NCBI GenBank assembly: GCA_026125285.1
Contig: JAHCLO010000001.1
Span: forward strand, 248,001 to 312,000
Direction of reading: 5' to 3'
Source: Verrucomicrobiia bacterium
GTDB taxonomy: Bacteria; Verrucomicrobiota; Verrucomicrobiia; Limisphaerales; JADLHS01
Length of the DNA: 64,000 bases
The notes under the pieces were generated by a model. That model was not told where the DNA came from and did no database searches. It saw only the letters and a program-made list of their open reading frames with translations. Positions 1-64,000 of the stretch are shown here, piece after piece. Both the position numbers and the translations under genes were made by a program. How positions within the stretch are numbered: position 1 is the stretch's first letter; each line of letters begins with the position of its first letter.

Positions 1-2
1 AT

Positions 3-224
3 GGGCATTTCGCAGCCAGACATCCGGCACCTGCATCGCGAGACTGGTTGGATCACGACCCAAGCAACTGGCCCGGTAGAAAGGTGCGTCACCTGAGAAC
101 CGGCATGGTTCACACAATCCGCCACGTATTCAAAAACGGCCGGGTGGAGCTGGAAAGGAATTGGATGACTTACTCCTCGGATATCCAAGGCATCAGAACG
201 GCGTTTGAAGCAACTGGTTGGTGA
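3..224 (+). CDS. C-terminal end of an unrecognised protein (partial, runs in from the left edge)
   Basis: Frame 3 is open from the window edge to a TGA at 222-224, giving about 73 residues that end in FEATGW. An internal ATG lies at 105. I do not recognise the family. The stretch has mixed hydrophilic and aromatic content (for example HTIRHVFKNGRVELERNW) and no obvious repeat character, so it could be the tail of a gene that starts upstream. It is convergent with mnmE, which ends at 297, leaving a short gap. The evidence is only an open frame of modest length at an edge, so confidence is low. Confidence 0.25.
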   Translation, partial: GHFAARHPAPASRDWLDHDPSNWPGRKVRHLRTGMVHTIRHVFKNGRVELERNWMTYSSDIQGIRTAFEATGW

Positions 225-296
225 CTTGACCCGCCGAACACCAGGCATTGCCACCTTCCAAGAACGCCAAACCAACATCGCCATCAACGCCACAGC

Positions 297-1757
297 TCAC
301 TTGCCGATGCAGAACTGACTGAAGATCGAATCCAACAAGTCTTCGGTCGTGGTCTTGCCCACAATCTCGCCCACGGCATTGACCGCAATGCGCAGGTCCA
401 CCGCCACAAGTTCCAACGTGGCGCCTTCGCAAAAGCCAGACAAGGCGAGCGATACGGCGTTGCGTGTCCGCATCAAGGCGTTTTGGTGCCGCGAGTTGAT
501 CATTACTTCCAGCATCTCGGCGCGAACTTCACCTGACCAAACCAGTTCCTTGATGGCATCCTTGAGTTGCTCAATACCTAGACTCGTGAGGCAGCAGACG
601 TCAATCACTGCATGAGCAGCACGCGACTCAATCTCCGCTCCCCAACCGCCGTCCCCGGTTGCAGCAGTCCCCGGCGCGCACGGAGTGACGCGCCCTACTT
701 TGCGGTTCATGGAAGCCGGTAGAACCAGCTTAACCGGCAAGTCCACCTTGTTTCGCACCAGAATACGTTTCTTGCCGGCGAACTCGTCCAGATACTTTTC
801 ATCTGCCACCGTCAGCGGTTCGGAGGCATCAAGAACGTGGAGGATGAACTCGGCGGCAGCCAGACTCTGGTGACTGCGGCGGATACCTTCACTTTCAATC
901 TCGTCGCGCGCTTCGCGCAGCCCGGCGGTGTCCACAAACACCACTGGCAGTCCGCGCACATTGGCCATCTCCTCGATGGTGTCGCGCGTCGTGCCCGGCA
1001 CGGCCGAGACAATGGCGCGATCATGCCCGAGGAGTTGGTTCAACAAACTGGATTTGCCGGCGTTGGGCCGGCCCACAATGGCGGCACGGATACCACGGCG
1101 GAGGATCCTCCCTTCATTGGCGGTGCGCAGCAGTTCGTCCATGAAGGCCATCGCGTGCTCCAGCCGTTGCACCAGTTGGGCGTGCGTGTCCGGCGCGATG
1201 TCTTCCTCGGGGAAATCAATGTGCGCCTCGACATGCGCCAACACGTTCATCAAGTCGTCCCGCAGTTGATTGATCCGCCGGGAGAGTTTGCCCGCGAGTT
1301 GTTCGTTGGCGGCTCGCAGCGCCAGTTCGGTGCGCGAGTGAATCAAATCCGCCACCGCCTCGGCCTGGGTCAGGTCCAGCCGCCCATTGAGGAAGGCGCG
1401 GCGTGTAAATTCCCCCGGCAAAGCCAACCGGGCACCACTTGCGAGCACGGTGTCGAGCACGGCTTTGGCGGACAACAATCCGCCGTGGCAGGCGATTTCC
1501 ACCACATCCTCGCGCGTGTTGGTGCGTGGTGCGCGCATGACCGAGAGCAGCACTTCATCCACCTGCTGGCCCGCGCGCATCACCTTGCCGTAATGAATCG
1601 TATGCGTGGTGGCCTCGCTCGGTTTCCGGGAGTTCTTGCCCACCGGCAGGAAAACTTGCTCCGCCACCGCCAGTGTCTGCGGACCGGAAATGCGGATTAC
1701 GGCCAGCCCGCCTTCACCCAGCGGAGTCGCAATGGCGGCAATGGTATCGTCGAACAT
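297..1757 (-). CDS. mnmE: tRNA uridine-5-carboxymethylaminomethyl modification GTPase MnmE
   Basis: MnmE works with MnmG to modify the wobble uridine of certain tRNAs in the cytoplasm. The 486-residue protein has the tetrahydrofolate-binding N-terminal domain (residues 1-120), a helical domain, and an inserted G domain. The P-loop is GRPNAGKS at 229-236, DTAGLRE is at 276-282 and NKVD is at 336-339. The C-terminus is FCIGK, with the conserved catalytic cysteine. The protein is somewhat longer than usual because residues about 350-384, between NKVD and the following CCLTS segment, are encoded by a dispersed palindromic repeat that reads through in frame (KVGRVTPCAPG). This loop is at the surface of the GTPase fold, so the gene may still work. 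The small gene at 1820-2083 lies upstream on the same strand. Identification is very secure; activity with the insert is an inference. Confidence 0.97.
   Translation of the reverse strand: MFDDTIAAIATPLGEGGLAVIRISGPQTLAVAEQVFLPVGKNSRKPSEATTHTIHYGKVMRAGQQVDEVLLSVMRAPRTNTREDVVEIACHGGLLSAKAVLDTVLASGARLALPGEFTRRAFLNGRLDLTQAEAVADLIHSRTELALRAANEQLAGKLSRRINQLRDDLMNVLAHVEAHIDFPEEDIAPDTHAQLVQRLEHAMAFMDELLRTANEGRILRRGIRAAIVGRPNAGKSSLLNQLLGHDRAIVSAVPGTTRDTIEEMANVRGLPVVFVDTAGLREARDEIESEGIRRSHQSLAAAEFILHVLDASEPLTVADEKYLDEFAGKKRILVRNKVDLPVKLVLPASMNRKVGRVTPCAPGTAATGDGGWGAEIESRAAHAVIDVCCLTSLGIEQLKDAIKELVWSGEVRAEMLEVMINSRHQNALMRTRNAVSLALSGFCEGATLELVAVDLRIAVNAVGEIVGKTTTEDLLDSIFSQFCIGK
606..710. repeat. Dispersed palindromic repeat, family A (GRVTPCAP type), inside mnmE
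   Basis: The intact half-site at about 672-702 matches the right arm of the copies at 11966-12043, 37121-37199 and 52211-52290 (core GCGCGCACGGAGTGACGCGC). The left arm, about 618-660, is decayed but still aligns with the spacer and left arm of the 52 kb copy, including CGCGACTCA and CTCCCCAAC. The length is a multiple of three in effect, because the mnmE frame stays open across it. Confidence 0.8.
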
Positions 1758-1819
1758 GAGGCAAAGTCACCAATCCGGTGTTCCGGCCAGGAATGGTTGC
1801 GGGTTCATTTCCTTGGCAA

Positions 1820-2083
1820 TCAATGAGCACAACTCCCACGCCGATTCTCGCTCTCCCGCCCTTCGAGAAACTGCCGCGCTTTCTCGTAACTCTTTCGTTG
1901 CAGGTAGTGCCGGAGATCCGCCGGCGCGTCGGAAGGCAATTGCACGGTCAGTTCATCTATGCGGCGGAACAACGCCCGCAGGTCGGGTTTGGGATCGGCT
2001 GTGCGGATTGATCTTGCGGCGGCCTCGAGCTCAATCAATGTGTCCAACAGTGCCTGTTCGGTTTGTGACATGACTGATTTCAT
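1820..2083 (-). CDS. Small protein of unknown function
   Basis: This is an 87-residue protein if it starts at the ATG at 2083 (MKSVMSQTEQALLD), or 83 residues from the ATG at 2071. It is acidic to neutral and predicted helical (TLIELEAAARSIRTADPKPD), with a conserved-looking C-terminal part containing HYLQRKSYEKARQFLEGR. That segment is typical of small verrucomicrobial proteins found next to housekeeping genes, but I cannot name a family. It ends 62 bp before mnmE on the same strand, so the two may be cotranscribed. The longer open frame running up to 2497 overlaps murQ antisense and is not credible as coding. Function unknown. Confidence 0.6.
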   Translation of the reverse strand: MKSVMSQTEQALLDTLIELEAAARSIRTADPKPDLRALFRRIDELTVQLPSDAPADLRHYLQRKSYEKARQFLEGRESENRRGSCAH

Positions 2084-2158
2084 ACCCTGCCCCGTTGGAT
2101 TTTGCCAACCCGCAGTTAAAGTCTTTGAAAATGGTCGTGCTGGTAGAATAATCAAAGC

Positions 2159-3025
2159 ATGCCTGCTGTTCGTAAAGCCAAACCCAGCCAATCTCCAAGC
2201 GACATAGTGCAATCCACCCGGCTCTCTCCCACCGAACGGCGCAATCCGCGTTCGCAGAATCTCGACAAGCTGCCTGTGCGCGAGGCGGTAACTTTGATGC
2301 TTTCGGAGGAGGCCAGAGTCCCACGTATCTTGTTGCGGCATCACCAGGAGTTGAGTCGAGCCGTGGGTTTGGTGGCGCGTGCATTTCGCCGGGGCGGCCG
2401 GCTGATGTATGTGGGAGCCGGCACGAGCGGCCGGCTGGGCGTGCTTGACGCCAGTGAGTGTCCGCCCACGTTCCGCGCTCCGCCCGAGCTGGTGCAAGGC
2501 ATCATGGCCGGAGGTGATATAGCATTGCGCCGCTCCGTCGAAGGCGCGGAAGACGATGATGCCGCGGGCGCGAAGGAAATTGCAGTCCGGCAGATCAGAT
2601 CGAAAGACGTGGTTCTGGGCATTGCCGCAAGCGGCACGACGCCGTTCGTTTGGGGTGCTTTGCGCGAAGCGAAACGCCGGCGGGCCACTACCATTCTGCT
2701 GTGTTTCAATCCATTCCTTGCCATTCCCGGCGCCTTGCGGCCTCAGCTAGTGATTGCCCCCAACCTCGGTCCGGAAGTGTTGACCGGTTCCACCCGCCTC
2801 AAAGCCGGCACGGCGACAAAACTGGTGCTCAACCTGATCACCACACTGGCGATGGTTCGCCTCGGCAAGGTGAAGAGCAACCTGATGGTGGACGTGGTCC
2901 CCAGCAACGCCAAGTTGCGCGATCGAGCGGTGCGGATCGTGCAACAACTAACCAATCGCAGTTATGAACAGTCCGAGGCTGCCTTGCGGCGGAATAGCTG
3001 GGTCATCCAGCGCGCGGTCAGGTGA
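2159..3025 (+). CDS. murQ: N-acetylmuramic acid 6-phosphate etherase MurQ
   Basis: MurQ cleaves the D-lactyl ether of MurNAc-6-phosphate to give GlcNAc-6-phosphate and lactate, a cytoplasmic step of cell-wall recycling. The 288-residue protein contains a SIS sugar-phosphate isomerase fold. The MurQ signature GAGTSGRLGVLDASECPPTF lies at about residues 85-104. Other family segments include the SRAVGLVARAF stretch and the C-terminal VKSNLMVDVVPSNAKLRDRA. Length and motifs fit the family. The start ATG at 2159 is followed by a slightly long basic N-terminus (PAVRKAKPSQSPSD). No MurNAc kinase gene is adjacent. A secreted NamZ-type muramidase fusion at 20352-22736 could supply MurNAc. The 3' end overlaps the convergent Yip1-like gene by 8 bp. 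Confidence 0.96.
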   Translation: MPAVRKAKPSQSPSDIVQSTRLSPTERRNPRSQNLDKLPVREAVTLMLSEEARVPRILLRHHQELSRAVGLVARAFRRGGRLMYVGAGTSGRLGVLDASECPPTFRAPPELVQGIMAGGDIALRRSVEGAEDDDAAGAKEIAVRQIRSKDVVLGIAASGTTPFVWGALREAKRRRATTILLCFNPFLAIPGALRPQLVIAPNLGPEVLTGSTRLKAGTATKLVLNLITTLAMVRLGKVKSNLMVDVVPSNAKLRDRAVRIVQQLTNRSYEQSEAALRRNSWVIQRAVR

Positions 3026-3632
3026 TCAATTCCACCACCATTCGCTCGACGGATTTGAACCTGCCTGCCAGGTACCACGCCGTCACAAACCGGGCCAGGC
3101 CGGTAATAATAATGAGCAAGATCACGCTCATCAAGTAGAGGCCGAAAGCATGCGGCGGATCAGGCAGCATCACCCGCGGCAGCCCGTGATACAGCACCGC
3201 TGTGGACAGAAGAATCCCGATCCCCCACGCCACCCACGGGCTGATGACCGGGAACGCATCCAACACTCGGAAGGCAAACAGCGGACTCAGTCCGTAAGCA
3301 ACCGCCGTGAACGCCTGTCCAAAACTGTGCCGTCCATGGAATGTCTCTCCCAATGATTTGATCAGCCAGGCGGCAACGATGACGATGAGGATCGAGAGCA
3401 AAGCCTGCGCGCCCAGGTAAACGGACGCCTCCGCAATCCCGAATTCCTTTGGCCGCAGCATGTCCTTCTGCACCACTCCCCACTGCACCAATCCAAAACC
3501 CTCCGCGAGCGAGGTTAAGAGCAGCAACGGCAGCAGAAACCCCGTCAAAACGAACAACCAGCGACGTTGGGTTTGCACAATCCGCTCCCAAGTCGCCACC
3601 GGTTCAAAAATCAACAACAAAGCTTTGATCAT
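3018..3632 (-). CDS. Yip1 family membrane protein
   Basis: A 204-residue integral membrane protein with about five hydrophobic segments (near residues 25-45, 70-95, 105-130, 138-155 and 165-190). The N-terminus has the pattern of bacterial Yip1/YIPF (DUF1282) proteins, KALLLIFEPVATWERI. The role of this family in bacteria is not established; in eukaryotes Yip1 proteins act in membrane trafficking. The gene is convergent with murQ and overlaps its last codons. The start ATG at 3632 lies 132 bp from the divergent lipoprotein gene, so a shared promoter region is likely. Family assignment is by overall pattern and the N-terminal motif, with moderate to good confidence. Confidence 0.75.
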   Translation of the reverse strand: MIKALLLIFEPVATWERIVQTQRRWLFVLTGFLLPLLLLTSLAEGFGLVQWGVVQKDMLRPKEFGIAEASVYLGAQALLSILIVIVAAWLIKSLGETFHGRHSFGQAFTAVAYGLSPLFAFRVLDAFPVISPWVAWGIGILLSTAVLYHGLPRVMLPDPPHAFGLYLMSVILLIIITGLARFVTAWYLAGRFKSVERMVVELIT

Positions 3633-3764
3633 GTTTCTGATCTAAATATCTGCGAATGAAGGTTGAGACAATGAAATATCCGAAATATCAACCGCACCCG
3701 TCGCCCACTTGTTTGACGATTCCATGCCGATTGCGTTCAACCGTAAGTCGCGTAAGCTTCGGGT

Positions 3765-4148
3765 ATGAGAGTCGGCCGGAAACCAGGCGGTGTGACACAC
3801 CGAATGCTGGTCCTTGCGATCACCGGATTGATGCTGACCGGGTGTGCCACGCCGAAACCGGACTGGGCAAGCCGAGTGGGCGCGTACACGTTTGACCAAA
3901 CGGTTCTGGAATTGGGACCGCCCGACAAGCAAGCCCAACTTGAAGACGGCACGCGGGTAGCCGAATGGTTGACTCGCCGGGGTCAGGTGCTGAGTCATCC
4001 GGCAATGGGCTACTATGGCTATCAGCCTTGGGGTTTCTTCCCCCCGGCCTATCCTCCTTATGTCGAATTCTACACACCGGATTACTGGCTGCGGTTAACC
4101 TTTTCCGCAGATGGCACATTGCGGGGGTGGAAGAGATTCGCGAAGTGA
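3765..4148 (+). CDS. Small lipoprotein of unknown function
   Basis: A 127-residue protein with a basic N-terminus (RVGRKPGGVTHR), a short hydrophobic stretch and the lipobox LTGC at about residues 23-26, so it should be exported and lipidated. The mature part starts CATPKPDWASRVG. Its middle is rich in Gly, Tyr and Pro (MGYYGYQPWGFFPPAYPPY), and it ends with a beta-rich segment LRLTFSADGTLRGWKRFAK. An internal ATG at 3804 would leave almost no charged n-region before the lipobox, so the start at 3765 is preferred. The segment TFDQTVLELGPPDKQAQLEDG resembles small outer-membrane lipoproteins of the SmpA/BamE type only in a general way. Function unknown. Confidence 0.7.
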   Translation: MRVGRKPGGVTHRMLVLAITGLMLTGCATPKPDWASRVGAYTFDQTVLELGPPDKQAQLEDGTRVAEWLTRRGQVLSHPAMGYYGYQPWGFFPPAYPPYVEFYTPDYWLRLTFSADGTLRGWKRFAK

Positions 4149-4224
4149 CCCAACCGAATGTACGTGGAATGTGCGTGGACTTGACAACCTCGGCCTGTTG
4201 GTTTGGTCCGGGAGCAACCAATCA

Positions 4225-6279
4225 TCAGAGCCGTGAGACCCAGTTTATCACCGTGTCCTCGGACGCCGGCTCCGGCAAGACCCGCAGCCGGCGACCGGCT
4301 CTGGCCACTTTGTAAGCCGCTTGAATTGAAGCCACGGGAAACACGCCGCCCGTGTTGTACAATAGAACCGGATTCGGCGCCGCCAGCATGGCCGCGCCCT
4401 CGAAGGTGCCGATATTTCTGAGTCCCGGACAGAAGAAGTCCGGGGCCAGCAATACCTCATCACTGGCGACATCAAGCGCGTTGGCATTCGCCACCACGGC
4501 GTCCACCGTTGGCGCGGCCAGCAAGGCCCAAAGCCCGGCCCGCCCGCTGCCGTGAAGCACTACTTTGCCATCTCGCCTACCCCCGAACACCAGCGCCCGG
4601 CCGGCTGCGCCCGCCGTGACGAGGTCGCGCACACGGGATTGCAGTTTGGTACGATTGTAGGTGGTGAAGAAGTTGGCGAATTGATCCGTGGGCTCGCGGC
4701 TCGAATAAGTTTGAAGCACCATGACCGCCTGCGCGTGCGCCAGCAAGCCCGCCGCCAAACCAAGCGGTTCGCCATCCGTGCCCAAATACGCGGGCGCGTC
4801 ATCGGCGCTCGCCAGCACCACCAGGTTCTTAATGCGACCGGCGGACCTGACGCGCGGGCTGAAACAAATCGCAGTCAGAGTCTCTTCCTCGCCCGCGCGA
4901 TGTATAACCATCTCCGAACTGGACCAATCCGAATCCTGGCGCAAGACGCGAAGTTTGGTTTCCACCTCCATGCCGGGCCAGCCAACCTGCAAGGTGTGAT
5001 TCCAAGCCGGCTGCATCACTTCCCGGAACCTCGCCGCGCCCGCCTGATTCCGCGGCACCAGCTTCCGCCATTGTTCGCGATACATGCCTTTGAGCGACTC
5101 ATTGAACTCCTCCCGGCTCAACGCGTTCACGGGCAGCTTGCCATCGGGGAACACGCGCAAGTCGGCGTCCGGCTCCTTTGCGTAAGCTGCCTCCTTGAGC
5201 GCGCCAGGATTGGGATGCTGTAGCAACCATTGACCGAACCATTCGTACACCGCCTCCCGACTCGTTTGGTTGTAATTGTGTCCGTAATCAAAGATCACGT
5301 GACGCAGCCGGTCACTCGCTCCAAACAAACGATAGATCTGCTCAATGGCCGGACCTTCGAGTTCCATGGTGGTCTTCGTCCAGTCGCCGGTGGCGGCCAC
5401 CAGAATCTGCGGACATGGGGCCGCGGCGGCGGCGATTTCCATGTTGGAGTATTGAACGCGCAGACCCGGTGCATTCTCGCAACTGCATCCACCTTGCATT
5501 GAGTGACTCACCATGACTGCCGGGGCGAGCGCGGCCAAACGATCTTCAATCGCGCCCAGCATGAACGTCTGCGTCCCGCCGCCTGAAGCCCCCGTGCAGG
5601 CCAGCCGCTTCTGGTCCACGTCCGGCAGCGACGCAAGAAGATCCAGCGCGCGAATGCTGTTCCAGGTCTGCAAGCCCATCAAGCTGATGTTCCAGAGCTG
5701 GTCCGTGCGATTCGTTCCGAACTGGCGATGAGTCTCGTAAAAGGGACGGTTCGGCGCGGAATCCGGGAATTGCGTGTCGTTGTAGCCGACCATATCGTAG
5801 GCAAAAGCCACCATGCCCTGTCGCGCAAAACTGATGCAGCGCGCCGCCACACTACCCTCCTTCGTGTCCGCCATCCGACCATTGGACCAATGACCGTGCG
5901 GGTTCAGAATCCCCGGAAACAGTCCGCGCCCCTGACCCAGCGGGCGATACAGATTTCCGGCCAGATAGAATCCCGGATAAGTCTCGAAATAAACCTTCTC
6001 GACGCTGTAGCCATCGCGTTCGATCCGGCCGAAGACTCGCGCATTGAGGGTTGTCTTTGCCGGCAACGGCCACAGCCCGCAACTGACGAGCACCTGTTGG
6101 CGGATTTCCTGCGCCCGCAACTGCCATTGTTCGCGCGTCCGGATTTCGGGAAAGGTGCGCGGTGTGTTCAAGGTAACGACGGCCTCCGCTTCGGCGGCTC
6201 GCGCTGGAGCGAGCAAGCTGGAGACCAGAACGCCGACGGCCAGGCAGCCTAGGGTCACAGTGTGTTTGGGTTGTTTCAT
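4225..6279 (-). CDS. Exported alpha/beta hydrolase, acetyl (xylan) esterase-like
   Basis: A 684-residue protein with an N-terminal signal peptide (MKQPKHTVTLGCLAVGVLVSS, cleavage near ARA at about residue 29). The first half (about 45-400) is an alpha/beta hydrolase of the acetylxylan-esterase-like group common in Planctomycetes and Verrucomicrobiota. It has NPHGHW in the oxyanion region, a nucleophile elbow with GASGGG, and a late histidine in DYGHNYN. The second half (about 430-684) looks like a degraded or accessory hydrolase-like domain with GGRRDGKVVLHGSGRAG. The protein probably removes acyl groups from polysaccharides outside the cytoplasm. It has no operon partner; the neighbouring kinase is divergent. 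The general class is secure, the substrate is not known. Confidence 0.8.
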   Translation of the reverse strand: MKQPKHTVTLGCLAVGVLVSSLLAPARAAEAEAVVTLNTPRTFPEIRTREQWQLRAQEIRQQVLVSCGLWPLPAKTTLNARVFGRIERDGYSVEKVYFETYPGFYLAGNLYRPLGQGRGLFPGILNPHGHWSNGRMADTKEGSVAARCISFARQGMVAFAYDMVGYNDTQFPDSAPNRPFYETHRQFGTNRTDQLWNISLMGLQTWNSIRALDLLASLPDVDQKRLACTGASGGGTQTFMLGAIEDRLAALAPAVMVSHSMQGGCSCENAPGLRVQYSNMEIAAAAAPCPQILVAATGDWTKTTMELEGPAIEQIYRLFGASDRLRHVIFDYGHNYNQTSREAVYEWFGQWLLQHPNPGALKEAAYAKEPDADLRVFPDGKLPVNALSREEFNESLKGMYREQWRKLVPRNQAGAARFREVMQPAWNHTLQVGWPGMEVETKLRVLRQDSDWSSSEMVIHRAGEEETLTAICFSPRVRSAGRIKNLVVLASADDAPAYLGTDGEPLGLAAGLLAHAQAVMVLQTYSSREPTDQFANFFTTYNRTKLQSRVRDLVTAGAAGRALVFGGRRDGKVVLHGSGRAGLWALLAAPTVDAVVANANALDVASDEVLLAPDFFCPGLRNIGTFEGAAMLAAPNPVLLYNTGGVFPVASIQAAYKVARAGRRLRVLPEPASEDTVINWVSRL

Positions 6280-6580
6280 GGCGCTGATTGAAAGCGAATT
6301 GTTCGTTGAGCGGAAGCAGGAAATGCAGAGGAACGAACCGTCCTGCTTTCAGCGAACCACTGCCGCCTGAACCTGGACCTCCTCTTCAGGGCATCACCAT
6401 TCCATCAACTACGACTCCAATTCCACAAGCTCACCCAAGGGCCGTACAACTTGGCGATCCCGCGCTTCCTCGACTTCGACTTGGCGGTCTGGTATGAACC
6501 GCTTTGTCACTGCTGCGGCCGGATGGAAATAATTGGCGGGTTAACGAGCGGAATTTCGCCTGAATGACTAACGGACTACG
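6280..6580. other. Intergenic region between two divergent genes
   Basis: About 300 bp with no credible coding frame. It must hold the promoters of the minus-strand esterase and the plus-strand kinase. I saw no convincing promoter consensus, palindrome or repeat. Confidence 0.5.
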
Positions 6581-9500
6581 ATGAACGGCCCACAAACACA
6601 ATCGCGCAAAACCAAACGCGAACTGTTCCTGGCGGCGCTCGAACGGCCAACACCCGAAGAGCGCGTTGCGTTTCTGGACGAGGCGTGTGCCCACGACCCG
6701 TCGCTGAGGGCGGCGGTTGAGGCATTGATTCAGAATCACAAGGAAGACACCTTTTTGGAGACGCCGGCCATCGTGGCTCCGGCCGGGGCTGCGCCCAAAG
6801 AGGGACGTTCCGACACAGTAACGGTGGTGATCATCGGCGAGAAGCCCGGCGATATGGTGGGGCGTTACAAACTGCTGCAACAGATCGGCGAGGGCGGTGC
6901 GGGCGTGGTGTTCATGGCCGAGCAGGAAGAACCCGTGCGGCGGCGGGTCGCCCTCAAGGTTCTGAGGCCAGGCATGGACACCAAATCCGTCATTGCGCGC
7001 TTCGAATCGGAGCGGCAGGCCCTGGCGTTGATGGACCATCCGAACATTGCCAAGGTGCTCGACGCGGGCAGCACGGCGACCGGACGGCCCTACTTCGTGA
7101 TGGAACTGGTGCGCGGCGTTCGCATCACGGAGTATTGCGACCAGCACCGCCTGCCAACCCGCGAACGGCTGGCCCTGTTCATCCAGGTTTGCCAGGCGAT
7201 CCAGCACGCGCACCAGAAGGGGATCATCCATCGCGACATCAAGCCGTCGAACATCCTGGTGACGCTCCACGACGGCGTGCCGGTGCCCAAGGTCATTGAC
7301 TTCGGCATCGCCAAGGCCGTGGATCAGCGGTTGACCGACAAGACGCTCTTCACAGAGTTCCAGTCGTTCATTGGCACTCCCGCCTACATCAGTCCCGAAC
7401 AGGCGGAGATGAGCGGGCTGGACATTGATACACGCTCGGACATCTACAGCCTGGGCGTGCTGCTCTACGAAATGCTCACCGGCAAGACGCCGTTTGACGC
7501 ACACGAACTCGTGTCGTCAGGTTTGGATGGCATGCGGCGCACGATTCGCGAGCGCGAACCGTCGCCACCCTCAACCCGCTTTCGCACATTGCCCGAAGCC
7601 GAACAGACCACGACGGCGCAACGTCAGCAAGCGGAGCCGGCCAGACTGACCAGCGTGCTGCGAGGCGATCTGGACTGGATCGTTTTGAAAGCCCTGGAAA
7701 AGGATCGCACGCGACGGTACGCGACGGCAAATGGCCTGGCCCAAGACATCCGCCGTTACCTCGAGAATGAACCGATCATCGCCCGTCCTCCCAGCGCAAC
7801 CTATCGTTTCCGGAAAATCGTTCGCCGAAACCAGCTTGCCTTTGCTGCGGCAGGTGCAGTTGCTGCGGCGCTCCTGATCGGTTCGGTGTTCTCGACCTGG
7901 CAGTTCATCGAGAAGAGCGCCGCCTACGGTCGGGCGGTCAACGCCGAGCAGGAGCAAACTCGGCTGCGGAACGAAGCCGAGGCAGCGCGGCGATCGGCGG
8001 AAGTCCAGGCCCTCGCGGCTCAACGCCAAGCCTATGCCGCGGACATGAATCTGGTGCAACAGGCGTTGGCGGCGAACAACCTGGGCCGCGCGCAAGAGTT
8101 GTTGAATCGCCACCGGCCCGCCGGGGAATCTCAATTCTCAAATTCCAAATCTCAAATCCCTGCGGACCTGCGCGGCTGGGAATGGCGTTACCTGTGGCAA
8201 CAATGCCAGAGCGACGCGCTGTTCACCTTGTGCCAGCTTTCCAACGAAGTTTCGGCTTTGAGCGTGTCGCACGATGGCAAATGGGTGGCCGTTGGCGAGG
8301 ATGGCGACCACGGGGCTTCGCTCTGGGACTTGCGCGCGCGCCAGGAGATCGCCCGGTTCCAAATTGGCGACGGGCAGTTCGCGTTCTCCCCGGTAAGCCC
8401 GGTGCTGGCATACGCCGCGAAGGGCAGTCCGGATCGTCGGGAGCCACCGGATCGCGGCAGCGTGCGGCTTTGGGACATGGTTAACCGCCGCGTTGTGGGA
8501 GAACTGCCGGTAAGTGGGCATTGCCGCGCTGTCGCGTTCTCCTCGGACGGCACGCGGCTGCTCACCGCCACTGACGAGTTCGCTGTCTGGAGCGTTGCGG
8601 ATGGAACCAAGCTGAGGAGTGCCGCTTTTCCCGAACCAAGGGGATTTGACGGGCGTGTCCCGGTGCTAAGTCGCGTGGTGGTTTCACACGATCTGAGTCT
8701 TGCGGCGCACGTTATTGGCGGTGGACGAATTCGCCTCGTGAACCTGATTTCAGGTCAGGAACTCTGGACGGCTCAAGCTGCGGATGAAAACGTCACATCC
8801 CTGGCGTTTTCACCTGATGGAAAGCAACTGGCGTCTGGCGCTGGCTTCGTGGAATCCGCAGTCCGACTGTGGGACGTGGCAACGGGCCGCGAGCTGGCGC
8901 GATTGGAAGGCCACCGCACTTACGTCCGGTCGCTGGTGTTCTGGCCGGACGGCGCGACGCTCGCTTCCGCCAGCGGCGACCAGACGATTCACTTGTGGGA
9001 TGTGAGCAGCGTGAGCCAGCTCTTCCCGACGAACCTTGGGTCATCCGAAAGCCCCCTCACCCGTCCTTCGGACACCCTCTCCGCCTCTGAGGGAGAGAGG
9101 GATGGGGTGAGGGGGCGGTTCTGGAGTGCAACCCGCCCGCGAGCGACTGAACTGCATCCCTACGCCACATTGCGCGGGCATCGTCTGGAAGTGTGGAGCC
9201 TCGCGCTGTGTCCCGATAACACCACGCTGGTGAGCGGCGCCAAGGATGGTTCCGTGCTCGTCTGGGACACTGCCGCTGTCCGCCGCAAACAGGCTTACGT
9301 GACTTTGCCAATGCCGGTGGTGGCCTGGAGCTTCCTGGCGGACAACCAGGAGATTTTGACGTTGGACAAGCAGGGCCGGGTCGCTCGCTGGCCGGGGGCT
9401 GATTTCCAGCACAGCCAACCGGTGCTGGACCTCGGCACGAATGCGCTGGCGGCCTGTTTCTCCGGTGATGGGCGGTATGTGGCCACGGTTTCATCGCGCG

Positions 9501-10204
9501 GAGCGAGCCAGGTCTGGGACCTGCAACAAGGCCGCATTTCGAGTGAGGTCGCCCCCGAAGAGGGGTGGGGGGTGCCAGTGACGTTTCTGGGAAACTCGAA
9601 TCACCTCGTCACCCAGCAAATGCGCGATGGCAGTTTTCGGGCATGGGACGTGACCACCGGACGCGAGACGATGCGCTGGCAGTTTGCCCCTCCGAGCTTG
9701 CCGAGGAGGAGAGCCGTTTCCTCAGACGGACAGTGGCTCGTTGCCGTGGACAATGAAGGCACGGGCGAGTTGTACGATCTGGCCACGGGCCGAAACCAGC
9801 AGTTTGACCTCCAGTTGAAACAGGTGAACGCCACCGCTCTTTCGCCGAACGGTCGGTTGCTGGCGGCAGTGAGCGTGCTCGGAATCGGCCAGGTGTGGGA
9901 CACCGCGACGGAACAAAACGTAGCCACCTTGCAGGGTTTTCTCCAAGGCACACACTCGGTCACTTTTTCGCCCGATGGCCAACGGCTCGCCATCGGCAGC
10001 AACGGGAATGAGGCCATCAAACTCTGGGACGTGGAAAGCCTCCAAGAATTACTCACGCTGAAAGGCCAGGGGTCCATGTTCAACTCGACGGCCTTCTCCC
10101 CTGACGGCCATGTTCTGGCCTCCATCAACAGCCAGGGCCTTCTGCATATCTGGCGCGCGCCGCCATTCGAGGACATCGCGCGACTCGAAGCGCCGGGGCG
10201 GTGA
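6581..10204 (+). CDS. Membrane-anchored Ser/Thr protein kinase with WD40 beta-propeller domains
   Basis: This is a 1207-residue signalling protein. A short N-terminal domain (1-60) is of the type seen in PVC kinases. It is followed by a complete kinase domain at about 95-395: glycine loop GEGGAGVV, VALK with Lys126, HRDIKPSN at 217-224, DFG at 240-242 and GTPAYISPEQ. One transmembrane helix at about 419-440 separates the cytoplasmic kinase from a WD40 region (about 545-1205) with many LWDV/VWDT repeat ends. Two dispersed repeats are translated in frame: an AT-rich one near residues 517-527 and a palindromic one near 824-845. Kinases like this often sit beside a TIGR02999-type ECF sigma factor. 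One is found at 11373-11939, but on the opposite strand. It probably phosphorylates targets in response to a signal sensed by the propeller. Confidence 0.93.
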   Translation: MNGPQTQSRKTKRELFLAALERPTPEERVAFLDEACAHDPSLRAAVEALIQNHKEDTFLETPAIVAPAGAAPKEGRSDTVTVVIIGEKPGDMVGRYKLLQQIGEGGAGVVFMAEQEEPVRRRVALKVLRPGMDTKSVIARFESERQALALMDHPNIAKVLDAGSTATGRPYFVMELVRGVRITEYCDQHRLPTRERLALFIQVCQAIQHAHQKGIIHRDIKPSNILVTLHDGVPVPKVIDFGIAKAVDQRLTDKTLFTEFQSFIGTPAYISPEQAEMSGLDIDTRSDIYSLGVLLYEMLTGKTPFDAHELVSSGLDGMRRTIREREPSPPSTRFRTLPEAEQTTTAQRQQAEPARLTSVLRGDLDWIVLKALEKDRTRRYATANGLAQDIRRYLENEPIIARPPSATYRFRKIVRRNQLAFAAAGAVAAALLIGSVFSTWQFIEKSAAYGRAVNAEQEQTRLRNEAEAARRSAEVQALAAQRQAYAADMNLVQQALAANNLGRAQELLNRHRPAGESQFSNSKSQIPADLRGWEWRYLWQQCQSDALFTLCQLSNEVSALSVSHDGKWVAVGEDGDHGASLWDLRARQEIARFQIGDGQFAFSPVSPVLAYAAKGSPDRREPPDRGSVRLWDMVNRRVVGELPVSGHCRAVAFSSDGTRLLTATDEFAVWSVADGTKLRSAAFPEPRGFDGRVPVLSRVVVSHDLSLAAHVIGGGRIRLVNLISGQELWTAQAADENVTSLAFSPDGKQLASGAGFVESAVRLWDVATGRELARLEGHRTYVRSLVFWPDGATLASASGDQTIHLWDVSSVSQLFPTNLGSSESPLTRPSDTLSASEGERDGVRGRFWSATRPRATELHPYATLRGHRLEVWSLALCPDNTTLVSGAKDGSVLVWDTAAVRRKQAYVTLPMPVVAWSFLADNQEILTLDKQGRVARWPGADFQHSQPVLDLGTNALAACFSGDGRYVATVSSRGASQVWDLQQGRISSEVAPEEGWGVPVTFLGNSNHLVTQQMRDGSFRAWDVTTGRETMRWQFAPPSLPRRRAVSSDGQWLVAVDNEGTGELYDLATGRNQQFDLQLKQVNATALSPNGRLLAAVSVLGIGQVWDTATEQNVATLQGFLQGTHSVTFSPDGQRLAIGSNGNEAIKLWDVESLQELLTLKGQGSMFNSTAFSPDGHVLASINSQGLLHIWRAPPFEDIARLEAPGR
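8131..8161. repeat. AT-rich dispersed repeat inside the WD40 kinase gene
   Basis: A short AT-rich tract of CAAATT/CCAAAT/CTCAAAT blocks in otherwise GC-rich coding sequence. It is translated as SQFSNSKSQIP. The 11-mer AAATCTCAAAT at 8149-8159 recurs at 40343-40353 in a similar AT-rich tract between two genes. Confidence 0.55.
9052..9115. repeat. Palindromic repeat inserted in frame in the WD40 region
   Basis: CCCCCTCACCC at 9052-9062 pairs with GGGTGAGGGGG at 9105-9115, and the inner parts (ACCCTCTCC and GGAGAGAGGG) also pair. The insert is read as a low-complexity loop, LTRPSDTLSASEGERDGVRG, between two propeller blades. It looks like a REP-type element, distinct from family A. Confidence 0.7.
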
Positions 10205-10594
10205 GCTTGAGCGCGGGTGAGAGCGGAATACCCGGAAGGGCTGAAAGCCCGAAAGATAATAGCCCAGGGCAAAGTGAGTCCGCGAGCAACGCCCTGGGTC
10301 AACCGTCCACAAAACCTCCAAGCCCTGAAGGGGCGAAAGAAATTTTCAGGCCGAAATTCATGGGCCAGAATGTCGAAGTTGCGCGCCGACCGAACGTGCG
10401 GCCGTATTTTTCGGATCAAGTTCCAGTATTCGCTCAACGCACTTCCGGGTTTCACGAATTTGTCCAAGAGCGCCGAATGGGTTGCCCTTGTTGCTCCAAG
10501 TCCCGAATGTTGTCCCGGCGGCTGTCAGGCACTCCTCGCCGTATTGATTGCCTCGGAATGCACTGCATTGTTTGCTTCCTCGCGTCAACGCTCT
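10205..10594. repeat. Gene-free stretch holding a repeat-like palindromic segment
   Basis: No credible gene lies in these 390 bp between the kinase stop and the minus-strand gene ending at 10595. The part at 10228-10345 resembles a dispersed PVC repeat. CCCAGGGC at 10263-10270 pairs with GCCCTGGG at 10291-10298, and GGGCTGAAAGCCC-like and GCCCTGAAGGGGC-like hairpins lie on either side. Frames through it stay open and read as ALKGRKK-like peptides. No second copy occurs in the window, so the repeat call rests on internal symmetry and general knowledge of such genomes. Confidence 0.4.
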
Positions 10595-11224
10595 TCACGG
10601 TTGTTTGTCCCGGACCAGGCTTTCGGGCAGGGCCGTGAGTTCCACGCCGGAATCGCTACACCAGACCACGCGGCCATCCTCCAACACATGCAATATCGTG
10701 CCGCCCATCGAACCGCGAAGGGTTTTGACCCTGTCGCCGGGCTGCAGGATCGCGGCTTGGCAAAGGCTTTCCACCGCCTCCACCATGACCTCGCGGTCCA
10801 ACACCCCGGCTATGTAGTGGGCGACCGCGGAGCCGACCTCACGCTTGCGGCCGGGCACCAGATCGCTGAACAGCGCAAACGAAAGCTCCCGTCCGATAGT
10901 GGCAAAAGTGTTGCCGTTGAAGAAGAGAAACGGTGCCCGGCGGTGGTAGGCGCGCAGTTGATCGAAGACCTCGCCGAGGGTTAAGGCTTGGAAGCGGAGC
11001 GCTTCCCAATCTGTTGCGCACGCTGCTCCAGTTTCCGAGTTAACTCCATGCTGTGCGCGACCTCTTTCGCACGCTCCTCGGTTGATGCCGATGACAGCGT
11101 GCCAGTCCCAGTTCTTGAGAAATTGGGCTCGGGTTTGAAGCGGTGAACCGACTCCTCCGCCGCCTGACGGATGTCCTCCGCCGTCAGGTGCTCCAGCAGG
11201 TCCAATCTCAGTTTCATTGCTCAT
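10595..11224 (-). CDS. Protein of unknown function, start unresolved
   Basis: The part from about 10990 to 10595 reads as a convincing soluble protein domain: TLGEVFDQLRAYHRRAPFLF, then NGNTFATIGRELSFALF, AVAHYIAGVLDREVMVE and a small C-terminal barrel-like segment, PGDRVKTLRGSMGGTILHV. I recognise this pattern from PVC hypothetical proteins but know no function. The frame stays open upstream to an ATG at 11224. That upstream part overlaps a more credible 78-residue gene in another frame and is Gly- and Pro-rich, so it is probably not translated. No ATG, GTG or TTG lies in frame just before the domain, so a frameshift, an unusual start or a sequence error is possible. Confidence 0.55.
   Translation of the reverse strand: MSNETEIGPAGAPDGGGHPSGGGGVGSPLQTRAQFLKNWDWHAVIGINRGACERGRAQHGVNSETGAACATDWEALRFQALTLGEVFDQLRAYHRRAPFLFFNGNTFATIGRELSFALFSDLVPGRKREVGSAVAHYIAGVLDREVMVEAVESLCQAAILQPGDRVKTLRGSMGGTILHVLEDGRVVWCSDSGVELTALPESLVRDKQP
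10981..11217 (-). CDS. Small helical protein of unknown function
   Basis: A 78-residue protein, MKLRLDLLEHLTAEDIRQAA and onward, with amphipathic helices (EERAKEVAHSMELTRKLEQR) and a basic C-terminus ending SASKP. The ATG at 11217 is preferred over the out-of-frame ATG seven bases upstream because this frame gives a well-composed protein. Its stop at 10981 abuts, one frame away, the point where the conserved part of the next protein begins. The two are therefore probably one translational unit, or one gene split by a frameshift. Function unknown. Confidence 0.55.
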   Translation of the reverse strand: MKLRLDLLEHLTAEDIRQAAEESVHRFKPEPNFSRTGTGTLSSASTEERAKEVAHSMELTRKLEQRAQQIGKRSASKP

Positions 11225-11372
11225 AATCTAAGCCCCATTTCAGGATTTGCGCAAGGGATGTTAGCGCCCGGCGGGCGGCGTCCGCCTTTCTTTCGCGCGA
11301 CTTTGTCCTGAGCCGGGGCAGCCCATGGCATTTGAGGTCTTTGCCAAAGGTGGTCTTGGGGGCCTGCATTTG

Positions 11373-11939
11373 CTAGACCCTGCCTATCTTCTGCCTCAAC
11401 CAGGCCCGGGAGTAGGTCCAGAGCCGTTCGGCACTGCGCAGCGGAAGACCGAGCGCGGTCGCAGCTTCCTCCATGGTCATGCCCACGAAATAGCGCAGTT
11501 TCACCAAGTCGGCGCAAGTGGGGTCTTCCGTCGCAAGCAGGTCGAGCGCTTCATCAATCGCCAGCAGTTCATCGGAAGGCGCGGTCTGGACGAGGTGCGA
11601 TTCGTTCAGTTCTTCACGTTCAGCACCAGCACCACGCTTGAGACTGCGCTTGCGCCGGGCTGATTCCACCAGGATGCGCCGCATGGCCTCGGCCGCTACG
11701 GCGAAGAAATGTGCCCGTCCCTCGAAACTCTCGTTCCCGTCGCCGATCATGCGTAGCCAGGCTTCGTGAACCAGGGCAGTCGGTTGGAGCGTATGCCCTG
11801 GCGATTCCTGAGCCATCTTGTAGGCGGCAATTCGACGCAGTTCATCATAGACTAGCGGCAACAATGCCTCGGCAGCTTGGGATTCGTCCCGCTGCATTGC
11901 TTCAAGGATCTGCGTCACGTCGCTCACGGTTCGTATCAT
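11373..11939 (-). CDS. ECF-type RNA polymerase sigma factor (TIGR02999-like)
   Basis: A 188-residue sigma-70 family protein with region 2 at about 20-90 (LPLVYDELRRIAAYKMAQE, then TALVHEAWLRM) and region 4 at about 125-185 (DLVKLRYFVGMTMEEAATAL, a helix-turn-helix). The pattern GHTLQPTALVHEAW is typical of the PVC group often encoded next to WD40 Ser/Thr kinases. It would direct core RNA polymerase to a specific regulon. The start ATG at 11939 (MIRTVSDVTQIL) is preferred. The frame is open further upstream only because it runs through a family A palindromic repeat (11966-12043). The WD40 kinase at 6581-10204 is a plausible functional partner although it lies on the other strand. Confidence 0.9.
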   Translation of the reverse strand: MIRTVSDVTQILEAMQRDESQAAEALLPLVYDELRRIAAYKMAQESPGHTLQPTALVHEAWLRMIGDGNESFEGRAHFFAVAAEAMRRILVESARRKRSLKRGAGAEREELNESHLVQTAPSDELLAIDEALDLLATEDPTCADLVKLRYFVGMTMEEAATALGLPLRSAERLWTYSRAWLRQKIGRV

Positions 11940-11965
11940 GCCCGCAGGACGTACCTGCGTCCAGA

Positions 11966-12043
11966 GGGTAGGGCGTGCAGTCCTCTGCGCGTCGTTTTCC
12001 TCAAAACAAGCATGGGCGCGCACGGAGTGACACGCCCTACCCC
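11966..12043. repeat. Dispersed palindromic repeat, family A
   Basis: An inverted repeat with outer arms GGGTAGGGCGTG and CACGCCCTACCC. Its right arm carries the family core GCGCGCACGGAGTGACAC; the left arm has several changes. It lies directly upstream of the ECF sigma start and upstream of the gene at 12113, in the divergent promoter region. Confidence 0.8.
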
Positions 12044-12052
12044 AGTAATCAG

Positions 12053-12105
12053 TGAAGAAAAACTTGGCGGACTTAGCTGGCGGTCTGCGCTTGTAGGGAT
12101 GAAGG
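12053..12105. repeat. Dispersed repeat, family B, copy 1
   Basis: This segment, with GAAAAACTTGGCGGACTT, CTGCGCTTGTAGGGATGAAGG and the tail GCAAG, is clearly similar to 18877-18934 (GAAAAAGTTGGCGGACTT and onward). Both copies end a short distance before the start codon of the next gene. Confidence 0.6.
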
Positions 12106-12112
12106 CAAGAAC

Positions 12113-12802
12113 ATGAAGACACCAATCGTTAACCTGAAACCTGAGCTTATGGGGCTCAAACGCTTGGCCCTGCTGTTCCTGACCGCAGCCATCACCGGCT
12201 GGGTCGGATATTACGTTGGAGTCATGCGCGAACCGGTCGCCACTCACATGCCCCGGGGCGCAACGGCGTCGCTGGATTATCTTGCTTCAGCGAAATCTTT
12301 CTCAGAGGTCGAGCACGCGCGGGCTGCCTTGGATGCTCTGGCCGTGCGATATGTTGAAAACGCCCAGGCGTTGATTACTCAGGAAATCATGAGCCGTAAC
12401 GCCAGCTTCGGAATTCCCCAATCAAGCCCGGAGCGGCCCATGCTGGCAGCCATCAAGCTGCTCGATGAGGCGCTCCCAGAATTCCAAGGGACCGCAGGGG
12501 AGTTACGACTGCTGCAACTGCTGCTCTACGCGTTAAAACAGGAGCGACGCTACGACCGCTGGCTGGATGTTTATTTGGATGCACTTTATCGCCATCCGAC
12601 GCACGAACTGGTAAGCAGTTTGGCGGAGGAGGCCATTGCCATCAGTCAGGCGGTAGGACGGCAACGGGAACTTACCACCGGGCTTTGGTATCTCGCCGGC
12701 ATTCCCGTGAACTTCTCCGCCAAATCCCGGATCGAAAATTCCCTCATCCGCGTTCGTGCCAACGCTCAAATCACCGGCGAAGCCAATGAATGTCACTTGT
12801 GA
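12113..12802 (+). CDS. Single-pass membrane protein of unknown function
   Basis: A 229-residue protein with one N-terminal transmembrane segment at about 16-37 (LALLFLTAAITGWVGYYVGV) and a helical, probably periplasmic remainder. It has no motif I can name. The helical pattern (AAIKLLDEALPEFQGTAGEL, then LVSSLAEEAIAISQAVGR) resembles TPR-like arrays loosely. It opens a dense run of plus-strand genes: signal peptidase I starts 20 bp after its stop, then CotH, a PQQ propeller, DUF4956 and VTC follow. It may therefore be an accessory membrane part of that unit. A family B repeat lies just upstream. Function unknown. Confidence 0.65.
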   Translation: MKTPIVNLKPELMGLKRLALLFLTAAITGWVGYYVGVMREPVATHMPRGATASLDYLASAKSFSEVEHARAALDALAVRYVENAQALITQEIMSRNASFGIPQSSPERPMLAAIKLLDEALPEFQGTAGELRLLQLLLYALKQERRYDRWLDVYLDALYRHPTHELVSSLAEEAIAISQAVGRQRELTTGLWYLAGIPVNFSAKSRIENSLIRVRANAQITGEANECHL

Positions 12803-12821
12803 TCCATCCCGAAAGGCGCTC

Positions 12822-13328
12822 ATGACTTCCCAGGTTGGTTTATTGATTCTGGCCATGGCCATGATTGGCTTCTTGCTGGTATTTCGGGCGCATTTCGCCG
12901 TGTTCATCGCGAAAGGAGACAGCATGCTGCCGGGCCTTCAATCCGGTGACCTGGTTCTGGTGGATAAATTGGCCTTCAGGACGAAGAATCCCGAGCGGGG
13001 AGACATCGTGGTCGCGCGCGACCGTGATGAGCTGATCATCAAGCGCGTTGTGGGTCTCCCGGGCGAGGAGGTGGAATTGCGCCAGGGAGAACTCTACGTC
13101 AATCAACATCCGCACTCCGAAAAGTATGCCGTGGAGCCCGGGTGGTTGAACCTCGGAAAAGGCCGACTCCTGGAAAACAAGTATGCCCTCCTTGGCGACA
13201 ACCGGTCGGTATCCCGCTCGGTGTTCGTTCACGCCGTCGCATCGAAGGACCAGATGCTGGGTAAGGTGATTCACTCGCTTCGCCTCCGGCCGCGCTGGCT
13301 GGGTTCGAGTTTGAATCGGACCACATAA
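12822..13328 (+). CDS. Signal peptidase I (S26 family), CotH-cluster copy
   Basis: This membrane serine protease removes signal peptides from exported proteins. The 168-residue form starting at 12822 has one N-terminal membrane helix (VGLLILAMAMIGFLLVF). The catalytic Ser is in KGDSMLPGL, the catalytic Lys in IIKRVVGLPGE, and the family box in LLGDNRSVS. The start at 12822 is preferred because GAAAGG lies just upstream; starts at 12756 and 12786 overlap the previous gene. It is shorter than the housekeeping enzyme of Escherichia coli. It sits between a membrane protein and a CotH-type exported protein with almost no spacing, suggesting a dedicated role in processing cluster products. A second S26 gene is at 28404-29018. 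Confidence 0.93.
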   Translation: MTSQVGLLILAMAMIGFLLVFRAHFAVFIAKGDSMLPGLQSGDLVLVDKLAFRTKNPERGDIVVARDRDELIIKRVVGLPGEEVELRQGELYVNQHPHSEKYAVEPGWLNLGKGRLLENKYALLGDNRSVSRSVFVHAVASKDQMLGKVIHSLRLRPRWLGSSLNRTT

Positions 13329-13330
13329 AG

Positions 13331-15946
13331 GTGAAGACGATCATCCCCAAAGCACGGTCAGGAGCGGATTCCGGTGGGAGGCGCATGGCGAGCGTCTTTG
13401 CCGGAGTGTTGCTCATCGCGGCGCTCTTCTGCGGAGCGGTGGCGTTGCAGCGAGTTTCGCCGGCGGCCTCGTCCACCCAATTTCTGGACGCTGATCGTAT
13501 CTACAAACTAACCAACGTTTGGACCATTCATTTGAAATTCGCACCTGACCAGTGGGAGGCCATGGAACCCCAGGGCGGCGGCGACCCATTCGGGGGCGGC
13601 GGACCGGGCGGCCGGCCGGGAGGTTCTGGCCGCGCTCGGGAAGACCGAGCACTGGCGCCGGTGATGATGAGTCAGGGCGATTTCAACCGGGATGGGCGAA
13701 TCTCCAGGAAGGAATTCTCCCGGTTGGCAGAGGAGTGGTTCAAGGCTTGGGATACCGGTAGAACGGGGAAACTCGATGAAGGCCAGATTCGGGCGGGCCT
13801 CGACGCCATCCGCAACCCGGCGGGCGGTGGCGTCGCAACGATGCTCTTGGGGGCGGAAGGAATGCGAAATGGCATTGCCAATCTGCTCGGCGTGGCGTTC
13901 GAGTATGTCCGCGCGGATATGGAATTTGCCGACCGGCTGGTGCCGAATGTGGGGGTACGTTACAAGGGGAACGGGACGTTTATGGAGTCGCGCAATTCCC
14001 TGAAGCGGTCGTTCAAGCTCCAGCTCAACCGATTCGCGAAGGGTCAGACTCTGGGCGACGTGCGAACGCTGACGCTGCAAAACAACGTCACGGACGCCAG
14101 CCTGATGAACGAGGTGCTGGCCTACCGGCTCTATCGGGACGCGGGCGTGCCGGCGCCGCGGACCGCCTACGCCAAGGTGTTTGTCACCGTGCCGGGCAAG
14201 TACGAGCGGCAGTACTTCGGCCTGTATTCGCTGAGTGAATCCGTGGACAAGCAGTTTGCCGAGCGTCAGTTTGGGACCAAACGCGGGGCGATCTTCAAAC
14301 CGGTCACGCCGTCCTTGTTCACCGATCTCGGGGCGGATTGGGCCGCCTACAATCAAATCTACGATCCGAAGACGGCGCTCTATGACGAGCAGAAGCAGGC
14401 GGTGATGGAGTTGTCCCGCTTCGTGACCCGAGCGGACGATGGGTTGTTCGCCGCGCGCATTGGCGAGTTCATTGACCTGCCGGAGTTCGCGCGGTTCATG
14501 GCGGTAATGGTCTATCTCTCGGACTTGGACGGCATTCTCGGTCCGGGTCAAAACTTCTTCCTGCATTTGCACCCCAAGACCCAGCAGTTTCAGTTCATTC
14601 CCTGGGATCAGGATCGTTCGTGGGGGCAATTCAATCGCGCGAGCCAGGAGCAGCGGGACAACCTGAGCGTCCATCGCCCATGGCAGGGGGACAACTTGTT
14701 CCTGGAGCGAATGTTCAAGGTAGAGACGTTCAAGAAACTCTATCTGGCCCGCTTGGACGAGTTCAGCAAAACGATCTTCCGCCCCGAGCGAATCGCGCAA
14801 CAGGTGGATGAGATCGCCGCGGTGATTCGCCCGGCGGTGCAGGAGGAATCGGAATCCAAACTGGCGCGCTTCGACCAGCTCGTTGCCGGCGAAATCGCGT
14901 CGCCGCCGGGCCCGTTTGGTGGTGGCCAAACCAAGCCCATCAAGCCGTTCGCGAAGGTGCGCACGGAATCCGTGCGCGATCAACTGGCTGGCAACTCGGA
15001 AGGACTGGTGGCGGGCAGCGGTTTTCCGGGCGGCTTTGGAGGTGGCAGCGGTCTGGGCGTGTTCAGCCGGTCGCTCTTGCAGGCACTCGACAAGGACAAG
15101 GACTCGACTGTGTCACAAGCCGAATTCGTGGAGGGCTTTTCGGAGCTGTTCCAATCGTGGGATACCGACAAGAGAGGAAGTCTCCCTTGGGCACAAGTCC
15201 GGGCGGGCATTGAGAAAGACCTGGCCCCGCAAGCGCAAGGCTTTTCACCTTTCGGCGGTCGTGGTGGCGGACCTCGCGGTCCCGGTGCAGGCTCTGCTGG
15301 GCCTCGTGGTGGCTTCGGGGCTCCCGGAGGTGGTGGTGCGGCGGCGGCCACAGCCGTCACCGGAACGAAAGACCCTGGGTTGTTCACCAGCGAACGTTGG
15401 GGGATGCGCGCCTTCTCCCGCCAGCTTCCCAACGGCAAGTATGTGGCGAAGCTCTATTTCGCCGAGACCTTTGATGGCATCACCGGCCCGGGCCAGCGCG
15501 TTTTCTCCTTCAATGTCCAGGGACAGGAATTCAAGGACTTCGACATTTGGGTGAAGACCGGCGGCCCACGACGCGCCTACATCGAGACGGTGCCCGTGGA
15601 AGTGGCGAATGGGGAATTTCGCATCACGTTCACGGCCCTGGTCGAAAGTCCGGCCATCAAGGCGATTGAGATTATCCCGCAGTCCGAGGCGGGCGGCGGG
15701 GGTGCGTCATCCGCAAAAGCCATACGGATCAAGGCCGGCCAGTCCGAGCCATTCACGGATTCGAGTGGACAGCTTTGGCAGCCGGATGAAGGTTTCGAGG
15801 GAGGCGCTTTCGGCGCAATGAACCCACTGCCCGGCGGTTTCGGCGGCCGCCTGCCCGGGGGCCAAGGACCTCCCATGAACGAGCCGAACCAAAGACCAAA
15901 TACTCAGCGTCCCGACCAACGATCCTCGACTGGTCCGCAACCCTGA
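13331..15946 (+). CDS. Exported CotH-family kinase with EF-hand motifs and a malectin-like domain
   Basis: An 871-residue protein starting at a GTG two bases after the signal peptidase stop; an ATG at 13385 is an alternative. A membrane or signal segment (about 20-42) is followed by EF-hand-like loops near 117-128 (DFNRDGRISRKE) and 141-152. The CotH domain spans about 200-530, with SLKRSFKLQLN, GLYSLSESVDKQF and the metal-binding FIPWDQDRSWG near 422-432. A second EF-hand pair near 586-625 and a Gly-rich linker lead to a malectin-like domain at about 680-785. CotH proteins are atypical kinases that phosphorylate secreted proteins. DUF4956 and VTC genes downstream are familiar CotH neighbours. 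The target is not known. Confidence 0.9.
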   Translation: MKTIIPKARSGADSGGRRMASVFAGVLLIAALFCGAVALQRVSPAASSTQFLDADRIYKLTNVWTIHLKFAPDQWEAMEPQGGGDPFGGGGPGGRPGGSGRAREDRALAPVMMSQGDFNRDGRISRKEFSRLAEEWFKAWDTGRTGKLDEGQIRAGLDAIRNPAGGGVATMLLGAEGMRNGIANLLGVAFEYVRADMEFADRLVPNVGVRYKGNGTFMESRNSLKRSFKLQLNRFAKGQTLGDVRTLTLQNNVTDASLMNEVLAYRLYRDAGVPAPRTAYAKVFVTVPGKYERQYFGLYSLSESVDKQFAERQFGTKRGAIFKPVTPSLFTDLGADWAAYNQIYDPKTALYDEQKQAVMELSRFVTRADDGLFAARIGEFIDLPEFARFMAVMVYLSDLDGILGPGQNFFLHLHPKTQQFQFIPWDQDRSWGQFNRASQEQRDNLSVHRPWQGDNLFLERMFKVETFKKLYLARLDEFSKTIFRPERIAQQVDEIAAVIRPAVQEESESKLARFDQLVAGEIASPPGPFGGGQTKPIKPFAKVRTESVRDQLAGNSEGLVAGSGFPGGFGGGSGLGVFSRSLLQALDKDKDSTVSQAEFVEGFSELFQSWDTDKRGSLPWAQVRAGIEKDLAPQAQGFSPFGGRGGGPRGPGAGSAGPRGGFGAPGGGGAAAATAVTGTKDPGLFTSERWGMRAFSRQLPNGKYVAKLYFAETFDGITGPGQRVFSFNVQGQEFKDFDIWVKTGGPRRAYIETVPVEVANGEFRITFTALVESPAIKAIEIIPQSEAGGGGASSAKAIRIKAGQSEPFTDSSGQLWQPDEGFEGGAFGAMNPLPGGFGGRLPGGQGPPMNEPNQRPNTQRPDQRSSTGPQP

Positions 15947-15991
15947 GCACGATTCGCGTGATTAAACAAACCCTCAACTCAATCAATCGCC

Positions 15992-17347
15992 ATGAGAACG
16001 AAACGACCTTTGCACCATAGAACGGCAATGATCAGCATCCTCTGTTGGACCATCCTGATGTCCTACGCATCCGCTGGAGATTGGCCGCAATATCTGGGGC
16101 CAAACCGGAACAGCACATCCGACCAGAAAGGCATCCTGCGCACCTGGCCGGAGAAGGGACCGGAGGTTCTCTGGACGGCAACTGTAGGCCGAGGTTACGG
16201 GGGGCCGGTCGTCAAAGACGGCAAGGTTTACTTGCTCGATAGGGACGATAAGGTCCGTGACATTCTTCGCTGTTTAGACCTCGCCAATGGCAAAGAGCTC
16301 TGGAGTTTCGCTTATGACGCTCCCGGAACAGTCATGTTCCCCGGGTCGCGAAGTGTGCCCGCCGTGGACGGCAATCATGTCTATTCCTGCGGTCACAACG
16401 GCGACTTGTATTGCATTGACCTCAACACCCACAAACCTGTTTGGAACAAGAACGTGTGGAAAGATTACGGCGGCGACCGAATTCCATTTTGGGCCGTCAC
16501 GCAGTGCCCGTTGGTTTACGGTGACCTGGTGATTGTGGCTTCACAGGCACCCGATGCCGGGGTTGTCGCCTATGACAAAGCCACGGGCAACGTAAAATGG
16601 AAAACGCCCTCCCTTGGGCTTATCAGCTATGCCAGCCCGGCCATCGTAAAGGTGGACGGAAAAGACCATGTGGTGATGGTCACTTCATCCACCAACCCTT
16701 TCCAACGAACCCGCCCCGAGAATGAACTGGGCAACGTCGTCGGGATGGACCCGCTGACGGGAGAAATCCTGTGGAAATATGACAAGTGGGAATGTCACAT
16801 TTCGGTCGCCAGTGCGGTGGATGCCGGCGAAAACAAAGTGCTGATTGTCGGGGGCTATGAACTTGGCGCAACCATGATCAAGGTCGAAAAGAAGGCGGAA
16901 GGTCGCTACGGCACAATGGAGCTTTTCACGACCAAGGAATTTGGCGATCAAACCAAACCGCCGGTCCGGCACAAGGGTCACTTCTATGCTCATTACGGAA
17001 CCAACAATCGGCGCGACGGCATGGTGTGCATGAGCATGAATGGCCAGATCCTGTGGAAGACCAAACGCGATCCGGATTTCAACAAAGGGAGTATGATCCT
17101 GGCGGACGGCCTGATTCTGGCGACCGATGGGGCACAGACTTTGTACCTGATCGAGCCTGATCCCTCCGGATTCAAGCCGTTAGCGTCAGCGAAGGTGCTG
17201 GGAGTAGGGGCAACCGGATCAGAGAATGATCAGTTGGCTTCTCGAGTTGGAGGCCAGACCCAGAACTGGGCGCCGATGGCACTCGCTGACGGGAAACTTC
17301 TCCTGCGAGACCAGACCCAGTTAAAGTGCCTCCAAGTTGCTCAGTGA
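15992..17347 (+). CDS. Exported PQQ-type beta-propeller protein
   Basis: A 451-residue protein with a signal peptide ending near SYASAGDWPQ, then an eight-blade-like propeller. Its repeats have the PQQ pattern: VVKDGKVYLLD, LDLANGKELWSF, IDLNTHKPVW, YDKATGNVKW and MDPLTGEILWKY. Such verrucomicrobial proteins rarely have an oxidoreductase active site and are thought to be structural or binding propellers, similar in fold to BamB. It lies 45 bp after CotH and 28 bp before the DUF4956 gene, so it is likely part of the same transcript. A second, broken member of the same family closes the run at 18944-20302. Role in the cluster unknown. Confidence 0.85.
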   Translation: MRTKRPLHHRTAMISILCWTILMSYASAGDWPQYLGPNRNSTSDQKGILRTWPEKGPEVLWTATVGRGYGGPVVKDGKVYLLDRDDKVRDILRCLDLANGKELWSFAYDAPGTVMFPGSRSVPAVDGNHVYSCGHNGDLYCIDLNTHKPVWNKNVWKDYGGDRIPFWAVTQCPLVYGDLVIVASQAPDAGVVAYDKATGNVKWKTPSLGLISYASPAIVKVDGKDHVVMVTSSTNPFQRTRPENELGNVVGMDPLTGEILWKYDKWECHISVASAVDAGENKVLIVGGYELGATMIKVEKKAEGRYGTMELFTTKEFGDQTKPPVRHKGHFYAHYGTNNRRDGMVCMSMNGQILWKTKRDPDFNKGSMILADGLILATDGAQTLYLIEPDPSGFKPLASAKVLGVGATGSENDQLASRVGGQTQNWAPMALADGKLLLRDQTQLKCLQVAQ

Positions 17348-17375
17348 TCCGTAACCGTTCAACCTGACTACTCCA

Positions 17376-18062
17376 ATGCAAATCGAACAATCCCTCCGTG
17401 ACTTATTGTGGAACCCCGAAATGGTGGCTTCCCTGCCCAAACTGGTGTTGAGCCTCGGCATCGCCGCCCTGCTCGGTGTGATTCTGGGGCAGGTCTATAT
17501 TCACTTCGGCCAGTCGTTGTCCAACCGGCGGCTCTTTGCCCGGAACTTCCTGGTGCTGGTGGTGACGACCACGCTCATTATCAGCATCGTGCGGTCTTCC
17601 CTAGCGTTGTCGTTGGGCCTCGTTGGGGCGTTGTCCATCGTGCGCTTTCGCGCTCCCATCAAAGAGCCGGAAGAACTGGTTTATCTCTTTCTGGCCATCA
17701 GCATCGGGTTGGGATTAGGTGCCGGACAAGCCTTGGTGACGATCATTGCTTTTGGAGTCATTCTCGCCCTGATCGTCCTGCGGGGTTGGATGCGCGGCAC
17801 TCCGGCGAACCCGAACCTTTACGTCACGGTCACCAGCCCGACCACCGCCAACCTCGGAGCAGGCCAGATGCTACAGGCCTTGGCGGACCTCGGAGCCGGC
17901 GCGCGGCTGAAACGCTTGGATCAGTCTCCCGAGCACCTTGAAGCCGCCTTCCATGTGGACTTCAAACAGGTCGCCCACCTGGAGCAATTCACGGAACGCC
18001 TCCGCGGGATCAGTCCGCAGGTGCGGGTCAGTTGCCTCGACGATTCCGGTCTGCACTCGTGA
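17376..18062 (+). CDS. DUF4956 integral membrane protein
   Basis: A 228-residue protein with four hydrophobic segments in residues 20-150 and a soluble C-terminal domain. The family signature GLVGALSIVRFRAPIKEPEE is present at about 82-101, followed by LVYLFLAISIGLGLGAG. DUF4956 proteins are of unknown function and are commonly encoded next to VTC-domain and CotH-type proteins, exactly as here. The C-terminal domain (about 150-228) is ferredoxin-like in pattern (LYVTVTSPTTANLGAGQ). The downstream VTC gene begins 20 bp after its stop. A role as the membrane partner of the VTC polymerase is an inference from this repeated association. Confidence 0.88.
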   Translation: MQIEQSLRDLLWNPEMVASLPKLVLSLGIAALLGVILGQVYIHFGQSLSNRRLFARNFLVLVVTTTLIISIVRSSLALSLGLVGALSIVRFRAPIKEPEELVYLFLAISIGLGLGAGQALVTIIAFGVILALIVLRGWMRGTPANPNLYVTVTSPTTANLGAGQMLQALADLGAGARLKRLDQSPEHLEAAFHVDFKQVAHLEQFTERLRGISPQVRVSCLDDSGLHS

Positions 18063-18082
18063 CCAAAGCCGGAGAAATTGCC

Positions 18083-18775
18083 ATGCCACCTCTGCTTGAG
18101 AACCCGCGCTACGAGCGCAAGTTCCTGCCCCAAGGCCTGGTCCTTGCCGATGTCCTTGCGCTGGTTCGTTGCCATCCGGGCCTGTTTCGGGAAGTTTACC
18201 CGCCCAGGTACGTGAACAACATCTACTTCGACACCCCCAGTCGCAAAGATTACCATGACCACGTCTCGGGCCTGCCCAACCGCAGCAAGATGCGCGTGCG
18301 GTGGTACGGCCCGGCGGGTGGGCGCGTCGCCAGGCCGGTGCTCGAACAGAAGATCAAACGTGGCTACGTCGGCGGGAAGTTGGCTCATGGCCTGCCGGAT
18401 TTCTGCCTGAACGGCAAAGGTTTCCGCAATCCGGTGATCACCGCGTTCCGAAGCGCCCCCCTCCCGGCTCACGTCCAGGAAAAGTTATGCCAGGTCCAGC
18501 CGGCCCTTTTCAACCGCTATCGCCGCTACTATTACCTCAGCGGTGATGGCCGGTTTCGCCTCACCGTGGACGCCGAACTCCAATTCGGAAGCGCGAGCGG
18601 CAACGACGGACTTCACCGTCTGATCTCGAAGCCCTCCGTGCTGGTTGTTGAACTGAAGTTCGCGACCGAGTCTGCCGATGAGGCAGACCGAGTCACCAAC
18701 GACCTGCGGTTTCGTCTTTCTCGATGTTCAAAGTACGTCCTCGGAATGGAAAACCTCGCGTCGGCGGCATTCTAA
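18083..18775 (+). CDS. VTC domain (polyphosphate polymerase-type) protein
   Basis: A 230-residue single-domain protein of the VTC family, the tunnel-fold domain of the yeast vacuolar polyphosphate polymerase Vtc4. Family strands are visible in order: NPRYERKFL, NNIYFDTPSRKDY, KMRVRWYG, VLEQKIKRGYVGGK, RFRLTVDAEL and VVELKF. These contain the basic residues and the metal-binding Glu expected for polymerisation of the gamma-phosphate of ATP. The start at 18083 is chosen because GGAGA lies ahead of it and because it begins after the DUF4956 stop; an upstream ATG at 18032 overlaps that gene. Membership is secure. Actual polyphosphate synthesis is likely but unproven for this protein. Confidence 0.9.
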   Translation: MPPLLENPRYERKFLPQGLVLADVLALVRCHPGLFREVYPPRYVNNIYFDTPSRKDYHDHVSGLPNRSKMRVRWYGPAGGRVARPVLEQKIKRGYVGGKLAHGLPDFCLNGKGFRNPVITAFRSAPLPAHVQEKLCQVQPALFNRYRRYYYLSGDGRFRLTVDAELQFGSASGNDGLHRLISKPSVLVVELKFATESADEADRVTNDLRFRLSRCSKYVLGMENLASAAF

Positions 18776-18876
18776 TGCCGTCGGTCTTTAGCCAGGTTTC
18801 TCAAGTTTCGCGGACCTGACCCGAACAAAACAATGTGTTGTCCCTGGATGCCGTCCAGCAGGCGGCACACGAGGCA

Positions 18877-18934
18877 GTTGCTGAAAAAGTTGGCGGACTT
18901 CGCCCGCAGCCTGCGCCTGCATGGATGTAAGCAA
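18877..18934. repeat. Dispersed repeat, family B, copy 2
   Basis: The segment from GAAAAAGTTGGCGGACTT through CTGCGCCTGCATGGATGTAAG to GCAAG aligns with 12053-12105 over about 50 bp, with roughly three quarters of the positions identical by eye. It ends just before the ATG at 18944. Confidence 0.6.
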
Positions 18935-18943
18935 GTCAAACTC

Positions 18944-20302
18944 ATGCAAACAGCACATCAACTCTCCGTATGTGCGGCCACATTGGCGCTCTCCGCGCAA
19001 GCCGTGTTCTGCGCAGGAAGTTTCGATTGGCCACAGTGGCAGGGTCCGGACCGCAACGCCATCTCCACAGAAACCGGCCTGCTCAAGGAATGGCCGAAGG
19101 ATGGCCCGCCGTTGGCTTGGAAGGCCACGAGCCTCGGCGGCGGGGACAGCGCGCCATTCGTTGCCGACGGGCGGATCTTCCTCATGAGCACCCGCGGTGA
19201 CGAGGAAGTCGTTTTGGCTTTGTCCAAAAAGGATGGCAAGGAACTGTGGGTCGCGCGCCTGGGGCTGGCGGTCCAGCAGCGAATGCCACAATCCAACGAG
19301 GGCCCGGGATGCACTCCCACGGTGGATGGGGAACCGCTCTTTGTCCTGGGCATGGGTGTCGAACTCGCCGGCCTCCAGGTCCAGGACGGCAAGGTCATTT
19401 GGCAACGCAACCTGCAGGCCGACCTTGGCGGGAGCACGCCCACCTGGAGTTACCGCGAATCGCCGCTCGTGGATGGCGACAAGCTCATCTGTACGCCCGG
19501 CGCGGACGACGCGACCTTGGTGGCCCTGAACAAACTAACCGGCGAGACGATCTGGAAGAACCTGTTGCCCGACGGTTCGGGTGACAATCCTGGTGGACCC
19601 GGTGGTCCTTCCGGTGGTCGCGGTGGGTTTGGTGGATTCAGCCGTTCCGGAGCCGCCTACTCCTCGGTCATCGCGATACACTTTGAGGGGGAGCGGCAGT
19701 ACGTCCAACTGGCCGCATGAGCACTCGTTGGAGTCGCGGCGTCCGACGGCAAATTCCTCTGGCGGTATGACGCGCCAGCCAATCGCATGGCAATAAACTG
19801 TTCCACGCCGATTTATCACGACGGCCAGGTATTCGCCACCTCGGCCTACGGTGCGGGCGGAGGCGTGGTGAAATTGAACAGGGAGGCCAATGGCGGCATC
19901 AAAGCCGAGGAGGTCTGGTTTTCGCGCAAGATGCAAAACCACCACGGCAGCGTGATCCTGCACGAAGGCCATCTGTATGGAGCGAACGGCGGCAACGAGG
20001 GCGGCTATCTCATTTGTCTGGACTTCAATACGGGCGAGGTCCGGTGGGACGGACGCGAAGATCCCGACCGCCGGGCGCCGAAAGGCTCCGTGGCCCTGGC
20101 CGATGGCCGGCTCTACTATCGCACGGAGCGGGGCACCCTGCTCCTGATCGAACCAAACCCGAAAGAATACCTCGAGCGCGGTCGCTTCGAGCAACCCGAC
20201 CGCAGCCGGCTGCCGGCTTGGGCGCACCCGGTCATCGCCAACGGGAAACTCTACATCCGCGATCAGGATGTGCTGTTCTGCTACAACGTGAAGGCGCGGT
20301 AA
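18944..20302 (+). pseudogene. PQQ-type beta-propeller protein, interrupted by an in-frame TGA
   Basis: The frame from the ATG at 18944 encodes a signal peptide ([20 protein letters not shown]) and propeller blades, beginning [20 protein letters not shown]. It is interrupted by TGA at 19718-19720, right after QYVQLAA. Translation resumes in the same frame with [20 protein letters not shown] and runs as normal PQQ repeats to the stop at 20300-20302. Without the TGA the product would be about 452 residues, the same size as the intact relative at 15992-17347. Homologous segments usually have an ordinary residue at this place, so a point mutation (or a sequencing error) is the simplest explanation. 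The remaining ATG at 19787 could give a fragment. It ends the CotH/VTC run. Confidence 0.8.
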
Positions 20303-20351
20303 CTTGCCTCGCGTTGCGACGCGCTTCAGCCAACCTGTTTTGAACCGTCGG

Positions 20352-22736
20352 CTATTGGTAAATCAGGAATTTCTCACGTCGCTTCTGAAACTCCGTCACA
20401 TCCGTGCTCCAGGAAGCGCGAATCTCTTCCAGCGGCTTATCGCTCTTTATGGCCTCCAAGGTACGATTGTGCAGCAAGAGATGTTTGATCTTGTCCGGAT
20501 TGAAATCGTTCGGATACCAGCGATAGAGGGTCTTGGCGATCAGCAGACCGATGTCCACCACGTTACAGGCATCGCGGTCGGTGGGGAAAATGTATACGCC
20601 CCGGCAAAGCTGGCCGCGATGTACGCTGTAAGTGGGCGTGAACTGGACGGGGACAAATCGCACGCCCGGCAATCCCGCTGAATTCAATTCCTCCGCCAAC
20701 CGCACGTCTTCGATGTACGGCGCGCCGATGACCTCGAACGGCGTGTCGGTCCCCCGCCCCACCGAGAGCGCGGATTCCAGCAAGCCCACGCCCGGATATA
20801 GTGTGGCCTGCGTGAGATTGCGCATATTTGGCGAAGGATTGCTCCACGGCAGACCCGTTTGATCAAGCCACATATCTCGCGTGTAATTCTCGCAGGCGAT
20901 CACCGTGAGATCGGCCCGGTAGTTTTTCTCCGCGTTGAACATTTGCGCCAGTTCGCCCACGGTCATGCCGTGACGCAGGGGAACGGGATGGAATCCAACA
21001 AAACTGGTCGGCTCGGTCAGCACTGGACCGTCAATTGCCACGCCATTGATCGGGTTCACGCGATCCAGCACGAAGATCGGTTTCTTTGCCTCGCCGGCGG
21101 CTTCGATTGCCAGACCCATCGTCGAAGGATAGGTGTAGAAGCGGCAGCCGATGTCCTGAATGTCGTACACTAGCGCGTCGAGTTCGGCCAAATGCTCGGG
21201 TTTGGGTTTCCTGGTTTCGCCATAGAGACTGTAAATCGGCAGGCCGGTTTGATCGTCCTTACTGTCGCCGATCTTTTCGTCCGCCAGCCCGCGAATTCCG
21301 TGTTCGGGACTGAACAAGGCCACCAGTCGCACCCCGGGCGCTTTGTGGAGCAAGTCTATCGTCGGATTCCGATCGCGATCCTGTCCGGTGTGATTGGTGA
21401 TAAGGCCAATGCGCTTTCCCTTCAGCGGAGCGAACTCATTCTTCACCAAGACATCAATTCCATTTAAGGTGCTGGCTTGCTTGAGTGGCGAAGTCGTTGG
21501 GGGACGTTGCGCGGCTCGGGACGGCGTAGCAGTCTCCCCGGAAAGCGCCCCGGGAACATGGGAAAAGTTGAATCCTGTAACAGCTTGAGCGGCGAGCGTT
21601 CCCAAGGTGGAGCGCAAGGCGATCACGCTTCCCTTTTCGCTCGGATGGTTGCGGTTGGAGAGAAAAATGAGGAACGTCCGTGAGAAAGGATCAATCCACA
21701 GCGAAGTGCCGGTCCAACCCGTATGACCGTAGGACCCGACCGGGAAGAACCTTCCCCGCGGTCCACTGTAACTCGAATCAATGTCCCAGCCCAAACCGCG
21801 ACGCGCCGTCACGTTTGGCGGCGTCTGCACGCTCGTCATGAGTTTTACGGTTTCCGGTTTCAAGACCCGCACGCCGTCCAGTTCACCCAGGTTGAGCAAC
21901 ATCCGCGCATAGCGGGCCAGATCCGCGGCGGTGGTAAACAAACCCGCATGCCCGGCCACACCGCCCATGCGGCGCGCGGTAGGATCATGCACCACGCCGC
22001 GCCAGGGCTTGCCGTCCACGACTTCCGTCGGAGCCACCCGTCCCAACCTGTCCGCCGCCGGCAAATAGGCGGTATCGCGCATGTTCAGCGGAGCATAAAT
22101 CTCCCGTACCACGAAATCCTCCAGCGGTAGTTTGCCGACACGCTGCACGACTTCGCCAAGCACAAAGTAATTGATGTCGCTGTACCGAAAAACCGTGCCC
22201 GGCGCGGTTTGCAGCTTCTCCGCGCACGCCTTGGTGATGGCCGCGGCCTGCCCGCTCCAGTTGTCCGCGGAGCTAATGCCCGGACGCAACCCGGAAGTGT
22301 GCGTCATCAGATGGCGAATTGTAATCGCTTCCTTCCCGTTGTCCTTAAACTCCGGGATGTAGGTCTGAACCGGTTCATCCAACTTCACGGCACCGCGTTC
22401 CACCAGCAACATGATCGCAGGTGTGCAGGCGACCACCTTCGTCAGTGAAGCAGCGTCAAAGATCGTGTCCTCCGTCATGGCCTCGATCGCAGGCACGAGC
22501 GCGCGCCGACCAAACGCCTTGTAATACGTCACCCCTTCCCGCTCCAACCAAAGCACACCGCCGGGCGTGCGGCTTTCCGCAATCGCCTGGGAAATGGCTG
22601 CATCCATCTCCGCCAGTTTCTCCGGGAGAAAGGTGCTCGCGAGATCCCGCGCACTGATCGAAAACGATAGAGAGGCAAGGGTGAGAGCGAGCAGAACCTG
22701 CCTACAACGAATGCTGAAACAACTGGCTTTTTTCAT
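20352..22736 (-). CDS. Exported beta-lactamase-fold serine hydrolase fused to a NamZ-type exo-beta-N-acetylmuramidase (DUF1343)
   Basis: A 794-residue protein with a signal peptide. The first half (about 35-390) is a class C beta-lactamase or penicillin-binding-like esterase: SLTK nucleophile motif (in DAASLTKVV), YSDINYFVLG and the HTG box in YGHTGWTG. The second half (about 430-794) is DUF1343, now known as the GH171 exo-N-acetylmuramidase NamZ, with SPEHGIRG carrying the likely catalytic Glu and DIQDIGCRFYTYPSTMG. NamZ releases MurNAc from the non-reducing end of peptidoglycan. A fused serine hydrolase may trim or edit the same wall fragments. MurQ (2159-3025) could complete MurNAc use in the cytoplasm. 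Domain calls are firm; the joint role is inferred. Confidence 0.92.
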   Translation of the reverse strand: MKKASCFSIRCRQVLLALTLASLSFSISARDLASTFLPEKLAEMDAAISQAIAESRTPGGVLWLEREGVTYYKAFGRRALVPAIEAMTEDTIFDAASLTKVVACTPAIMLLVERGAVKLDEPVQTYIPEFKDNGKEAITIRHLMTHTSGLRPGISSADNWSGQAAAITKACAEKLQTAPGTVFRYSDINYFVLGEVVQRVGKLPLEDFVVREIYAPLNMRDTAYLPAADRLGRVAPTEVVDGKPWRGVVHDPTARRMGGVAGHAGLFTTAADLARYARMLLNLGELDGVRVLKPETVKLMTSVQTPPNVTARRGLGWDIDSSYSGPRGRFFPVGSYGHTGWTGTSLWIDPFSRTFLIFLSNRNHPSEKGSVIALRSTLGTLAAQAVTGFNFSHVPGALSGETATPSRAAQRPPTTSPLKQASTLNGIDVLVKNEFAPLKGKRIGLITNHTGQDRDRNPTIDLLHKAPGVRLVALFSPEHGIRGLADEKIGDSKDDQTGLPIYSLYGETRKPKPEHLAELDALVYDIQDIGCRFYTYPSTMGLAIEAAGEAKKPIFVLDRVNPINGVAIDGPVLTEPTSFVGFHPVPLRHGMTVGELAQMFNAEKNYRADLTVIACENYTRDMWLDQTGLPWSNPSPNMRNLTQATLYPGVGLLESALSVGRGTDTPFEVIGAPYIEDVRLAEELNSAGLPGVRFVPVQFTPTYSVHRGQLCRGVYIFPTDRDACNVVDIGLLIAKTLYRWYPNDFNPDKIKHLLLHNRTLEAIKSDKPLEEIRASWSTDVTEFQKRREKFLIYQ

Positions 22737-22948
22737 ATTGACGCCTGGACATTAAACCATCCCGCTTCAAGTGCTCACAACAGAATTCTCCGCAGCATGA
22801 AACGTTCGGACGCAGGGAAGAATCTCCCGCACCCAACGCCGGCGGGAATCCTGCGTTGCGTGTGGCCGTCTCAGTTGACCCGTAAATAGGCTGCTTGGAC
22901 GAGCACTTGCCTTTTGACTCCCGTTCATCGCAAGGGTATTAGGCGAGG

Positions 22949-23884
22949 ATGAATTCACGCTTACGATTTGCTCAGGTCTGGTTTGCAGCAGTGATCGCTC
23001 TGGCGATGGCCAGTCCGTCACCGGCCGAAACCTTCCGCGTGGCAACTTACAACATCGAAAACTACCTCGATCACACCGCCGGGACGCGTGGTCCCAAATC
23101 CGCCGAGGCCAAGGCCAAGGTCCGCGAAAGCATCCACGCTCTCAAGCCGGATGTCATCTGCTTCCAGGAGATGGGCCGCGTGGGCGCGCTGCGCGAACTT
23201 CAGCAATCATTGAAAGCTGAAGGTCTCGACCTCCCGTATTGGGAACACGTAACCGGTTTTGACACCAACATTCACGTCGCGTTATTGAGCAAGTTTCCCA
23301 TCGTTGCTCGCCGCCCCCACACCAACGACAACTTTCTACTCAGTGGCCGGCGTTACCGCGTCAGCCGCGGCATTCTCGACGTGGACATCCAGGTCAACGA
23401 CCGCTACGCCTTCACGCTCATTGGCGCCCATCTGAAATCCAAACGTCCAGTGCCCAACGGCGATGAGGCCGAAATGCGCTTTGAAGAAGCCCGCATCCTT
23501 CGCGAAAAAGTGGACGCCCGCCTGGCCGTCAATCCCAACGCCAACGTCGTCGTCCTCGGTGATTTCAACGATGCGTATAACACGCGGAGCACACGAACCA
23601 TTGTGGGTCGGGGCCGCGGCGCGCTGGAGGACACCCGTCCCGCCGAAAAAAACGGTGACAACCTGCCGCATCCCACGAACCCGCGCTACAACCCTCGCAA
23701 CATCGCGTGGACGCACCATTACGGTGTGGAAGATACCTACAGCCGGATTGATTACCTCATGCTCAGTCCCGGCATGGCACGCGAATGGGTGACCAACCAA
23801 ACCTACGTGGTCACCGTACCCAACTGGGGAATCGGCTCGGACCATCGGCCATTGGTGGCAACTTTTGCAGCAGAGAATCGCTGA
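22949..23884 (+). CDS. Exported endonuclease/exonuclease/phosphatase (EEP) family protein
   Basis: A 311-residue protein with a signal peptide (SRLRFAQVWFAAVIALAMAS) cleaved near SPA. The EEP fold follows: FRVATYNIENYLD at the start, ICFQEMG with the metal-binding Glu, IGAHLKSKRP with a catalytic His, VVLGDFND with the Asp/Asn pair, RIDYLM and finally GSDHRPLVA. All key residues of the metal-dependent phosphodiesterase family are present. Substrates in this family range from DNA and RNA to phospholipids and inositol phosphates, so the exact role is open; export suggests an external substrate. The small membrane protein gene at 23890 follows after 5 bp and is likely cotranscribed. Confidence 0.9.
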   Translation: MNSRLRFAQVWFAAVIALAMASPSPAETFRVATYNIENYLDHTAGTRGPKSAEAKAKVRESIHALKPDVICFQEMGRVGALRELQQSLKAEGLDLPYWEHVTGFDTNIHVALLSKFPIVARRPHTNDNFLLSGRRYRVSRGILDVDIQVNDRYAFTLIGAHLKSKRPVPNGDEAEMRFEEARILREKVDARLAVNPNANVVVLGDFNDAYNTRSTRTIVGRGRGALEDTRPAEKNGDNLPHPTNPRYNPRNIAWTHHYGVEDTYSRIDYLMLSPGMAREWVTNQTYVVTVPNWGIGSDHRPLVATFAAENR

Positions 23885-23889
23885 CAGCG

Positions 23890-24420
23890 ATGAGGCTTGG
23901 TTCTCCAAATCATTCCCCGGAAGTCAACAAATCGAACGCTCGCAAGACGAATCCTTGGGGCTGGAAACGCGTACTCGTTGCGATCGTCCTAATCACAACG
24001 CTCGGGCTTGGTCTTCTCGCGCTCGGTTTTCTGCGCAGCGTACGTGAAATAACCCAGAGAATACCCGAGTCCTACGCCGCCTGGACCGCCGGTAATCTGA
24101 TCGTGGACTTTCTCAACACTCACTCCAACCAGTGGCCCCGCAGTTGGGAAGACCTGGACCAAGTGACAAATTGCCAGCGTTACGTGCCGATCGAGCGGTT
24201 GCGCGAGCAGGTGAAAGTTGACTGGGACGCCGACTTTCATCAATTGGTCCAAGCGGCGAGAAGCAATCCCGCCATGGCTCTGCGTGTCGTCACCCGTCCA
24301 GACGGATCCAAGCTTCATGCGCTGTGGGGCGCAGACACCGAACCCAATCGCAAGATCATGGGCTATCTGCTTTGGAGCTTGAGTCAATCGAACGCACCCC
24401 CAGCCAGCACGACGAACTGA
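23890..24420 (+). CDS. Single-pass membrane protein of unknown function
   Basis: A 176-residue protein starting at the ATG at 23890, six bases after the previous stop. The frame is open upstream, but that part overlaps the EEP gene. It has a basic N-terminus, one membrane helix at about 28-50 (LVAIVLITTLGLGLLALGFL) and an external domain with SQWPRSWEDLD-like content (HSNQWPRSWEDLDQV). That segment resembles short verrucomicrobial proteins tied to pseudopilin-like or secreted factors, but I know no defined family. Its position suggests coexpression with the exported EEP protein. Function unknown. Confidence 0.7.
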   Translation: MRLGSPNHSPEVNKSNARKTNPWGWKRVLVAIVLITTLGLGLLALGFLRSVREITQRIPESYAAWTAGNLIVDFLNTHSNQWPRSWEDLDQVTNCQRYVPIERLREQVKVDWDADFHQLVQAARSNPAMALRVVTRPDGSKLHALWGADTEPNRKIMGYLLWSLSQSNAPPASTTN

Positions 24421-24481
24421 AGCCAGATTTCGCAGGGCAGTTCCAACTCAAGAAGCCGCCGAACCCTCCTCGGCTCACTAC

Positions 24482-25336
24482 TCAAACGTAAAGTGCCGCT
24501 TTCAAATCCCGCGTCAGCACGCTCAAGAACGGATAGCGCCGATCCGGATCGCGCTCCAGGCATTTGACCACCACCTTCTCCAGACTCAGCGGCAGGTCGG
24601 GGTTCAACTGGCGCGGCATGATAAAGCCGCTTCGATCCGTCTGCCGCCCCAGAATCTCCGTCGAGGTTTCGCCCGGAAAGGGTTTCTGGTTGGTCAGGAG
24701 TTCGTAGGCGGAAACCCCGAAGGCAAAGATGTCCACACGCCGGTCAATGGGTTGACCGGACAATTGTTCCGGGGCCATGTAGGCTGGCGTGCCAGGATTC
24801 TTTTTGCTTTTGAGTGGCTTCTCGGAAATCTCCTGCGCGAGATCGAAGTCCACGAGACGCACGGCCGCGTTGCGGGTCACCAACACGTTTTCCGGCTTGA
24901 AGTCCAGGTGCATGTAGCCGTTTTCGTGCATGTGCTCCAGTGCGCTCGCCATGTCTATCAGAATTTGCGCCACGTTCTCGAGCAAGACCGCGTCGTGGCG
25001 GGCGTAAAGCTCCTTGAGATTGTTGCCTTCGACGTACTCCATTGCCAGGTACCAGTGGCCGTCAATCTTGCCGTGTTCCACGTAACTGATGATGCCTTCG
25101 TGGTCGGAAATCTTTTCCAGCACTTCGCATCCGCGCACGAAGCGCCGTTTGGCGGTGAAATCGTAGTTCAGCCGGTGATGCAACCGGCGCAAGGCGTGAA
25201 CATGGCCTTTGGCATCGGTGGCCAGCCAGATTTCCGCCATGCCACCGCTGTTAATCAGTTCCTGCAAATAGAACCGGCCAAATGGACCGGGGCGGGAAGC
25301 CCCCGTTGCGTGTGATTTCCTGAGCAAGCCAAGCAC
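24482..25336 (-). CDS. Ser/Thr protein kinase-like protein with altered catalytic motifs
   Basis: A 284-residue protein that is essentially a kinase domain alone, starting at a GTG at 25336. The fold is clear: YLQELINSGGMAEIWLA, a catalytic-loop segment MHLDFKPENVLV, GTPAYMAPEQLSG and the DIFAFGVSAYELLT helix. Three key sites differ from the norm. The VAIK lysine is replaced (HALRRL), HRD reads HLD, and DFG reads DFD (LVDFDLAQE). The catalytic Asp and the following Lys and Asn of DFKPEN remain. DFD occurs in some active kinases, but loss of the lysine suggests weak activity or a pseudokinase role. It has no transmembrane segment and no obvious partner gene. Confidence 0.88.
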   Translation of the reverse strand: MLGLLRKSHATGASRPGPFGRFYLQELINSGGMAEIWLATDAKGHVHALRRLHHRLNYDFTAKRRFVRGCEVLEKISDHEGIISYVEHGKIDGHWYLAMEYVEGNNLKELYARHDAVLLENVAQILIDMASALEHMHENGYMHLDFKPENVLVTRNAAVRLVDFDLAQEISEKPLKSKKNPGTPAYMAPEQLSGQPIDRRVDIFAFGVSAYELLTNQKPFPGETSTEILGRQTDRSGFIMPRQLNPDLPLSLEKVVVKCLERDPDRRYPFLSVLTRDLKAALYV

Positions 25337-25706
25337 ACAGCCTATTTATCACGCGCGCAGCAACTTCGCCACTTCGATTTGAACTTACACACTACCGTTA
25401 CGCACGGTAGCCGGTTCCGCCGTGGAAAGCTCCCGGTTCCAAACACAAGAGTGCATTGGTACCACGAACAGCGTGCTGCCGCACCTCTGGCCGGCAGAGC
25501 AAGCTACTTTGTCGCAGTGAGCACTGCCGGCGGGACGCACGACCGCACGTTCAGGTTCAACGAGAGCGGCCCCGCAAGAGATGACCACCGATTCGTTCGC
25601 GAATGTTTGTTCGCGAATGTTTGTTTGCCTTGCTCGCAAGCCTGTGTTCTATTGTGCCCACACTGAACGATCGGATGGGGCAAACGTCCCGCAACGAAGC
25701 CAATTT
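25337..25706. other. Gene-free region between divergent genes
   Basis: These 370 bp contain no credible gene. They hold the upstream regions of the kinase (minus) and the YlbF-like gene (plus) and, at 25596-25623, a perfect 14 bp tandem direct repeat that is listed separately. Confidence 0.5.
25596..25623. promoter_or_regulatory. Tandem 14 bp direct repeat with palindromic cores, possible operator
   Basis: TTCGCGAATGTTTG occurs twice without a gap (25596-25609 and 25610-25623). Each copy contains the perfect palindrome TTCGCGAA. It lies about 85-110 bp upstream of the YlbF-like start. The arrangement suggests a binding site for a dimeric regulator, or a small duplication without function. 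Confidence 0.4.
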
Positions 25707-26120
25707 ATGACCACGCAAACGGAAGCCAACGCGGTAATGGACAAGACCAAGGAACTCTGCCAGACGATCCTGGACGATCCCGCAGTGAGTAACATTCGCC
25801 GACGCATTGACACGTTTATGGCGGACGATCATGCCCGAAAGCAGTACGAAACCGTCATGGCCAAAGGCCAGGCGTTGCAGGAGAAGCAGCAGAATTCTCT
25901 GCCCTTGAGCGGGGAGGAAATCTCCGACTTCGAGAAGCAGCGCGAGGTGTTGCTCGGCAATCCCGTGGCGCGCGGATTCTTGGATGCGCAGGAGGAATTG
26001 CATGAGATTCAGCACTCGATCCAGGAACACATCTCGAAGACGCTTGAATTGGGGCGGCTTCCCGGGCCGGAGGATTTTGCGGGTGGCTCCTGCGGCCACG
26101 GCTGCGGCTGCCACCACTGA
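25707..26120 (+). CDS. YlbF family protein with a Cys/His-rich tail
   Basis: A 137-residue protein starting at the ATG at 25707 (MTTQTEANAVMDKTKELCQT); the upstream open frame is poorly composed. The helical YlbF/YmcA domain spans about 5-115, with KELCQTILDDPAVSNIRRRI, FMADDHARKQYE and VARGFLDAQEELHEIQHSI. In Bacillus, YlbF and YmcA form a complex with YaaT that carries iron-sulfur clusters and influences RNase Y and phosphorelay signalling. Here the C-terminus ends in GGSCGHGCGCHH, a likely metal-binding tail. The site-2 protease gene is convergent and ends 12 bp downstream. Family call is good; the role in this organism is not known. Confidence 0.82.
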   Translation: MTTQTEANAVMDKTKELCQTILDDPAVSNIRRRIDTFMADDHARKQYETVMAKGQALQEKQQNSLPLSGEEISDFEKQREVLLGNPVARGFLDAQEELHEIQHSIQEHISKTLELGRLPGPEDFAGGSCGHGCGCHH

Positions 26121-26131
26121 ATTCGATTCGT

Positions 26132-27049
26132 TCAGCCGGCTTGGATCGGCGGAGGCACCAGCCAGTTGTTGATCGGACCAAAGTCCCCGCACTCGGGACA
26201 ACGCGTCACCCCAAACTGCTCGCCGCAATGCGGGCACATCCCTTGGGTGGCGAAGGTGTCGAATGGTTTGTGGCACCTGCCACACCGCCAGTACTCCCCG
26301 GCTGGTGGCGCCGTGCGGCAGGCAGGACAGGCATATCCCTCACGGCGCGGCGAGCGGCCAAAACGCATCAAAGCCCGCGCCTCTTGAAAACCGGCCCAGC
26401 AATGGAACACGATAAATAGGGACAGTATGCCCATCCAGATGGACCCCTTTTGCAGGGCGAAGGCAATGAGGAGCGCGACCCCTCCGAAACCGAGGATCGC
26501 CGTGACCATCAGACTCCTCGCCCGCCCCATCACAAACCACAGCAACGACCGCAGAATCTGTCCGCCATCCAAAGGATATATTGGCAGTAAATTGAAGATC
26601 AGCAGGACGAGGTTGATGGTCCACAGGGATTGCAGAAAGACAACCGGATCCGGCAATCGGACATTCCAGCGCAATGCACCGTAGGAATAGGCCAGCACGG
26701 TCAGGACCGGAAACAACAAGACATTGACCAGCGGCCCTGCGGCAATACTCCAGAGCGTGGCGCCGGGGCGTTGCGGCGGGGAGACATAAGCCACGCCACC
26801 GAGGGGCCAGAGCACGATTTGATTGGCTTGCCCACCAACCTGTCGGCACGCCAACGAATGACCAAACTCATGCATCAGCACAATGGCGAACAGTGACAGG
26901 TATTCGATCACATTCCAAACCACGGAGGAATAGACCGAGGAGCGGACACTCATGGCATAGGCCGCAATCAGAAACCAGGACCAGTGCAAAAAGACCTCGA
27001 TCCCCGCAAAGCGGAACAACCGGATGGAACCTTGACGAGTCGGAGTCAT
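26132..27049 (-). CDS. Site-2 protease-like zinc metalloprotease (M50) with C-terminal zinc ribbons
   Basis: A 305-residue integral membrane protein. The M50 metal site is HEFGH (in VLMHEFGHSLACRQV) at about residues 60-64, with the second motif NLLPIYPLDGGQ at about 157-168. About five or six hydrophobic segments make up the S2P core. The last 70 residues hold CxxC pairs (CPACRTAPP, CGRCHKPF, CPHCGEQ, CPECGDF) that should form one or two zinc ribbons on the cytoplasmic side. Site-2 proteases cut membrane-anchored regulators within the bilayer. The ribbon may recruit substrates or nucleic acid. The gene is convergent with the YlbF-like gene and has no obvious anti-sigma target nearby. Confidence 0.9.
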   Translation of the reverse strand: MTPTRQGSIRLFRFAGIEVFLHWSWFLIAAYAMSVRSSVYSSVVWNVIEYLSLFAIVLMHEFGHSLACRQVGGQANQIVLWPLGGVAYVSPPQRPGATLWSIAAGPLVNVLLFPVLTVLAYSYGALRWNVRLPDPVVFLQSLWTINLVLLIFNLLPIYPLDGGQILRSLLWFVMGRARSLMVTAILGFGGVALLIAFALQKGSIWMGILSLFIVFHCWAGFQEARALMRFGRSPRREGYACPACRTAPPAGEYWRCGRCHKPFDTFATQGMCPHCGEQFGVTRCPECGDFGPINNWLVPPPIQAG

Positions 27050-27128
27050 CGCCGGTCAAGTTGACGGTGTCGCTGGTAACAATCAACGCCCAACCGCAGA
27101 ATTATCAGCATGCTCACGTGGCAACGAA

Positions 27129-28175
27129 CTACCGCGCCGTTCGCTGCTGCTCCTGGCGCACGGTGCGCAGATGACCGTAGCCAACCAACATTCGCCGTTG
27201 CTCGTCCCAAAGCCGGAAGGTAAAGGACTTGAGACTGCTGAACAGGGTGACGGGTTTGACGGATTGGAACAGCGGTTCAGCCTGGTGACATTTCTCCAGG
27301 TTGTAGTTCGGGATGCGCGGGCTGAGATGATGGATGTGATGGAAGCCGATGTTGCCGGAGAACCATTGTAACACCTTGGGCAGCTTGTAGAATGAACTCC
27401 CCTTCAACGCAGCGGTGGCGTAATCCCACTTCTCCCCCCGCTCCCAGTACACCCCTTCAAACTGATGCTGGACGTAAAAGAGCCACACACCGGCGGAACC
27501 CGCCACCATCAGCACTGTCAGTTGGATGACCAGGTATTCCTTCCAGCCAAACGCCCAAATCAAGCCACCCGCCATCAAAGCCAGTGCCACATTTGTCCAA
27601 TACACTGAAAAACGCTCGCGCCAACCTGCTTTCGGTTTGGAAATGCGCTGCCAGAAAAGGAACAAAAACATGGGGGCCAGCACAAATAAGACGAACGGAT
27701 TGCGCGCCAGCCGGTAGGCGAACTTTTTCCAGCGGGAAGCCTCCAAGTACTCCTGCACCGTCAAGGTCCACACATCACCCATGCCGCGCCGGTCAAGATC
27801 GCCCGACGTCGAATGATGTATGGCATGTTCCCAGCGCCAGTGATAATAGGGCGTCAAGGTGAGCACGCCGGTGATCGCGCCGAGAATGTGGTTGGCCCGT
27901 TGCGATTTGAAGAAAGAGCCGTGACCGCAATCGTGGAAAATGATGAAAATCCGGACCATGAATCCGCCGGTCAGGATCGCCAGGGGCAGGACCAGCCAGT
28001 AGGACACGGAAACGCTCAAATACATCAAATACCACAACACGCCGTACGGGATCAGCGTATTGGCCACCTGCCACACTGCCCGCCCAACGGACGGCGTCTG
28101 GTATCTGGCCACCACCTGCTTCCAACCCACATTTTCGGACTGATTGTCACCCCCGGCGGGAACTGAGTCATTCAT
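27129..28175 (-). CDS. Fatty acid desaturase
   Basis: A 348-residue membrane di-iron desaturase that introduces double bonds in acyl lipids. The three histidine boxes are present: HDCGHGS (about residues 85-91), HAIHHSTSGD (about 121-130) and GFHHIHH (about 287-293). Hydrophobic segments lie on both sides of the boxes. The start at 28175 (MNDSVPAGGDN) is preferred because AGGA lies seven to ten bases upstream; the in-frame start at 28238 gives a basic extension without function. The C-terminus carries a hydrophilic tail. Such enzymes adjust membrane fluidity and are often cold-induced, but no regulator is adjacent. Confidence 0.93.
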   Translation of the reverse strand: MNDSVPAGGDNQSENVGWKQVVARYQTPSVGRAVWQVANTLIPYGVLWYLMYLSVSVSYWLVLPLAILTGGFMVRIFIIFHDCGHGSFFKSQRANHILGAITGVLTLTPYYHWRWEHAIHHSTSGDLDRRGMGDVWTLTVQEYLEASRWKKFAYRLARNPFVLFVLAPMFLFLFWQRISKPKAGWRERFSVYWTNVALALMAGGLIWAFGWKEYLVIQLTVLMVAGSAGVWLFYVQHQFEGVYWERGEKWDYATAALKGSSFYKLPKVLQWFSGNIGFHHIHHLSPRIPNYNLEKCHQAEPLFQSVKPVTLFSSLKSFTFRLWDEQRRMLVGYGHLRTVRQEQQRTAR

Positions 28176-28403
28176 GTTAAATCCTATCAACCGTCGGCGA
28201 GGGGCATTATCCGGCAACTGTTCGCCAGACTTTCGCACCCCTGCTGTCTTCGCAGGCTAACGGACACATCTCGCAATCACAACGATGAAACCGAAAAATC
28301 TTTGGTTGCACCCCACGGTGCGCCCGTGGTTTCCCGCTGCGAAAACGAGCCGGTCGCAGCCCGGCCTCTCACCTTCACCCGGTTCTTCTACGACTGTTCC
28401 GGT

Positions 28404-29018
28404 TCAATGTCCGCGAGCGGTGACGACTCGCGGAGGGCGGGTGGATTCGGCTCGAACGACTCCGCCCGTTGCGGTCAGCATTATTCCAGTAAAACCCGGG
28501 CGGGCGGCATTGGCCGGGATGTTGACGAGCAGGTTGATCTGCGAACGGATGACCGGTCCGTAATGACGGCTGTCCGTGCTTTGAAGCCGGTTGTCGCCAA
28601 GGAGAAAATACTCGTCGTCGGCCAATGCCCATGCCACCACTCGCTCGTTGTCCTGGTCGCGCTTGAAGGTGTAAGTGTTCCGCGGCAGATAAGGCTCATG
28701 CAATCGCTGGTTGTTGATATAGACGAAGCCTCGATAGAGCGCGACCGTTTCGCCGGGCATCCCGATGACACGCTTGATCATGCGGCAACCCTGATCGTCG
28801 GCGAGGATGACCACGTCGCCGCGTTGCGCTTCCGTATAAAGCGTCCGGGCCTGAACGATGTCGTTTGGCCGGAACGTCGGATACATGCTGACCCCGTCCA
28901 CCACTGAAAAGGTGCCGAAGTTTCGGCGCACACATTCGACGCCCAACAGCGTCAGAAGCAGCACCAATCCCAACCGCTGGGCGCGGTGACTCAGGCGCGA
29001 TTGTCGTAGATTCCCCAT
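28404..29018 (-). CDS. Signal peptidase I (S26 family), second copy
   Basis: A 204-residue signal peptidase. One membrane helix (about 13-30, LGLVLLLTLLGVECV) precedes the catalytic Ser in VDGVSMYPT, the Lys in MIKRVIGMPGE, and the GDNRLQSTDSRHYG box. This last box is the longer, more typical form, so this copy resembles a general-purpose enzyme more than the one at 12822-13328. The start at 29018 (MGNLRQSRLSHRAQR) is preferred; the open frame to 29162 adds an unlikely extension. The last 30 residues are basic and variable. No obvious operon partner; the desaturase lies downstream on the same strand after 228 bp. Confidence 0.92.
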   Translation of the reverse strand: MGNLRQSRLSHRAQRLGLVLLLTLLGVECVRRNFGTFSVVDGVSMYPTFRPNDIVQARTLYTEAQRGDVVILADDQGCRMIKRVIGMPGETVALYRGFVYINNQRLHEPYLPRNTYTFKRDQDNERVVAWALADDEYFLLGDNRLQSTDSRHYGPVIRSQINLLVNIPANAARPGFTGIMLTATGGVVRAESTRPPRVVTARGH

Positions 29019-29319
29019 ACGAACATTCAATTTTGAGCAGGTAGAAGCAGATAGAACGCCAGCTCGGTAGAACACGGACAGGAGGAGCACGAAACCGGAG
29101 TAGGAATTTCCCGGCGGGCCGAAAGCGGCAACAACACCGAGCCGGAGCCGGCAGCCGAGCATCGTTTAGGCAACCAGCCTAGCCAGTCTGATCGTCTGAA
29201 ATAGTGGCATCAGCCGCATCGGCCTTGGGACCAAGAACGGTGCAACCGTGTCAAAGTTCAGGACGCGGTGCCGGGCGTTACGAGCGGGAGTAAATCGGTG
29301 ACGCGCCAGTATGGGGAGG
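29019..29319. other. Intergenic region, nothing recognised
   Basis: About 300 bp between the start of signal peptidase I and the end of the DUF1501 gene. I looked for RNA-like hairpins, repeats and small frames and saw nothing I can support. Confidence 0.4.
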
Positions 29320-30795
29320 TTAGCTCAGGATGCCTTTGATCAGCCGCGCTTCCTCGGTAGGACCGATCAAACGCTGGTTCAAGCCGAGATACGGAAAACT
29401 GAAGCGGCGGGCATCCAGGCCGAGTTGATGAAGAATGGTCTCCTGCAAATCGCGCACGCTGACCCGGTCGCGCACCACGTCATAGCCAAACTCGTCCGTC
29501 TCGCCATAAACCAACCCCGCTTTGATGCCCGCGCCCGCCATCAGCATGGTGAAGCAGTTGGGGTGATGATCCCGCCCCAGGAAGGTTGAGCCATTGCGCG
29601 CCTCGTTCATGGGAGTACGACCGAACTCGCCGCCCCAGATCACGAGTGTCTCGTCAAGCAACCCACGCTGTTTCAAGTCCGCAATCAGTGCGGCCGTGGC
29701 CTGATCAATATCCTGACATTTCTTGGGCAGGCCGGTCACAAGATCGTTATCCTTGCCCGTCCCATGCATGTCCCAGCCCCAGTCGAAGAGCTGCACGAAA
29801 CGCACCCCTTTTTCGACCAGCCGGCGCGCGAGCAGGCAATTGTTCGCGTAACCGCCCTCGCCCGGCTTCGCGCCGTATTGCTCGCGGATGTGCTCCGGTT
29901 CTTTGGAAATATCGAAAACTTCGGGCACGCTGATCTGCATCCGATACGCCAACTCATACTGCTCAATGCGCGTGACGGTTTCTGGATCGCCAAACAATCT
30001 CGCCTCCGCCTCGTTCAATTTTCGCAACGTATCGAGACTGCGACGGCGCGTTTCGCGACTCATGCCCGGCGGATCGTTGGCGTAAAGGATCGGCTCGCCG
30101 ACCGTCCGGCATTGCACTCCCTGATAAACGCTCGGCAGAAAGCCGCTGCTCCAGAGATTCTTTCCGCCACTCGGATCCGTGCCGCCGCTGGAAAGCACAA
30201 TGAATCCCGGCAGGTCCTGATTCTCGCTGCCCAAACCATACGTGACCCAGGAGCCAAGCGAGGCGTTCCCCGGACGCTGCAAGCCGGTAAACAGAAACAA
30301 CTCCGCCGGGGCGTGGTTGAACTGATCGGTCCAGCAGGATTTTACGAGGCAAACGTCGTCCACCATCTTTGCCAGATGCGGCAGCAGGTCGCTGACCCAG
30401 GCGCCACTCTGGCCGTGTTGCTGAAATCTGTGCGGCGATCCCAGCATCTTGGGCACGCCCTTGATAAAGGCGAACCGCTTGCCTTGGAATAGCGATTCCG
30501 GGCACGGCTGCATGTGCAGTTCGTTCAGCTTGGGCTTGTAGTCGAACAGGTCGAGCGACGGCGGCGCGCCGGCCATGTGCAGATAGATCACAGACTTGGC
30601 CCGCGCAGGAAACATCGGGAGTTTGACCGCCAGCGGATTGACCGCCGCGGATGTTGCTGCCGCCGTGGCTGCCAGACCTTCGCGCGTGAACAGGTTGCCG
30701 AGCGCAATGCCGCCCAGGCTTAAACCGGCGCGGGCAAAGAAATGCCGGCGCGTCATCGCGCGGACGTTGGCCAGATGAGCATTGATTGGGTGCAT
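29320..30795 (-). CDS. DUF1501 domain-containing protein (sulfatase-like fold), Tat-exported
   Basis: A 491-residue protein of a family abundant in Planctomycetes and Verrucomicrobiota and distantly related to sulfatases. A twin-arginine-type signal is visible (TRRHFFARAGLSLGGIALG at about 15-33). Family landmarks include SVIYLHMAGAPPSLDLFDYK, FQQHGQSGAWVSDLLPHLA, FVQLFDWGWDMHG and VIWGGEFGRTPMNE. It starts 18 bp after the stop of the cytochrome/DUF1549/DUF1553 gene, the standard partner of DUF1501. The pair is thought to act together in degradation of complex organic matter in the periplasm, but the reaction is unproven. Confidence 0.94.
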   Translation of the reverse strand: MHPINAHLANVRAMTRRHFFARAGLSLGGIALGNLFTREGLAATAAATSAAVNPLAVKLPMFPARAKSVIYLHMAGAPPSLDLFDYKPKLNELHMQPCPESLFQGKRFAFIKGVPKMLGSPHRFQQHGQSGAWVSDLLPHLAKMVDDVCLVKSCWTDQFNHAPAELFLFTGLQRPGNASLGSWVTYGLGSENQDLPGFIVLSSGGTDPSGGKNLWSSGFLPSVYQGVQCRTVGEPILYANDPPGMSRETRRRSLDTLRKLNEAEARLFGDPETVTRIEQYELAYRMQISVPEVFDISKEPEHIREQYGAKPGEGGYANNCLLARRLVEKGVRFVQLFDWGWDMHGTGKDNDLVTGLPKKCQDIDQATAALIADLKQRGLLDETLVIWGGEFGRTPMNEARNGSTFLGRDHHPNCFTMLMAGAGIKAGLVYGETDEFGYDVVRDRVSVRDLQETILHQLGLDARRFSFPYLGLNQRLIGPTEEARLIKGILS

Positions 30796-30813
30796 GGTTA
30801 TTCGCGCTGGTGA

Positions 30814-33800
30814 TTAGCCTCTCGTCAATACTCCGTCCAAATTCAGCAACACATTCGCCACCACCGTCCACGCCGCAGCCTCCGCGGCGCTGAGTCCTTC
30901 GGGAAGCGGACCCAGCGGCTCGGTGGCGAGCTTGATTGCCTCCTGCTCCGCACCGCGATAATGAGCCAGTTCGGATTCAAACAATTTCAGCAATGCCTCG
31001 ACTTGGGCCGCTTCCGGCGGGCGCGCGAGCACCAACCGCAAACCGAAGCGAATGCGCGCCTCAGCAGTCGCTCCGCCTTCGCGAGTCAACCGGCGGCCCA
31101 ACGCCTGCGCCGCTTCCACAAATACCGGATCGTTGAGCGTCACGTATGCCTGCAGCGGGGTATTGGTCGGTAAACGTCGGAACGTGCAGGTTTCGCGACT
31201 GGGCGCATCGAAAGTGGCCATGCTCGGATAGGGGATGGTCCGCCGCCACACGGTGTAGAGACCGCGCCGATGGCGGTCTTCGCCGGTGCTGGTGGGATAA
31301 TCTCGCTGTCCATCAAACGCCACCCGCCAAAGACCCGCCGGCTGCGGCGGATACACGCTCGGTCCGCCAATCCTCTGGCTCAACAAACCGCTCAATGCGA
31401 GCGCCTGATCGCGAATGGTCTCTGCCTCCAACCGTCGGCGCGGGGAGCGCGACAGCAGCACGTTGCGCGGATCTCTCGCCAGCAATTCCGGCGTAACGCG
31501 GGCTGTTTGTTGATAGGTGGCGCTGGTCACGATCAATTTCAGGAAACGTTTGATGTCCCAACCTCCCTCACGCAGTTCCAGAGCCAACCAATCGAGCAAC
31601 TCAGGGTGGCTCGGGAGATTCCCCTGGGTACCGAAATCCTCTTCGGTTTCCACGATGCCCAACCCGAAAATCTGCGCCCAGAGCCGGTTCGCCATGACGC
31701 GTGCCGTCAGTGGGTTCTCCGAACTCATCAACCACTGGGCGACGCCCAGACGATTTGTTGGAGCATCGGCGGGCCAGAATCCAAACGCCGCCGGCACGGC
31801 GGAAGACACTGCTTCGCCCGGATCGAGGAAGTCACCCTTGTTCAGCAGCCGGGTGACGCGTTGTTTGTCTGACGCCAGCTCGCGCATGACCGGCACTTGC
31901 GGTGGTTTGATCGCTTCCAGTTCCTTCCGCAGCGAGGCAATCCGCTGATGGGTTTCCTTTGTGGCGTTGGCGTACTGCTGATACCACTGCAACAACTCGC
32001 TGCACTGTTCCATCGAGCGTTGCTCCGCCGCCGTCGCGAGCAACAACCTCATCCTCGCCGGTGGCGCCACCAACGCCACCGCCGAATCAGTCAGCGCCAG
32101 GCGAAACCGCCCCATCGTGTGTTGCCCGCCAAAATTCTGCACCAGCTTCAACGTGATTTCGCCGGGAGGGATCGGTTCGGAGAACTCGAACACCGCGTAC
32201 TGCGGCTCGCCCAAATCGCCGCCGACGGCCCAGCCGCTCTTGGCATCCGCACCGCCTCTCAGCACCTTGCTCACCTCGAACTCGCCCTGACTATGTGTTG
32301 CCGTCGCGCGCTGCAACGCCACGGTTTGTTCATCGAATCGCAGCGTGAGGCTTGGTTTCGGGGCAGTGGCAATCTGCGTGGTCCAGATGGCTTCGCGGTT
32401 TTCAGCCAGCGCCTGCAAACGAAAATTCGCCAGGCGGGACCCGATATCACCGCCGGTCCGATTCCAGATCGCAATCGAATCCAAAGGTAGTTCCTCACCG
32501 AGGTCCACCTCCCACCAAGGGTCCCTTTCCGTTCGCGTATGCGTGGTTGAGCCGGCGTCAAAGTCGCCATTCGTAGTCCCGTCAATTGCCCGCTCCGGCA
32601 CACCTGCGTAATCCACGCTTGACTGCGTGGCTTTGCCATTTCGCGCGACATTGTCTCCGCCGCTGAACACCTGCACTTCGGCGAGCGACAAAATGCGGTC
32701 TTTACCTGGCAGTTCAATGCGAACAAAGCGCGCCCGCTTCGGTTGGTGCTCCGGTGTTCTTACCGTAACGCGCAGTTCATTCAGGACGAAATTGCCTCTC
32801 TCAGTTCGGCCGGGACCGCGAGCCGGCAGCGAATCATCCGGCAAGACCTCGAGTCGCAACGCCGTTGCCATCCCCAGCGGCGAGGTGAACTTCAAGGTGT
32901 ATGTGTCTTTCTCGGGAGACTTCGGTCCCGCAAGCAGTGAATGATCCTCAAGCTTGGTGAACCGCGTTCCGCTGGTGGAAGTAATTTCAGCCGGGGCGAC
33001 AACGCGCCAGGCGTCCGCTGCCCGGTGCGCCGCTTCCCACGCGGCAAACTCGCTGGCCAGTTCCGGATGGCCGACTGCTTGTTGTTCGAGTGACGCGATT
33101 TCACTTTGCAGCTGCGCGGTCTGGTCGAGTTGCTCCGAAGTGTAAAACGGCATCGTCGGGCGTTCGTCCGGCTGATCGTTGTCCTCCGTCTGATTGAAGA
33201 ACGCGTAGAATTGATAGTATTCCTTCAACGAAATCGGATCGAACTTGTGTGTGTGGCATTGCGCGCAACCCATCGTGAGGCCCATCCAGGCCTGGGCCGT
33301 TACATTCGCGCGGTCTTTCACCGCCGCGACGCGCCACTCCTCGTCGTCGGTGCCGCCTTCCACATTGGTCATCGTGTTGCGATGGAAAGCCGTGGCAATG
33401 CGCTGTTCCTCGGTGGCGTTGGGCAGCAGGTCGCCGGCGAGTTGCTCAATCGTGAACTGATCAAACGGCAGGTTGCGATTGAACGCATTGATCACCCAGT
33501 CCCGGTACGGCCAGGGATTGTTCTGCCGCAAGGAATCCTGGCCGTAACCATACGAATCCGCATACCGCGCCAAGTCCAGCCACATGCGCGCCCACTTCTC
33601 GCCATAGGCCGGCGAAGCGAGCATCCGCTCCACAAACCTTTCGTAAGCCGACGACGACGGGTCGTTGACAAATTCTTCGACCTCCGCCGGCGAGGGAGGC
33701 AGGCCAATCAAATCCAGCGAAAGCCGGCGAAGGAGCGCGTGGGCATCCGCCGGTGGCGAAGGCTGGAGTCCGTTCTGCTCCAGCTTGGCAAGGATGAAGA

Positions 33801-34287
33801 TATCAATGGCGTTCTTCGGCCAGTCTGACTGTCTGACTTTGGGCAACTCAGGCCGCTCGGGCTTGGTGAACGCCCAATGGCTGGCGTAGGGTGCGCCCTG
33901 CTGAATCCACTTCCGGATCAACTCGATCTCCCGCTCCGTGAGCGGATGGCCGGCTTTCGCTGGCGGCATGAGATCGTCCTCGTCCGTAGCCGTGATGCGT
34001 AGCATTACCTCGCTGCTCGCCGCGTTGCCCGGATTGATTGGCAATATCCCGTCGCGTTCCCGGATGGCATCCTCCCGCACATCCAGCCGCAGTCTGGCCT
34101 TGCGGGTATTCTCATCCGGCCCGTGGCAGGAATAGCACTTTGCCGAAATGATGGGCTGAATCTGCGCACTGAAATCAATTTCCGGTTCCGCCGGTTGCGC
34201 CGTGTTCCTTGAAACTCCCAAGACCACCATACAGCCACAAGCAAGGAGGCTGGCTCTGGTCGCCAAGGTTGACCGCATACAACTCAT
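30814..34287 (-). CDS. Planctomycete-type cytochrome c / DUF1549 / DUF1553 (PSD1) protein with an F5/8C-like domain
   Basis: A 1157-residue exported protein. After the signal sequence comes a PSCyt1 cytochrome domain with heme motif CYSCH at 51-55 and a distal Met in DLMPPAK. DUF1549 follows (about 150-360, with YASHWAFTKPERPELP, MWLDLARYADSYGYGQD and CAQCHTHKFDPI). A central region holds a discoidin or F5/8C-like carbohydrate-binding domain at about 540-650 (NGKATQSSVDYAGVPERAID). DUF1553 lies at about 830-1130 (NRLWAQIFGLGIVETEEDFG). The CAQCH motif inside DUF1549 is a second heme-like site. The F5/8C insert suggests polysaccharide targeting. Operon with the DUF1501 gene downstream. Confidence 0.94.
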   Translation of the reverse strand: MSCMRSTLATRASLLACGCMVVLGVSRNTAQPAEPEIDFSAQIQPIISAKCYSCHGPDENTRKARLRLDVREDAIRERDGILPINPGNAASSEVMLRITATDEDDLMPPAKAGHPLTEREIELIRKWIQQGAPYASHWAFTKPERPELPKVRQSDWPKNAIDIFILAKLEQNGLQPSPPADAHALLRRLSLDLIGLPPSPAEVEEFVNDPSSSAYERFVERMLASPAYGEKWARMWLDLARYADSYGYGQDSLRQNNPWPYRDWVINAFNRNLPFDQFTIEQLAGDLLPNATEEQRIATAFHRNTMTNVEGGTDDEEWRVAAVKDRANVTAQAWMGLTMGCAQCHTHKFDPISLKEYYQFYAFFNQTEDNDQPDERPTMPFYTSEQLDQTAQLQSEIASLEQQAVGHPELASEFAAWEAAHRAADAWRVVAPAEITSTSGTRFTKLEDHSLLAGPKSPEKDTYTLKFTSPLGMATALRLEVLPDDSLPARGPGRTERGNFVLNELRVTVRTPEHQPKRARFVRIELPGKDRILSLAEVQVFSGGDNVARNGKATQSSVDYAGVPERAIDGTTNGDFDAGSTTHTRTERDPWWEVDLGEELPLDSIAIWNRTGGDIGSRLANFRLQALAENREAIWTTQIATAPKPSLTLRFDEQTVALQRATATHSQGEFEVSKVLRGGADAKSGWAVGGDLGEPQYAVFEFSEPIPPGEITLKLVQNFGGQHTMGRFRLALTDSAVALVAPPARMRLLLATAAEQRSMEQCSELLQWYQQYANATKETHQRIASLRKELEAIKPPQVPVMRELASDKQRVTRLLNKGDFLDPGEAVSSAVPAAFGFWPADAPTNRLGVAQWLMSSENPLTARVMANRLWAQIFGLGIVETEEDFGTQGNLPSHPELLDWLALELREGGWDIKRFLKLIVTSATYQQTARVTPELLARDPRNVLLSRSPRRRLEAETIRDQALALSGLLSQRIGGPSVYPPQPAGLWRVAFDGQRDYPTSTGEDRHRRGLYTVWRRTIPYPSMATFDAPSRETCTFRRLPTNTPLQAYVTLNDPVFVEAAQALGRRLTREGGATAEARIRFGLRLVLARPPEAAQVEALLKLFESELAHYRGAEQEAIKLATEPLGPLPEGLSAAEAAAWTVVANVLLNLDGVLTRG

Positions 34288-34397
34288 ATCATTCTTCGCA
34301 CGGGATTCTCAGGGCAGAATCTACAACGAACTGGCGAAAAACAAATGAAAATCTCGGCATCAGAAGCGACCTCATGGGCCAGGCTCTACCAACCACC

Positions 34398-36086
34398 TCA
34401 CTGCCCGGCTAACAAAGCCTCGGCGTGTTTCCGCGCCGCGTCGCTTTGGCCGCCTAACATCCGCGTCAGTTCTACCACCCGCTCTTTCCGTCCCAACAAC
34501 TTGATGTCGGATAGGGTGCGACCATCCTTGACCTGCTTGGTGACAAGGTAATGCGCCCCGGCGGTGGCGGCCACCTGCGGCAGATGCGTGATGCAGAGCA
34601 CCTGCCGCTTGGCCGCGATCTGGCGCATCTTGTCACCCACCGTGTTCGCTCTTTCGCCGCCCACATTGGCATCCACTTCGTCAAAAATAAGCACGGGAAT
34701 TTCGTCCTCGGCCGCGAGCACTGTCTTGATGGCCAACATGACGCGGGCCATCTCGCCGGAGGAGGCAATGGCGCGGAGCGGACGCGGCGGCTCGCCGGGA
34801 TTCGGGGCGAACTGAAACTCGATCTGGTCAAACCCGTGGTGCGTGAAGCGTGCTCCGTTGGCCGTGAATTCGTCCTTTGATGCTGTGTGGATTGCCACAT
34901 CAAAGCGGCTCTGCTGGAAGCCGAGGTCAGCGAGTTGTTGGCTGACCTTTTTGCCGAGTTGCGGAATCACCTTGCGTCGCCGGGTGGAAAGTATCTGACC
35001 CTGTCGCCACAATTCGCCCTCCACTTTCGTCAACTCCGCGTTCAGTCGCGCCAGCTCACCGTCGCGCTGCTCAAGGCTCTGCAGCTTCTGTCGCGCCTCT
35101 TCGCCGAACGCCAGCACCTCCGCCAGCGAAGCCCCGTATTTTCGTTTCAGGGAGTGGATCAGGTTTAACCGTTCTTCCAGTTCGGAGAGGCGCGTGGGAT
35201 CAATGTCCACTTTCTCCGCGTAACGCGAGAGTCCCGACTGCAACTCCCGCAAGGCGGCCACCCCCTGTTCGTGGAGTTCCAGTAACGGCGCCGCGCCTGC
35301 ATCCACGCGCTGCAATTCCTGCAAGGTGCGTCCCACGATGCCCGCCTGGGTGAGCAACGAATTCTCGCTTTCGTCCAGCAAATCGAGCGCGACCTGCGCC
35401 AATTGCAGCAGCCTTGCCGCGTTGCTGGCGCGTTGGTGTTCCTGCTCCACTTGCTGGTCTTCATCCGCCTGCAAACGCGCCGAACTGATTTCCTTCACCT
35501 GGAAGCGCAACAAGTCGAGTTGTTGCGCGTACGTCTGTTCATCCACGATGAGCGCGGATTTTTCCAGCACCAACGCCGCGCGGCGATCCACCCACCGACC
35601 AAAGGCGGCTCGGTCCTCGGCCAGACCCCCGAACGCGTCGAGGATCGCCAATTGCCGCGCGGGATGCAGGAGCGACTGATGATCGTGCGGGCCGTGAATA
35701 TCCACCAGCCACTCCCCGATGGCAGCCAGCACATTGAGGGTGGTGGGCGAGCCGTTCACGAACTGCCGATTCGTGCCGGCGTTCGTAAACGTCCGCTTGA
35801 GCACCAGTTGGTTCTCCTCGCATGGCTCCAGTCCGTTTTCATCCAAAAACGTCTTCAGCGATGACTTGAGCCGCGCCACGTCGAACACCGCCTCGACGGA
35901 GCAACTGTCGCAACCGCCGCGGATGAGGTTGCGTTCGGCGCGTTCGCCCAAGATGAGGTTGAGCGCACCGATGAGAATGGATTTGCCCGCGCCGGTTTCA
36001 CCGGTGATGACGTTGTAGCCGGGCTGGAGTTGGACCGTCAAATCCGCCACGAGGGCGAGGTTTTTGATGCGCAGCGTGGTCAACAT
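34398..36086 (-). CDS. recN: DNA repair protein RecN
   Basis: RecN is an SMC-like ATPase that acts early in double-strand-break repair in the cytoplasm. The 562-residue protein starts MLTTLRIKNLALVADLTVQL and has Walker A GETGAGKS at residues 29-36. A coiled-coil middle region (about 150-390) has long Gln/Glu-rich helices (DEDQQVEQEHQRASNAARLL). The ABC signature region is SGEMARVMLAIK, Walker B is VLIFDEVDANVGG, and ITHLPQVAA is near the end. Length matches the family. It is divergent from the PhnP-like hydrolase gene at 36253. Nothing unusual was seen in the key residues. Confidence 0.97.
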   Translation of the reverse strand: MLTTLRIKNLALVADLTVQLQPGYNVITGETGAGKSILIGALNLILGERAERNLIRGGCDSCSVEAVFDVARLKSSLKTFLDENGLEPCEENQLVLKRTFTNAGTNRQFVNGSPTTLNVLAAIGEWLVDIHGPHDHQSLLHPARQLAILDAFGGLAEDRAAFGRWVDRRAALVLEKSALIVDEQTYAQQLDLLRFQVKEISSARLQADEDQQVEQEHQRASNAARLLQLAQVALDLLDESENSLLTQAGIVGRTLQELQRVDAGAAPLLELHEQGVAALRELQSGLSRYAEKVDIDPTRLSELEERLNLIHSLKRKYGASLAEVLAFGEEARQKLQSLEQRDGELARLNAELTKVEGELWRQGQILSTRRRKVIPQLGKKVSQQLADLGFQQSRFDVAIHTASKDEFTANGARFTHHGFDQIEFQFAPNPGEPPRPLRAIASSGEMARVMLAIKTVLAAEDEIPVLIFDEVDANVGGERANTVGDKMRQIAAKRQVLCITHLPQVAATAGAHYLVTKQVKDGRTLSDIKLLGRKERVVELTRMLGGQSDAARKHAEALLAGQ

Positions 36087-36252
36087 CGGTAGAGTTGTTG
36101 CTACTCATTTGAGCGATTATGCGCACCTTCGGCAAAAGAAAAGTTACGGCAACCTGTCCGTTCAGTCCCCGGACCCGGACGGGCCGGCCTAACCAGCACC
36201 GCGTTCCCGGCCGATTGCGCGCCAGAGGCACAGTCGGTTCGCGCTTCTGATC

Positions 36253-37047
36253 ATGTCGTTTACCTTCACTTTCCTCGGCTCCGGTACTTCGCAGGGCGTC
36301 CCGGTCATCGGCAAGGAATATCCCCCCGAGTTTCTGGCCAATCCCAGGAATCACCGCACGCGACCTTCAATTTACGTCGCCACCGAGCAGGTGAAACTGG
36401 TGGTGGACACCACGCCGGAGTTTCGCCTGCAATGTCTGCGCGAAGGCATCCGTTGGCTGGACGCCGTGCTGCTTACCCACTCTCATGCCGATCACATCAT
36501 GGGCCTGGACGATTGCCGGCGTTTCTGTCAGATGCGCGGGGACACGGCGCTGCCGGTTTATGCGACCGAGGAAACGATGAACGACGTGCAGCGGGTGTTC
36601 ACCTACGCCTTCCACGATGGTCCGTGGCCCAAAGGTTATTTCATACCCGACCCGCACATTCTGAACGGCCCGTTCGAACTCGGTGATCTGAAGATCATTC
36701 CCCTGCCCTTGCCACACGGTCGGTTCACTTCCACGGGGTTTCTTTTCGTTCAAAATGATGTCAAACGCCTGGCGTACTTGAACGATTGCAAGGAAGTTCC
36801 GCCCGCAGCCCTGGACGCAGTGCGCGGTGTGGAAGTGGCCGTGCTCGACGCCTTGCGACGCGACCCGCACCCGACCCACATGTGCCTGGACGAAGCACTG
36901 ACGGCGACCCGGCGGATTGGCGCGCAGCGGACTTACTTCACACATCTGACGCACGATTTCGATCACGACCTGGCCCAGGCCGAACTGCCTGCGGGCGTAT
37001 GGTTCGCGTATGACGGCTTGAAAGTAACTTGTGCCGTTGCGTCATAA
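36253..37047 (+). CDS. MBL-fold metal-dependent hydrolase (PhnP-like)
   Basis: A 264-residue metallo-beta-lactamase-fold protein. [16 protein letters not shown] at the N-terminus is typical of the PhnP/YycJ-like group. The metal motif is [13 protein letters not shown] (about 75-87), with later ligands in [20 protein letters not shown] and [10 protein letters not shown]. PhnP itself is a cyclic phosphodiesterase of phosphonate metabolism, but members of this group also act on other phosphodiesters. No phosphonate genes are nearby, so the substrate is open. The start ATG at 36253 is divergent to recN with a 166 bp gap. A family A repeat lies downstream at 37121-37199. Confidence 0.88.
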
Positions 37048-37120
37048 ACGGCAAGTTGCCCAAGAATCCGGCCTCTTGAAAACTGTGAAAACTCAGTTTC
37101 GATACGTCATGACCAAACCA

Positions 37121-37199
37121 CTAGGGCGCGTCACTCCCTGCGCGCCGCAGTCTGCAACCGATGTTTCCGAACGGCGCGCACGGAGTGACGCGCTCCACC
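37121..37199. repeat. Dispersed palindromic repeat, family A
   Basis: An inverted repeat with arms 37121-37146 and 37173-37199 that match with a few exceptions (left arm TAGGGCGCGTCACTCC, right arm GGAGTGACGCGCTCCA). The spacer GCAGTCTGCAACCGATGTTT corresponds to the spacer of the 52 kb copy. It lies between the PhnP-like gene and the TIGR03790 gene. Confidence 0.85.
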
Positions 37200-37277
37200 A
37201 AGCAAGGAGTTTAGTTATCACACTATTTGCGTGGAGCCTCAATGCGCCGTTCACGAACGTGTCCAAATAAGCCAAGC

Positions 37278-38951
37278 ATGAGATTCTTTCTGGCCTCGGC
37301 GGCGGCAGCCGTTTTCGCGACCCACCTCGACGTGCAGGCGGTTACCAATCGCGGCCACGAGGTGGTGGTGGTTTACAACAACCGGATGTCCGAGTCCAAG
37401 GCCGTGGCGGAACACTATGCCGCGTTGCGCGGCGTCCCTCCGAGTCAGGTGTTCGGATTTGCCCTCTCGACCAACCAGGCCATGACGCGCGCGGAGTTTC
37501 AGGATTCACTCCAGAAGCCGCTGTTGAAGGAGCTGGAGTCCGAGAAGCTCTGGCGCTTCGGCGCCGGCGAAATCACCGGCACGAACGGACAGCCGGTTCG
37601 CGTGAAGCAAAAGCTGCTGCAATCGAAGCTCCGTTACGCGGTGCTCTGCTACGGTGTCCCGTATCGCGTGCTCAAGGACGCAAATCTAAAGGAAAACATC
37701 GAACGTACCCTTCGCCCGGAGTTTCGTCGCAACGAAGCTGCGGTGGACAGTGAACTGGCCTGGCTGCCGATGATTCACCGGGATTTGCCGCTGGCCGGTC
37801 CGCTGGGCAACCCGCTTTACACCGTCACCAACGCGGTCCTCATGCATCCCACCAACGGGGTGCTGATGGTTACGCGCCTTGACGGGCCCTCGGCGGAGAT
37901 CGCGCGTGGCCTGGTGGACAAAGCCATTCAGGCGGAAACCGACGGGCTGTGGGGACGGGCTTACATTGACCTGCGCAACACGACCGATCCCGGCATGAAG
38001 CAGGGTGATGACTGGTTGCGCGGCGCCGCCGAATTGTGCCGGCGCTTCGGCTTCGACACCGTCGTGGATGAGCAGGAGAATACGTTCCCAGCAAGCCTGC
38101 CGATGAGTCACATCGCCTTCTACGCCGGCTGGTATCGGGAACGCGTCGAAGGTCCGTTCAATCTGCCCGAGGTGGAGTTCATGCCGGGCGCTTTCGCCTA
38201 TCACCTGCACTCCTTCAGCGCGGCCTTGTTGCGCACCCCCGATCGTAATTGGACCGGCCCATTGCTCGCGCGCGGCGCCACGATCAGCATGGGCACGGTG
38301 GATGAACCCTATCTCGGCGGTACGCCGGACATCGCGGTGTTCACCGCACGATTACTGTATCATGGCTTCACGTTCGGCGAGGCCGCCTACGCGGGGCAGA
38401 GCACCGTTTCCTGGCAAACCACCGTGGTGGGCGATCCACTGTATCGTCCCTTTGGCAAACACCCCGCCCGGCTCCACCAGGAACTTGAGTGCAAAGCCAG
38501 CCAGTTGATCGAATGGTCGCATCTGCGCGTCGTGAACTTGAACCTCGCCCGCGGCACGCCCGTTCGGGAGGCGCTGAATTACCTGGAAGCCATTCCCACG
38601 ACCAAAGCGAGCGCGGTGTTGAGCGAAAAACTCGGGGAACTTTGCGCGGCCCAAGGAAAACCTGCGTCGGCCATTGCAGCTTATGAGCGGGCGCTCACGC
38701 TCGATCCCTCACCACAACAACGCATCCGCCTCCGCCTGACGCTCGGCGAGAAGTTGACGGAGGCCGGCCAGCACGCAGACGCCTACGCCAACTACCAGAA
38801 ATTCCTTGAAGAGTCTCCGGGTTATTCCGACACGATTGCCATCGTCCGCAAGCTCCAAGCCCTGGCCCAGCAATTGGGCAAGACTGAAGACGTGACCAAA
38901 TATGAGGAGCAGATCAAATCACTCACGGCTCCGCCGCCTGCCAAATCTTGA
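37278..38951 (+). CDS. TIGR03790 family exported protein with TPR-like C-terminus
   Basis: A 557-residue protein with a signal peptide (MRFFLASAAAAVFATHLDVQA) starting at the ATG at 37278; an upstream in-frame ATG at 37227 gives a non-hydrophobic extension. Residues about 25-430 match the TIGR03790 pattern: EVVVVYNNRMSESKAVAEHY, GVPPSQVFGF, YAVLCYGVPYRV, AYIDLRNTTDPGM, GAFAYHLHSFSA and TVDEPYLGGTPD. The family has no known function. The last 110 residues contain two or three TPR-like helix pairs (LCAAQGKPASAIAAYERALT). It is found in Verrucomicrobiota and some other groups with complex outer envelopes. Function unknown. Confidence 0.88.
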   Translation: MRFFLASAAAAVFATHLDVQAVTNRGHEVVVVYNNRMSESKAVAEHYAALRGVPPSQVFGFALSTNQAMTRAEFQDSLQKPLLKELESEKLWRFGAGEITGTNGQPVRVKQKLLQSKLRYAVLCYGVPYRVLKDANLKENIERTLRPEFRRNEAAVDSELAWLPMIHRDLPLAGPLGNPLYTVTNAVLMHPTNGVLMVTRLDGPSAEIARGLVDKAIQAETDGLWGRAYIDLRNTTDPGMKQGDDWLRGAAELCRRFGFDTVVDEQENTFPASLPMSHIAFYAGWYRERVEGPFNLPEVEFMPGAFAYHLHSFSAALLRTPDRNWTGPLLARGATISMGTVDEPYLGGTPDIAVFTARLLYHGFTFGEAAYAGQSTVSWQTTVVGDPLYRPFGKHPARLHQELECKASQLIEWSHLRVVNLNLARGTPVREALNYLEAIPTTKASAVLSEKLGELCAAQGKPASAIAAYERALTLDPSPQQRIRLRLTLGEKLTEAGQHADAYANYQKFLEESPGYSDTIAIVRKLQALAQQLGKTEDVTKYEEQIKSLTAPPPAKS

Positions 38952-38975
38952 ATTCGCGGCGAAGGAAAGGTGCGG

Positions 38976-39506
38976 TCAGGGATTCTGAAGCCGATAAAAG
39001 CGGTTGCCCACTTGCGGACTGATAATTACTGATCGGGTGTTGCCGTCATCCGCAGGTGACGTGGCCACCGCCGTCCAATTGGTGCTGGCAAGATTGGTAT
39101 TCTGCTGCAACACGAAGCCGGTTGACGGCGAGGGCCAGGAAATGACCACGGTGTTGGTCGGCGTCGCGGCAATCGCGAGCAGCGGCGCTCCAGGCGTCTG
39201 CACCGCCACGGCGCTCCAGAAACCGCCCGTGAGCGAATAGTCGCCGCCCGTCATGACCGTGCCGGCATCCGGCTGGCCAATCGTTCCGCTGACGGAATAG
39301 ACGCCGCCCGTGCTGGTGCCGCCGCCACCATCAATGGTGTACCAATCAATCGCATACTGGGCGTGAAGGGTTATCGTTCCACACAGAGCGAAACCAGCCA
39401 CCAGCCAGCCCAGGATGAAATCGCGCGCCATCCTTCGCTGCGTCCAAGGAGTCTTCGCGCTCGCGGCCTCAACCGCCCCTGCGGAGTCGAATCTCAGGTT
39501 GTTCAT
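38976..39506 (-). CDS. Exported protein of unknown function, verrucomicrobial YSVSGTIGQP type
   Basis: A 176-residue protein starting at the ATG at 39506 (MNNLRFDSAGAVE). A hydrophobic signal (ILGWLVAGFALCGTITLHAQ) is followed by the repeat-like unit IDWYTIDGGGGTSTGGVYSVSG and TIGQPDAGTVMTGGDYSLTGGF. It ends with a short Ig-like domain, ISWPSPSTGFVLQQNTNLAS to RFYRLQNP. Proteins with this architecture are very common in Limisphaerales-type genomes, and their function is not known. The open frame upstream runs through a palindromic repeat (39615-39778) and is not part of the gene. It is convergent with the TIGR03790 gene, 24 bp apart. Confidence 0.78.
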   Translation of the reverse strand: MNNLRFDSAGAVEAASAKTPWTQRRMARDFILGWLVAGFALCGTITLHAQYAIDWYTIDGGGGTSTGGVYSVSGTIGQPDAGTVMTGGDYSLTGGFWSAVAVQTPGAPLLAIAATPTNTVVISWPSPSTGFVLQQNTNLASTNWTAVATSPADDGNTRSVIISPQVGNRFYRLQNP

Positions 39507-39614
39507 AAAATGCCGGTCATCCGGTGAATTTGTGTTTCGGAATTGTCTTGCGCCGAGCGGTTCGGCGCAAGCCCTGATTCGCACCCAAGCTTCCAACGCG
39601 CGCACCTCACTTTT

Positions 39615-39778
39615 TTGCAGTGGGGAGCGCACACGCCTCGCGTGCGGCGGCGGACGCCTCGTCCGCCGCACCCAGGTGCGCCACCGCGCCAGTCTCTCAC
39701 GCGCGATGGCGCGCGTGGGTCCCATTTGCGAGGCGCAGCCGGGCGCACGCGGGGGCGCGTGCGCTCCCCGCTGCAACA
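39615..39778. repeat. Long imperfect palindromic repeat, family C
   Basis: TTGCAGTGGGGAGCGCAC at the left end pairs with GTGCGCTCCCCGCTGCAA at the right end. Inside, GGACGCCTCGTCC is a smaller hairpin, and CCTCGCGTGCGG-like and CGCACGCGGG-like stretches face each other. It occupies most of the region between the divergent starts at 39506 (minus) and 39844 (plus) and is open in several frames. The right edge is known to within a base or two. Confidence 0.7.
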
Positions 39779-39843
39779 AGTTGATAAGCGCGCAACGGAT
39801 TTTTTATGGTGTTGCCGTGGAATTCTGCAACACTCCCGCCCCG

Positions 39844-40326
39844 ATGAATCCGGTGCTCAAAATCCTGCTCGAAGATGGCAGCCTGACTGCCACCCAAATG
39901 GCCCAGGTGTTGAACCTGTCTGAAACCGAAGTGAACCGTCAATTGGAGGAACTCAAGGCGCATCGCATCCTCCTCGGCTGGCGCCCCGTGCTGAATCTCT
40001 CTCAGGACGATAACGGCGGCGTGCGTGCGGTCATCGAGGTGCGCATCACGCCGGAACGGGGCGGCGGTTTCAATCGGCTGGCCGAACGGATCAGCCGGTT
40101 TGCCGAGGTCGAGTCGTGCTACCTGATGTCCGGGGGTTACGACTTGCTGGTATTCGTCAACGGCACGAGCCTGCAAAAGGTGGCGGCCTTCGTTTCGGAG
40201 AAACTCTCTCCGCTTGAAGGCGTGCTGTCCACCTCCACGCATTTCCTGCTCCGTCCGTATAAGGAAGCCGGCATTCTCATGGAAGCCAGGGCGGAGGAGA
40301 ACGAACGGCTCAAAGTCGCCCCGTGA
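39844..40326 (+). CDS. Lrp/AsnC family transcriptional regulator
   Basis: A 160-residue regulator with an N-terminal winged helix-turn-helix (about 3-50, ILLEDGSLTATQMAQVLNLS, then ETEVNRQLEELKAHRIL) and a C-terminal RAM/AsnC effector domain (about 62-145, VRAVIEVRITPERGGGFNRL, YLMSGGYDLLVFV, STSTHFLLRPYKEAG). The start at 39844 (MNPVLKILLE) is used because upstream sequence in frame is repeat DNA. It lies 43 bp before an aminotransferase gene on the same strand, a pairing seen in many bacteria. It probably responds to an amino acid and controls that gene or amino-acid metabolism more widely. Confidence 0.9.
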   Translation: MNPVLKILLEDGSLTATQMAQVLNLSETEVNRQLEELKAHRILLGWRPVLNLSQDDNGGVRAVIEVRITPERGGGFNRLAERISRFAEVESCYLMSGGYDLLVFVNGTSLQKVAAFVSEKLSPLEGVLSTSTHFLLRPYKEAGILMEARAEENERLKVAP

Positions 40327-40330
40327 TTTG

Positions 40331-40363
40331 ATTTCCAATTTGAAATCTCAAATTTGAAATTCC
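40331..40363. repeat. AT-rich palindromic repeat between the Lrp-type and aminotransferase genes
   Basis: A 33 bp AT-rich element made of CAATTTGAAAT and CAAATTTGAAAT blocks, self-complementary in part. It shares the 11-mer AAATCTCAAAT with the AT-rich tract inside the WD40 kinase gene. It ends seven bases before the aminotransferase ATG, so it could affect translation. Confidence 0.5.
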
Positions 40364-40369
40364 GCTCTC

Positions 40370-41545
40370 ATGGATTCTTCGCGCTTCATCGCCGGTCACG
40401 TCATCAATCTGCCCCGATCGGGTATTCGCGATTTCTTTGAAATCGTTGCCAAGTTGGAGGACGTCATTTCGCTCGGCATCGGTGAACCGGATTTCGACAC
40501 GCCCTGGCACATTCGCGAAGCTGCGATCTACGCGCTGGAAAAAGGCAAAACCCACTACACCTCCAACCTCGGCCTCATCGAACTGCGCCGCGCCATCCAT
40601 CGCTACGTGGAGAAAAACTTCCAGGTCAGTTACTCGCCGGAAGACGAAATCCTCGTAACGGTTGGCGTGAGCGAGGCGCTGGATATTGCGTTCCGCGCCC
40701 TGGTGAATCCTGGCGACAAAGTGATGTTCCACCAGCCGTGCTACGTGAGTTATCATCCCAGCATCACCCTCACGCACGGCGAGGCGATCCCCGTCCCCAC
40801 GTTTGCCCGCGACAACTTCGCCCTTACTGCGGAAGCCCTGCGGGCCGCCTGGCAACCGGGCGCGAAACTGCTCGTGCTCAATCTGCCCTGCAATCCCACC
40901 GGGGGCACCTGCACCCGCGCCCAGACTGAGGCCATCGCGCGGTTCGCCGTGGAGAAGGACCTGCTCGTGTTGAGCGACGAGATTTATTCCGAACTCACCT
41001 TTGAAGGTGAGCACACCAGCATCGCCAGCCTCCCGGGCCTGAAGGAACGCACGATCTTTCTGCATGGATTCTCAAAGGCCTTCGCCATGACCGGCTGGCG
41101 CATTGGTTACGCCTGCGGCCCGGCGGCGCTCATTGAAGCCATGATGAAGGTGCATCAATACTCCATGATGTGCGCCTCCATTCTCAGCCAGGAAGCGGCC
41201 ATCGAAGCCCTGCAACACGGCGCAGACGCCATGAACCAGATGCGCGAACAATACCATCGTCGCCGCGACTTCATCGTGCGCCGCCTGAATGAAAGCGGCT
41301 TGGAATGTCACCTGCCGCGCGGTTCCTTCTATGCGTTTCCGTCCGTGGCGGCGACGGGGCTGACCGAAAAGGAGTTTGCCGTGAGCCTTCTCAATGCGGA
41401 GAAAGTGGCCATGGTGCCGGGTTCTGCCTTTGGCGCCAACGGCGCCGGATTCTGCCGCGCCTGTTTCGCCACCGGCTACGAGCAATTGGTGGAAGCCGCC
41501 ACGCGCATTGAGCGCCACGTACAGAACCTCGCCGCGAAACGCTGA
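40370..41545 (+). CDS. Pyridoxal-phosphate aminotransferase, class I/II
   Basis: A 391-residue fold-type I aminotransferase that transfers amino groups between an amino acid and a 2-oxoacid. Visible landmarks are NLPRSGIRDFFE, LGIGEPDFDTPWHIREAAI, NLPCNPTGGTCT with the cofactor-contacting Asn, LSDEIYSELTFEG with the Asp and Tyr, and the PLP lysine in HGFSKAFAMTGWRIGY at about residues 229-244. The C-terminal arginine region includes GFCRACFATGYEQL. It resembles aromatic or aspartate-type enzymes (subgroup I-gamma), but the substrate cannot be set from the sequence. It follows the Lrp-type regulator by 43 bp and probably shares its transcript. Confidence 0.93.
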   Translation: MDSSRFIAGHVINLPRSGIRDFFEIVAKLEDVISLGIGEPDFDTPWHIREAAIYALEKGKTHYTSNLGLIELRRAIHRYVEKNFQVSYSPEDEILVTVGVSEALDIAFRALVNPGDKVMFHQPCYVSYHPSITLTHGEAIPVPTFARDNFALTAEALRAAWQPGAKLLVLNLPCNPTGGTCTRAQTEAIARFAVEKDLLVLSDEIYSELTFEGEHTSIASLPGLKERTIFLHGFSKAFAMTGWRIGYACGPAALIEAMMKVHQYSMMCASILSQEAAIEALQHGADAMNQMREQYHRRRDFIVRRLNESGLECHLPRGSFYAFPSVAATGLTEKEFAVSLLNAEKVAMVPGSAFGANGAGFCRACFATGYEQLVEAATRIERHVQNLAAKR

Positions 41546-42114
41546 TGGACGAGCCGGTCTTGGTTGACCGCCGAATCGGCAAGATACGAATGTTCCACGG
41601 TGTTATGCCTGCTGGTCACCGTCTGCGACCGCCCGGCATATAGCCAATCGCAGCATTAGGTCGAGGTCATGCGCGGAACGGTGTTGGATTGAAATGGAAG
41701 CTGGCCGAGCACCGGCCCGTTCGCAAGGTAGGTGTAGGCCGACGTGTGATTCCCGTTGGTAACGCCTCGCCAGTCGGTCCTTGAATCTGGATGGAATCGC
41801 ATTCTTTACACGCACGGCACGCGACCCTGAGAAACTTGGCACTACGCTGCCTCCCTCTTTTTCCCGCCTGATTCAGCGCGCGGATTCACCATCCTGTCAA
41901 CCGCATCCGGGCAACAGCGCAACCATTCTTGGGCTTCAGTGAACTGTTCGTGGCTTTAGAACCCTGAACAAAATCCAGGAAAAAAACACTTGCGTTACCC
42001 TGCCACCGGCGGAGAATCAATACCAATGAAACCGACGCAGCAGCAACCCACATTGAATGGCTTCGTGTCGGCAAATACTCTCCACCTTAACCACCTTGAT
42101 TGAAGGAGTATGCC
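41546..42114. other. Gene-poor region with an RHS relic
   Basis: About 570 bp without an intact gene. The only recognisable content is a decayed RHS-repeat fragment at 41656-41766. The last 60 bp must hold the promoter and the ribosome-binding site of the PEP-CTERM gene. Confidence 0.5.
41656..41766 (-). pseudogene. Relic of an RHS/YD-repeat protein
   Basis: On the minus strand, 36 codons before a TAA read GVTNGNHTSAYTYLANGPVL and then GQLPFQSNTVPRMTST. The pattern YLANxPLVGQxxFxxxxxxRMTT is the hallmark of a repeat segment in verrucomicrobial RHS proteins. No start, no further repeats and no downstream toxin or core domain are present. It is probably the last remnant of a much larger, lost gene. 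Confidence 0.55.
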
Positions 42115-42885
42115 ATGAGAAAACACTTATTGACGCTAGCGACCATTGGCCTGATCACCGGCTCGGCGCACGCCGCAGTCACCTCCACCACCACCCACGG
42201 CCCGGAAGCCACCAGCCTGAACAGCTCCATTGCCGTGGGCGATCTGCTGTCTGGCTTGATCGGCTCTGAATTGACTGGCGACCAAGGTTGGCATCCGGCG
42301 AATACTGACCCGCTTGACCGTTTGCCGGCCTTCACTGATGACGGTGGCATTCGGGGCACGGGACTGACGGGGCTGATGAATGATTTCCCCGGGGCGGGCA
42401 ATCCCGCCAAGCTGGTGGCTTATGATTTGGGCGGCACTTTCGACATCGGCCGAATTCAGATTCTCTCCGGTAACAACGGCAAGGATGGCCGGGTTTTCTC
42501 CACCACAGTGGTGAATTACTCCACGGATGGCGGCAACAGTTTCGCGCTTCTTGGCTACTTCCAATCCGACCCCTCCGGTACCCTGAATGACGGTCAACAA
42601 TGGGGCTCGACGCTGGTCGAGATTTTCGACGATTCCAGCAGTACTCTGCTCGCGGGTGTCACCCATCTGCAGTTCAACCTCTTTGCGGTGGATAACACCG
42701 GCAACCAGATGCGCGATCCCTTTGATGGGGTGAATCCGTACACAGGCCTGGACGACGGCCTGACCGCGGCTTTCGTCTCGCCGTTAATCTTCGAGATTGA
42801 CGTCATTGCCGTCCCTGAGCCAACCACGCTGGTCTTGCTGGGCCTCGGCGCTCTGCTGCTCTGGCGCCGTCGCCAGTTGGTTTAG
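42115..42885 (+). CDS. PEP-CTERM domain exported protein
   Basis: A 256-residue protein with a signal peptide (MRKHLLTLATIGLITGSAHA) and a C-terminal sorting signal: VPEPTTLVLLGLGALLLW followed by RRRQLV. This is the exosortase target motif that leads to processing at the cell surface. The body resembles a discoidin- or PEP-CTERM-type beta-sandwich (LVAYDLGGTFDIGRIQILSG, then VVNYSTDGGNSFALLGYF). The ATG at 42115 is chosen because GAAGGAG lies nine to thirteen bases upstream; an ATG at 42100 overlaps the site. No exosortase gene is in the window. Likely a surface or biofilm-matrix protein. Confidence 0.92.
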   Translation: MRKHLLTLATIGLITGSAHAAVTSTTTHGPEATSLNSSIAVGDLLSGLIGSELTGDQGWHPANTDPLDRLPAFTDDGGIRGTGLTGLMNDFPGAGNPAKLVAYDLGGTFDIGRIQILSGNNGKDGRVFSTTVVNYSTDGGNSFALLGYFQSDPSGTLNDGQQWGSTLVEIFDDSSSTLLAGVTHLQFNLFAVDNTGNQMRDPFDGVNPYTGLDDGLTAAFVSPLIFEIDVIAVPEPTTLVLLGLGALLLWRRRQLV

Positions 42886-42892
42886 CCGTGAG

Positions 42893-43267
42893 TCATTGGG
42901 CAATACACACCACCCGCCTGCCGCGCACCACGATTGAACCGCGCGCCAGCGCCGCCACGCAGCGGGGATACAATTCATGTTCCGCCGCGTGAATCCGCGC
43001 GTGCAGCGTTTCCGGGGTATCGTCGTCCAGAACCGGCACAGTTTGCTGGCCGATGATGGGGCCGGAATCCACGCCGGCATCCACGAAATGCACCGTGCAA
43101 CCGGTCACTTTCACGCCGTGATCGAGTGCTTGTTTCGAAGCCTCCAATCCGGGGGAGGACGGCAGCAGCGAGGGATGAACCGTTGAGATGAGATTGCGTG
43201 ATTTGCTGCGGTGCCGGTACAGGGCTGTTCGTCGCGCTCGCTGTCTCGCGATAGTGTCCGGCAGCAA
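42893..43267 (-). pseudogene. Truncated copy of purN (C-terminal part)
   Basis: The open frame contains HPSLLP at its junction and then reads as the C-terminal half of glycinamide ribonucleotide formyltransferase: HGVKVTGCTVHFVDAGVDSG, then PIIGQQTVPVLDDDTPETLH and HARIHAAEHELYPRCVAALA. DNA at 42907-43177 is nearly identical to 49959-50229 in intact purN. The N-terminal nucleotide-binding half is missing; the upstream codons (DTIARQRARRTALYRHRSKS) are unrelated to the family. It therefore cannot make a working enzyme. It is separated from the complete gene by the large protease gene and an IS3 relic. Confidence 0.85.
42907..43177. repeat. Direct duplication, copy 1 of the purN 3' segment
   Basis: 271 bp that align without gaps to 49959-50229 (constant offset of 7052). 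I counted 11 mismatches, nine of them in the last 60 bp and only two in the first 207. Homology stops sharply at both edges. Confidence 0.9.
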
Positions 43268-43300
43268 ATCAGCCCAGTTCGCGTCACCCGGATCTAAGAT

Positions 43301-46300
43301 CTAATGATCCGTGACATCCAAGACACGATAAAACCTATGGATGTCTGCGCCCACGCTATTAGTCGTCACCACACTCGACGCCTCCGCCGTGAAATCCGCG
43401 CCCAACGTCGTCCAGATTGTATCTGTCAAGTTGGTCTTTACCTCGAAGCGATAAGTTCTGCCGGGATGAACTTGCCAGATCAGAGTGAAGAACCCTTCCG
43501 GCGACTCGGCAATGCTCAGGAGACGGGGCTTGGCGGCTGCCGAGACCTCCTCATCATTGTCGGCAATGACGACTATGGCGCTGAAAGGCACTCCAATGGT
43601 GTAACCCGCCCCCGCTGCCAGTGTCACCTCGACCGTTTCGTCCCCCTCCACCTCCGTGTCATCAATGACGCTCACCGTCTTGGTGGCCGTCGCCGAACCA
43701 GCCACAAAATTCACGCTGTTGCCTATCGCGGTGTAGTCAGTCCCACTGGTCGCCGTGCCACCTGCCGTGAAATTCACGGTCAGCGCCGGGATGGTAAACC
43801 CTGTCCGCGTGAATGTGAATGTGCCTGAATCGGAAGGCTCACCCGCCGTTGCGTCGGTGGCCGTCACGGTGACCACCGCGTCATCGTCGGTGATCGTCAC
43901 CGTCGCGCTGGAAGGCGTTCCAACGGTATAACCAGTCCCCGTTGCCAGTGTCACCTCCACTGTCTCCACCGCTTCCAACTCCGAGTCGTCATTCACGCTG
44001 ACCACCTTGGTCGCCGTGGCGGAACCGGCGGCGAAATCCACAGTCGTGCCAATCGCGGTGAAGTCAGTGCCGCTGGTGGCCGTGCCCGCCACGTTGAAGT
44101 TCACCGTCAATGCCGCCGCCGTCGAAGCGGTCCGGCTGAAGGTGAACGTGCCCGTTCCTTCGCCGGTGCCCGGCTCTCCCGCCGTCGAATCGGTCGCCGC
44201 CACAGTGACCGTCGGGAGGGCAGTGGTGACATAAACATACACGCCACCGGGATATGGATTTTTATCGGGATCGTTGGACGCCACCAAAAGCCTGACAGTG
44301 GATTCGCCACTCGGCGCCAACGAAAAGTCTACATTGACCGTCACATCTTGGTAGTCCCCAGGCGACACATTAAATGGTCCTGACGGCATCACGCTGATCC
44401 AAGGAGCCAGAGTCTCCGGCGTGATGGAATTCACAGTCAATGATCCCGTCCCATCATTGTAGATTCGAATGGGTTGCCCGGTGCTGGACAGAGCGGCGAT
44501 GGCACTACCGAGGTTCACGCGCGGTTTGGTAATGGCCACCTTGGTATCCGTGATGAGATCGCCCGTGGACAGAAGCTGGTTCTTGACCTCCGCGGGCGTA
44601 AGGTAACTGCCGGTCGTGGCCATGGCTGCAGCCTGCAGGGCGGCGACGGCACCCGCTGCATAAGGGCAGGCGGCCGAGGTGCCGCCAAAACCCGACGCAT
44701 AATCACCCGTGGAATAACCCGCACTCCCGCTAATATCCAAAGTGTAGCATTGGTTGGCCGGAGCCAGCAGACCCAGGAAGGATGCCATGTTTGAGTACGA
44801 AGTCACTTTGTCCGGAGCCGTGGTGTCATCGGCGTAATACCCGGTACTGCATCCCCCGCTAGGAATCTTCGGAGCGCAAGACGCAGCGTCAATGCAGGGA
44901 TAGTAGTGACCAAAGCCAGCATCATAGACCGCGCCCACAGAGATCACGCTCGAGATGCAGGCCGGCCATCCCATCGAATCGCAGTATCCATTGTTGCCGG
45001 ACGAAACCAGCACGGTAATACCCGCGGCGACGGCATTGTCTGCGGCCGCGGTCATACCCGGAGAAACCGTGTCACAATTGGCAAAATAGCGGCCTCCACC
45101 AAAGCTGGTGCTGATGACCATGATCGGGTTCGCCGGGTCATCGTCTTTGTGGCTTACGCACCAATCCCAAGCGGCAATCATGGCGTCAGAGGTTGCGGAG
45201 CCGGTAGAACCAGAAGATATTTTCAAGGCGTAGATCTTGGCGCCAGGGGCCACCCCGCCGATATAATCCCCCACGGTTTCAAGTTCGCCGGCAGCGATGC
45301 CGGCACAAGCTGTGCCGTGAGCATTGCCGTTTGGAGCCGGGTTGCTGTCCAAATCACCAAAATCATAGCCGCCCAGCACCTTGGTGTTTGGAAACCCGCC
45401 GCCCCCCAACTGAGGATGGGTGTAGTCCACCCCTGTATCGCAAATGGCAATGGCCAATCCCGACCCATTGTAAGTCGGACGACTGGCCAACGCGTTCATG
45501 AGCGGAATTCCTTGGTTCAGGTGCGCTTCGAGGATGTAAACGGGTTCGATGGAACTCACACGAGGATCCACCCGGAGAGCCTCAAGGGCTTCCCACGTAA
45601 CCTCCGCAGAGAAAGCGCTGATATTCTCATAATGGAACCGCACCTGAAGCAGGCCCGGCGGCACGTCAGCAATGACTTCATCCTGATGCGCCTTTAGGGC
45701 CGCCTGCCAAGGTTTGAGAGAAACCGCCGAATTGAAATCAATTGCCGCCTGGGTCTGCGCGGGCTGATTTAGATTTACCACCACGCGGACCGTCTGCCCT
45801 TCCGTAAACCCCTCCATTATTTGAATTGGATTCAGTAACTTATCTACGGGCGCACTCGTTTGCGCCGGTGCAGTTACCGGGAGGTTTTGGCTGGCTGCCG
45901 CAATCGAAGTCTCCGACGGCTCAACGAAATCCAGCGTTAATGGAGTAATGCGAATATCCGGCTCGCCGCCATCCACCGGACCAACATTCAATTGGATATT
46001 TCCTTGGGCGCCAAAATACCCTGCCGCGCGAATCTCATAATACTGGCCTGCGTTTACCGAAAACGTGACCTGACTTTGCAATCCACCTCCCGCATCGTCG
46101 TTGTTGGCCACCGGGATCAGGTTGGCAAACCCGTTCTCAAATCCGGTATAGATGTGGAGCATCGTGTCAAAATCACTGCCAAAAGTGTCAATGGTCATCG
46201 TGCCGCCGGCCGGAGCTTGGATATACCACCAGACCGTAGCCCCGGCGATGGTCAATTCCTGCTCGTTTGGTTCCGTCGTGGCGCCGACATTATTCCCAGT

Positions 46301-48127
46301 CGTGGTAGTTGGCGGCGACGGCAGACCGATTGCATTGACCCAGTTATCATTGGAGGGGCCATCGGAAGTGACAGTAATCTGCCGGGCATCCCAACCTTCC
46401 ATGTTGTCGTTGGAGGCATCGGCATCCGTACCCGGCTCAAGCAATACACCAATCCAATAGGTTCCGGGCGGCGTGCCTGCCGGAATGACCTCATCAAGCA
46501 TATTGACGGTTACGCTGCCCATTGGCGCAAAGTCCCAAGAATAACTGTAGGTTCCCAGAAGGGTATCGGCCGTTGAGATGAAATCGTTGTTGGAGAGGTA
46601 CACCCGGAAAGTGTAGGTCGCGGGACCAGGATCGGCGTCAGTCGCATTAACCTGCAAGTGCGACAGACCAGTCACTGTTCCGCCCGCCGGGATGGAGTTC
46701 ACACCCACTTGCTGGTTGAGTGGCTGCAGATCAAAAGTGGTGCCTCGCGAATAAGTCGGAATGAAGGCGCCCCAGACGTAATCAACCCACCCTTGAAAGA
46801 ACCTTGCGTAATAGCCTCTGGTGGAGCGGTCAGAGAGCGAGCAGATGGCCCCGATGTACCGATTGTTCCCATCAAACCGATACGCGCTGCTGCCGCTCAT
46901 GCCGCCCCACACCGCCGTCAAACAACCGGGACTGGTGTTCACTTGCCACATGGTGCCATTGTTGCCGTTGCAAGCATCCCAATTGCCGCTGCCATAATAC
47001 ATATCGCGACCAGTATGCAATCCGCCGCCGCAACTCTCGGCTGGATAACTGGTGTTGTTGTACACATTGGCCAGACAGTCAAAACCATATTCCCAACCGA
47101 ACCAACCCGTGAGCGCTCCCACTGCGCGATCCAGCCGGATCACGCCAAGATCGAAGTCGAAGTTGCCGCTGTCGGTATATGAAGACCAACTGCCGAATAA
47201 CGTTCCTCGCCCCCAGCCGTAGGGATACATCGTTGAGGAGGCGGGAATGAGCGTGTCACCGCCATCCCACCCCGGATATACATAAACCTCTTGCGCCCAC
47301 GGGTTGGCGCTGAACGCCGCATCCCGGTTATAGACGCAATGTCCGGCGGTTACCGCCGTTTCGGCGTCTATCATTGTGCCCGAGGCCACGTACCACACAC
47401 TGCTGCCACTGTTATTTACCCAGCGCATGGCCAGCTTACAGTTCACTCGCCAGGGAAAAGCGGCCCGGCTGGCGGATGGAATCAAGGACATGGCCCCGAA
47501 GTTTGCCGGCAGCATCTCCGAGCCACGGGCACCATCAACGCCACTGTAACCGCCGCCTTGGGACGGCAGAGTCTGTTGAATCACAGTCGGTGGCACCGGC
47601 ACTTCCGTGGTAGCTTGCGATTCCGCATCGTGCAACCGGATATTCCCCGGACTGACCGGCGAAGTCGCTCCAATGCCAACCACTGACTCCGGCATCGGCA
47701 TCGGAACCGGCGGCAAGCTTTGCAGTGGTGGATGGTTTGGTTTCCAATCGGCCGGCCCATCGTCAACTCCCAGAAACTGGTGACTGGCCGGGCGTGCCAC
47801 AAGAATCGGTCTGACCGATGGTGCCGGGCCTGGTGGAGGCTGGGCGCCTTGGGAATAGGAGGAGACACAGATCGCCATGAACACCGGAATTCCCCTCCAG
47901 ACTCCAAGTGTGGCAGCACGTTGCCTTACGGTTTTCAAGAGGTCTTTCAGACTGCCCTGCCGGGTTATTCGGGTCACGAGCGCGAGTTCAATCGGGTTGT
48001 GGCTGCATATTGGAGTCATTTGGGTCTCCGGCATTGGGGGGTGGGGGCCTGGTTCGCCAGCGACAAAACGGTTCAGTTGCGTTAATTGGTGAGCGCGCCT
48101 TTCTATAAAGGATTTGCGCCGACTCAT
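43301..48127 (-). CDS. Giant exported protein with trypsin-like (S1) and subtilisin-like (S8) protease domains
   Basis: A 1608-residue protein. A hydrophobic segment at about 73-92 is probably the signal, so the true start may lie after 48127. Residues about 220-455 form an S1-type protease: TAGHC (His263), DFDLGVI (Asp324 or Asp326) and GGMSGSS (Ser411). A CARDB-like segment (about 468-590) and a pre-peptidase C-terminal-type domain (about 592-715) follow. A propeptide-like region (about 775-868) leads into an S8 protease with DTGVDYTHP (Asp897), AHGTACAG (His937), SSGNNG and GGTSAACP (Ser1151). Two Calx-beta repeats (about 1306-1417 and 1418-1525) and a short Ig-like tail end it. Both triads look complete. 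Possible role: secreted degradation or zymogen activation. Confidence 0.9.
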   Translation of the reverse strand: MSRRKSFIERRAHQLTQLNRFVAGEPGPHPPMPETQMTPICSHNPIELALVTRITRQGSLKDLLKTVRQRAATLGVWRGIPVFMAICVSSYSQGAQPPPGPAPSVRPILVARPASHQFLGVDDGPADWKPNHPPLQSLPPVPMPMPESVVGIGATSPVSPGNIRLHDAESQATTEVPVPPTVIQQTLPSQGGGYSGVDGARGSEMLPANFGAMSLIPSASRAAFPWRVNCKLAMRWVNNSGSSVWYVASGTMIDAETAVTAGHCVYNRDAAFSANPWAQEVYVYPGWDGGDTLIPASSTMYPYGWGRGTLFGSWSSYTDSGNFDFDLGVIRLDRAVGALTGWFGWEYGFDCLANVYNNTSYPAESCGGGLHTGRDMYYGSGNWDACNGNNGTMWQVNTSPGCLTAVWGGMSGSSAYRFDGNNRYIGAICSLSDRSTRGYYARFFQGWVDYVWGAFIPTYSRGTTFDLQPLNQQVGVNSIPAGGTVTGLSHLQVNATDADPGPATYTFRVYLSNNDFISTADTLLGTYSYSWDFAPMGSVTVNMLDEVIPAGTPPGTYWIGVLLEPGTDADASNDNMEGWDARQITVTSDGPSNDNWVNAIGLPSPPTTTTGNNVGATTEPNEQELTIAGATVWWYIQAPAGGTMTIDTFGSDFDTMLHIYTGFENGFANLIPVANNDDAGGGLQSQVTFSVNAGQYYEIRAAGYFGAQGNIQLNVGPVDGGEPDIRITPLTLDFVEPSETSIAAASQNLPVTAPAQTSAPVDKLLNPIQIMEGFTEGQTVRVVVNLNQPAQTQAAIDFNSAVSLKPWQAALKAHQDEVIADVPPGLLQVRFHYENISAFSAEVTWEALEALRVDPRVSSIEPVYILEAHLNQGIPLMNALASRPTYNGSGLAIAICDTGVDYTHPQLGGGGFPNTKVLGGYDFGDLDSNPAPNGNAHGTACAGIAAGELETVGDYIGGVAPGAKIYALKISSGSTGSATSDAMIAAWDWCVSHKDDDPANPIMVISTSFGGGRYFANCDTVSPGMTAAADNAVAAGITVLVSSGNNGYCDSMGWPACISSVISVGAVYDAGFGHYYPCIDAASCAPKIPSGGCSTGYYADDTTAPDKVTSYSNMASFLGLLAPANQCYTLDISGSAGYSTGDYASGFGGTSAACPYAAGAVAALQAAAMATTGSYLTPAEVKNQLLSTGDLITDTKVAITKPRVNLGSAIAALSSTGQPIRIYNDGTGSLTVNSITPETLAPWISVMPSGPFNVSPGDYQDVTVNVDFSLAPSGESTVRLLVASNDPDKNPYPGGVYVYVTTALPTVTVAATDSTAGEPGTGEGTGTFTFSRTASTAAALTVNFNVAGTATSGTDFTAIGTTVDFAAGSATATKVVSVNDDSELEAVETVEVTLATGTGYTVGTPSSATVTITDDDAVVTVTATDATAGEPSDSGTFTFTRTGFTIPALTVNFTAGGTATSGTDYTAIGNSVNFVAGSATATKTVSVIDDTEVEGDETVEVTLAAGAGYTIGVPFSAIVVIADNDEEVSAAAKPRLLSIAESPEGFFTLIWQVHPGRTYRFEVKTNLTDTIWTTLGADFTAEASSVVTTNSVGADIHRFYRVLDVTDH

Positions 48128-48295
48128 GGCAGGAAGGAAACATGACGCTACCCGTACTTCTTTTTGGCTTTAACGAGTTTTCATTCTCTCCTTGCCGCGT
48201 GAAATGGCAAGTGCAAACCGCGTAATCACTCTGCCGTCCGGTCATTATGCAATGAGCGTTACGACAACTACGCAAAGGAATCGGCGTGTGAACTG

Positions 48296-49756
48296 TGAAA
48301 TGGACCCCAGTTTTTAGACCACTGGTATGGGTGGATTTTTTGGTGTCTGCTCCTGACCGGCTCGATGAACGAGCCGGTTAAAAAGAAAGGAAAGGACAGA
48401 CAACAAAATGAGAGCGAAACGACGACGGTTGGAAGCGGGCTTCAAGGCCAAGGTGGGGCTGGAAGCGTTGAAGGGGATCAAGACGGTGGCGCAGATTGCC
48501 CGGGAGTATCAGGTGCATCCCAATCAGGTCAGCCAGTGGAAGGGCGGGTGAGTCAGCGGCTGCCCGAGGTGTTCGAGAACAGGGCGACAGTGCAAATCCA
48601 GGAGGTGAGAAGGAGATCGAACAGCTGGAGCACAAGTGAGGCAGTTGACGATGGAGTTGGACTGGCTCAAAAAAAGTCCAGACAACTGGGCTTGTGAAGG
48701 AGCGCGCGGAACGTTGGAGGCCTTCCGGCGGGACTGTCGCTGCAGGCGCAGTGCGCGTTGCTGGGCATCTCGCCAGGGCGTATTACTACGAGCCGCGGCC
48801 CAGCGCGAGAGAACCTGGCCCTCCTGCGCCGGCTGGACGAACTGCACCTGGGCGTCCGGTCTTCGGGAGTTGGCGGCTGGCGGCGCTGTTGCGGCGTGAG
48901 GGCTCAGGCGGTCAATCTGCTTGGGTGCAACGCCTGATGGCGCTGATGGGCATCCGGGCGATCTACCCGCAAAGGAACACCAGCCACGACCGGAGGCGGG
49001 GCACGAGATCTACCCGTATTTACTGCGTGGAAAGGAGATCACGAGGCCCCGGATCAAACGTGGTGCGCCGACATCACCACCACCTCCCGATGCGCCACGG
49101 ATTCATGTCTGGTGGCGGTGATGGTTGGTGGGCCCGGTATGTGCTGGCGTGGCGTTTGAGCAATACCCTTGGAGGCGGCCTTCTGCGTGTGAGTACTGGC
49201 AGGCGGCGCTCAAGAATGGCACACCCGAAGGCGCCGTTACGATCGGCAACACGGATCAAGGATCGCAGTTCACCTCACTGGCGTAAAATGAGGCGGTGGA
49301 GGAAGGGGCACATTGGTCAGCATGGACGGCCGGGGTGGGGCTGGACAACGTGTTCGTGGAACGGCTGTGGCGCAGTCTCAAGTATGAGGACATCTACCTG
49401 CGCGACTACGAGGACGGACTGGAGTTGGAGAACGGAATGTTCCACTGGTTCGCCCATTACAACGACGAACGACCGCACCAGGCGCTGGGCTACGCGACGC
49501 CCCGGGAAGTGTATCGCTTCCCTGAATCGCATGGGGCCAGGCCGGCGAAGTGGGAGTTGAAATCAGACCGCCTGCGGCGGTAAGATGACGGTGCCTAAAG
49601 AAAACGGGAGAGAGGAGGCCGGCGCCTGGCGTCGCCTTCTCTTTTCCAAAAGGGTTCTGTGCGCAGAGCAGACAACAACAAAAAACCAACGATGCAGACC
49701 CAAGGAATCACACCTTATTTTCTGCGGTCAGTGGTTTGAAGATGGGGTCCACCTCA
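48296..49756 (+). mobile_element. Decayed IS3-family insertion sequence
   Basis: Imperfect terminal repeats are TGAAATGGACCCCAGTTTT at 48296 and, inverted, TGAGGTGGACCCCATCTTC ending at 49756. An OrfA relic starts at 48408 ([20 protein letters not shown], then [20 protein letters not shown]) and stops early at 48551. Its sequel appears in other frames (SQRLPEVFENR). OrfB is broken by several frameshifts and stops. The DDE residues can still be traced: CADITT, NTDQGSQFTS and VERLWRSLKYEDIYL. The last part, open from 49296 to 49583, ends with NDERPHQALGYATPREVYRF. The 1461 bp length fits the family. No clear target duplication was seen. Confidence 0.85.
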
Positions 49757-49929
49757 CTCTGGAATGCCCCCCCGTACAGAAGGGGGAACCTTACCCAGGA
49801 GCTTGAATTCAATCGCGCGCGGAGAGTGGCTGAACTCCAAGTATCACGTTGGCCGGAAGAAGCAATCGAGGCCTGAACTAAAAAGCCGCGGCTCGTGGTT
49901 GCACACCAGTTGTTCGCAATGGCTACGGA

Positions 49930-50574
49930 TTATCCAACCACAAGATCACCCCTCTTCCACACCACCCGCCTGCCTCGCACCACGATTGAACCGTGCGCCA
50001 GCGCCGCCACGCAGCGGGGATACAATTCATGTTCCGCCGCGTGAATCCGCGCGTGCAGCGTTTCCGGGGTATCGTCGTCCAGAACCGGCACAGTTTGCTG
50101 GCCGATGATGGGGCCGGAATCCACGCCGGCATCCACGAAATGCACCGTGCAACCGGTCACTTTCACGCCGTGATCGAAAGCCTGTTTCCAGGCTTCCAAT
50201 CCGGGGAAACACGGCAGCAGCGAGGGATGGATGTTCACGATGCGTCCCTCGAACGCGCGGAGGAAGTCGCCCTTCAAAACCCGCATGAACCCCGCGAGAA
50301 CGATCAGGTCAACCCTGGCTTCCTGCAATGCGCTCACGTAAGCGCGCTCCGCCTCCTCGTCCAGTTTGGTGCGAAATTTACCGGGGGCAATGTACCGCGC
50401 CATAAGCTGCCGTGCGCGGGCTTGCGCCAGAATTCCCGAGTCTTCCACATCGCTCAACACGATGGCGACTTCGGCCGGGACCACGCCCTGCGCGATCGCC
50501 TCCGCGAGGGCAACAAAGTTCGAGCCTTTGCCCGAGCCCAGCACGCCCAGGCGGAATGGTCTATCGCTATTCAT
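49930..50574 (-). CDS. purN: Phosphoribosylglycinamide formyltransferase PurN
   Basis: PurN transfers a formyl group from 10-formyltetrahydrofolate to glycinamide ribonucleotide, the third step of purine synthesis. The 214-residue protein has the N-terminal GVLGSGKGSNF phosphate-binding motif and VDLIVLAGFMRVLKGDFL. The catalytic Asn/His/Asp set appears in NIHPSLLPCFPG and HFVDAGVDSGPIIGQ. The formyltransferase signature region HFVDAGVDSGPI is intact. It is the complete copy; a nearly identical 3' segment lies at 42907-43177. An IS3 relic lies just downstream and a minisatellite upstream, so the gene sits in a rearranged area. Stand-alone, not in a purine operon. Confidence 0.96.
   Translation of the reverse strand: MNSDRPFRLGVLGSGKGSNFVALAEAIAQGVVPAEVAIVLSDVEDSGILAQARARQLMARYIAPGKFRTKLDEEAERAYVSALQEARVDLIVLAGFMRVLKGDFLRAFEGRIVNIHPSLLPCFPGLEAWKQAFDHGVKVTGCTVHFVDAGVDSGPIIGQQTVPVLDDDTPETLHARIHAAEHELYPRCVAALAHGSIVVRGRRVVWKRGDLVVG
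49959..50229. repeat. Direct duplication, copy 2 of the purN 3' segment (within intact purN)
   Basis: Partner of 42907-43177 in the same orientation. It covers the codons from HPSLLP to near the end of purN. The repeat pair brackets the giant protease gene and the IS3 relic. Confidence 0.9.
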
Positions 50575-50713
50575 GGGGTCTTCTTACAGGCTGCCCCGCC
50601 ATCGCCGCAAGCTTTCCATATTGAGCCCCTTCAAGCCAGCACGATGCTCGGCGCGTTGAATGGCCAGGTGGCGGGTGGAAGAATTACTTTTCCGCCGGCG
50701 CAGGAGCGAAAAC

Positions 50714-50951
50714 AAACACCAAACACCAAACACCAAACACCAAACACCAAACACCAAACACCAAACACCAAACACCAAACACCAAACACCAAAGGCCAAA
50801 GGCCGAACACCAAAGGCCGAACACCAAAGGCCGAACACCAAAGGCCGAACACCAAAGGCCGAACACCAAAGGCCGAACACCAAAGGCCGAACACCAAAGG
50901 CCGAGCACCAAAGGCCGAACACCAAAGGCCGAACACCAAAGGCCGAACACC
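50714..50951. repeat. Heptamer-based minisatellite
   Basis: 34 contiguous 7-mers: 11 copies of AAACACC (50714-50790), one AAAGGCC, then 11 copies of the 14-mer AAAGGCCGAACACC (50798-50951), one of which has GAGCACC instead of GAACACC. Because 7 is not a multiple of 3, each strand reads as a 7- or 14-residue repeat (TPNTKHQ, KAEHQRP) in all frames without stops, which creates several long false open frames. It lies about 115 bp before the next gene. Confidence 0.97.
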
Positions 50952-51064
50952 AACGCTCTGCATCCGGCCGCAGGGTGACGAATCTCAATCGGGCTGGCAG
51001 ATTTCCATTGCCAGCCGAAAAGCTCCCTTGTTAGCGTCGGGCCGATTTTCGTGAGGACACATAT

Positions 51065-52114
51065 ATGAGCACAATCCAAGCACCAAACAATTACCCCAAA
51101 CTTCACAATGCCATGTGGCCCGGCCTCGTGGGCAAAGGCAGCCCCGGCGCAGAGTCGTGCATTGACCTGGACACCATGCTGGAACTCACCGCCCAGGCTG
51201 AGGTCAACGGCGTGAAATTCGACGGCGTGGACCTGTTCCTGTACGACCCGCATGTGAGCATTGATATTGATGACGACGACCTCAAATCACTGGCCGACAA
51301 GATTCGCGCGAAAGGTTTTGTGGTGGGGTCGGTCGTGGCCCCCGTGTGGTTCGACGGTTCGGCGATGGGGGATGAAACCAAGCGCGCCAACTGGGTGACA
51401 GCGGTGCGCAAAGCGTGTCGCATCGCGCAGGAACTGCGCGAACTCGGGGTGCGACCTTACGGTGTCGTGCGCATTGATTCGGCGGCCCCGGTGACCGAAT
51501 GGGACAAAGACCCCAAAGGCAACACCAAACTCATCGCCAAGACATTCAAGGAAGCGGCGAAAGTGGCCAAAGACCACGGCGAACGGCTTGCCGCCGAAGG
51601 CGAGATTTGCTGGGGCGCCATGCACAGTTGGAAGTACATGGTCCAGTTGCTGGAAGAAGTCGGCCAACCTCGCGTGGTGGGTTTCCAGGCGGACATGGCC
51701 CACACACTTCTGTATGTGCTCGGCTACAACGCGCCGGAACATCGGATTGTCCCGGACAAGTTCAACTGGGAGCCGGACAAATTTCATACGGCCATGAAGA
51801 AGCTGACCAAGGCACTGCGCCCCTGGACGATTGATTTCCACGTCGCGCAGAACGACGCCACGGTGAAAGGCAGCGGCTCGCACGACAACACGGGCAAGCA
51901 CTGCCTGGCCACCGATCCCAAGGGCAAATTGAACATCGCCCGCGATTCCGCCTACTGGATGCGCGACGAGGCGGGCAAGGTGACCAAGAAGTTCAAGCAC
52001 GTATGCTGGGACGGTTGCATGTTCCCGAACGAAGTGATGATGAAGCCGCAGACGTGGAATGATATTCTCACGGCCATGATTCAGGTGCGCGAGAATCACG
52101 GCTGGCGCGCCTGA
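51065..52114 (+). CDS. TIM-barrel protein, sugar isomerase/epimerase-like
   Basis: A 349-residue cytoplasmic protein resembling the xylose isomerase-like TIM-barrel superfamily. Strand-end features include [63 protein letters not shown] with a possible metal Glu, [15 protein letters not shown] with Asp and His, [20 protein letters not shown], and a final WDGCMFPNE. These give a plausible divalent-metal site. The Gfo/Idh/MocA oxidoreductase gene at 53445 lies further downstream; these two families often act together in inositol- or keto-sugar metabolism. The substrate cannot be set. The start ATG at 51065 follows GAGGACAC. No signal peptide. Confidence 0.82.
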
Positions 52115-52210
52115 ACACCGCCATCTTCTCGATTCTTGGCGGGGAGGCGGATTCCCTCCCCTCGCCGCCAGCACCGCGACAAAGAAGTTTCGACACCTCC
52201 TGCGAGGCAC

Positions 52211-52290
52211 GGGTGGGGCGCGTCACTCCGTGCGCGCCGCGACTCACACCTCGCTTCCCCAACGGCGCGCACGGAGTGACGCGCCCCACC
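52211..52290. repeat. Dispersed palindromic repeat, family A, best-preserved copy
   Basis: Two arms of 27 bp, 52212-52238 and 52264-52290, are perfect reverse complements, separated by a 25 bp spacer (GCGACTCACACCTCGCTTCC and onward). The arm core is GGCGCGTCACTCCGTGCGCG. It lies in the 391 bp gap (52115-52505) between the TIM-barrel gene and the membrane protein gene; I saw nothing else in that gap. Confidence 0.92.
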
Positions 52291-52505
52291 TTGTCTCGGA
52301 ATTCGTTTATCATGGCACCAGGGCATTGGGCCATATTTGGACCGGACAACGGCTGCTGGCTCAGGCAGAGCCTTCAGCCAGTTTGCTTTCCGTTTCGAGC
52401 GGCTTCAGCCCAGCGGTCCAACAAACGGTGAACATGGCATGGCGTGTGCAAATCGTTGCCGCGTGCTTTCGGGTTAGACAGGCCAGGAGTCCTACAACAA
52501 CGCTT

Positions 52506-53306
52506 ATGAAACATGTGCGGCCTTTCTCTTTCGCCAACCGCCGGATGGTTTGGCTGTCACTCGCAATCCTCGCGGCCCACCCTGCGATGGCTGGAGCGCA
52601 GGAAGAAGATAGACTGGATCTGCTTGAAACCAGGACAGGTGCGTACACAAATGTGACAATCACCTCCAAGACGGGGGACTGGATTTTCATCTTGCACGCC
52701 GGCGGCATGGGGAACGTAAAGATCGCGGACCTGTCCAAGGAGACACAGATTCAACTTGGCTACGCCAAGCCAGAGAAGCCGAAGTCAACGCAGGAACTGA
52801 CGCCAGGGATGCAAGCCTTGGCAGAGTTGAATCTGCCACCCATGGCGGAAGTGCAGGAAGCCTGGCAGGCGGAAGGCCCGGCAGCGGCGATAACCTTGTT
52901 GTCCAACACAAATCTATTGGCCACCGCGAAGACCCTCTGGCCGGTCCTGAGTTTGGTCGCCGTGATCTACCTTTTCTTCTGCTACTGTTGCCAGATGATC
53001 TGTCGCAAGACGCACACTTCACCAGGATTTCTGATCTGGGTGCCGGTGTTGCAGCTTATCCCTCTCCTCCGCGCGGCGGGGATGTCGCGGATGTGGTTGT
53101 TCGCCTTCTTTGTACCGCTGCTCAATCTCGTGGCTCAGATCATCTGGTATGTGAAGATCGTCCAGGCTCGCGGCAAGGGACCTTTGCTGGTGCTCTGGCT
53201 CGTGCTGCCGTTTACAGGCCCGTTCGCGTTCCTCTACCTGGCGTTTTCCAGTGCCGCACCGGTGGAGATTGAGCGGGAGGGCCCGTTGGTATTGGAGACC
53301 GCGTAA
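52506..53306 (+). CDS. Exported membrane protein with DUF5684-like C-terminal domain
   Basis: A 266-residue protein starting at the ATG at 52506, which gives a proper signal peptide (RRMVWLSLAILAAHPAMAGA). The open frame upstream is in repeat DNA. An external region (about 32-135) begins EEDRLDLLETRTGAYTNVTI and is followed by four hydrophobic segments. The last 100 residues (YCCQMICRKTHTSPGFLIWV, then QLIPLLRAAGMSRMWLFAFF and LLNLVAQIIWYVKIVQARGK) resemble the DUF5684 domain, whose function is not known. TNVTITSKTGDWIFILHAGG in the external part looks like a small beta domain for surface sensing. The gene stands alone between a repeat and the oxidoreductase gene. Confidence 0.75.
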   Translation: MKHVRPFSFANRRMVWLSLAILAAHPAMAGAQEEDRLDLLETRTGAYTNVTITSKTGDWIFILHAGGMGNVKIADLSKETQIQLGYAKPEKPKSTQELTPGMQALAELNLPPMAEVQEAWQAEGPAAAITLLSNTNLLATAKTLWPVLSLVAVIYLFFCYCCQMICRKTHTSPGFLIWVPVLQLIPLLRAAGMSRMWLFAFFVPLLNLVAQIIWYVKIVQARGKGPLLVLWLVLPFTGPFAFLYLAFSSAAPVEIEREGPLVLETA

Positions 53307-53444
53307 ACCAGCTCGACGGTCCGCCAGTCTCTGCTTGCCAGCTCGCCCGCCGCGGTGGCCTTGATTTCTGCCCGGTTCCCCTTTGGTTTCGTCTTGCCTC
53401 CGCGTGAGCAAAGCGATTTGCTATCGCCACAACGACATTACGCT

Positions 53445-54587
53445 ATGAAAAAACTCCGGATCGGACTCATCGGGTACGGCTTCATGGGCCGGGCACATTC
53501 CAACGCGTATCGCAAGGTGGGCAACTTCTTCGACTTCGAGCACGAGTGTGTGCTGCAAGCCGCGTGCGCCCGCGATGCCGCCAAAGCCAAAGACTTCGCC
53601 CGGCGCTGGGGATATCAAAGTGTCGAGACCGACTGGCGCAAACTGATCGCGCGGGATGACATTGATTTGGTGGACATCTGCGTGCCCAACAACTTGCACG
53701 CGGAGATCGCCATCGCCGCGGCCAAAGCCGGGAAGATGATCCTCTGTGAAAAGCCGCTATCCATGAACACTCCGGAAGGCCGCAAAATGGTGGCCGCCGT
53801 GGAAAGAGCCAAAGTGCCGAACATGGTCTGGTACAACTACCGGCGCGTGCCGGCGGTGACCCTGGCGAAGCAATTGATTGACGAAGGCCGCTTGGGAAAG
53901 ATTTTCCATTACCGCGCGAAGTTCCTGCAAGACTGGACGATCAGCGCCGACCTGCCCCAAGGCGGTGCCGGCCTGTGGCGATTGGATGTGAAGGCAGCCG
54001 GCAGCGGCGTCACCGGCGACCTGCTGGCGCATTGCATTGACACGGCCCTCTGGCTGAACGGCGGCATTGAGAAAGTGAACGCCATGACCGAGACGTTCAT
54101 CAAGCAGCGCAAACATACGCTTACCGGCAAAGTGGAGAAAGTGGGCATTGACGATGCCTGTGCGTTCCTGGCGCGCTTCAACAACGGTTCGCTGGCCACG
54201 TTCGAGTCCACCCGTTACGCGCGCGGCCACAAGGCGCTTTACACCTTCGAGATCAACGGTGAGCACGCCTCCATTTTCTGGGATTTGCACGACCTCCACC
54301 GCCTGCAGTACTTCGATCACCGCGATCAAAGCCTCGTGCGGGGTTGGCGTTCAATTCATGTCAGTGATGGCGACCAACCCTACATGAACCATTGGTGGGT
54401 GCCCGGTCTGCAAATTGGCTACGAACACAGCTTTGTTCATCAGGTGGCCGACTTCATTCAAGGCCTCGAAACCGGCAAACCCGCCGGGCCGACCTTCCGC
54501 GACGCCTTGGAAACCCAACAGGTTTGCGACGCGGTGTTGAAATCCGCCAAGTCGCAACGGTGGGAGAAGGTGGCGCGGGCGAAGTGA
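53445..54587 (+). CDS. Gfo/Idh/MocA family NAD(P)-dependent oxidoreductase
   Basis: A 380-residue oxidoreductase acting on sugars or inositol-like compounds. The Rossmann fold starts [20 protein letters not shown] with the GxGxxG-type motif, followed by [14 protein letters not shown] and the EKP motif in [14 protein letters not shown], which carries the catalytic Lys. The C-terminal alpha/beta domain includes [35 protein letters not shown] with the expected Asp and His, and [15 protein letters not shown]. The start at 53445 ([10 protein letters not shown]) is preferred to 53355 because the upstream extension is not family-like. It may work with the TIM-barrel protein at 51065-52114 on the same strand. 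Confidence 0.94.
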
Positions 54588-54688
54588 TTGCCGCGACAGG
54601 CATCGGCGCGCAAACTCTCGCGTTTGCGCGCGACCGTCAAAGGCACTTCGCGGCACACCGTGACCGCGAACATCCCAGGTGAGCGTTT

Positions 54689-57001
54689 ATGGTTTCTCCG
54701 CGTGGCGGCAAATTCCTGCCCTTTGCCGTCACCGTCTTCCTCGCCGCTTTCCTGCTGTTTGTCGTTCAACTGATTCTCAGCAAATTCATCCTGCCGTGGT
54801 TCGGCGGCGTGCCGGCGGTGTGGACCACGTGCATGTTGTTTTTCCAATCGTTGCTGCTGCTGGGCTATGCCTACGCACACGGGTCAGGCACGCGGCTTTC
54901 CCCTGCCCGCCAAGGGTGGATACATCTGGTACTCCTGGCTGGCTCGCTCGCGGTCATGGCGTGGCTATGGAGCAAGTGGGGTTCGCCCATTCTGCCGGGA
55001 GACCATTGGAAACCATCCGGACCTGAGCAACCCATCCATCACATAGTCAGACTGCTCGCACTGAGCATTGGCCTGCCGTTCTTCCTCCTGGCTGCCACCA
55101 GTCCGTTGCTGCAACGCTGGTTCAGTTGCACGCCCCACCATCAGAAACCCTATCGTCTCTACGCTTGGTCCAATGCCGGTTCCTTGCTTGGCTTGCTGGC
55201 GTATCCGTTTCTTATCGAGCCATGGCTGCGGGTGTCAACTCAGGCTCAGATTTGGGGCTTCGCTTACGGGTTCTTTGCCCTCGCTTGCGCCGGCAATGCC
55301 GTGATGATAATGCGCACCGAGGCTTCCGTTTCGCCCCTGCCTCCGGCCCGAAATATCCATGAACGAAAGCCCCCTTGGCCATTGGTCTTGATCTGGATGC
55401 TGCTGGCCGCCGTCGCGGCCTCCATGCTGCTGGCTGTAACCAATAATCTCTGCCAGGACATCGCAGTCGTGCCGTTCTTATGGGTGCTGCCGCTGGCGAT
55501 CTATCTGTTGAGCTTCATCCTGTGTTTCGCCAGCGACCGTTGGTATCACCGGAGCGCCTTGGTCATGGCTACCAGCATCGCAAGCCTGATCGCGCTGGCC
55601 ACGGGATTTCAGGGCGCGCGGTTCCCATTGCTGGCCCAAGTAACCTCACACAGCGTGTTGCTGTTCCTGTTTTGCATGATCTGCCACGGGGAACTGGCAC
55701 GGTCGAAACCTGCGCCCCGTCACTTGACGATGTTCTATCTGATGCTGGCGCTCGGCGGGACGCTGGGCGGGGTGTTCGTGGGGCTCGTGGCGCCACTGGT
55801 TTTCAGCGGCTACCGCGAGTTCCCTGTGAGTCTGCTGGCGGGCTGGCTCGTGCTGGCCGCAGTCTTCGTCCGTGATCCGGCCTCCGGCTTCTATCGCGGT
55901 GACCGCTGGCACTTTGCCGGTCTGGTGCTGCTGCTCAGTTACCTCGCGCTGGACCGGGTGCTGGAGTTCACTCCGCTGCGTCATCTTGATCTCTTCATGA
56001 AATACTCCCAGACATTCACACTGGTTGGGGCCTTGCTCCTCACTGGCGCGGCGGTGTTCAGGTATGGACGACGCCCGCTGGCGCGTTCCCCCTACTGGCC
56101 ACGCGTTCTGTTCGGGACGGTGATTCTTGCCGGCGGCTGGCTGGCCCATCGCCAAATCCAACGTATTGAAGCCGGCACAGTGGAGGCGCGCCGCAATTTC
56201 TACGGCATCGTGCGCGTGATGCAAAGCAATCTGGCCGTGAGCGGTCAGGCGGTACCCGTGCGCCAATTGACGCATGGTCAGGTCAATCACGGGATTCAAA
56301 TCCTCGCCGAACCCTGGCGGACGCAGCCGGTGAGTTACTATGCGCGCGACAGTGGCGTGGAACTGGCCTTCCGATTACACCCACGCCGCCTCAGTTCCAC
56401 GCCCATGACCATTGGCGTGCTGGGACTGGGCGTGGGTACGATTGCGGCGTTCGCCCGGGCGGAGGACACCGTGAGGTTTTATGAAATCAATCCGGCGATC
56501 CGCGACCTCTGCACCGGGCCGGCGCCGCGCTTTACCTATCTCACCGACTGCGCGGGCCGAACGGACATTGTGATGGGTGATGCGCGGCTGGCGCTGACGC
56601 GGGAATTACAGGACCACCAGCCCGCGCAGTTTGACATCCTCGTCATGGACGCCTTTTCCGGCGACTCGGTTCCGGTTCATCTGCTCACCACGGAGGCCTT
56701 TGCTGTCTATTTGGAACATCTGCGTGATCACACCGCCATCATCGCGGTGAACATCTCCAACCAGTATCTCGATCTGGCGGACCTGGTGCTCAATCTGGCC
56801 CGCCACCACGCTTTGCACGCGGCCGTCATCCACAGCCGCGGACAACCGCCGGACCACACCCCTTCCCGCTGGGCTTTGCTCACGCGCGATCCGGAGTTCT
56901 TCCAACAGCCGCCCATCCCGTCGGCCCGGGAGCCGGATCGCGAACGCCGCGATATTCTCTGGACCGATGATTTCAGCAATTTGCTCAAGTTCTTGCGCTG
57001 A
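54689..57001 (+). CDS. Fused MFS-type transporter/spermidine synthase-like membrane protein
   Basis: A 770-residue protein. The first 460 residues contain about a dozen transmembrane segments, starting FAVTVFLAAFLLFVVQLILS and KFILPWFGGVPAVWTTCMLF, and including SNAGSLLGLLAYPFLIEPWL and GGTLGGVFVGLVAPLVF. The last 230 residues are a spermidine synthase-type methyltransferase fold with GVLGLGVGTIAAFA (nucleotide site), VRFYEINPAIRD and FDILVMDAFSGDSVPVHLLT. Fused proteins of this kind are widespread in PVC bacteria, and the role is not established; polyamine synthesis or transfer of an aminopropyl-like group at the membrane is a guess. It begins about 100 bp after the oxidoreductase stop. Confidence 0.88.
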   Translation: MVSPRGGKFLPFAVTVFLAAFLLFVVQLILSKFILPWFGGVPAVWTTCMLFFQSLLLLGYAYAHGSGTRLSPARQGWIHLVLLAGSLAVMAWLWSKWGSPILPGDHWKPSGPEQPIHHIVRLLALSIGLPFFLLAATSPLLQRWFSCTPHHQKPYRLYAWSNAGSLLGLLAYPFLIEPWLRVSTQAQIWGFAYGFFALACAGNAVMIMRTEASVSPLPPARNIHERKPPWPLVLIWMLLAAVAASMLLAVTNNLCQDIAVVPFLWVLPLAIYLLSFILCFASDRWYHRSALVMATSIASLIALATGFQGARFPLLAQVTSHSVLLFLFCMICHGELARSKPAPRHLTMFYLMLALGGTLGGVFVGLVAPLVFSGYREFPVSLLAGWLVLAAVFVRDPASGFYRGDRWHFAGLVLLLSYLALDRVLEFTPLRHLDLFMKYSQTFTLVGALLLTGAAVFRYGRRPLARSPYWPRVLFGTVILAGGWLAHRQIQRIEAGTVEARRNFYGIVRVMQSNLAVSGQAVPVRQLTHGQVNHGIQILAEPWRTQPVSYYARDSGVELAFRLHPRRLSSTPMTIGVLGLGVGTIAAFARAEDTVRFYEINPAIRDLCTGPAPRFTYLTDCAGRTDIVMGDARLALTRELQDHQPAQFDILVMDAFSGDSVPVHLLTTEAFAVYLEHLRDHTAIIAVNISNQYLDLADLVLNLARHHALHAAVIHSRGQPPDHTPSRWALLTRDPEFFQQPPIPSAREPDRERRDILWTDDFSNLLKFLR

Positions 57002-57129
57002 AGCGCGGCGAAACCAAGATCGATCGGAGCAGAGCAATCCACTTGAGAATTCCATGGGCTATCGAGGCTCGGAACTGAATTTTTGAATGTTTTTGACCCG
57101 GAGCGCGTCTTTGAACCACAATTCGACCA

Positions 57130-57555
57130 GTGACACAACAAACCATGAACTTAAAAATTGTATTTGTCGGACTCGGCGCTATCGGAACCCTGTTCACCGC
57201 CTGCGCCAAGGACGTGGACGTGAGCAAACTGCCGGCCCCTTCCCCCAAGAAGGACGTGACCTTTGCCAAGGACATCAAACCCATCTTTGAGAAGGCCTGT
57301 GTGAAATGCCACGGAGCAGAGAAACCCAAAGCCAGGCTGCGACTCGACAATCTTGAAGGAGTGCTCAAAGGCAGCAGCGACGGAAAGGTGATCGAGCCGG
57401 GCAACAGCGCCAAGAGCAGCCTCGTTCACAGTGTGGCCCGCATCGGCGACGAGGATTACTGGATGCCGCCGCCGAAGAATAAGGACAAGATTCCAGCATT
57501 GACGGCGGAACAGGTGGGGTTGATTCGGGCGTGGATTGATCAGGGCGCGAAGTAG
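57130..57555 (+). CDS. Single-heme planctomycete-type cytochrome lipoprotein
   Basis: A 141-residue protein (GTG start at 57130, or ATG at 57145) with a short signal and lipobox-like LFTAC. It is followed by KDVTFAKDIKPIFEKACVKC and one heme motif, CVKCH. A later Met in YWMPPPKNKD is the likely distal ligand. The pattern CVKCHGAEKPKARLRLDNLE is the PSCyt1 domain seen at the N-terminus of DUF1549/DUF1553 proteins, here as a stand-alone unit. It could be an electron carrier anchored in the outer or inner membrane. A strong terminator follows at 57583-57622. Upstream is the MFS/spermidine synthase gene, after a 128 bp gap. Confidence 0.87.
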   Translation: MTQQTMNLKIVFVGLGAIGTLFTACAKDVDVSKLPAPSPKKDVTFAKDIKPIFEKACVKCHGAEKPKARLRLDNLEGVLKGSSDGKVIEPGNSAKSSLVHSVARIGDEDYWMPPPKNKDKIPALTAEQVGLIRAWIDQGAK

Positions 57556-57582
57556 AGCATCCGATTCCTTGACAGCATTGCC

Positions 57583-57622
57583 GGGCGCAATCGCAATTCT
57601 CGATTGCGCCCTTTTGCTTTTT
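57583..57622 (+). terminator. Rho-independent terminator after the cytochrome gene
   Basis: A perfect 11 bp stem, GGGCGCAATCG (57583-57593) with CGATTGCGCCC (57601-57611), a 7-base loop CAATTCT, then TTTTGCTTTTT. It lies 28 bp after the stop codon. Confidence 0.93.
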
Positions 57623-57774
57623 CTCGGCGGGTCATGAACGTAAAGTTTCGGAGAGCCAGGCGGGGATGCGTGAATAGGGCACGCGATATAGCGCCGGCTT
57701 GGTTGCGGAGGAACAAGTCAGCAACCCCGCCGCAACGGGGTTGGTGGACAATCTGTGTAATCAGAACGGCACAG

Positions 57775-58539
57775 CTAATTCGAGGGACATTCCTGACCGC
57801 TGAGCATCCAACCATTGGTGATCATGTGGGCGGTGCGCTTGCGCGTGACCCATTCGGCGTGGCCATCGGCAAAGCCCCAGTTCCAGCCTTTCTCGCCGTG
57901 ATTGTTCGGCGGGTCGGGACAGTTGTTCACCGGGTTGCTCGGGAACAACGAACTGGTATCGTCCGCATCCAGGACGATCACCGTACGCGTGGGGCCGACC
58001 ATCACGGTCTTCGGATTCTTGCGGATGTAACCCGGATTGGGATAGTCCGGTAGGGCGGCTCCCGTCCACGGATTTCGTTGGTAATAGCCAAAGAACTCAT
58101 AACTGTGGCCGTACTGAAAGTGCCGTGATTCCCGATCTCCATGACACGAGACATTCAAGTCCGGGATTTCCCCCAGTTTGTTCGGCAGTTCCCGCACCTG
58201 GTTCTTCGTGCTGGGACAAATGAACGTTCGAATGTTCCGGATGAGCTTCGTTTGATAATAGGATTGTGGCGCTTCGTCCCCGCCAATGGATGACGTCCAG
58301 TAGAACCAGTCTTCCCATGTCTCCGAGTAGAGATGCGCGGCGATCATGATCTGGCGCGCGTTGTTGAAACAGGAAATGCGGTTGGCGCGTTCCTTGGCCT
58401 TGCTCAACGCCGGCAATAACATGGCCGCCAGAATGGCGATGATGGCGATGACCACCAGCAACTCGATAAGGGTGAAGGCGAGCAGCCGCAGGCGGACGAA
58501 GTCCGTCCGCCGACGGCTGGGACAGCTTGGCAACTTCAT
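57775..58539 (-). CDS. Prepilin-type protein (type II secretion pseudopilin, H-X9-DG-like)
   Basis: A 254-residue protein with a prepilin cleavage/methylation signal: [20 protein letters not shown] followed by [17 protein letters not shown]. Processing would occur before the Phe of FTLIE. The globular part carries cysteines ([20 protein letters not shown]) and ends with [20 protein letters not shown], matching the FxDGHxxW pattern of the verrucomicrobial/planctomycete family. Such proteins occur in dozens per genome, and their pilus or secretion role is not settled. It lies 30 bp downstream of the 1254-residue surface protein gene on the same strand, so the two are probably cotranscribed. Confidence 0.93.
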
Positions 58540-58569
58540 AATGTTTATGGCCCGCCTGCGTGCTGCCGA

Positions 58570-61500
58570 TCACGGCAGCAATTGCAGCCGGTAGTAATAG
58601 GTGTTGCCCGCCGAAACCGGCTCACTGTATTGCGAGGCGGATTGGTTCGCGGCGTTGGTCGTGTACGGTCCGGTCACGCTGGTGGCCCGGAGCACGTGAT
58701 AGTTCGCGCCGTCGGGCTTCGTGACATCCAGCACTACATTCCCACCCACAATGGAGATATTGGCGATCTCGAACGGTCCCACCGGCGCCAGTTCGGGCAA
58801 ATCCAGCACGCGGAAGTAATCGTAGTGCGCATCCGGCATGTCCCAGATGGCCACGCCCACCCGGTTGTTCGCCACGGCTTGGTCCGTCCATTGCCAGCGA
58901 TAAACCGTTCCCGGGGCGTCCACATTCCAGGCGGACAAGGTGTAGATGCCGTTGTTGTTTGCAAAGCGGGTCGCGAAACGCCGGCCCGGCGTGTAAATGA
59001 AGGCATTATCCCCGGCGGCAATGGTGGTCCAAACGCCGCCCGACTTGCGGCTGACGTTCAGCCCCTGGGCCATCTGGCCGGCCAACGGCACCTGCGCGTT
59101 GAACAGCACGCGCGCAAAGTTGTCGGTGTCTGCGTAATCATACACGAAGCCCATGCCGCCGTCGTCCAGCGGGTGGATGCCCAGTTCCAGCACGTAGTGC
59201 AAATTGGTCAGCGCCGGGGCCAGCAGCATCGGACCTTCGCCATCCGCATTCGGACTCTGAAGCGTGCCTGACTGAGCCGTGCCAAAGGCGCGGGTAAAGT
59301 TGGCAATCGTGCCATGGCCCGACACATTCCAATCGCCGAACAAGCCGCCAACCGGCTCGGCGGCGTAGGGATTCTCCCAGCCGGCCGGAAGATCGGTGTG
59401 GATCGCCGCGGTTTCCCAATCCTCAACGAATGCGTTGGTGCCGCTCACTTGGAGGACGATGTTGTCCATGTAAAGGCCAGAACCGACGGGATTCGCCTGC
59501 ACTCCCGGCTCGCTGGGATTGTTCGTGGTTGAATTCCAGGCGCCGAAACCAGCCATTCCCCACGGACCAATGCCAATGCGACCGGTGGGCAGATCGGCGT
59601 CCGTGAAAGTCAGCGTCACCTCCGAACTGGGATCCCAATCCGGCGGGCTGAGGAACACGTTCCAACCGATCACCCGGACTTCGAATGTGTCATTATCGCC
59701 ATTGACGGTGACCCGGAATCGTTTGTAGCCGGTGATGTCCAGCGGATCAGTGTAGAAGAATCCGGCTTCGGATGTGGGCGTGATCGCGGAAAACCAACCG
59801 TTGGTGCGTTTCTGGAGCGTGACGCCCTGAAGCGGACGGGTTGGATCGGAGGTCAGTTCGCCACAAACGGTGACGCGATACCAGTTGCTCTTGTCGAGGT
59901 AACGGAAGTACAGACTCAGCCCGTCGTTATCGCCCACGCTGTATTCCGCGGAGAGCGAGAAGGTGCTGGCCCAGTCGGGATTCCACACATTCGATCGGAC
60001 CACGAGGGCCGGCCCCTGGAAACTGGCATTGGTGGCATAACTGGTCGTGCTGATAAACGCAGCGTCGTTCGGCCCGGCACTGTTCGCTCCGCGATTCTGG
60101 TTGCTGTTCTCCCACAAACCGCGGAAGCCGCTGCCGAAATTCGTGACCACGAACCAACCAGGCAAGGCCCGGTCATCGGCTTCGTTGATCCATTGGGAGA
60201 GCAGGCCGTCATTCAGGACAAGCCCTTCGGCATACGCCGGATTGCTGCCGCGCCGGAATTCGGTAATGTTGTCCGCGTCGTCCAAATCCGGGTTGCCATC
60301 CGCCTCTTCCGATAGGTTGTCTTTACCGAAATAGCGGTATTCCCACTCGTCCGGCAGACCGTCGTTATCGGAATCCACGGCAAAGTGAGCGGTGAGCGCA
60401 ATGGGCCGGGTCATCGGGAATGTCAATTCGGGTGAGGCGGAGATGCTGTCGCCCGACCAGCCGACGAACACATAACCGGAATTGTTGGCCGCGTTGACGG
60501 TGACACTGGCGTTGGCGTCAATCCAGGGTCCCAACGTTGAGGAAACCGTACCGCCGGGGGTGCTGTTGGTGGTCAGTTGATACTGGGTTTTCCAAATCCA
60601 ACTGATGGAAGACAACTGAGTCAAAGTGAACTCTACCTCGTTTCCTTCGCCCGCACTGGGAACGGAACCAACGCCCGTCCAGCCCGTGGACACTTGACGC
60701 ACACCCGGCGCAGTGACCACGGAACTGTCCACAGTGGCCGTTACCGGCGTGTCAGCGGCAAAATCATTCAGCCCCACCGGTGGCGAGGGCATGCCGTAAG
60801 GAGAAGACACAAACAAGCCTTCGCCATTGACCTTGCGCACGACCACCGAATCCACCGCCGTGCCGTCGTCGGGCGCGGTGGAGTTGGGCAGATTGTTGTC
60901 GCCGTACTGCGCCCAACTGATGATGCCGATTTTGCCGTGGTCCAGCGAACCAACGGCGATGGTGGAAAGGCTCACGTCAATCGGCCCAGTGGCGGTGGCC
61001 GTGGCCGTGCCGGTTCCGCCGGAAGCGTTGGCGGACAAGGGTGCCGAGTCCGGATTGTTGATGGCGATGATTTGGAGGATGTCGCCGCGGATTGCCGCAT
61101 GAACATCGAAGGGGACGTTGATGGGCGGGATAAACCCGGCCACGCCGTTGGAATAAACCTGATCAAACACTTGATCAACGTTCTTCTGGACGGTTAGGCC
61201 CCGCCGGATGCCGGTTTGGGCGTTCTGGTTGCGAAACGCGATCCGGTAGAAGTTGGTTTCGTTTTGATACCGCAACAACAGCCCAAAACCGTCGTTATCC
61301 GAGGAGATGAACCGTGTGCTGACGACATAATTCGTCCAGTTGACATCACCCGCAACCGCAGACGGCGCGATGAAGTTGGTCACGCCATTGGCGTTGTTGT
61401 CGGTGGAGTTGTAGGAATCACTGTTTTGGATCATGGCTTTGCGATCCCCATTGATGCCCAACGCCTGTCCCCAGAGCGGCTCGACTCCGCCGGTGTTGAC

Positions 61501-62334
61501 TGTGTTCAGCCCATCCTCCCGTGGTGTGACCAGGAAGGACCAGTTGTTCAAAACCTGAGTCGCGGCCGCCGCGCTGAGGTCCACCCCGTTCAGAGTGGGG
61601 TCCTGGATGCGAAAGGCTCGGGGGTTGTTGCCCGCTTGTCCCCAACTAAAAATTCCCACCGGGGCGCTGAGTTCTGTGGGCAGCGGGAGGTCCGTGACGG
61701 TATTGTAAATGAACGGCCCGCCGATGGTGCCCAGCGGGTCATCGGCAATCACCACCGTAAGCCGACCGTTCGTCACGCCGATGGAAACGTCAAACGGGCG
61801 GTTCACTGCCGGGATGAACGAATTATCCGGGCCGTGCAAGTCGGTGATCGCACCGTCATTCACGCGGTCCACAATGACCCCTTGAAACGGCCAGCCAACC
61901 GCGAACCGGTTTTGCCAGGCGAAGGTGATGCGATAAAAAGTGCTTTCGCCTTCGTATCCCCAGATCAGCCCAAATCCGTCATCATCCCCGGCGGTCACGC
62001 GCGCCGTGTACGCGAAATTCGTGGGCGCCACCGTGTCGCTGATAAGCATGACCGCGCGCCGCGAGGTCGAGGCCGTGGAGGAATCCGTGTAGATGTTGCT
62101 GTGCTCGCCAAACGATTTGCTGACGGCGTCGAACACCCACAGCATCGGCCCGTCTATGTAGGCGCCCGCCGGCTGCACCGCCGTCCAACCGGGAATGCCG
62201 CCTTCAAAGTGATCCTCAAACAGCACTTCGGCCGGCTCCGCCGCCAAGCGGGTTGCCGGTACGACCAAGGCAAAGAGCGCCGCGAAGGCGACCGGTTGAA
62301 TCCAGTGGGTGGGAACGTGAGTTAGGGTTTTCAT
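58570..62334 (-). CDS. Large exported protein with repeated lectin-like (LamG/thrombospondin C-type) domains
   Basis: A 1254-residue protein with a signal peptide (PVAFAALFALVVPATRLAAE). At least three beta-sandwich units share the pattern TAGDDDGFGLIWGYEGESTF, FISSDNDGFGLLLRYQNETN and YSVGDNDGLSLYFRYLDKSN (near residues 38-255, 262-505 and 706-930); a fourth diverged unit lies near 955-1170. Between units 2 and 3 is an InlB-like segment (SGYVFVGWSGD) and a calcium-binding type 3 repeat (DSDNDGLPDEWEYRYFG). It ends with an Ig-like tail, KPDGANYHVLRATSVTGPY. Probably a glycan-binding surface protein. The divergent XylR-type regulator at 62608 may control it together with the prepilin gene. Confidence 0.85.
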   Translation of the reverse strand: MKTLTHVPTHWIQPVAFAALFALVVPATRLAAEPAEVLFEDHFEGGIPGWTAVQPAGAYIDGPMLWVFDAVSKSFGEHSNIYTDSSTASTSRRAVMLISDTVAPTNFAYTARVTAGDDDGFGLIWGYEGESTFYRITFAWQNRFAVGWPFQGVIVDRVNDGAITDLHGPDNSFIPAVNRPFDVSIGVTNGRLTVVIADDPLGTIGGPFIYNTVTDLPLPTELSAPVGIFSWGQAGNNPRAFRIQDPTLNGVDLSAAAATQVLNNWSFLVTPREDGLNTVNTGGVEPLWGQALGINGDRKAMIQNSDSYNSTDNNANGVTNFIAPSAVAGDVNWTNYVVSTRFISSDNDGFGLLLRYQNETNFYRIAFRNQNAQTGIRRGLTVQKNVDQVFDQVYSNGVAGFIPPINVPFDVHAAIRGDILQIIAINNPDSAPLSANASGGTGTATATATGPIDVSLSTIAVGSLDHGKIGIISWAQYGDNNLPNSTAPDDGTAVDSVVVRKVNGEGLFVSSPYGMPSPPVGLNDFAADTPVTATVDSSVVTAPGVRQVSTGWTGVGSVPSAGEGNEVEFTLTQLSSISWIWKTQYQLTTNSTPGGTVSSTLGPWIDANASVTVNAANNSGYVFVGWSGDSISASPELTFPMTRPIALTAHFAVDSDNDGLPDEWEYRYFGKDNLSEEADGNPDLDDADNITEFRRGSNPAYAEGLVLNDGLLSQWINEADDRALPGWFVVTNFGSGFRGLWENSNQNRGANSAGPNDAAFISTTSYATNASFQGPALVVRSNVWNPDWASTFSLSAEYSVGDNDGLSLYFRYLDKSNWYRVTVCGELTSDPTRPLQGVTLQKRTNGWFSAITPTSEAGFFYTDPLDITGYKRFRVTVNGDNDTFEVRVIGWNVFLSPPDWDPSSEVTLTFTDADLPTGRIGIGPWGMAGFGAWNSTTNNPSEPGVQANPVGSGLYMDNIVLQVSGTNAFVEDWETAAIHTDLPAGWENPYAAEPVGGLFGDWNVSGHGTIANFTRAFGTAQSGTLQSPNADGEGPMLLAPALTNLHYVLELGIHPLDDGGMGFVYDYADTDNFARVLFNAQVPLAGQMAQGLNVSRKSGGVWTTIAAGDNAFIYTPGRRFATRFANNNGIYTLSAWNVDAPGTVYRWQWTDQAVANNRVGVAIWDMPDAHYDYFRVLDLPELAPVGPFEIANISIVGGNVVLDVTKPDGANYHVLRATSVTGPYTTNAANQSASQYSEPVSAGNTYYYRLQLLP

Positions 62335-62607
62335 AGTGGGTTTCAGACTTGCTTGCTGTGCGTACTGACCGTCGAGTTGTATTGCCGGCCCAGACTAACC
62401 ACCCCTCCCGCGCGACAACAGCAACATAACGGTGACATTCTGGTAGCGATTGTGTTTTTGGTTCTGGCTTCGGCGCAAAGACTAACGTAGCGCCCCGTAC
62501 ATGGCAATGCACATGCGTCCGAAATAAACTTCGATTTCGTCCGCTCGCCGGGAACGATGACTTGCGTCACGGTTTCGGCGCCTTACCATGCGCCTCCCGG
62601 CAATCGT
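62335..62607. promoter_or_regulatory. Divergent promoter region between the surface-protein and XylR-type genes
   Basis: 273 bp shared by two divergent starts. By position it should hold the binding sites of the XylR-type regulator, but I could not pick out a convincing pair of half-sites by eye. Confidence 0.4.
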
Positions 62608-63783
62608 ATGAAACGCACCCGTCGCAACGCCTTGCATGTCGCCGTTTGCGTGGATCAATTCCGCAGTCATGGGCGGGGCGTCATGCGCGGCATCGCCCGG
62701 TTCGTGGAAACTTACGGGCCGTGGTCGCTGTTCATTGATCCGCTGGCGGACAGCCACTACCCGCGCGGGCGTTCCGAAAACTGGCGCGGGGACGGCATCC
62801 TGACCTACATCGAGGACCCGCAGCGGGCCGACCGCTTGAGCGCTTCCGCCATCCCCACCGTGGAGTTATTCGCCTACCGGCTGGATCGCAAGCTGCCGCT
62901 GGTGGCGCACGATGACGTGGCGGTCGGGCGGATGGCTGCGGAGCACCTGTTGGGAAGGCACTTTCGCTGGTTCGCCTTCAGCGGTTACGTGAACACCCTC
63001 TGGTCGGATCGCCGGCAGCAAGGATTCACGGAACATTTGACCAAGGTCGGTTGTCCGCCCCCGGCCACGCTGCTGATCCAACGGCCGGAGACTTTGGCCG
63101 AATGGGAAAAAGTCCAGCAGCAGTTGACGAATTGGATCAAGGAACTCCACAAGCCAGTAGGTTTGCTGGCGAGCAGCGATCACCACGCTCAAAGAATCCT
63201 GGACGCCTGCCAGCGCGCCAATGTGGTCGTTCCAGAAGAAGTCGCCGTGATTGGCGTGGACAACGACGAGGAAACCTGCCGCTTGTCCGATCCACCCTTG
63301 ACCAGTGTGATGCTGAACTCCGAGCGCGTGGGCTACGAAGGGGCAAAGTTGCTCGACCAATTGATGCGGCGGAAGCTCAAGGCCCGTCCGGCAAAGCAAA
63401 TGTTCATTCCACCACTGGGAGTCCTTGCCCGGCAATCCACCGACGTCACCGCCATCAATGACCCCTTGGTGGCACACGCCGCGCGCACGATCCGGGAGCG
63501 GGCCTGTCATGGCCTTTCCGTGGAGGAACTGGTCCGTTCCCTGCACATTTCACGCAGCATCTTTTACCAGCGCTTCCACACCGCCTTGGGCCGCTCGCCG
63601 CACTATGAAATCCTCCGCGTACAGCTTGACCGCGTGAAGAGCCTGCTGGTGCAAACCTCGCTGCCGTTGAAAGAAATCGCGGAGGTGTGCGGCTTCAACA
63701 ATCCCAACTACCTCAATGTGGCCTTCAAGCGCGAAATGGGAGTAACGCCCGGCGAATATCGTGAACAGAAACTGGGGCATTGA
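62608..63783 (+). CDS. XylR-type AraC family transcriptional regulator
   Basis: A 391-residue regulator. The first 270 residues form a LacI/periplasmic-binding-protein-like sensor (RNALHVAVCVDQFRSHGRGV, PLVAHDDVAVGRMAAEHLLG, VAVIGVDNDEETCRLSDPPL) without a LacI DNA-binding head. The last 110 residues are an AraC-type double helix-turn-helix (GLSVEELVRSLHISRSIFYQ, PLKEIAEVCGFNNPNYLNVA, FKREMGVTPGEYRE). This is the architecture of XylR, which responds to a sugar. The start at 62608 (MKRTRRNALHVAV) is preferred to 62557. It is divergent to the 1254-residue lectin-like protein. It may switch on that surface protein and sugar-use genes; the ligand is not known. Confidence 0.94.
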   Translation: MKRTRRNALHVAVCVDQFRSHGRGVMRGIARFVETYGPWSLFIDPLADSHYPRGRSENWRGDGILTYIEDPQRADRLSASAIPTVELFAYRLDRKLPLVAHDDVAVGRMAAEHLLGRHFRWFAFSGYVNTLWSDRRQQGFTEHLTKVGCPPPATLLIQRPETLAEWEKVQQQLTNWIKELHKPVGLLASSDHHAQRILDACQRANVVVPEEVAVIGVDNDEETCRLSDPPLTSVMLNSERVGYEGAKLLDQLMRRKLKARPAKQMFIPPLGVLARQSTDVTAINDPLVAHAARTIRERACHGLSVEELVRSLHISRSIFYQRFHTALGRSPHYEILRVQLDRVKSLLVQTSLPLKEIAEVCGFNNPNYLNVAFKREMGVTPGEYREQKLGH

Positions 63784-63850
63784 GCGGATTCGGAGAAGCG
63801 GACGGGCGCGATGGTTCTTTCCCTGCATCCTGCCCATAAACCTGAGTCCC

Positions 63851-63923
63851 GTAGCGGCGTCTCGGCAGAGCGCCGCCATTCTCAAGAGACAACGTTTGCG
63901 GCGCTCTACTGAGACGCCGCTAC
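63851..63923. repeat. Palindromic repeat, family D
   Basis: Arms of 26 bp (63851-63876 and 63898-63923) are reverse complements with two mismatches; the arm core is GTAGCGGCGTCTC with GAGCGCCGC. The spacer is 21 bp. It lies after the XylR-type stop near the right edge. There is no other copy in the window. Confidence 0.85.
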
Positions 63924-64000
63924 GGTACATGGCCCCGATGCGCGTCCAATGTTGGAGGTCGAAGCTTTCCATGAACCTCGCGATGTAGGGCGGACATTCC

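Follow-up and report, generated by a model that had tools for sequence, protein, structure and literature searches.

Two repeats in the reading frame of a WD40 kinase

The window, a 64,000-nt stretch of a Verrucomicrobiia bacterium (Limisphaerales; JADLHS01; GCA_026125285.1, contig JAHCLO010000001.1), corresponds to G000:C1:248001-312000 of a host genome (G000) of 7.16 Mb in 79 contigs. On its plus strand, positions 6581-10204 form an open frame for a Ser/Thr protein kinase of 1207 aa with a C-terminal WD40 propeller. A Pfam profile search placed the kinase domain (Pkinase) at residues 96-323 and WD40/propeller matches from about residue 626 onward, giving a layout of kinase domain, linker and propeller. 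Matches to this kinase at E ≤ 0.001 were found in all 57 genomes searched, many of them paralogues, and its best named relatives belong mostly to metagenome-assembled Verrucomicrobia, including some labelled Pedosphaerales and Limisphaera. The initial annotation had described an AT-rich dispersed repeat and a palindrome within this gene, both in frame. We confirmed that a single open frame runs uninterrupted across both of them.

The AT-rich repeat (8127-8158, plus strand) lies in the linker that connects the kinase/membrane part to the propeller and encodes SQFSNSKSQIP (about residues 516-526). It is dispersed and in frame, as had been proposed, but it is better described as a heptanucleotide array, (CAAATNN)n, which is one of many heptad units: Tandem Repeats Finder (TRF) reported a period of 7 with 76% matches and a score of 43. 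A 20-mer taken from the array and searched with at most two mismatches matched the host genome 7 times (own site counted) compared to none for the reversed pattern, while CAAATNNCAAATNNCAAAT with one mismatch gave 29 matches at 17 places (kinase site counted) against 0 for the control. At the same linker position, the sister genome (G001, with which locus L059 is treated as identical) carries a more regular copy, ISNFKSQIP (DSQISNFKSQIP), and L046 carries a segment of equal length, ESQIPQFTSESP, that looks like a decayed heptad copy.

A motif search over 78 named loci recovered 48 such linkers, 36 of which were 6 aa long and 12 longer; the linker of the window measures 16 aa, a gain of 10 aa (+30 nt) that is no multiple of 21 nt. 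By reading, the longer linkers contain CAAATNN in L059 and L086, AGTGGCG and CACTCTC in L048, TTCAACG in L049 and GACCCTC in L065. The 11 linkers of scorable length showed z scores of 8.3 at lag 7 and 9.0 at lag 14 relative to codon shuffles, alone among lags 2-16. As this site is a hypervariable linker, one could suppose ordinary low-complexity linkers with no relation to repeats. We regard this as extremely unlikely, as the signal falls at lag 7, not at a multiple of 3, and dispersed copies of the same array also occur outside genes, so that the supposition is already contradicted for the arrays tested.

The second repeat is a REP-like palindrome of 64 bp (9052-9115, plus strand) that encodes PLTRPSDTLSASEGERDGVRG (residues 824-845) within a loop flanked by propeller strands. 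Together with its surroundings (90 bases) it has a folding energy of -53.6 kcal/mol, as expected of a hairpin-forming imperfect palindrome, and a BLAST search against the host returned 37 rows at E ≤ 10 including itself; 11 of the others reach E < 0.001. The loop, measured between fixed motifs, is 69 aa long in the window and 68 aa in the sister genome compared to 55 aa in L046, L048 and L049. The net gain is therefore 14 aa (+42 nt) for the 64 bp that the initial annotation had correctly delimited, and part of the native loop was probably lost. An AlphaFold model of the kinase segment (17 sequences, mean pLDDT 80.8) assigned pLDDT values below 50 to model residues 296-331, a stretch that includes the palindrome (304-325 in model numbering) and is flanked by a strand ending at residue 287 (with a short helix at 289-293) and a strand starting at 336. 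The predicted position between propeller strands agrees with the earlier placement of the palindrome between propeller blades. For the heptad array, which sits at the extreme start of the modelled segment, the prediction is uninformative.

Orthologues of the same length and residues at the two sites would have pointed to ordinary protein sequence. Relatives are shorter at both places (6 aa in 36 of 48 linkers, 55 aa in the palindrome loop of three near relatives), which argues for insertion relative to these shorter kin. As both repeats are also present in the sister genome, they are inherited and not recent, and the palindrome predates the split of G000 and G001.

Palindrome copies elsewhere in the host were judged in context for 26 of 36 further rows; many have a short frame or none around them, while others are in frame within long frames containing NuoE/NuoF, Cas4, PAPS-reductase, Reg_prop or Eco57I-type domains, so that in-frame copies in several unrelated genes, as for intragenic REPs and Rickettsia palindromic elements (RPE), were found. 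The NuoE/NuoF frame holds two palindromes within one insert; the NuoF palindromes are present in G000 and G001 and absent from G036. In the PAPS-reductase-domain protein, presumably DndC-like, the segment with the palindrome is 22 aa long in G000 compared to 9 aa in G001 and G036, which thus represent empty sites. One Cas4 site carries the palindrome in G000 and heptads in G001, and in a kinase of G036 (L326) a palindrome and a heptad array lie side by side in one insert. By reading, the kinase palindrome has no terminal GTAG/CGTC tag, CGTC being internal only. No Y1 transposase was found beside it, and the 11 Y1_Tnp loci of the host (3.1-3.3 kb) hold no copy within approximately 1.5 kb when scanned for the palindrome core (one mismatch per arm) or the GGGGTGAGG tail. 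As a separate observation, the palindrome of L304 (G000:C27) falls in a cysteine stretch common to the relatives L344 and L346; the host copy of the PAPS-reductase-domain protein partly lacks those cysteines and may thus be damaged or inactive.

A third dispersed repeat, GC-rich and assigned to families D4 (direct) and I1 (inverted), lies at 664-699 on the minus strand within mnmE (300-1766, minus strand; Pfam TrmE_N, MnmE_helical and MMR_HSR1), which encodes a tRNA modification GTPase. It is read there as ...VGRVTPCAPGTA... and had been counted as a third coding insertion, in line with our finding that GRVTPCAP, at about residue 356, falls in the MnmE helical domain and that at this point the protein is approximately 26 aa longer than the solved MnmE 3geh. 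GC-rich repeats of the GGCGCGTCACTCCGTGCGCGCC type occur in the window singly and as hairpin-forming pairs, at 664-699, 12006-12041, 37122-37199 and 52212-52290. Two further heptad arrays were located in the window. A second AT-rich, CAAATNN-type array at 40337-40361 (TRF period 7) lies near the end of a 253-aa minus-strand frame. At 50713-50953 on the plus strand, lag analysis and TRF identified about 240 bp of (CAAACAC)n followed by the 14-mer (CAAAGGC CGAACAC)n, which stays open in a 354-aa frame (49990-51051) in which a Pfam scan found no family.

Heptad arrays inside and outside genes

The exact pattern CAAATNNCAAATNNCAAAT had 110 matches in 20 of 57 genomes (host counted) compared to 3 for the reversed pattern, and was absent from the other 37. 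These matches merge into 83 arrays, which occur both inside genes and outside, as tandem 7-nt units at dispersed places in the manner of the known heptanucleotide class. A search of 288 genomes drawn from the phylum with a stricter pattern found CTCAAAT x3 with one mismatch in 14, host counted, a share that is not directly comparable to the former as both pattern and threshold differ.

Forward frames over 48 of the arrays were checked for homology, and 30 were supported, by Pfam in all cases except L256 (PDB alignment), L258 (kinase motifs) and L125 (88% identity to the window kinase). Nineteen of these arrays lie inside one domain, namely of a class-III aminotransferase, the LeuRS editing domain, HypF, the Sua5 C-terminal domain, a pseudouridine synthase, Lnt, aconitase (G021 and G000), HSP70/DnaK, two protein kinases, DapB (two genomes), a polysaccharide deacetylase, ThiC, MeaB, RibD, IF-2B/MtnA and a molybdopterin oxidoreductase. 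The other 11 lie between domains or in a linker: in the window kinase and its G001 orthologue, a U32 peptidase, a MiaB-like protein, two alpha-2-macroglobulins, a glycosyltransferase, a GH95 protein, a flavoprotein subunit, a radical-SAM protein and, on weaker grounds, an asparagine synthase. The 18 frames without support had no Pfam family or had the array outside the domains. As for the remaining 35 of the 83 arrays, 19 had no frame of at least 120 aa and 16 were not among the forward frames checked; overall, 30 of 83 arrays lie inside homology-supported proteins.

All 30 supported arrays are read forward (sign test, 2e-9), with the qualification that scanning began with the forward frame, which was in most cases the longest, and their codon phases are spread 12, 12 and 6. 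A Pfam scan of 10 of the 29 reverse frames of at least 120 aa found no array inside a domain; L238 has domains, with the array outside them. One-mismatch arrays of the host were forward in MetRS, two further kinases and Cas1, and reverse in one GH42-like protein. The initial annotation had suggested a search for both repeats in other coding regions and a test of in-frame bias; in-frame copies of both were found, and the bias that the heptads display there is one of orientation.

In reverse, a long array meets a stop if its unit is CAAATCT or CAAATTT, while CAAATCG and CAAATCC are open both ways. Among the 30 supported arrays, no reverse frame is open in 9, one in 8, two in 7 and all three in 6, so that stop codons explain part of the orientation bias. 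The six arrays open in all three reverse frames are nevertheless all read forward (p 0.03, two-sided sign test), which is suggestive that stops alone cannot account for the orientation. The CAAATCG unit reads RFAICDL in reverse, and the reverse peptides of the six fully open arrays are more hydrophobic, for which a filter at the protein level would be the natural reading. The same six arrays could also speak for selection of the peptide itself, heptapeptides such as QISNLKS being useful helices or linkers and the DNA repeat a by-product; that the DapB segment described below aligns with an equal-length native stretch would also fit. We consider this very unlikely, given that the periodicity is at the DNA level, with identical codons, three phases and arrays outside genes too, and that the unit, hence the peptide, differs between species at one site.

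Strand calls from the codon usage of the flanking sequence were tried and rejected, as the DapB array of G020 was called reverse while Pfam shows a forward gene. The codon-usage model also called five arrays forward but out of frame, one of which (L218) lies just before a Cas2 domain. In the cas region (L255, G000:C2:96500-102900, and L218, G001:C44), several heptads lie in and between genes of both sister genomes. At L194 (G021:C90:6800-11800), one open frame of 1275 aa has an ImuB-like part and a part resembling DNA polymerase III alpha, with a CAAATCG array between them that perhaps joins two genes.

Lag 7 was also surveyed in DNA that had not been chosen for heptads, counting exact lag-7 runs of at least 10. 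The host sample comprised 464 kb, made up of the window and 400 kb of one contig; units with fewer than three different letters were left out, and with them the CAAACAC array of the window. Here lag 7 was found at 9 places, all in the contig, compared to 0-6 for the other lags 4-13, the higher of which fell at the codon multiples 6 and 9; lag 14 was found at 6. In 328 kb of G021, the genome picked for the most CAAATNNCAAATNNCAAAT matches, lag 7 was again found at 9 places compared to 0-3 for other lags, and lag 14 at 3. Fourteen frames were located over these lag-7 runs and 8 of them scanned: five runs lie inside or between domains and three outside. The former affect, in the host, an ABC transporter ATPase (inside) and PheT (between) and, in G021, an AMP-binding enzyme and a PEMT-family protein (both inside) and HypF (between).

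Different units at shared protein sites

Several sites were compared across species. At the four sites scored for periodicity, the kinase linker and DapB among them, lags 7 and 14 were the top lags among 2-16 (z 6.6-8.5 and 4.2-9.0, respectively). The aconitase loop was matched in 24 of 31 loci: nine loops are 20 aa long, 12 are 12-13 aa and three are 17-19 aa. Arrays that are clear by reading have the unit TCTCAAA in G000 and G021, AAATCCG in G036 and TCTCAAC in G018. The remaining long loops are of irregular sequence, and some of the nine longest show no clear array. In the MetRS loop (seven sequences), a CAAATCT-type unit in G000 corresponds to CCTCAAC in G036, CCGCACT in G003 and a CCGAAAC-like unit in G025, with three sequences unclear. 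A kinase loop bounded by DAG and GRPYF was compared in 94 distinct sequences. It measures 4 aa in 85 of them and exactly 18 aa (+14 aa, +42 nt) in four, among which three unit types occur; the other five carry longer inserts, two of them with heptads. Some of the 94 were included for having heptads, so that these shares are no frequencies. The lag-7 signal was absent in 3 of 9 inserts of kinase loop A, and the inserts of interval D are not heptads.

The site in DapB has a constant length: the segment is 22 aa in 29 of 29 sequences, heptad or not. Regular heptads are present in G013 and G021 (CAAATCT) and in G020 (CAAATCG), with weaker periodicity in others, and lag 6 is raised as well (z 5.2) beside lag 7 (z 6.6) and lag 14 (z 7.3). 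Comparison with solved structures gave a similarly mixed picture, with no gap for LeuRS (1h3n), merely +3 aa for DnaK (2kho), +8 aa for aconitase, +16 aa for MtnA and about 41 extra residues between two aligned stretches of ThiC. Insertion explains the kinase sites, aconitase, MtnA and ThiC. In DapB and LeuRS codons changed at constant length, so that insertion is not the whole story and overwriting, or gain with compensating loss, would be needed. The description of the repeats as coding insertions therefore holds for the kinase sites and fails for certain other genes, in which heptads appear to replace native codons with no net insertion. A general insert quantum of 21 nt was considered, since both the kinase loop (+14 aa in four sequences, also +28 and +35) and the aconitase step from 13 to 20 aa agree with it. 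As a general rule it was dropped on account of the linker of the kinase (+10 aa), the loop with the palindrome (+14 aa for 64 bp) and kinase inserts of +22, +31 and +59.

That different units share sites could mean that arrays grew in place from a chance seed by local slippage, in 7-nt steps and with nothing dispersed. In one survey, heptanucleotides formed the most abundant category of long simple repeats in the majority of genomes, and slippage was proposed (Mrazek 2007, as summarised in passages of PMC4679880). This is a possible origin, to which we give somewhat less than even weight: slippage would lengthen DapB, whose length is constant, and many unrelated genes, as well as intergenic places, share an almost identical AT-rich unit. 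Alternatively, each site could have received one ancient insertion that was inherited and is decaying, the differences between units being mutational remnants. The first kinase site, of equal length in the host, the sister genome and L046 with graded decay, looks as this would predict, and the alpha-2-macroglobulins look similar. Point decay would hardly turn one regular unit into another (TCTCAAA, AAATCCG and TCTCAAC at one aconitase or kinase site) without loss of periodicity, and at the Cas4 site one sister has a palindrome where the other has heptads; we therefore regard a single ancient insertion per site as unlikely. The named records are nearly all metagenome-assembled genomes, which raises the matter of assembly or binning artefacts; with the same sites filled across different families of the order by sequences that are related but different, we regard an artefact as having next to no probability.

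Known repeats and a possible origin of the arrays

Rickettsia palindromic elements are palindromic repeats that lie in frame inside protein genes. They are mentioned in passages of PMC3733652 and PMC2635572, and the kinase palindrome resembles them in being in frame and differs in sequence and host; a further difference is that here a second, non-palindromic class of repeat, the heptads, behaves alike at the same or nearby sites. Passages of PMC3733652 describe GTAG/CGTC REPs as short dispersed palindromes found in frame in many unrelated proteins, with dimers encoding 20-30 aa, report that recB of two Xanthomonas species carries different REPs at nearly the same site, and include a verrucomicrobium among the organisms with intragenic palindromes. 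The kinase palindrome is similar to these intragenic REPs in its dispersal and in-frame position in unrelated genes, and differs from them in having no terminal GTAG/CGTC and no copy at the Y1-transposase loci of the host. Translated hairpins were thus already known, also in Verrucomicrobia, and the heptads are the surprise.

The cyanobacterial STRR are heptanucleotide repeats, and the arrays described here are similar in being dispersed tandem 7-nt units of variable copy number. Heptanucleotide repeats are reported from Xanthomonas and Nostoc (passages of PMC4692102) and from Beggiatoaceae (passages of PMC4679880). The latter source states that one orientation of a heptad array gives a single heptapeptide whereas the other meets a stop, and that heptads are mainly intergenic; the former finds them under-represented in coding regions. 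A survey summarised in PMC4679880 found intragenic tandem repeats to favour units that are multiples of three. The heptads of this clade differ from those described in that many are in frame in conserved proteins, with different units at shared sites across species, and the clade may be an exception to the intergenic, under-represented pattern. The searches made among open-licence papers found no description of in-frame heptads at shared sites in housekeeping proteins.

An arithmetic reason for such an exception may lie in the unit length. As 7 and 3 have no common factor, a heptad array encodes one cyclic seven-residue peptide in every frame of a strand; for the 15 units checked, the period-7 peptide was identical across frames up to rotation (QISNLKS for CAAATCT). 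Of all heptamers, about 69% are free of stops on a given strand and 50% on both strands, and together with the frame-neutral reading this makes heptads unusually easy to keep in genes.

Judged on sequence, both kinase repeats are in frame, dispersed and common to the sister genome, and heptads are in frame in many conserved proteins, in all phases and with different units at the same sites. We consider it probable that the kinase holds two unrelated kinds of dispersed DNA repeat which are predicted to be translated as extra or replaced segments where change is tolerated. Tandem arrays of seven-base units occur at many places in these Verrucomicrobiota genomes, and an insert preserves the reading frame whenever its number of units is a multiple of three (three, six, nine and so on). 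A new array in a gene would then be harmless more often than a random insert, provided that it is stop-free and falls in a surface loop, a linker or an exposed helix, while the palindrome would be a REP-like hairpin that is translated in the same way as intragenic REPs and RPE. Arrays would arise or move as DNA and then be filtered by selection on the protein; most likely the heptads begin as DNA repeats, and the survivors are the frame-keeping copies in tolerant places. Read in this way, the arrays offer a direct and testable way for essential enzymes to gain new protein segments from repeat DNA, and the repeated use of sites by different repeats maps protein tolerance, similar to a natural form of linker scanning.

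A bolder proposal, which we think quite unlikely, is that an active process writes seven-base repeats, for instance through a repair polymerase or a reverse transcriptase that advances in 7-nt steps. Its effect would be comparable to telomere-like repeats written into chromosome breaks. Such a process would both insert and overwrite codons, the latter at constant length as DapB and LeuRS suggest, and its frame-neutral product would steadily supply housekeeping proteins throughout the order with new, nearly pre-adapted heptapeptide segments.

In L276 (G024), positions 1058-1387 form a heptad array of approximately 330 bp composed of GCCTCAG and GTCTCAG units. In G029 (L234-L242), several CAAATTG arrays have similar flanks, unlike the short arrays elsewhere, as if they were part of a longer dispersed element.

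Follow-up and report, generated by a model that had tools for sequence, protein, structure and literature searches.

A predicted secreted two-protease protein of a Verrucomicrobiia bacterium, with an S8 zymogen placed within a putative split Ig-like domain

The window analysed here is a stretch of 64,000 bp from a Verrucomicrobiia bacterium (contig JAHCLO010000001.1, positions 248,001 to 312,000). It contains a reverse-strand gene for a protein of 1608 aa, the parts of which are listed in Table 1. From the N-terminus, these are a signal-like stretch, a prosegment, an S1 domain, a CARDB-like domain, a PPC domain, strand A of an Ig-like domain, an I9-type propeptide, an S8 domain, the remaining strands of that Ig-like domain, a pair of Calx-beta repeats and a C-terminal module. 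The candidate in-frame starts are ATG at aa 1, ATG at aa 32/37 and TTG at aa 64. An earlier note on this DNA had described two complete serine protease domains in one chain with a PPC domain, an internal propeptide and Calx-beta repeats, and all of these were found. When the translation of the 1608-aa ORF was checked, the residues it had named were at the positions given. The domain order it proposed holds for the parts it named, but it overlooked the CARDB-like domain between S1 and PPC and the Ig-like domain split around S8. Pfam searches with this one sequence place neither the PPC domain (E 0.001) nor the I9 propeptide (E 0.012) above threshold, but relatives support both. The C-terminal module, about 80 aa long, is 36-56% identical to copies in several of the genome's large ORFs and is perhaps a sorting or surface domain.

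Table 1. Features of the two-protease gene in the window. Coordinates are positions in the window; aa, residue numbers in the 1608-aa ORF.
Feature	Coordinates	Strand	Basis
Whole gene, S1 + S8 protease, 1608 aa	43301..48127	-	ORF, Pfam, residue check
N-terminus with signal-like stretch (aa 76-95); start uncertain	47846..48127	-	
Prosegment with HPPLQSLPPVPMP motif, aa 95-195	47543..47845	-	Common to S1-CARDB family sequences
S1 (trypsin-fold) domain, aa 209-461	46745..47503	-	Family alignment, profile, model
His263, S1 catalytic (predicted)	47339..47341	-	Alignment
Asp326, S1 catalytic (predicted)	47150..47152	-	Alignment
Ser411, S1 catalytic (predicted), GGMSGS	46895..46897	-	Alignment
CARDB-like beta domain, aa 470-588	46364..46720	-	Family alignment, model, Pfam CARDB in one family member
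PPC domain, aa 590-720	45968..46360	-	Pfam and relatives
Strand A of putative split Ig-like domain, EPDIRITPLTLDFVE, aa 722-736	45920..45964	-	Sequence comparison
I9-type propeptide, aa 770-868	45524..45820	-	Pfam and relatives
S8 subtilase domain, aa 880-1210	44498..45490	-	Pfam, alignment
Asp897, S8 catalytic (predicted)	45437..45439	-	Alignment
His937, S8 catalytic (predicted)	45317..45319	-	Alignment
Ser1151, S8 catalytic (predicted), GGTSAA	44675..44677	-	Alignment
Putative split Ig-like domain, remaining strands, aa 1216-1303	44219..44482	-	Sequence comparison
Two Calx-beta repeats, aa 1305-1525	43553..44215	-	Pfam
C-terminal module, aa 1527-1608	43304..43549	-	Common to several other proteins of the genome

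Complete purN (49930-50574, -) flanks the protease gene and a degenerate IS3-like element on one side. On the other side, 7 kb away, the 3' end of purN is present a second time, as a 272-bp direct repeat that is 96% identical (42906-43177 and 49958-50229). Third-position GC is 0.58-0.66 over most of the protease gene and 0.75 in the Calx-beta repeats, compared to 0.70-0.77 in the neighbouring genes. Taken together, the purN flanks and the lower third-position GC hint that the gene was acquired by recombination. In the nearest genomes, purN is the only shared gene, and no synteny was seen around it in the two regions read. The IS3-like element (48297-49751) is located just upstream of the protease gene; it has a weak HTH_21 match in 48694-49560 and imperfect inverted ends (TGGACCCCA...ACCACTG). 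Two other features of the window were recorded. Upstream of purN, 50699-50967 consists of tandem units of about 14 bp, with CACCAAACACCAAA grading into GGCCGAACACCAAA, and one ORF (20352-22736) combines a beta-lactamase-like domain with NamZ exo-beta-N-acetylmuramidase domains.

Since the S1 domain falls below the Pfam cut-off when the two-protease chain is searched alone (E 0.003, 17.8-20.0 bits, the cut-off being 20.6), its fold was tested with multiple sequences. Ten of the 14 S1 family members match Trypsin in Pfam at E 0.01 or better. A profile of the family matched 1p3c, the glutamyl endopeptidase of Bacillus intermedius, in the PDB at E 2.5e-42, and the S1 fold earlier placed at residues 220-455 is upheld. 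An AlphaFold (AF2) model of aa 195-590 (mean pLDDT 88.9, pTM 0.90) superposes on 1p3c with a VIA Z of 27.7 and an rmsd of 2.2 Å over 210 residues. This fold rules out a spurious S1 match. His263, Asp326 and Ser411 are invariant in an alignment of 27 sequences. The catalytic Asp had previously been given as Asp324/326. Asp326 is assigned this role because some close relatives have Asn or Glu at position 324, and Asp324 was dropped. Alignment, profile and model confirm a real trypsin-fold domain, a double beta-barrel with a complete triad, for which peptidase activity is predicted. The glutamyl-endopeptidase-type S1 enzymes (1p3c, V8 protease and Esp) have the trypsin fold, the His-Asp-Ser motifs and an N-terminal prosegment in common with the window S1. 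In contrast to them, the window S1 carries an additional CARDB-like domain and a fused S8, and its identity to them is about 19%.

The S8 domain was matched directly by Pfam PF00082 (E 2.9e-36, aa 888-1189). Asp897, His937, Ser1151 and the oxyanion Asn1045 are invariant in an alignment of eight sequences, over which the I9-type propeptide is also conserved. The I9 match in another protein, L123 (E 7.4e-4), is just short of the cut-off, as is that of the window protein. Seven relatives of the S8 domain, at 62-65% identity, were found in the window's order, and none of the seven has an S1 domain. These comparisons confirm a real subtilase with an I9 propeptide and predicted activity. It shares its triad, oxyanion Asn and type of propeptide with the I9-propeptide subtilases and differs from the usual members in that another protease precedes its zymogen, which is apparently set within a split Ig-like domain.

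Two unrelated serine proteases in one chain had been called unusual. This is the case, but precedents exist. A 914-aa protein of Zobellia (L095, 11658-14399, +) contains Trypsin_2 and Peptidase_S8, and a survey of conflict systems describes trypsin and S8 on either side of NucA in one polypeptide (PMC7159879). Both have a trypsin-like and an S8 protease in one chain, as in the window protein. However, the Zobellia protein has no evident signal peptide, the partners in the conflict systems are NucA and EAD1, and neither kind has PPC, CARDB or Calx-beta. The window chain has no match to NucA endonuclease or EAD domains; what it has are a signal-like stretch and domains of extracellular type. Given the Zobellia and NucA-trypsin examples, the fusion by itself is a variant and not a new kind. 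The passages matched by keyword in a catalogue of prokaryotic serine-protease architectures do not describe an S1-S8 fusion (PMC2605481). Near the Zobellia gene lies a separate S1 protease gene (L095, 9818-10573).

To place the S1 part, 84,980 genomes were scanned for the S1-CARDB family. Thirteen relatives of the prosegment-S1-CARDB block were found, 12 at 43-50% identity and one at 33%, in Planctomycetota, Sumerlaeota, Pseudomonadota, Fermentibacterota and one member of the Verrucomicrobiales. Their tails vary, as judged by eye and with Pfam, and include PPC, SLH and Golvesin_C. As far as the contigs reach (L051 ends at a contig end), S8 is not fused to S1-CARDB at any of these 13 loci, which leaves the window protein as the only fusion among 14 family members. 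Within 320 genomes of the window's order, this S1 occurs in only one other, G418, where a gene for S8-Calx-beta-Golvesin_C begins 57 bp downstream of the S1 gene. A tree of the 14 S1 sequences gave no resolution and did not group the window S1 with G418. In viral contigs, neither the S1 part nor the S8-Ig or Ig part had any relative, and plasmids contained ordinary S8 and S1 relatives only. On one Paenibacillus plasmid (L042, 1704-5170, +), S8, S1, hypothetical and S8 genes are consecutive. Since the S1-CARDB family is found without S8 and the S8 relatives without S1, the fusion is, judged from these sequences, an infrequent joining of two known secreted modules by recombination and no new enzyme class.

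Such an event could have been due to chance, joining two secreted degradative enzymes that separate early following export and then act independently, as a multi-purpose degrader. We consider this rather unlikely. The restriction of the fusion to one family member is in line with it, as is the result that the other 11 genomes searched of the window's family have no S1 match at E <= 0.001. The lower third-position GC and the position between purN and its 3' copy, which suggest recent acquisition, also fit. However, S1 and S8 genes adjoin in G418, on the Paenibacillus plasmid and at other loci, and fusions of S1 and S8 are known elsewhere, in Zobellia and the conflict systems. Both triads of the window protein are also intact, so both parts seem to be under selection.

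The S8 zymogen of the window protein, like those of L123 and L124, lies between a short PDIRITPLTLDF-like segment and a later stretch starting IRIYNDG. We read the two as strand A and the remainder of one Ig-like domain, of the same Ig family as the HYDIN/ASH/choice-of-anchor-D domains. These are unsplit, and in unsplit copies strand A immediately precedes strand B, whereas about 480 residues interrupt the first and second strands in the window protein. The insert at this site is S8 in the window protein, L123, L124 and L130 (the S8 of L130 being a different one), M6 in L131, M12B/Mep72-like in L145 and C25 with a propeptide in L157. The block from PPC to strand A in the window protein is 44% identical to that of L130 and 47% to that of L131, and the Ig remainder is 49% and 48% identical, respectively. 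In between, homology breaks off because the inserts are different proteases. L131, L145 and L157 have strand A before the protease and the Ig remainder after it, as in the window protein, but differ in the family of the inserted protease and in their C-terminal parts. The N-terminal part of L131 is also similar to that of the window protein, with an M10 protease followed by CARDB and PPC; the two-protease layout therefore recurs with other enzymes. This verrucomicrobial protein (L131, 1-6963, -) is 2321 aa long; besides the metalloproteases M10 and M6 it has CARDB, PPC and the split form of the Ig-like domain. In L157, Pfam PF22544 is matched after the protease from profile position 21 only (E 1e-10).

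A 15-residue matrix for strand A was built solely from five unsplit Ig domains. With this matrix, the pre-propeptide segment was the best of 322-1272 upstream windows in six of six proteins, and ranked first in a seventh as well. The scores were 12.0-19.2, compared to a mean best score of 8.8 (s.d. 2.9) in a background of 68 other loci, each represented by its longest ORF, so the match is notable mainly by its rank and position and not by score alone. When the joined domain was aligned to unsplit domains with hhalign, strand A was covered, giving 67.0 with strand A and 59.2 without it. Of the 320 genomes of the window's order, 8 contain the Ig remainder, the weakest of them (G516) in its unsplit form; besides the window's own genome, one of 388 genomes sampled across the phylum has it. 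Sequence comparison thus shows one apparently split Ig-like domain reused by unrelated proteases in Verrucomicrobiota. Keyword-based, limited literature searches found no report of proteases of several families in one split Ig-like domain.

Another possible explanation is that strand A is only a linker motif conserved ahead of protease propeptides and lies outside the Ig domain. L132, in which an M6-like domain likewise precedes the Ig remainder, would be consistent with this, with the N-terminus of L132 outside the covered sequence. In addition, the split was recognized from sequence, and the AF2 model of aa 721-1306, comprising the split Ig and S8, has a pLDDT of 35, from an alignment of only four sequences. 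We nevertheless regard a linker as improbable since a matrix of unsplit domains selects strand A in all seven proteins, the Ig remainder lacks exactly that stretch and strand A and Ig remainder are both missing from L125-L129, five close relatives of the S8.

Subtilisins mature themselves by cutting at the propeptide junction. The bacterial relatives of the window S1 are made as zymogens and activated by other proteases. Our preferred reading, which we consider somewhat probable, is a secreted fusion of two proteases in which the I9-S8 zymogen sits inside the split Ig-like domain, strand A retains S1-CARDB-PPC and S8 activates S1. After the presumed export, the I9 propeptide would chaperone the folding of S8, which would then cleave itself at the propeptide/S8 junction, as subtilisins generally do. 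This would leave a break in the chain after strand A and before the Ig remainder. Strand A, as part of the folded Ig domain, would hold S1-CARDB-PPC to the mature S8-Ig-Calx-beta part. A further S8 cut at a putative site N-terminal to S1 would activate S1, because its bacterial relatives are zymogens. A single particle, at the surface or extracellular, would then combine two specificities, with protein as the likely substrate.

By analogy with the known enzymes, S8 most likely matures itself by means of its I9 propeptide, and S1 probably requires removal of its prosegment, for which S8 is the nearest protease. Our literature searches found nothing direct on subtilisin activation of this type of S1. 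An order in which S8 matures itself and then frees or activates S1 appears at least as plausible as one in which S1 acts first. The suggestion in the earlier note that S1 triggers S8 maturation is very improbable: S1 does precede the S8 propeptide within the chain, but S8 keeps its own I9 prosegment, and relatives that are more than 60% identical and have the same propeptide without S1 must mature without it. The mature chain might also simply separate into two enzymes.

With two proteases in one secreted chain, self-processing in cis is directly testable. Should strand A keep its place once the propeptide has been cut, the split Ig-like domain would be a simple means of keeping a nicked zymogen together and of coupling arbitrary modules to self-cleaving proteases of any kind, which would explain the presence of the same domain around four unrelated protease families. 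More tentatively, and as a possibility that we do not yet favour, it could be a general host in Verrucomicrobiota for whole zymogens of unrelated protease families (S8, M6, M12B and C25), with strand A, after propeptide cleavage, binding N-terminal modules (in the window protein also a second protease) non-covalently or releasing and assembling them exchangeably.
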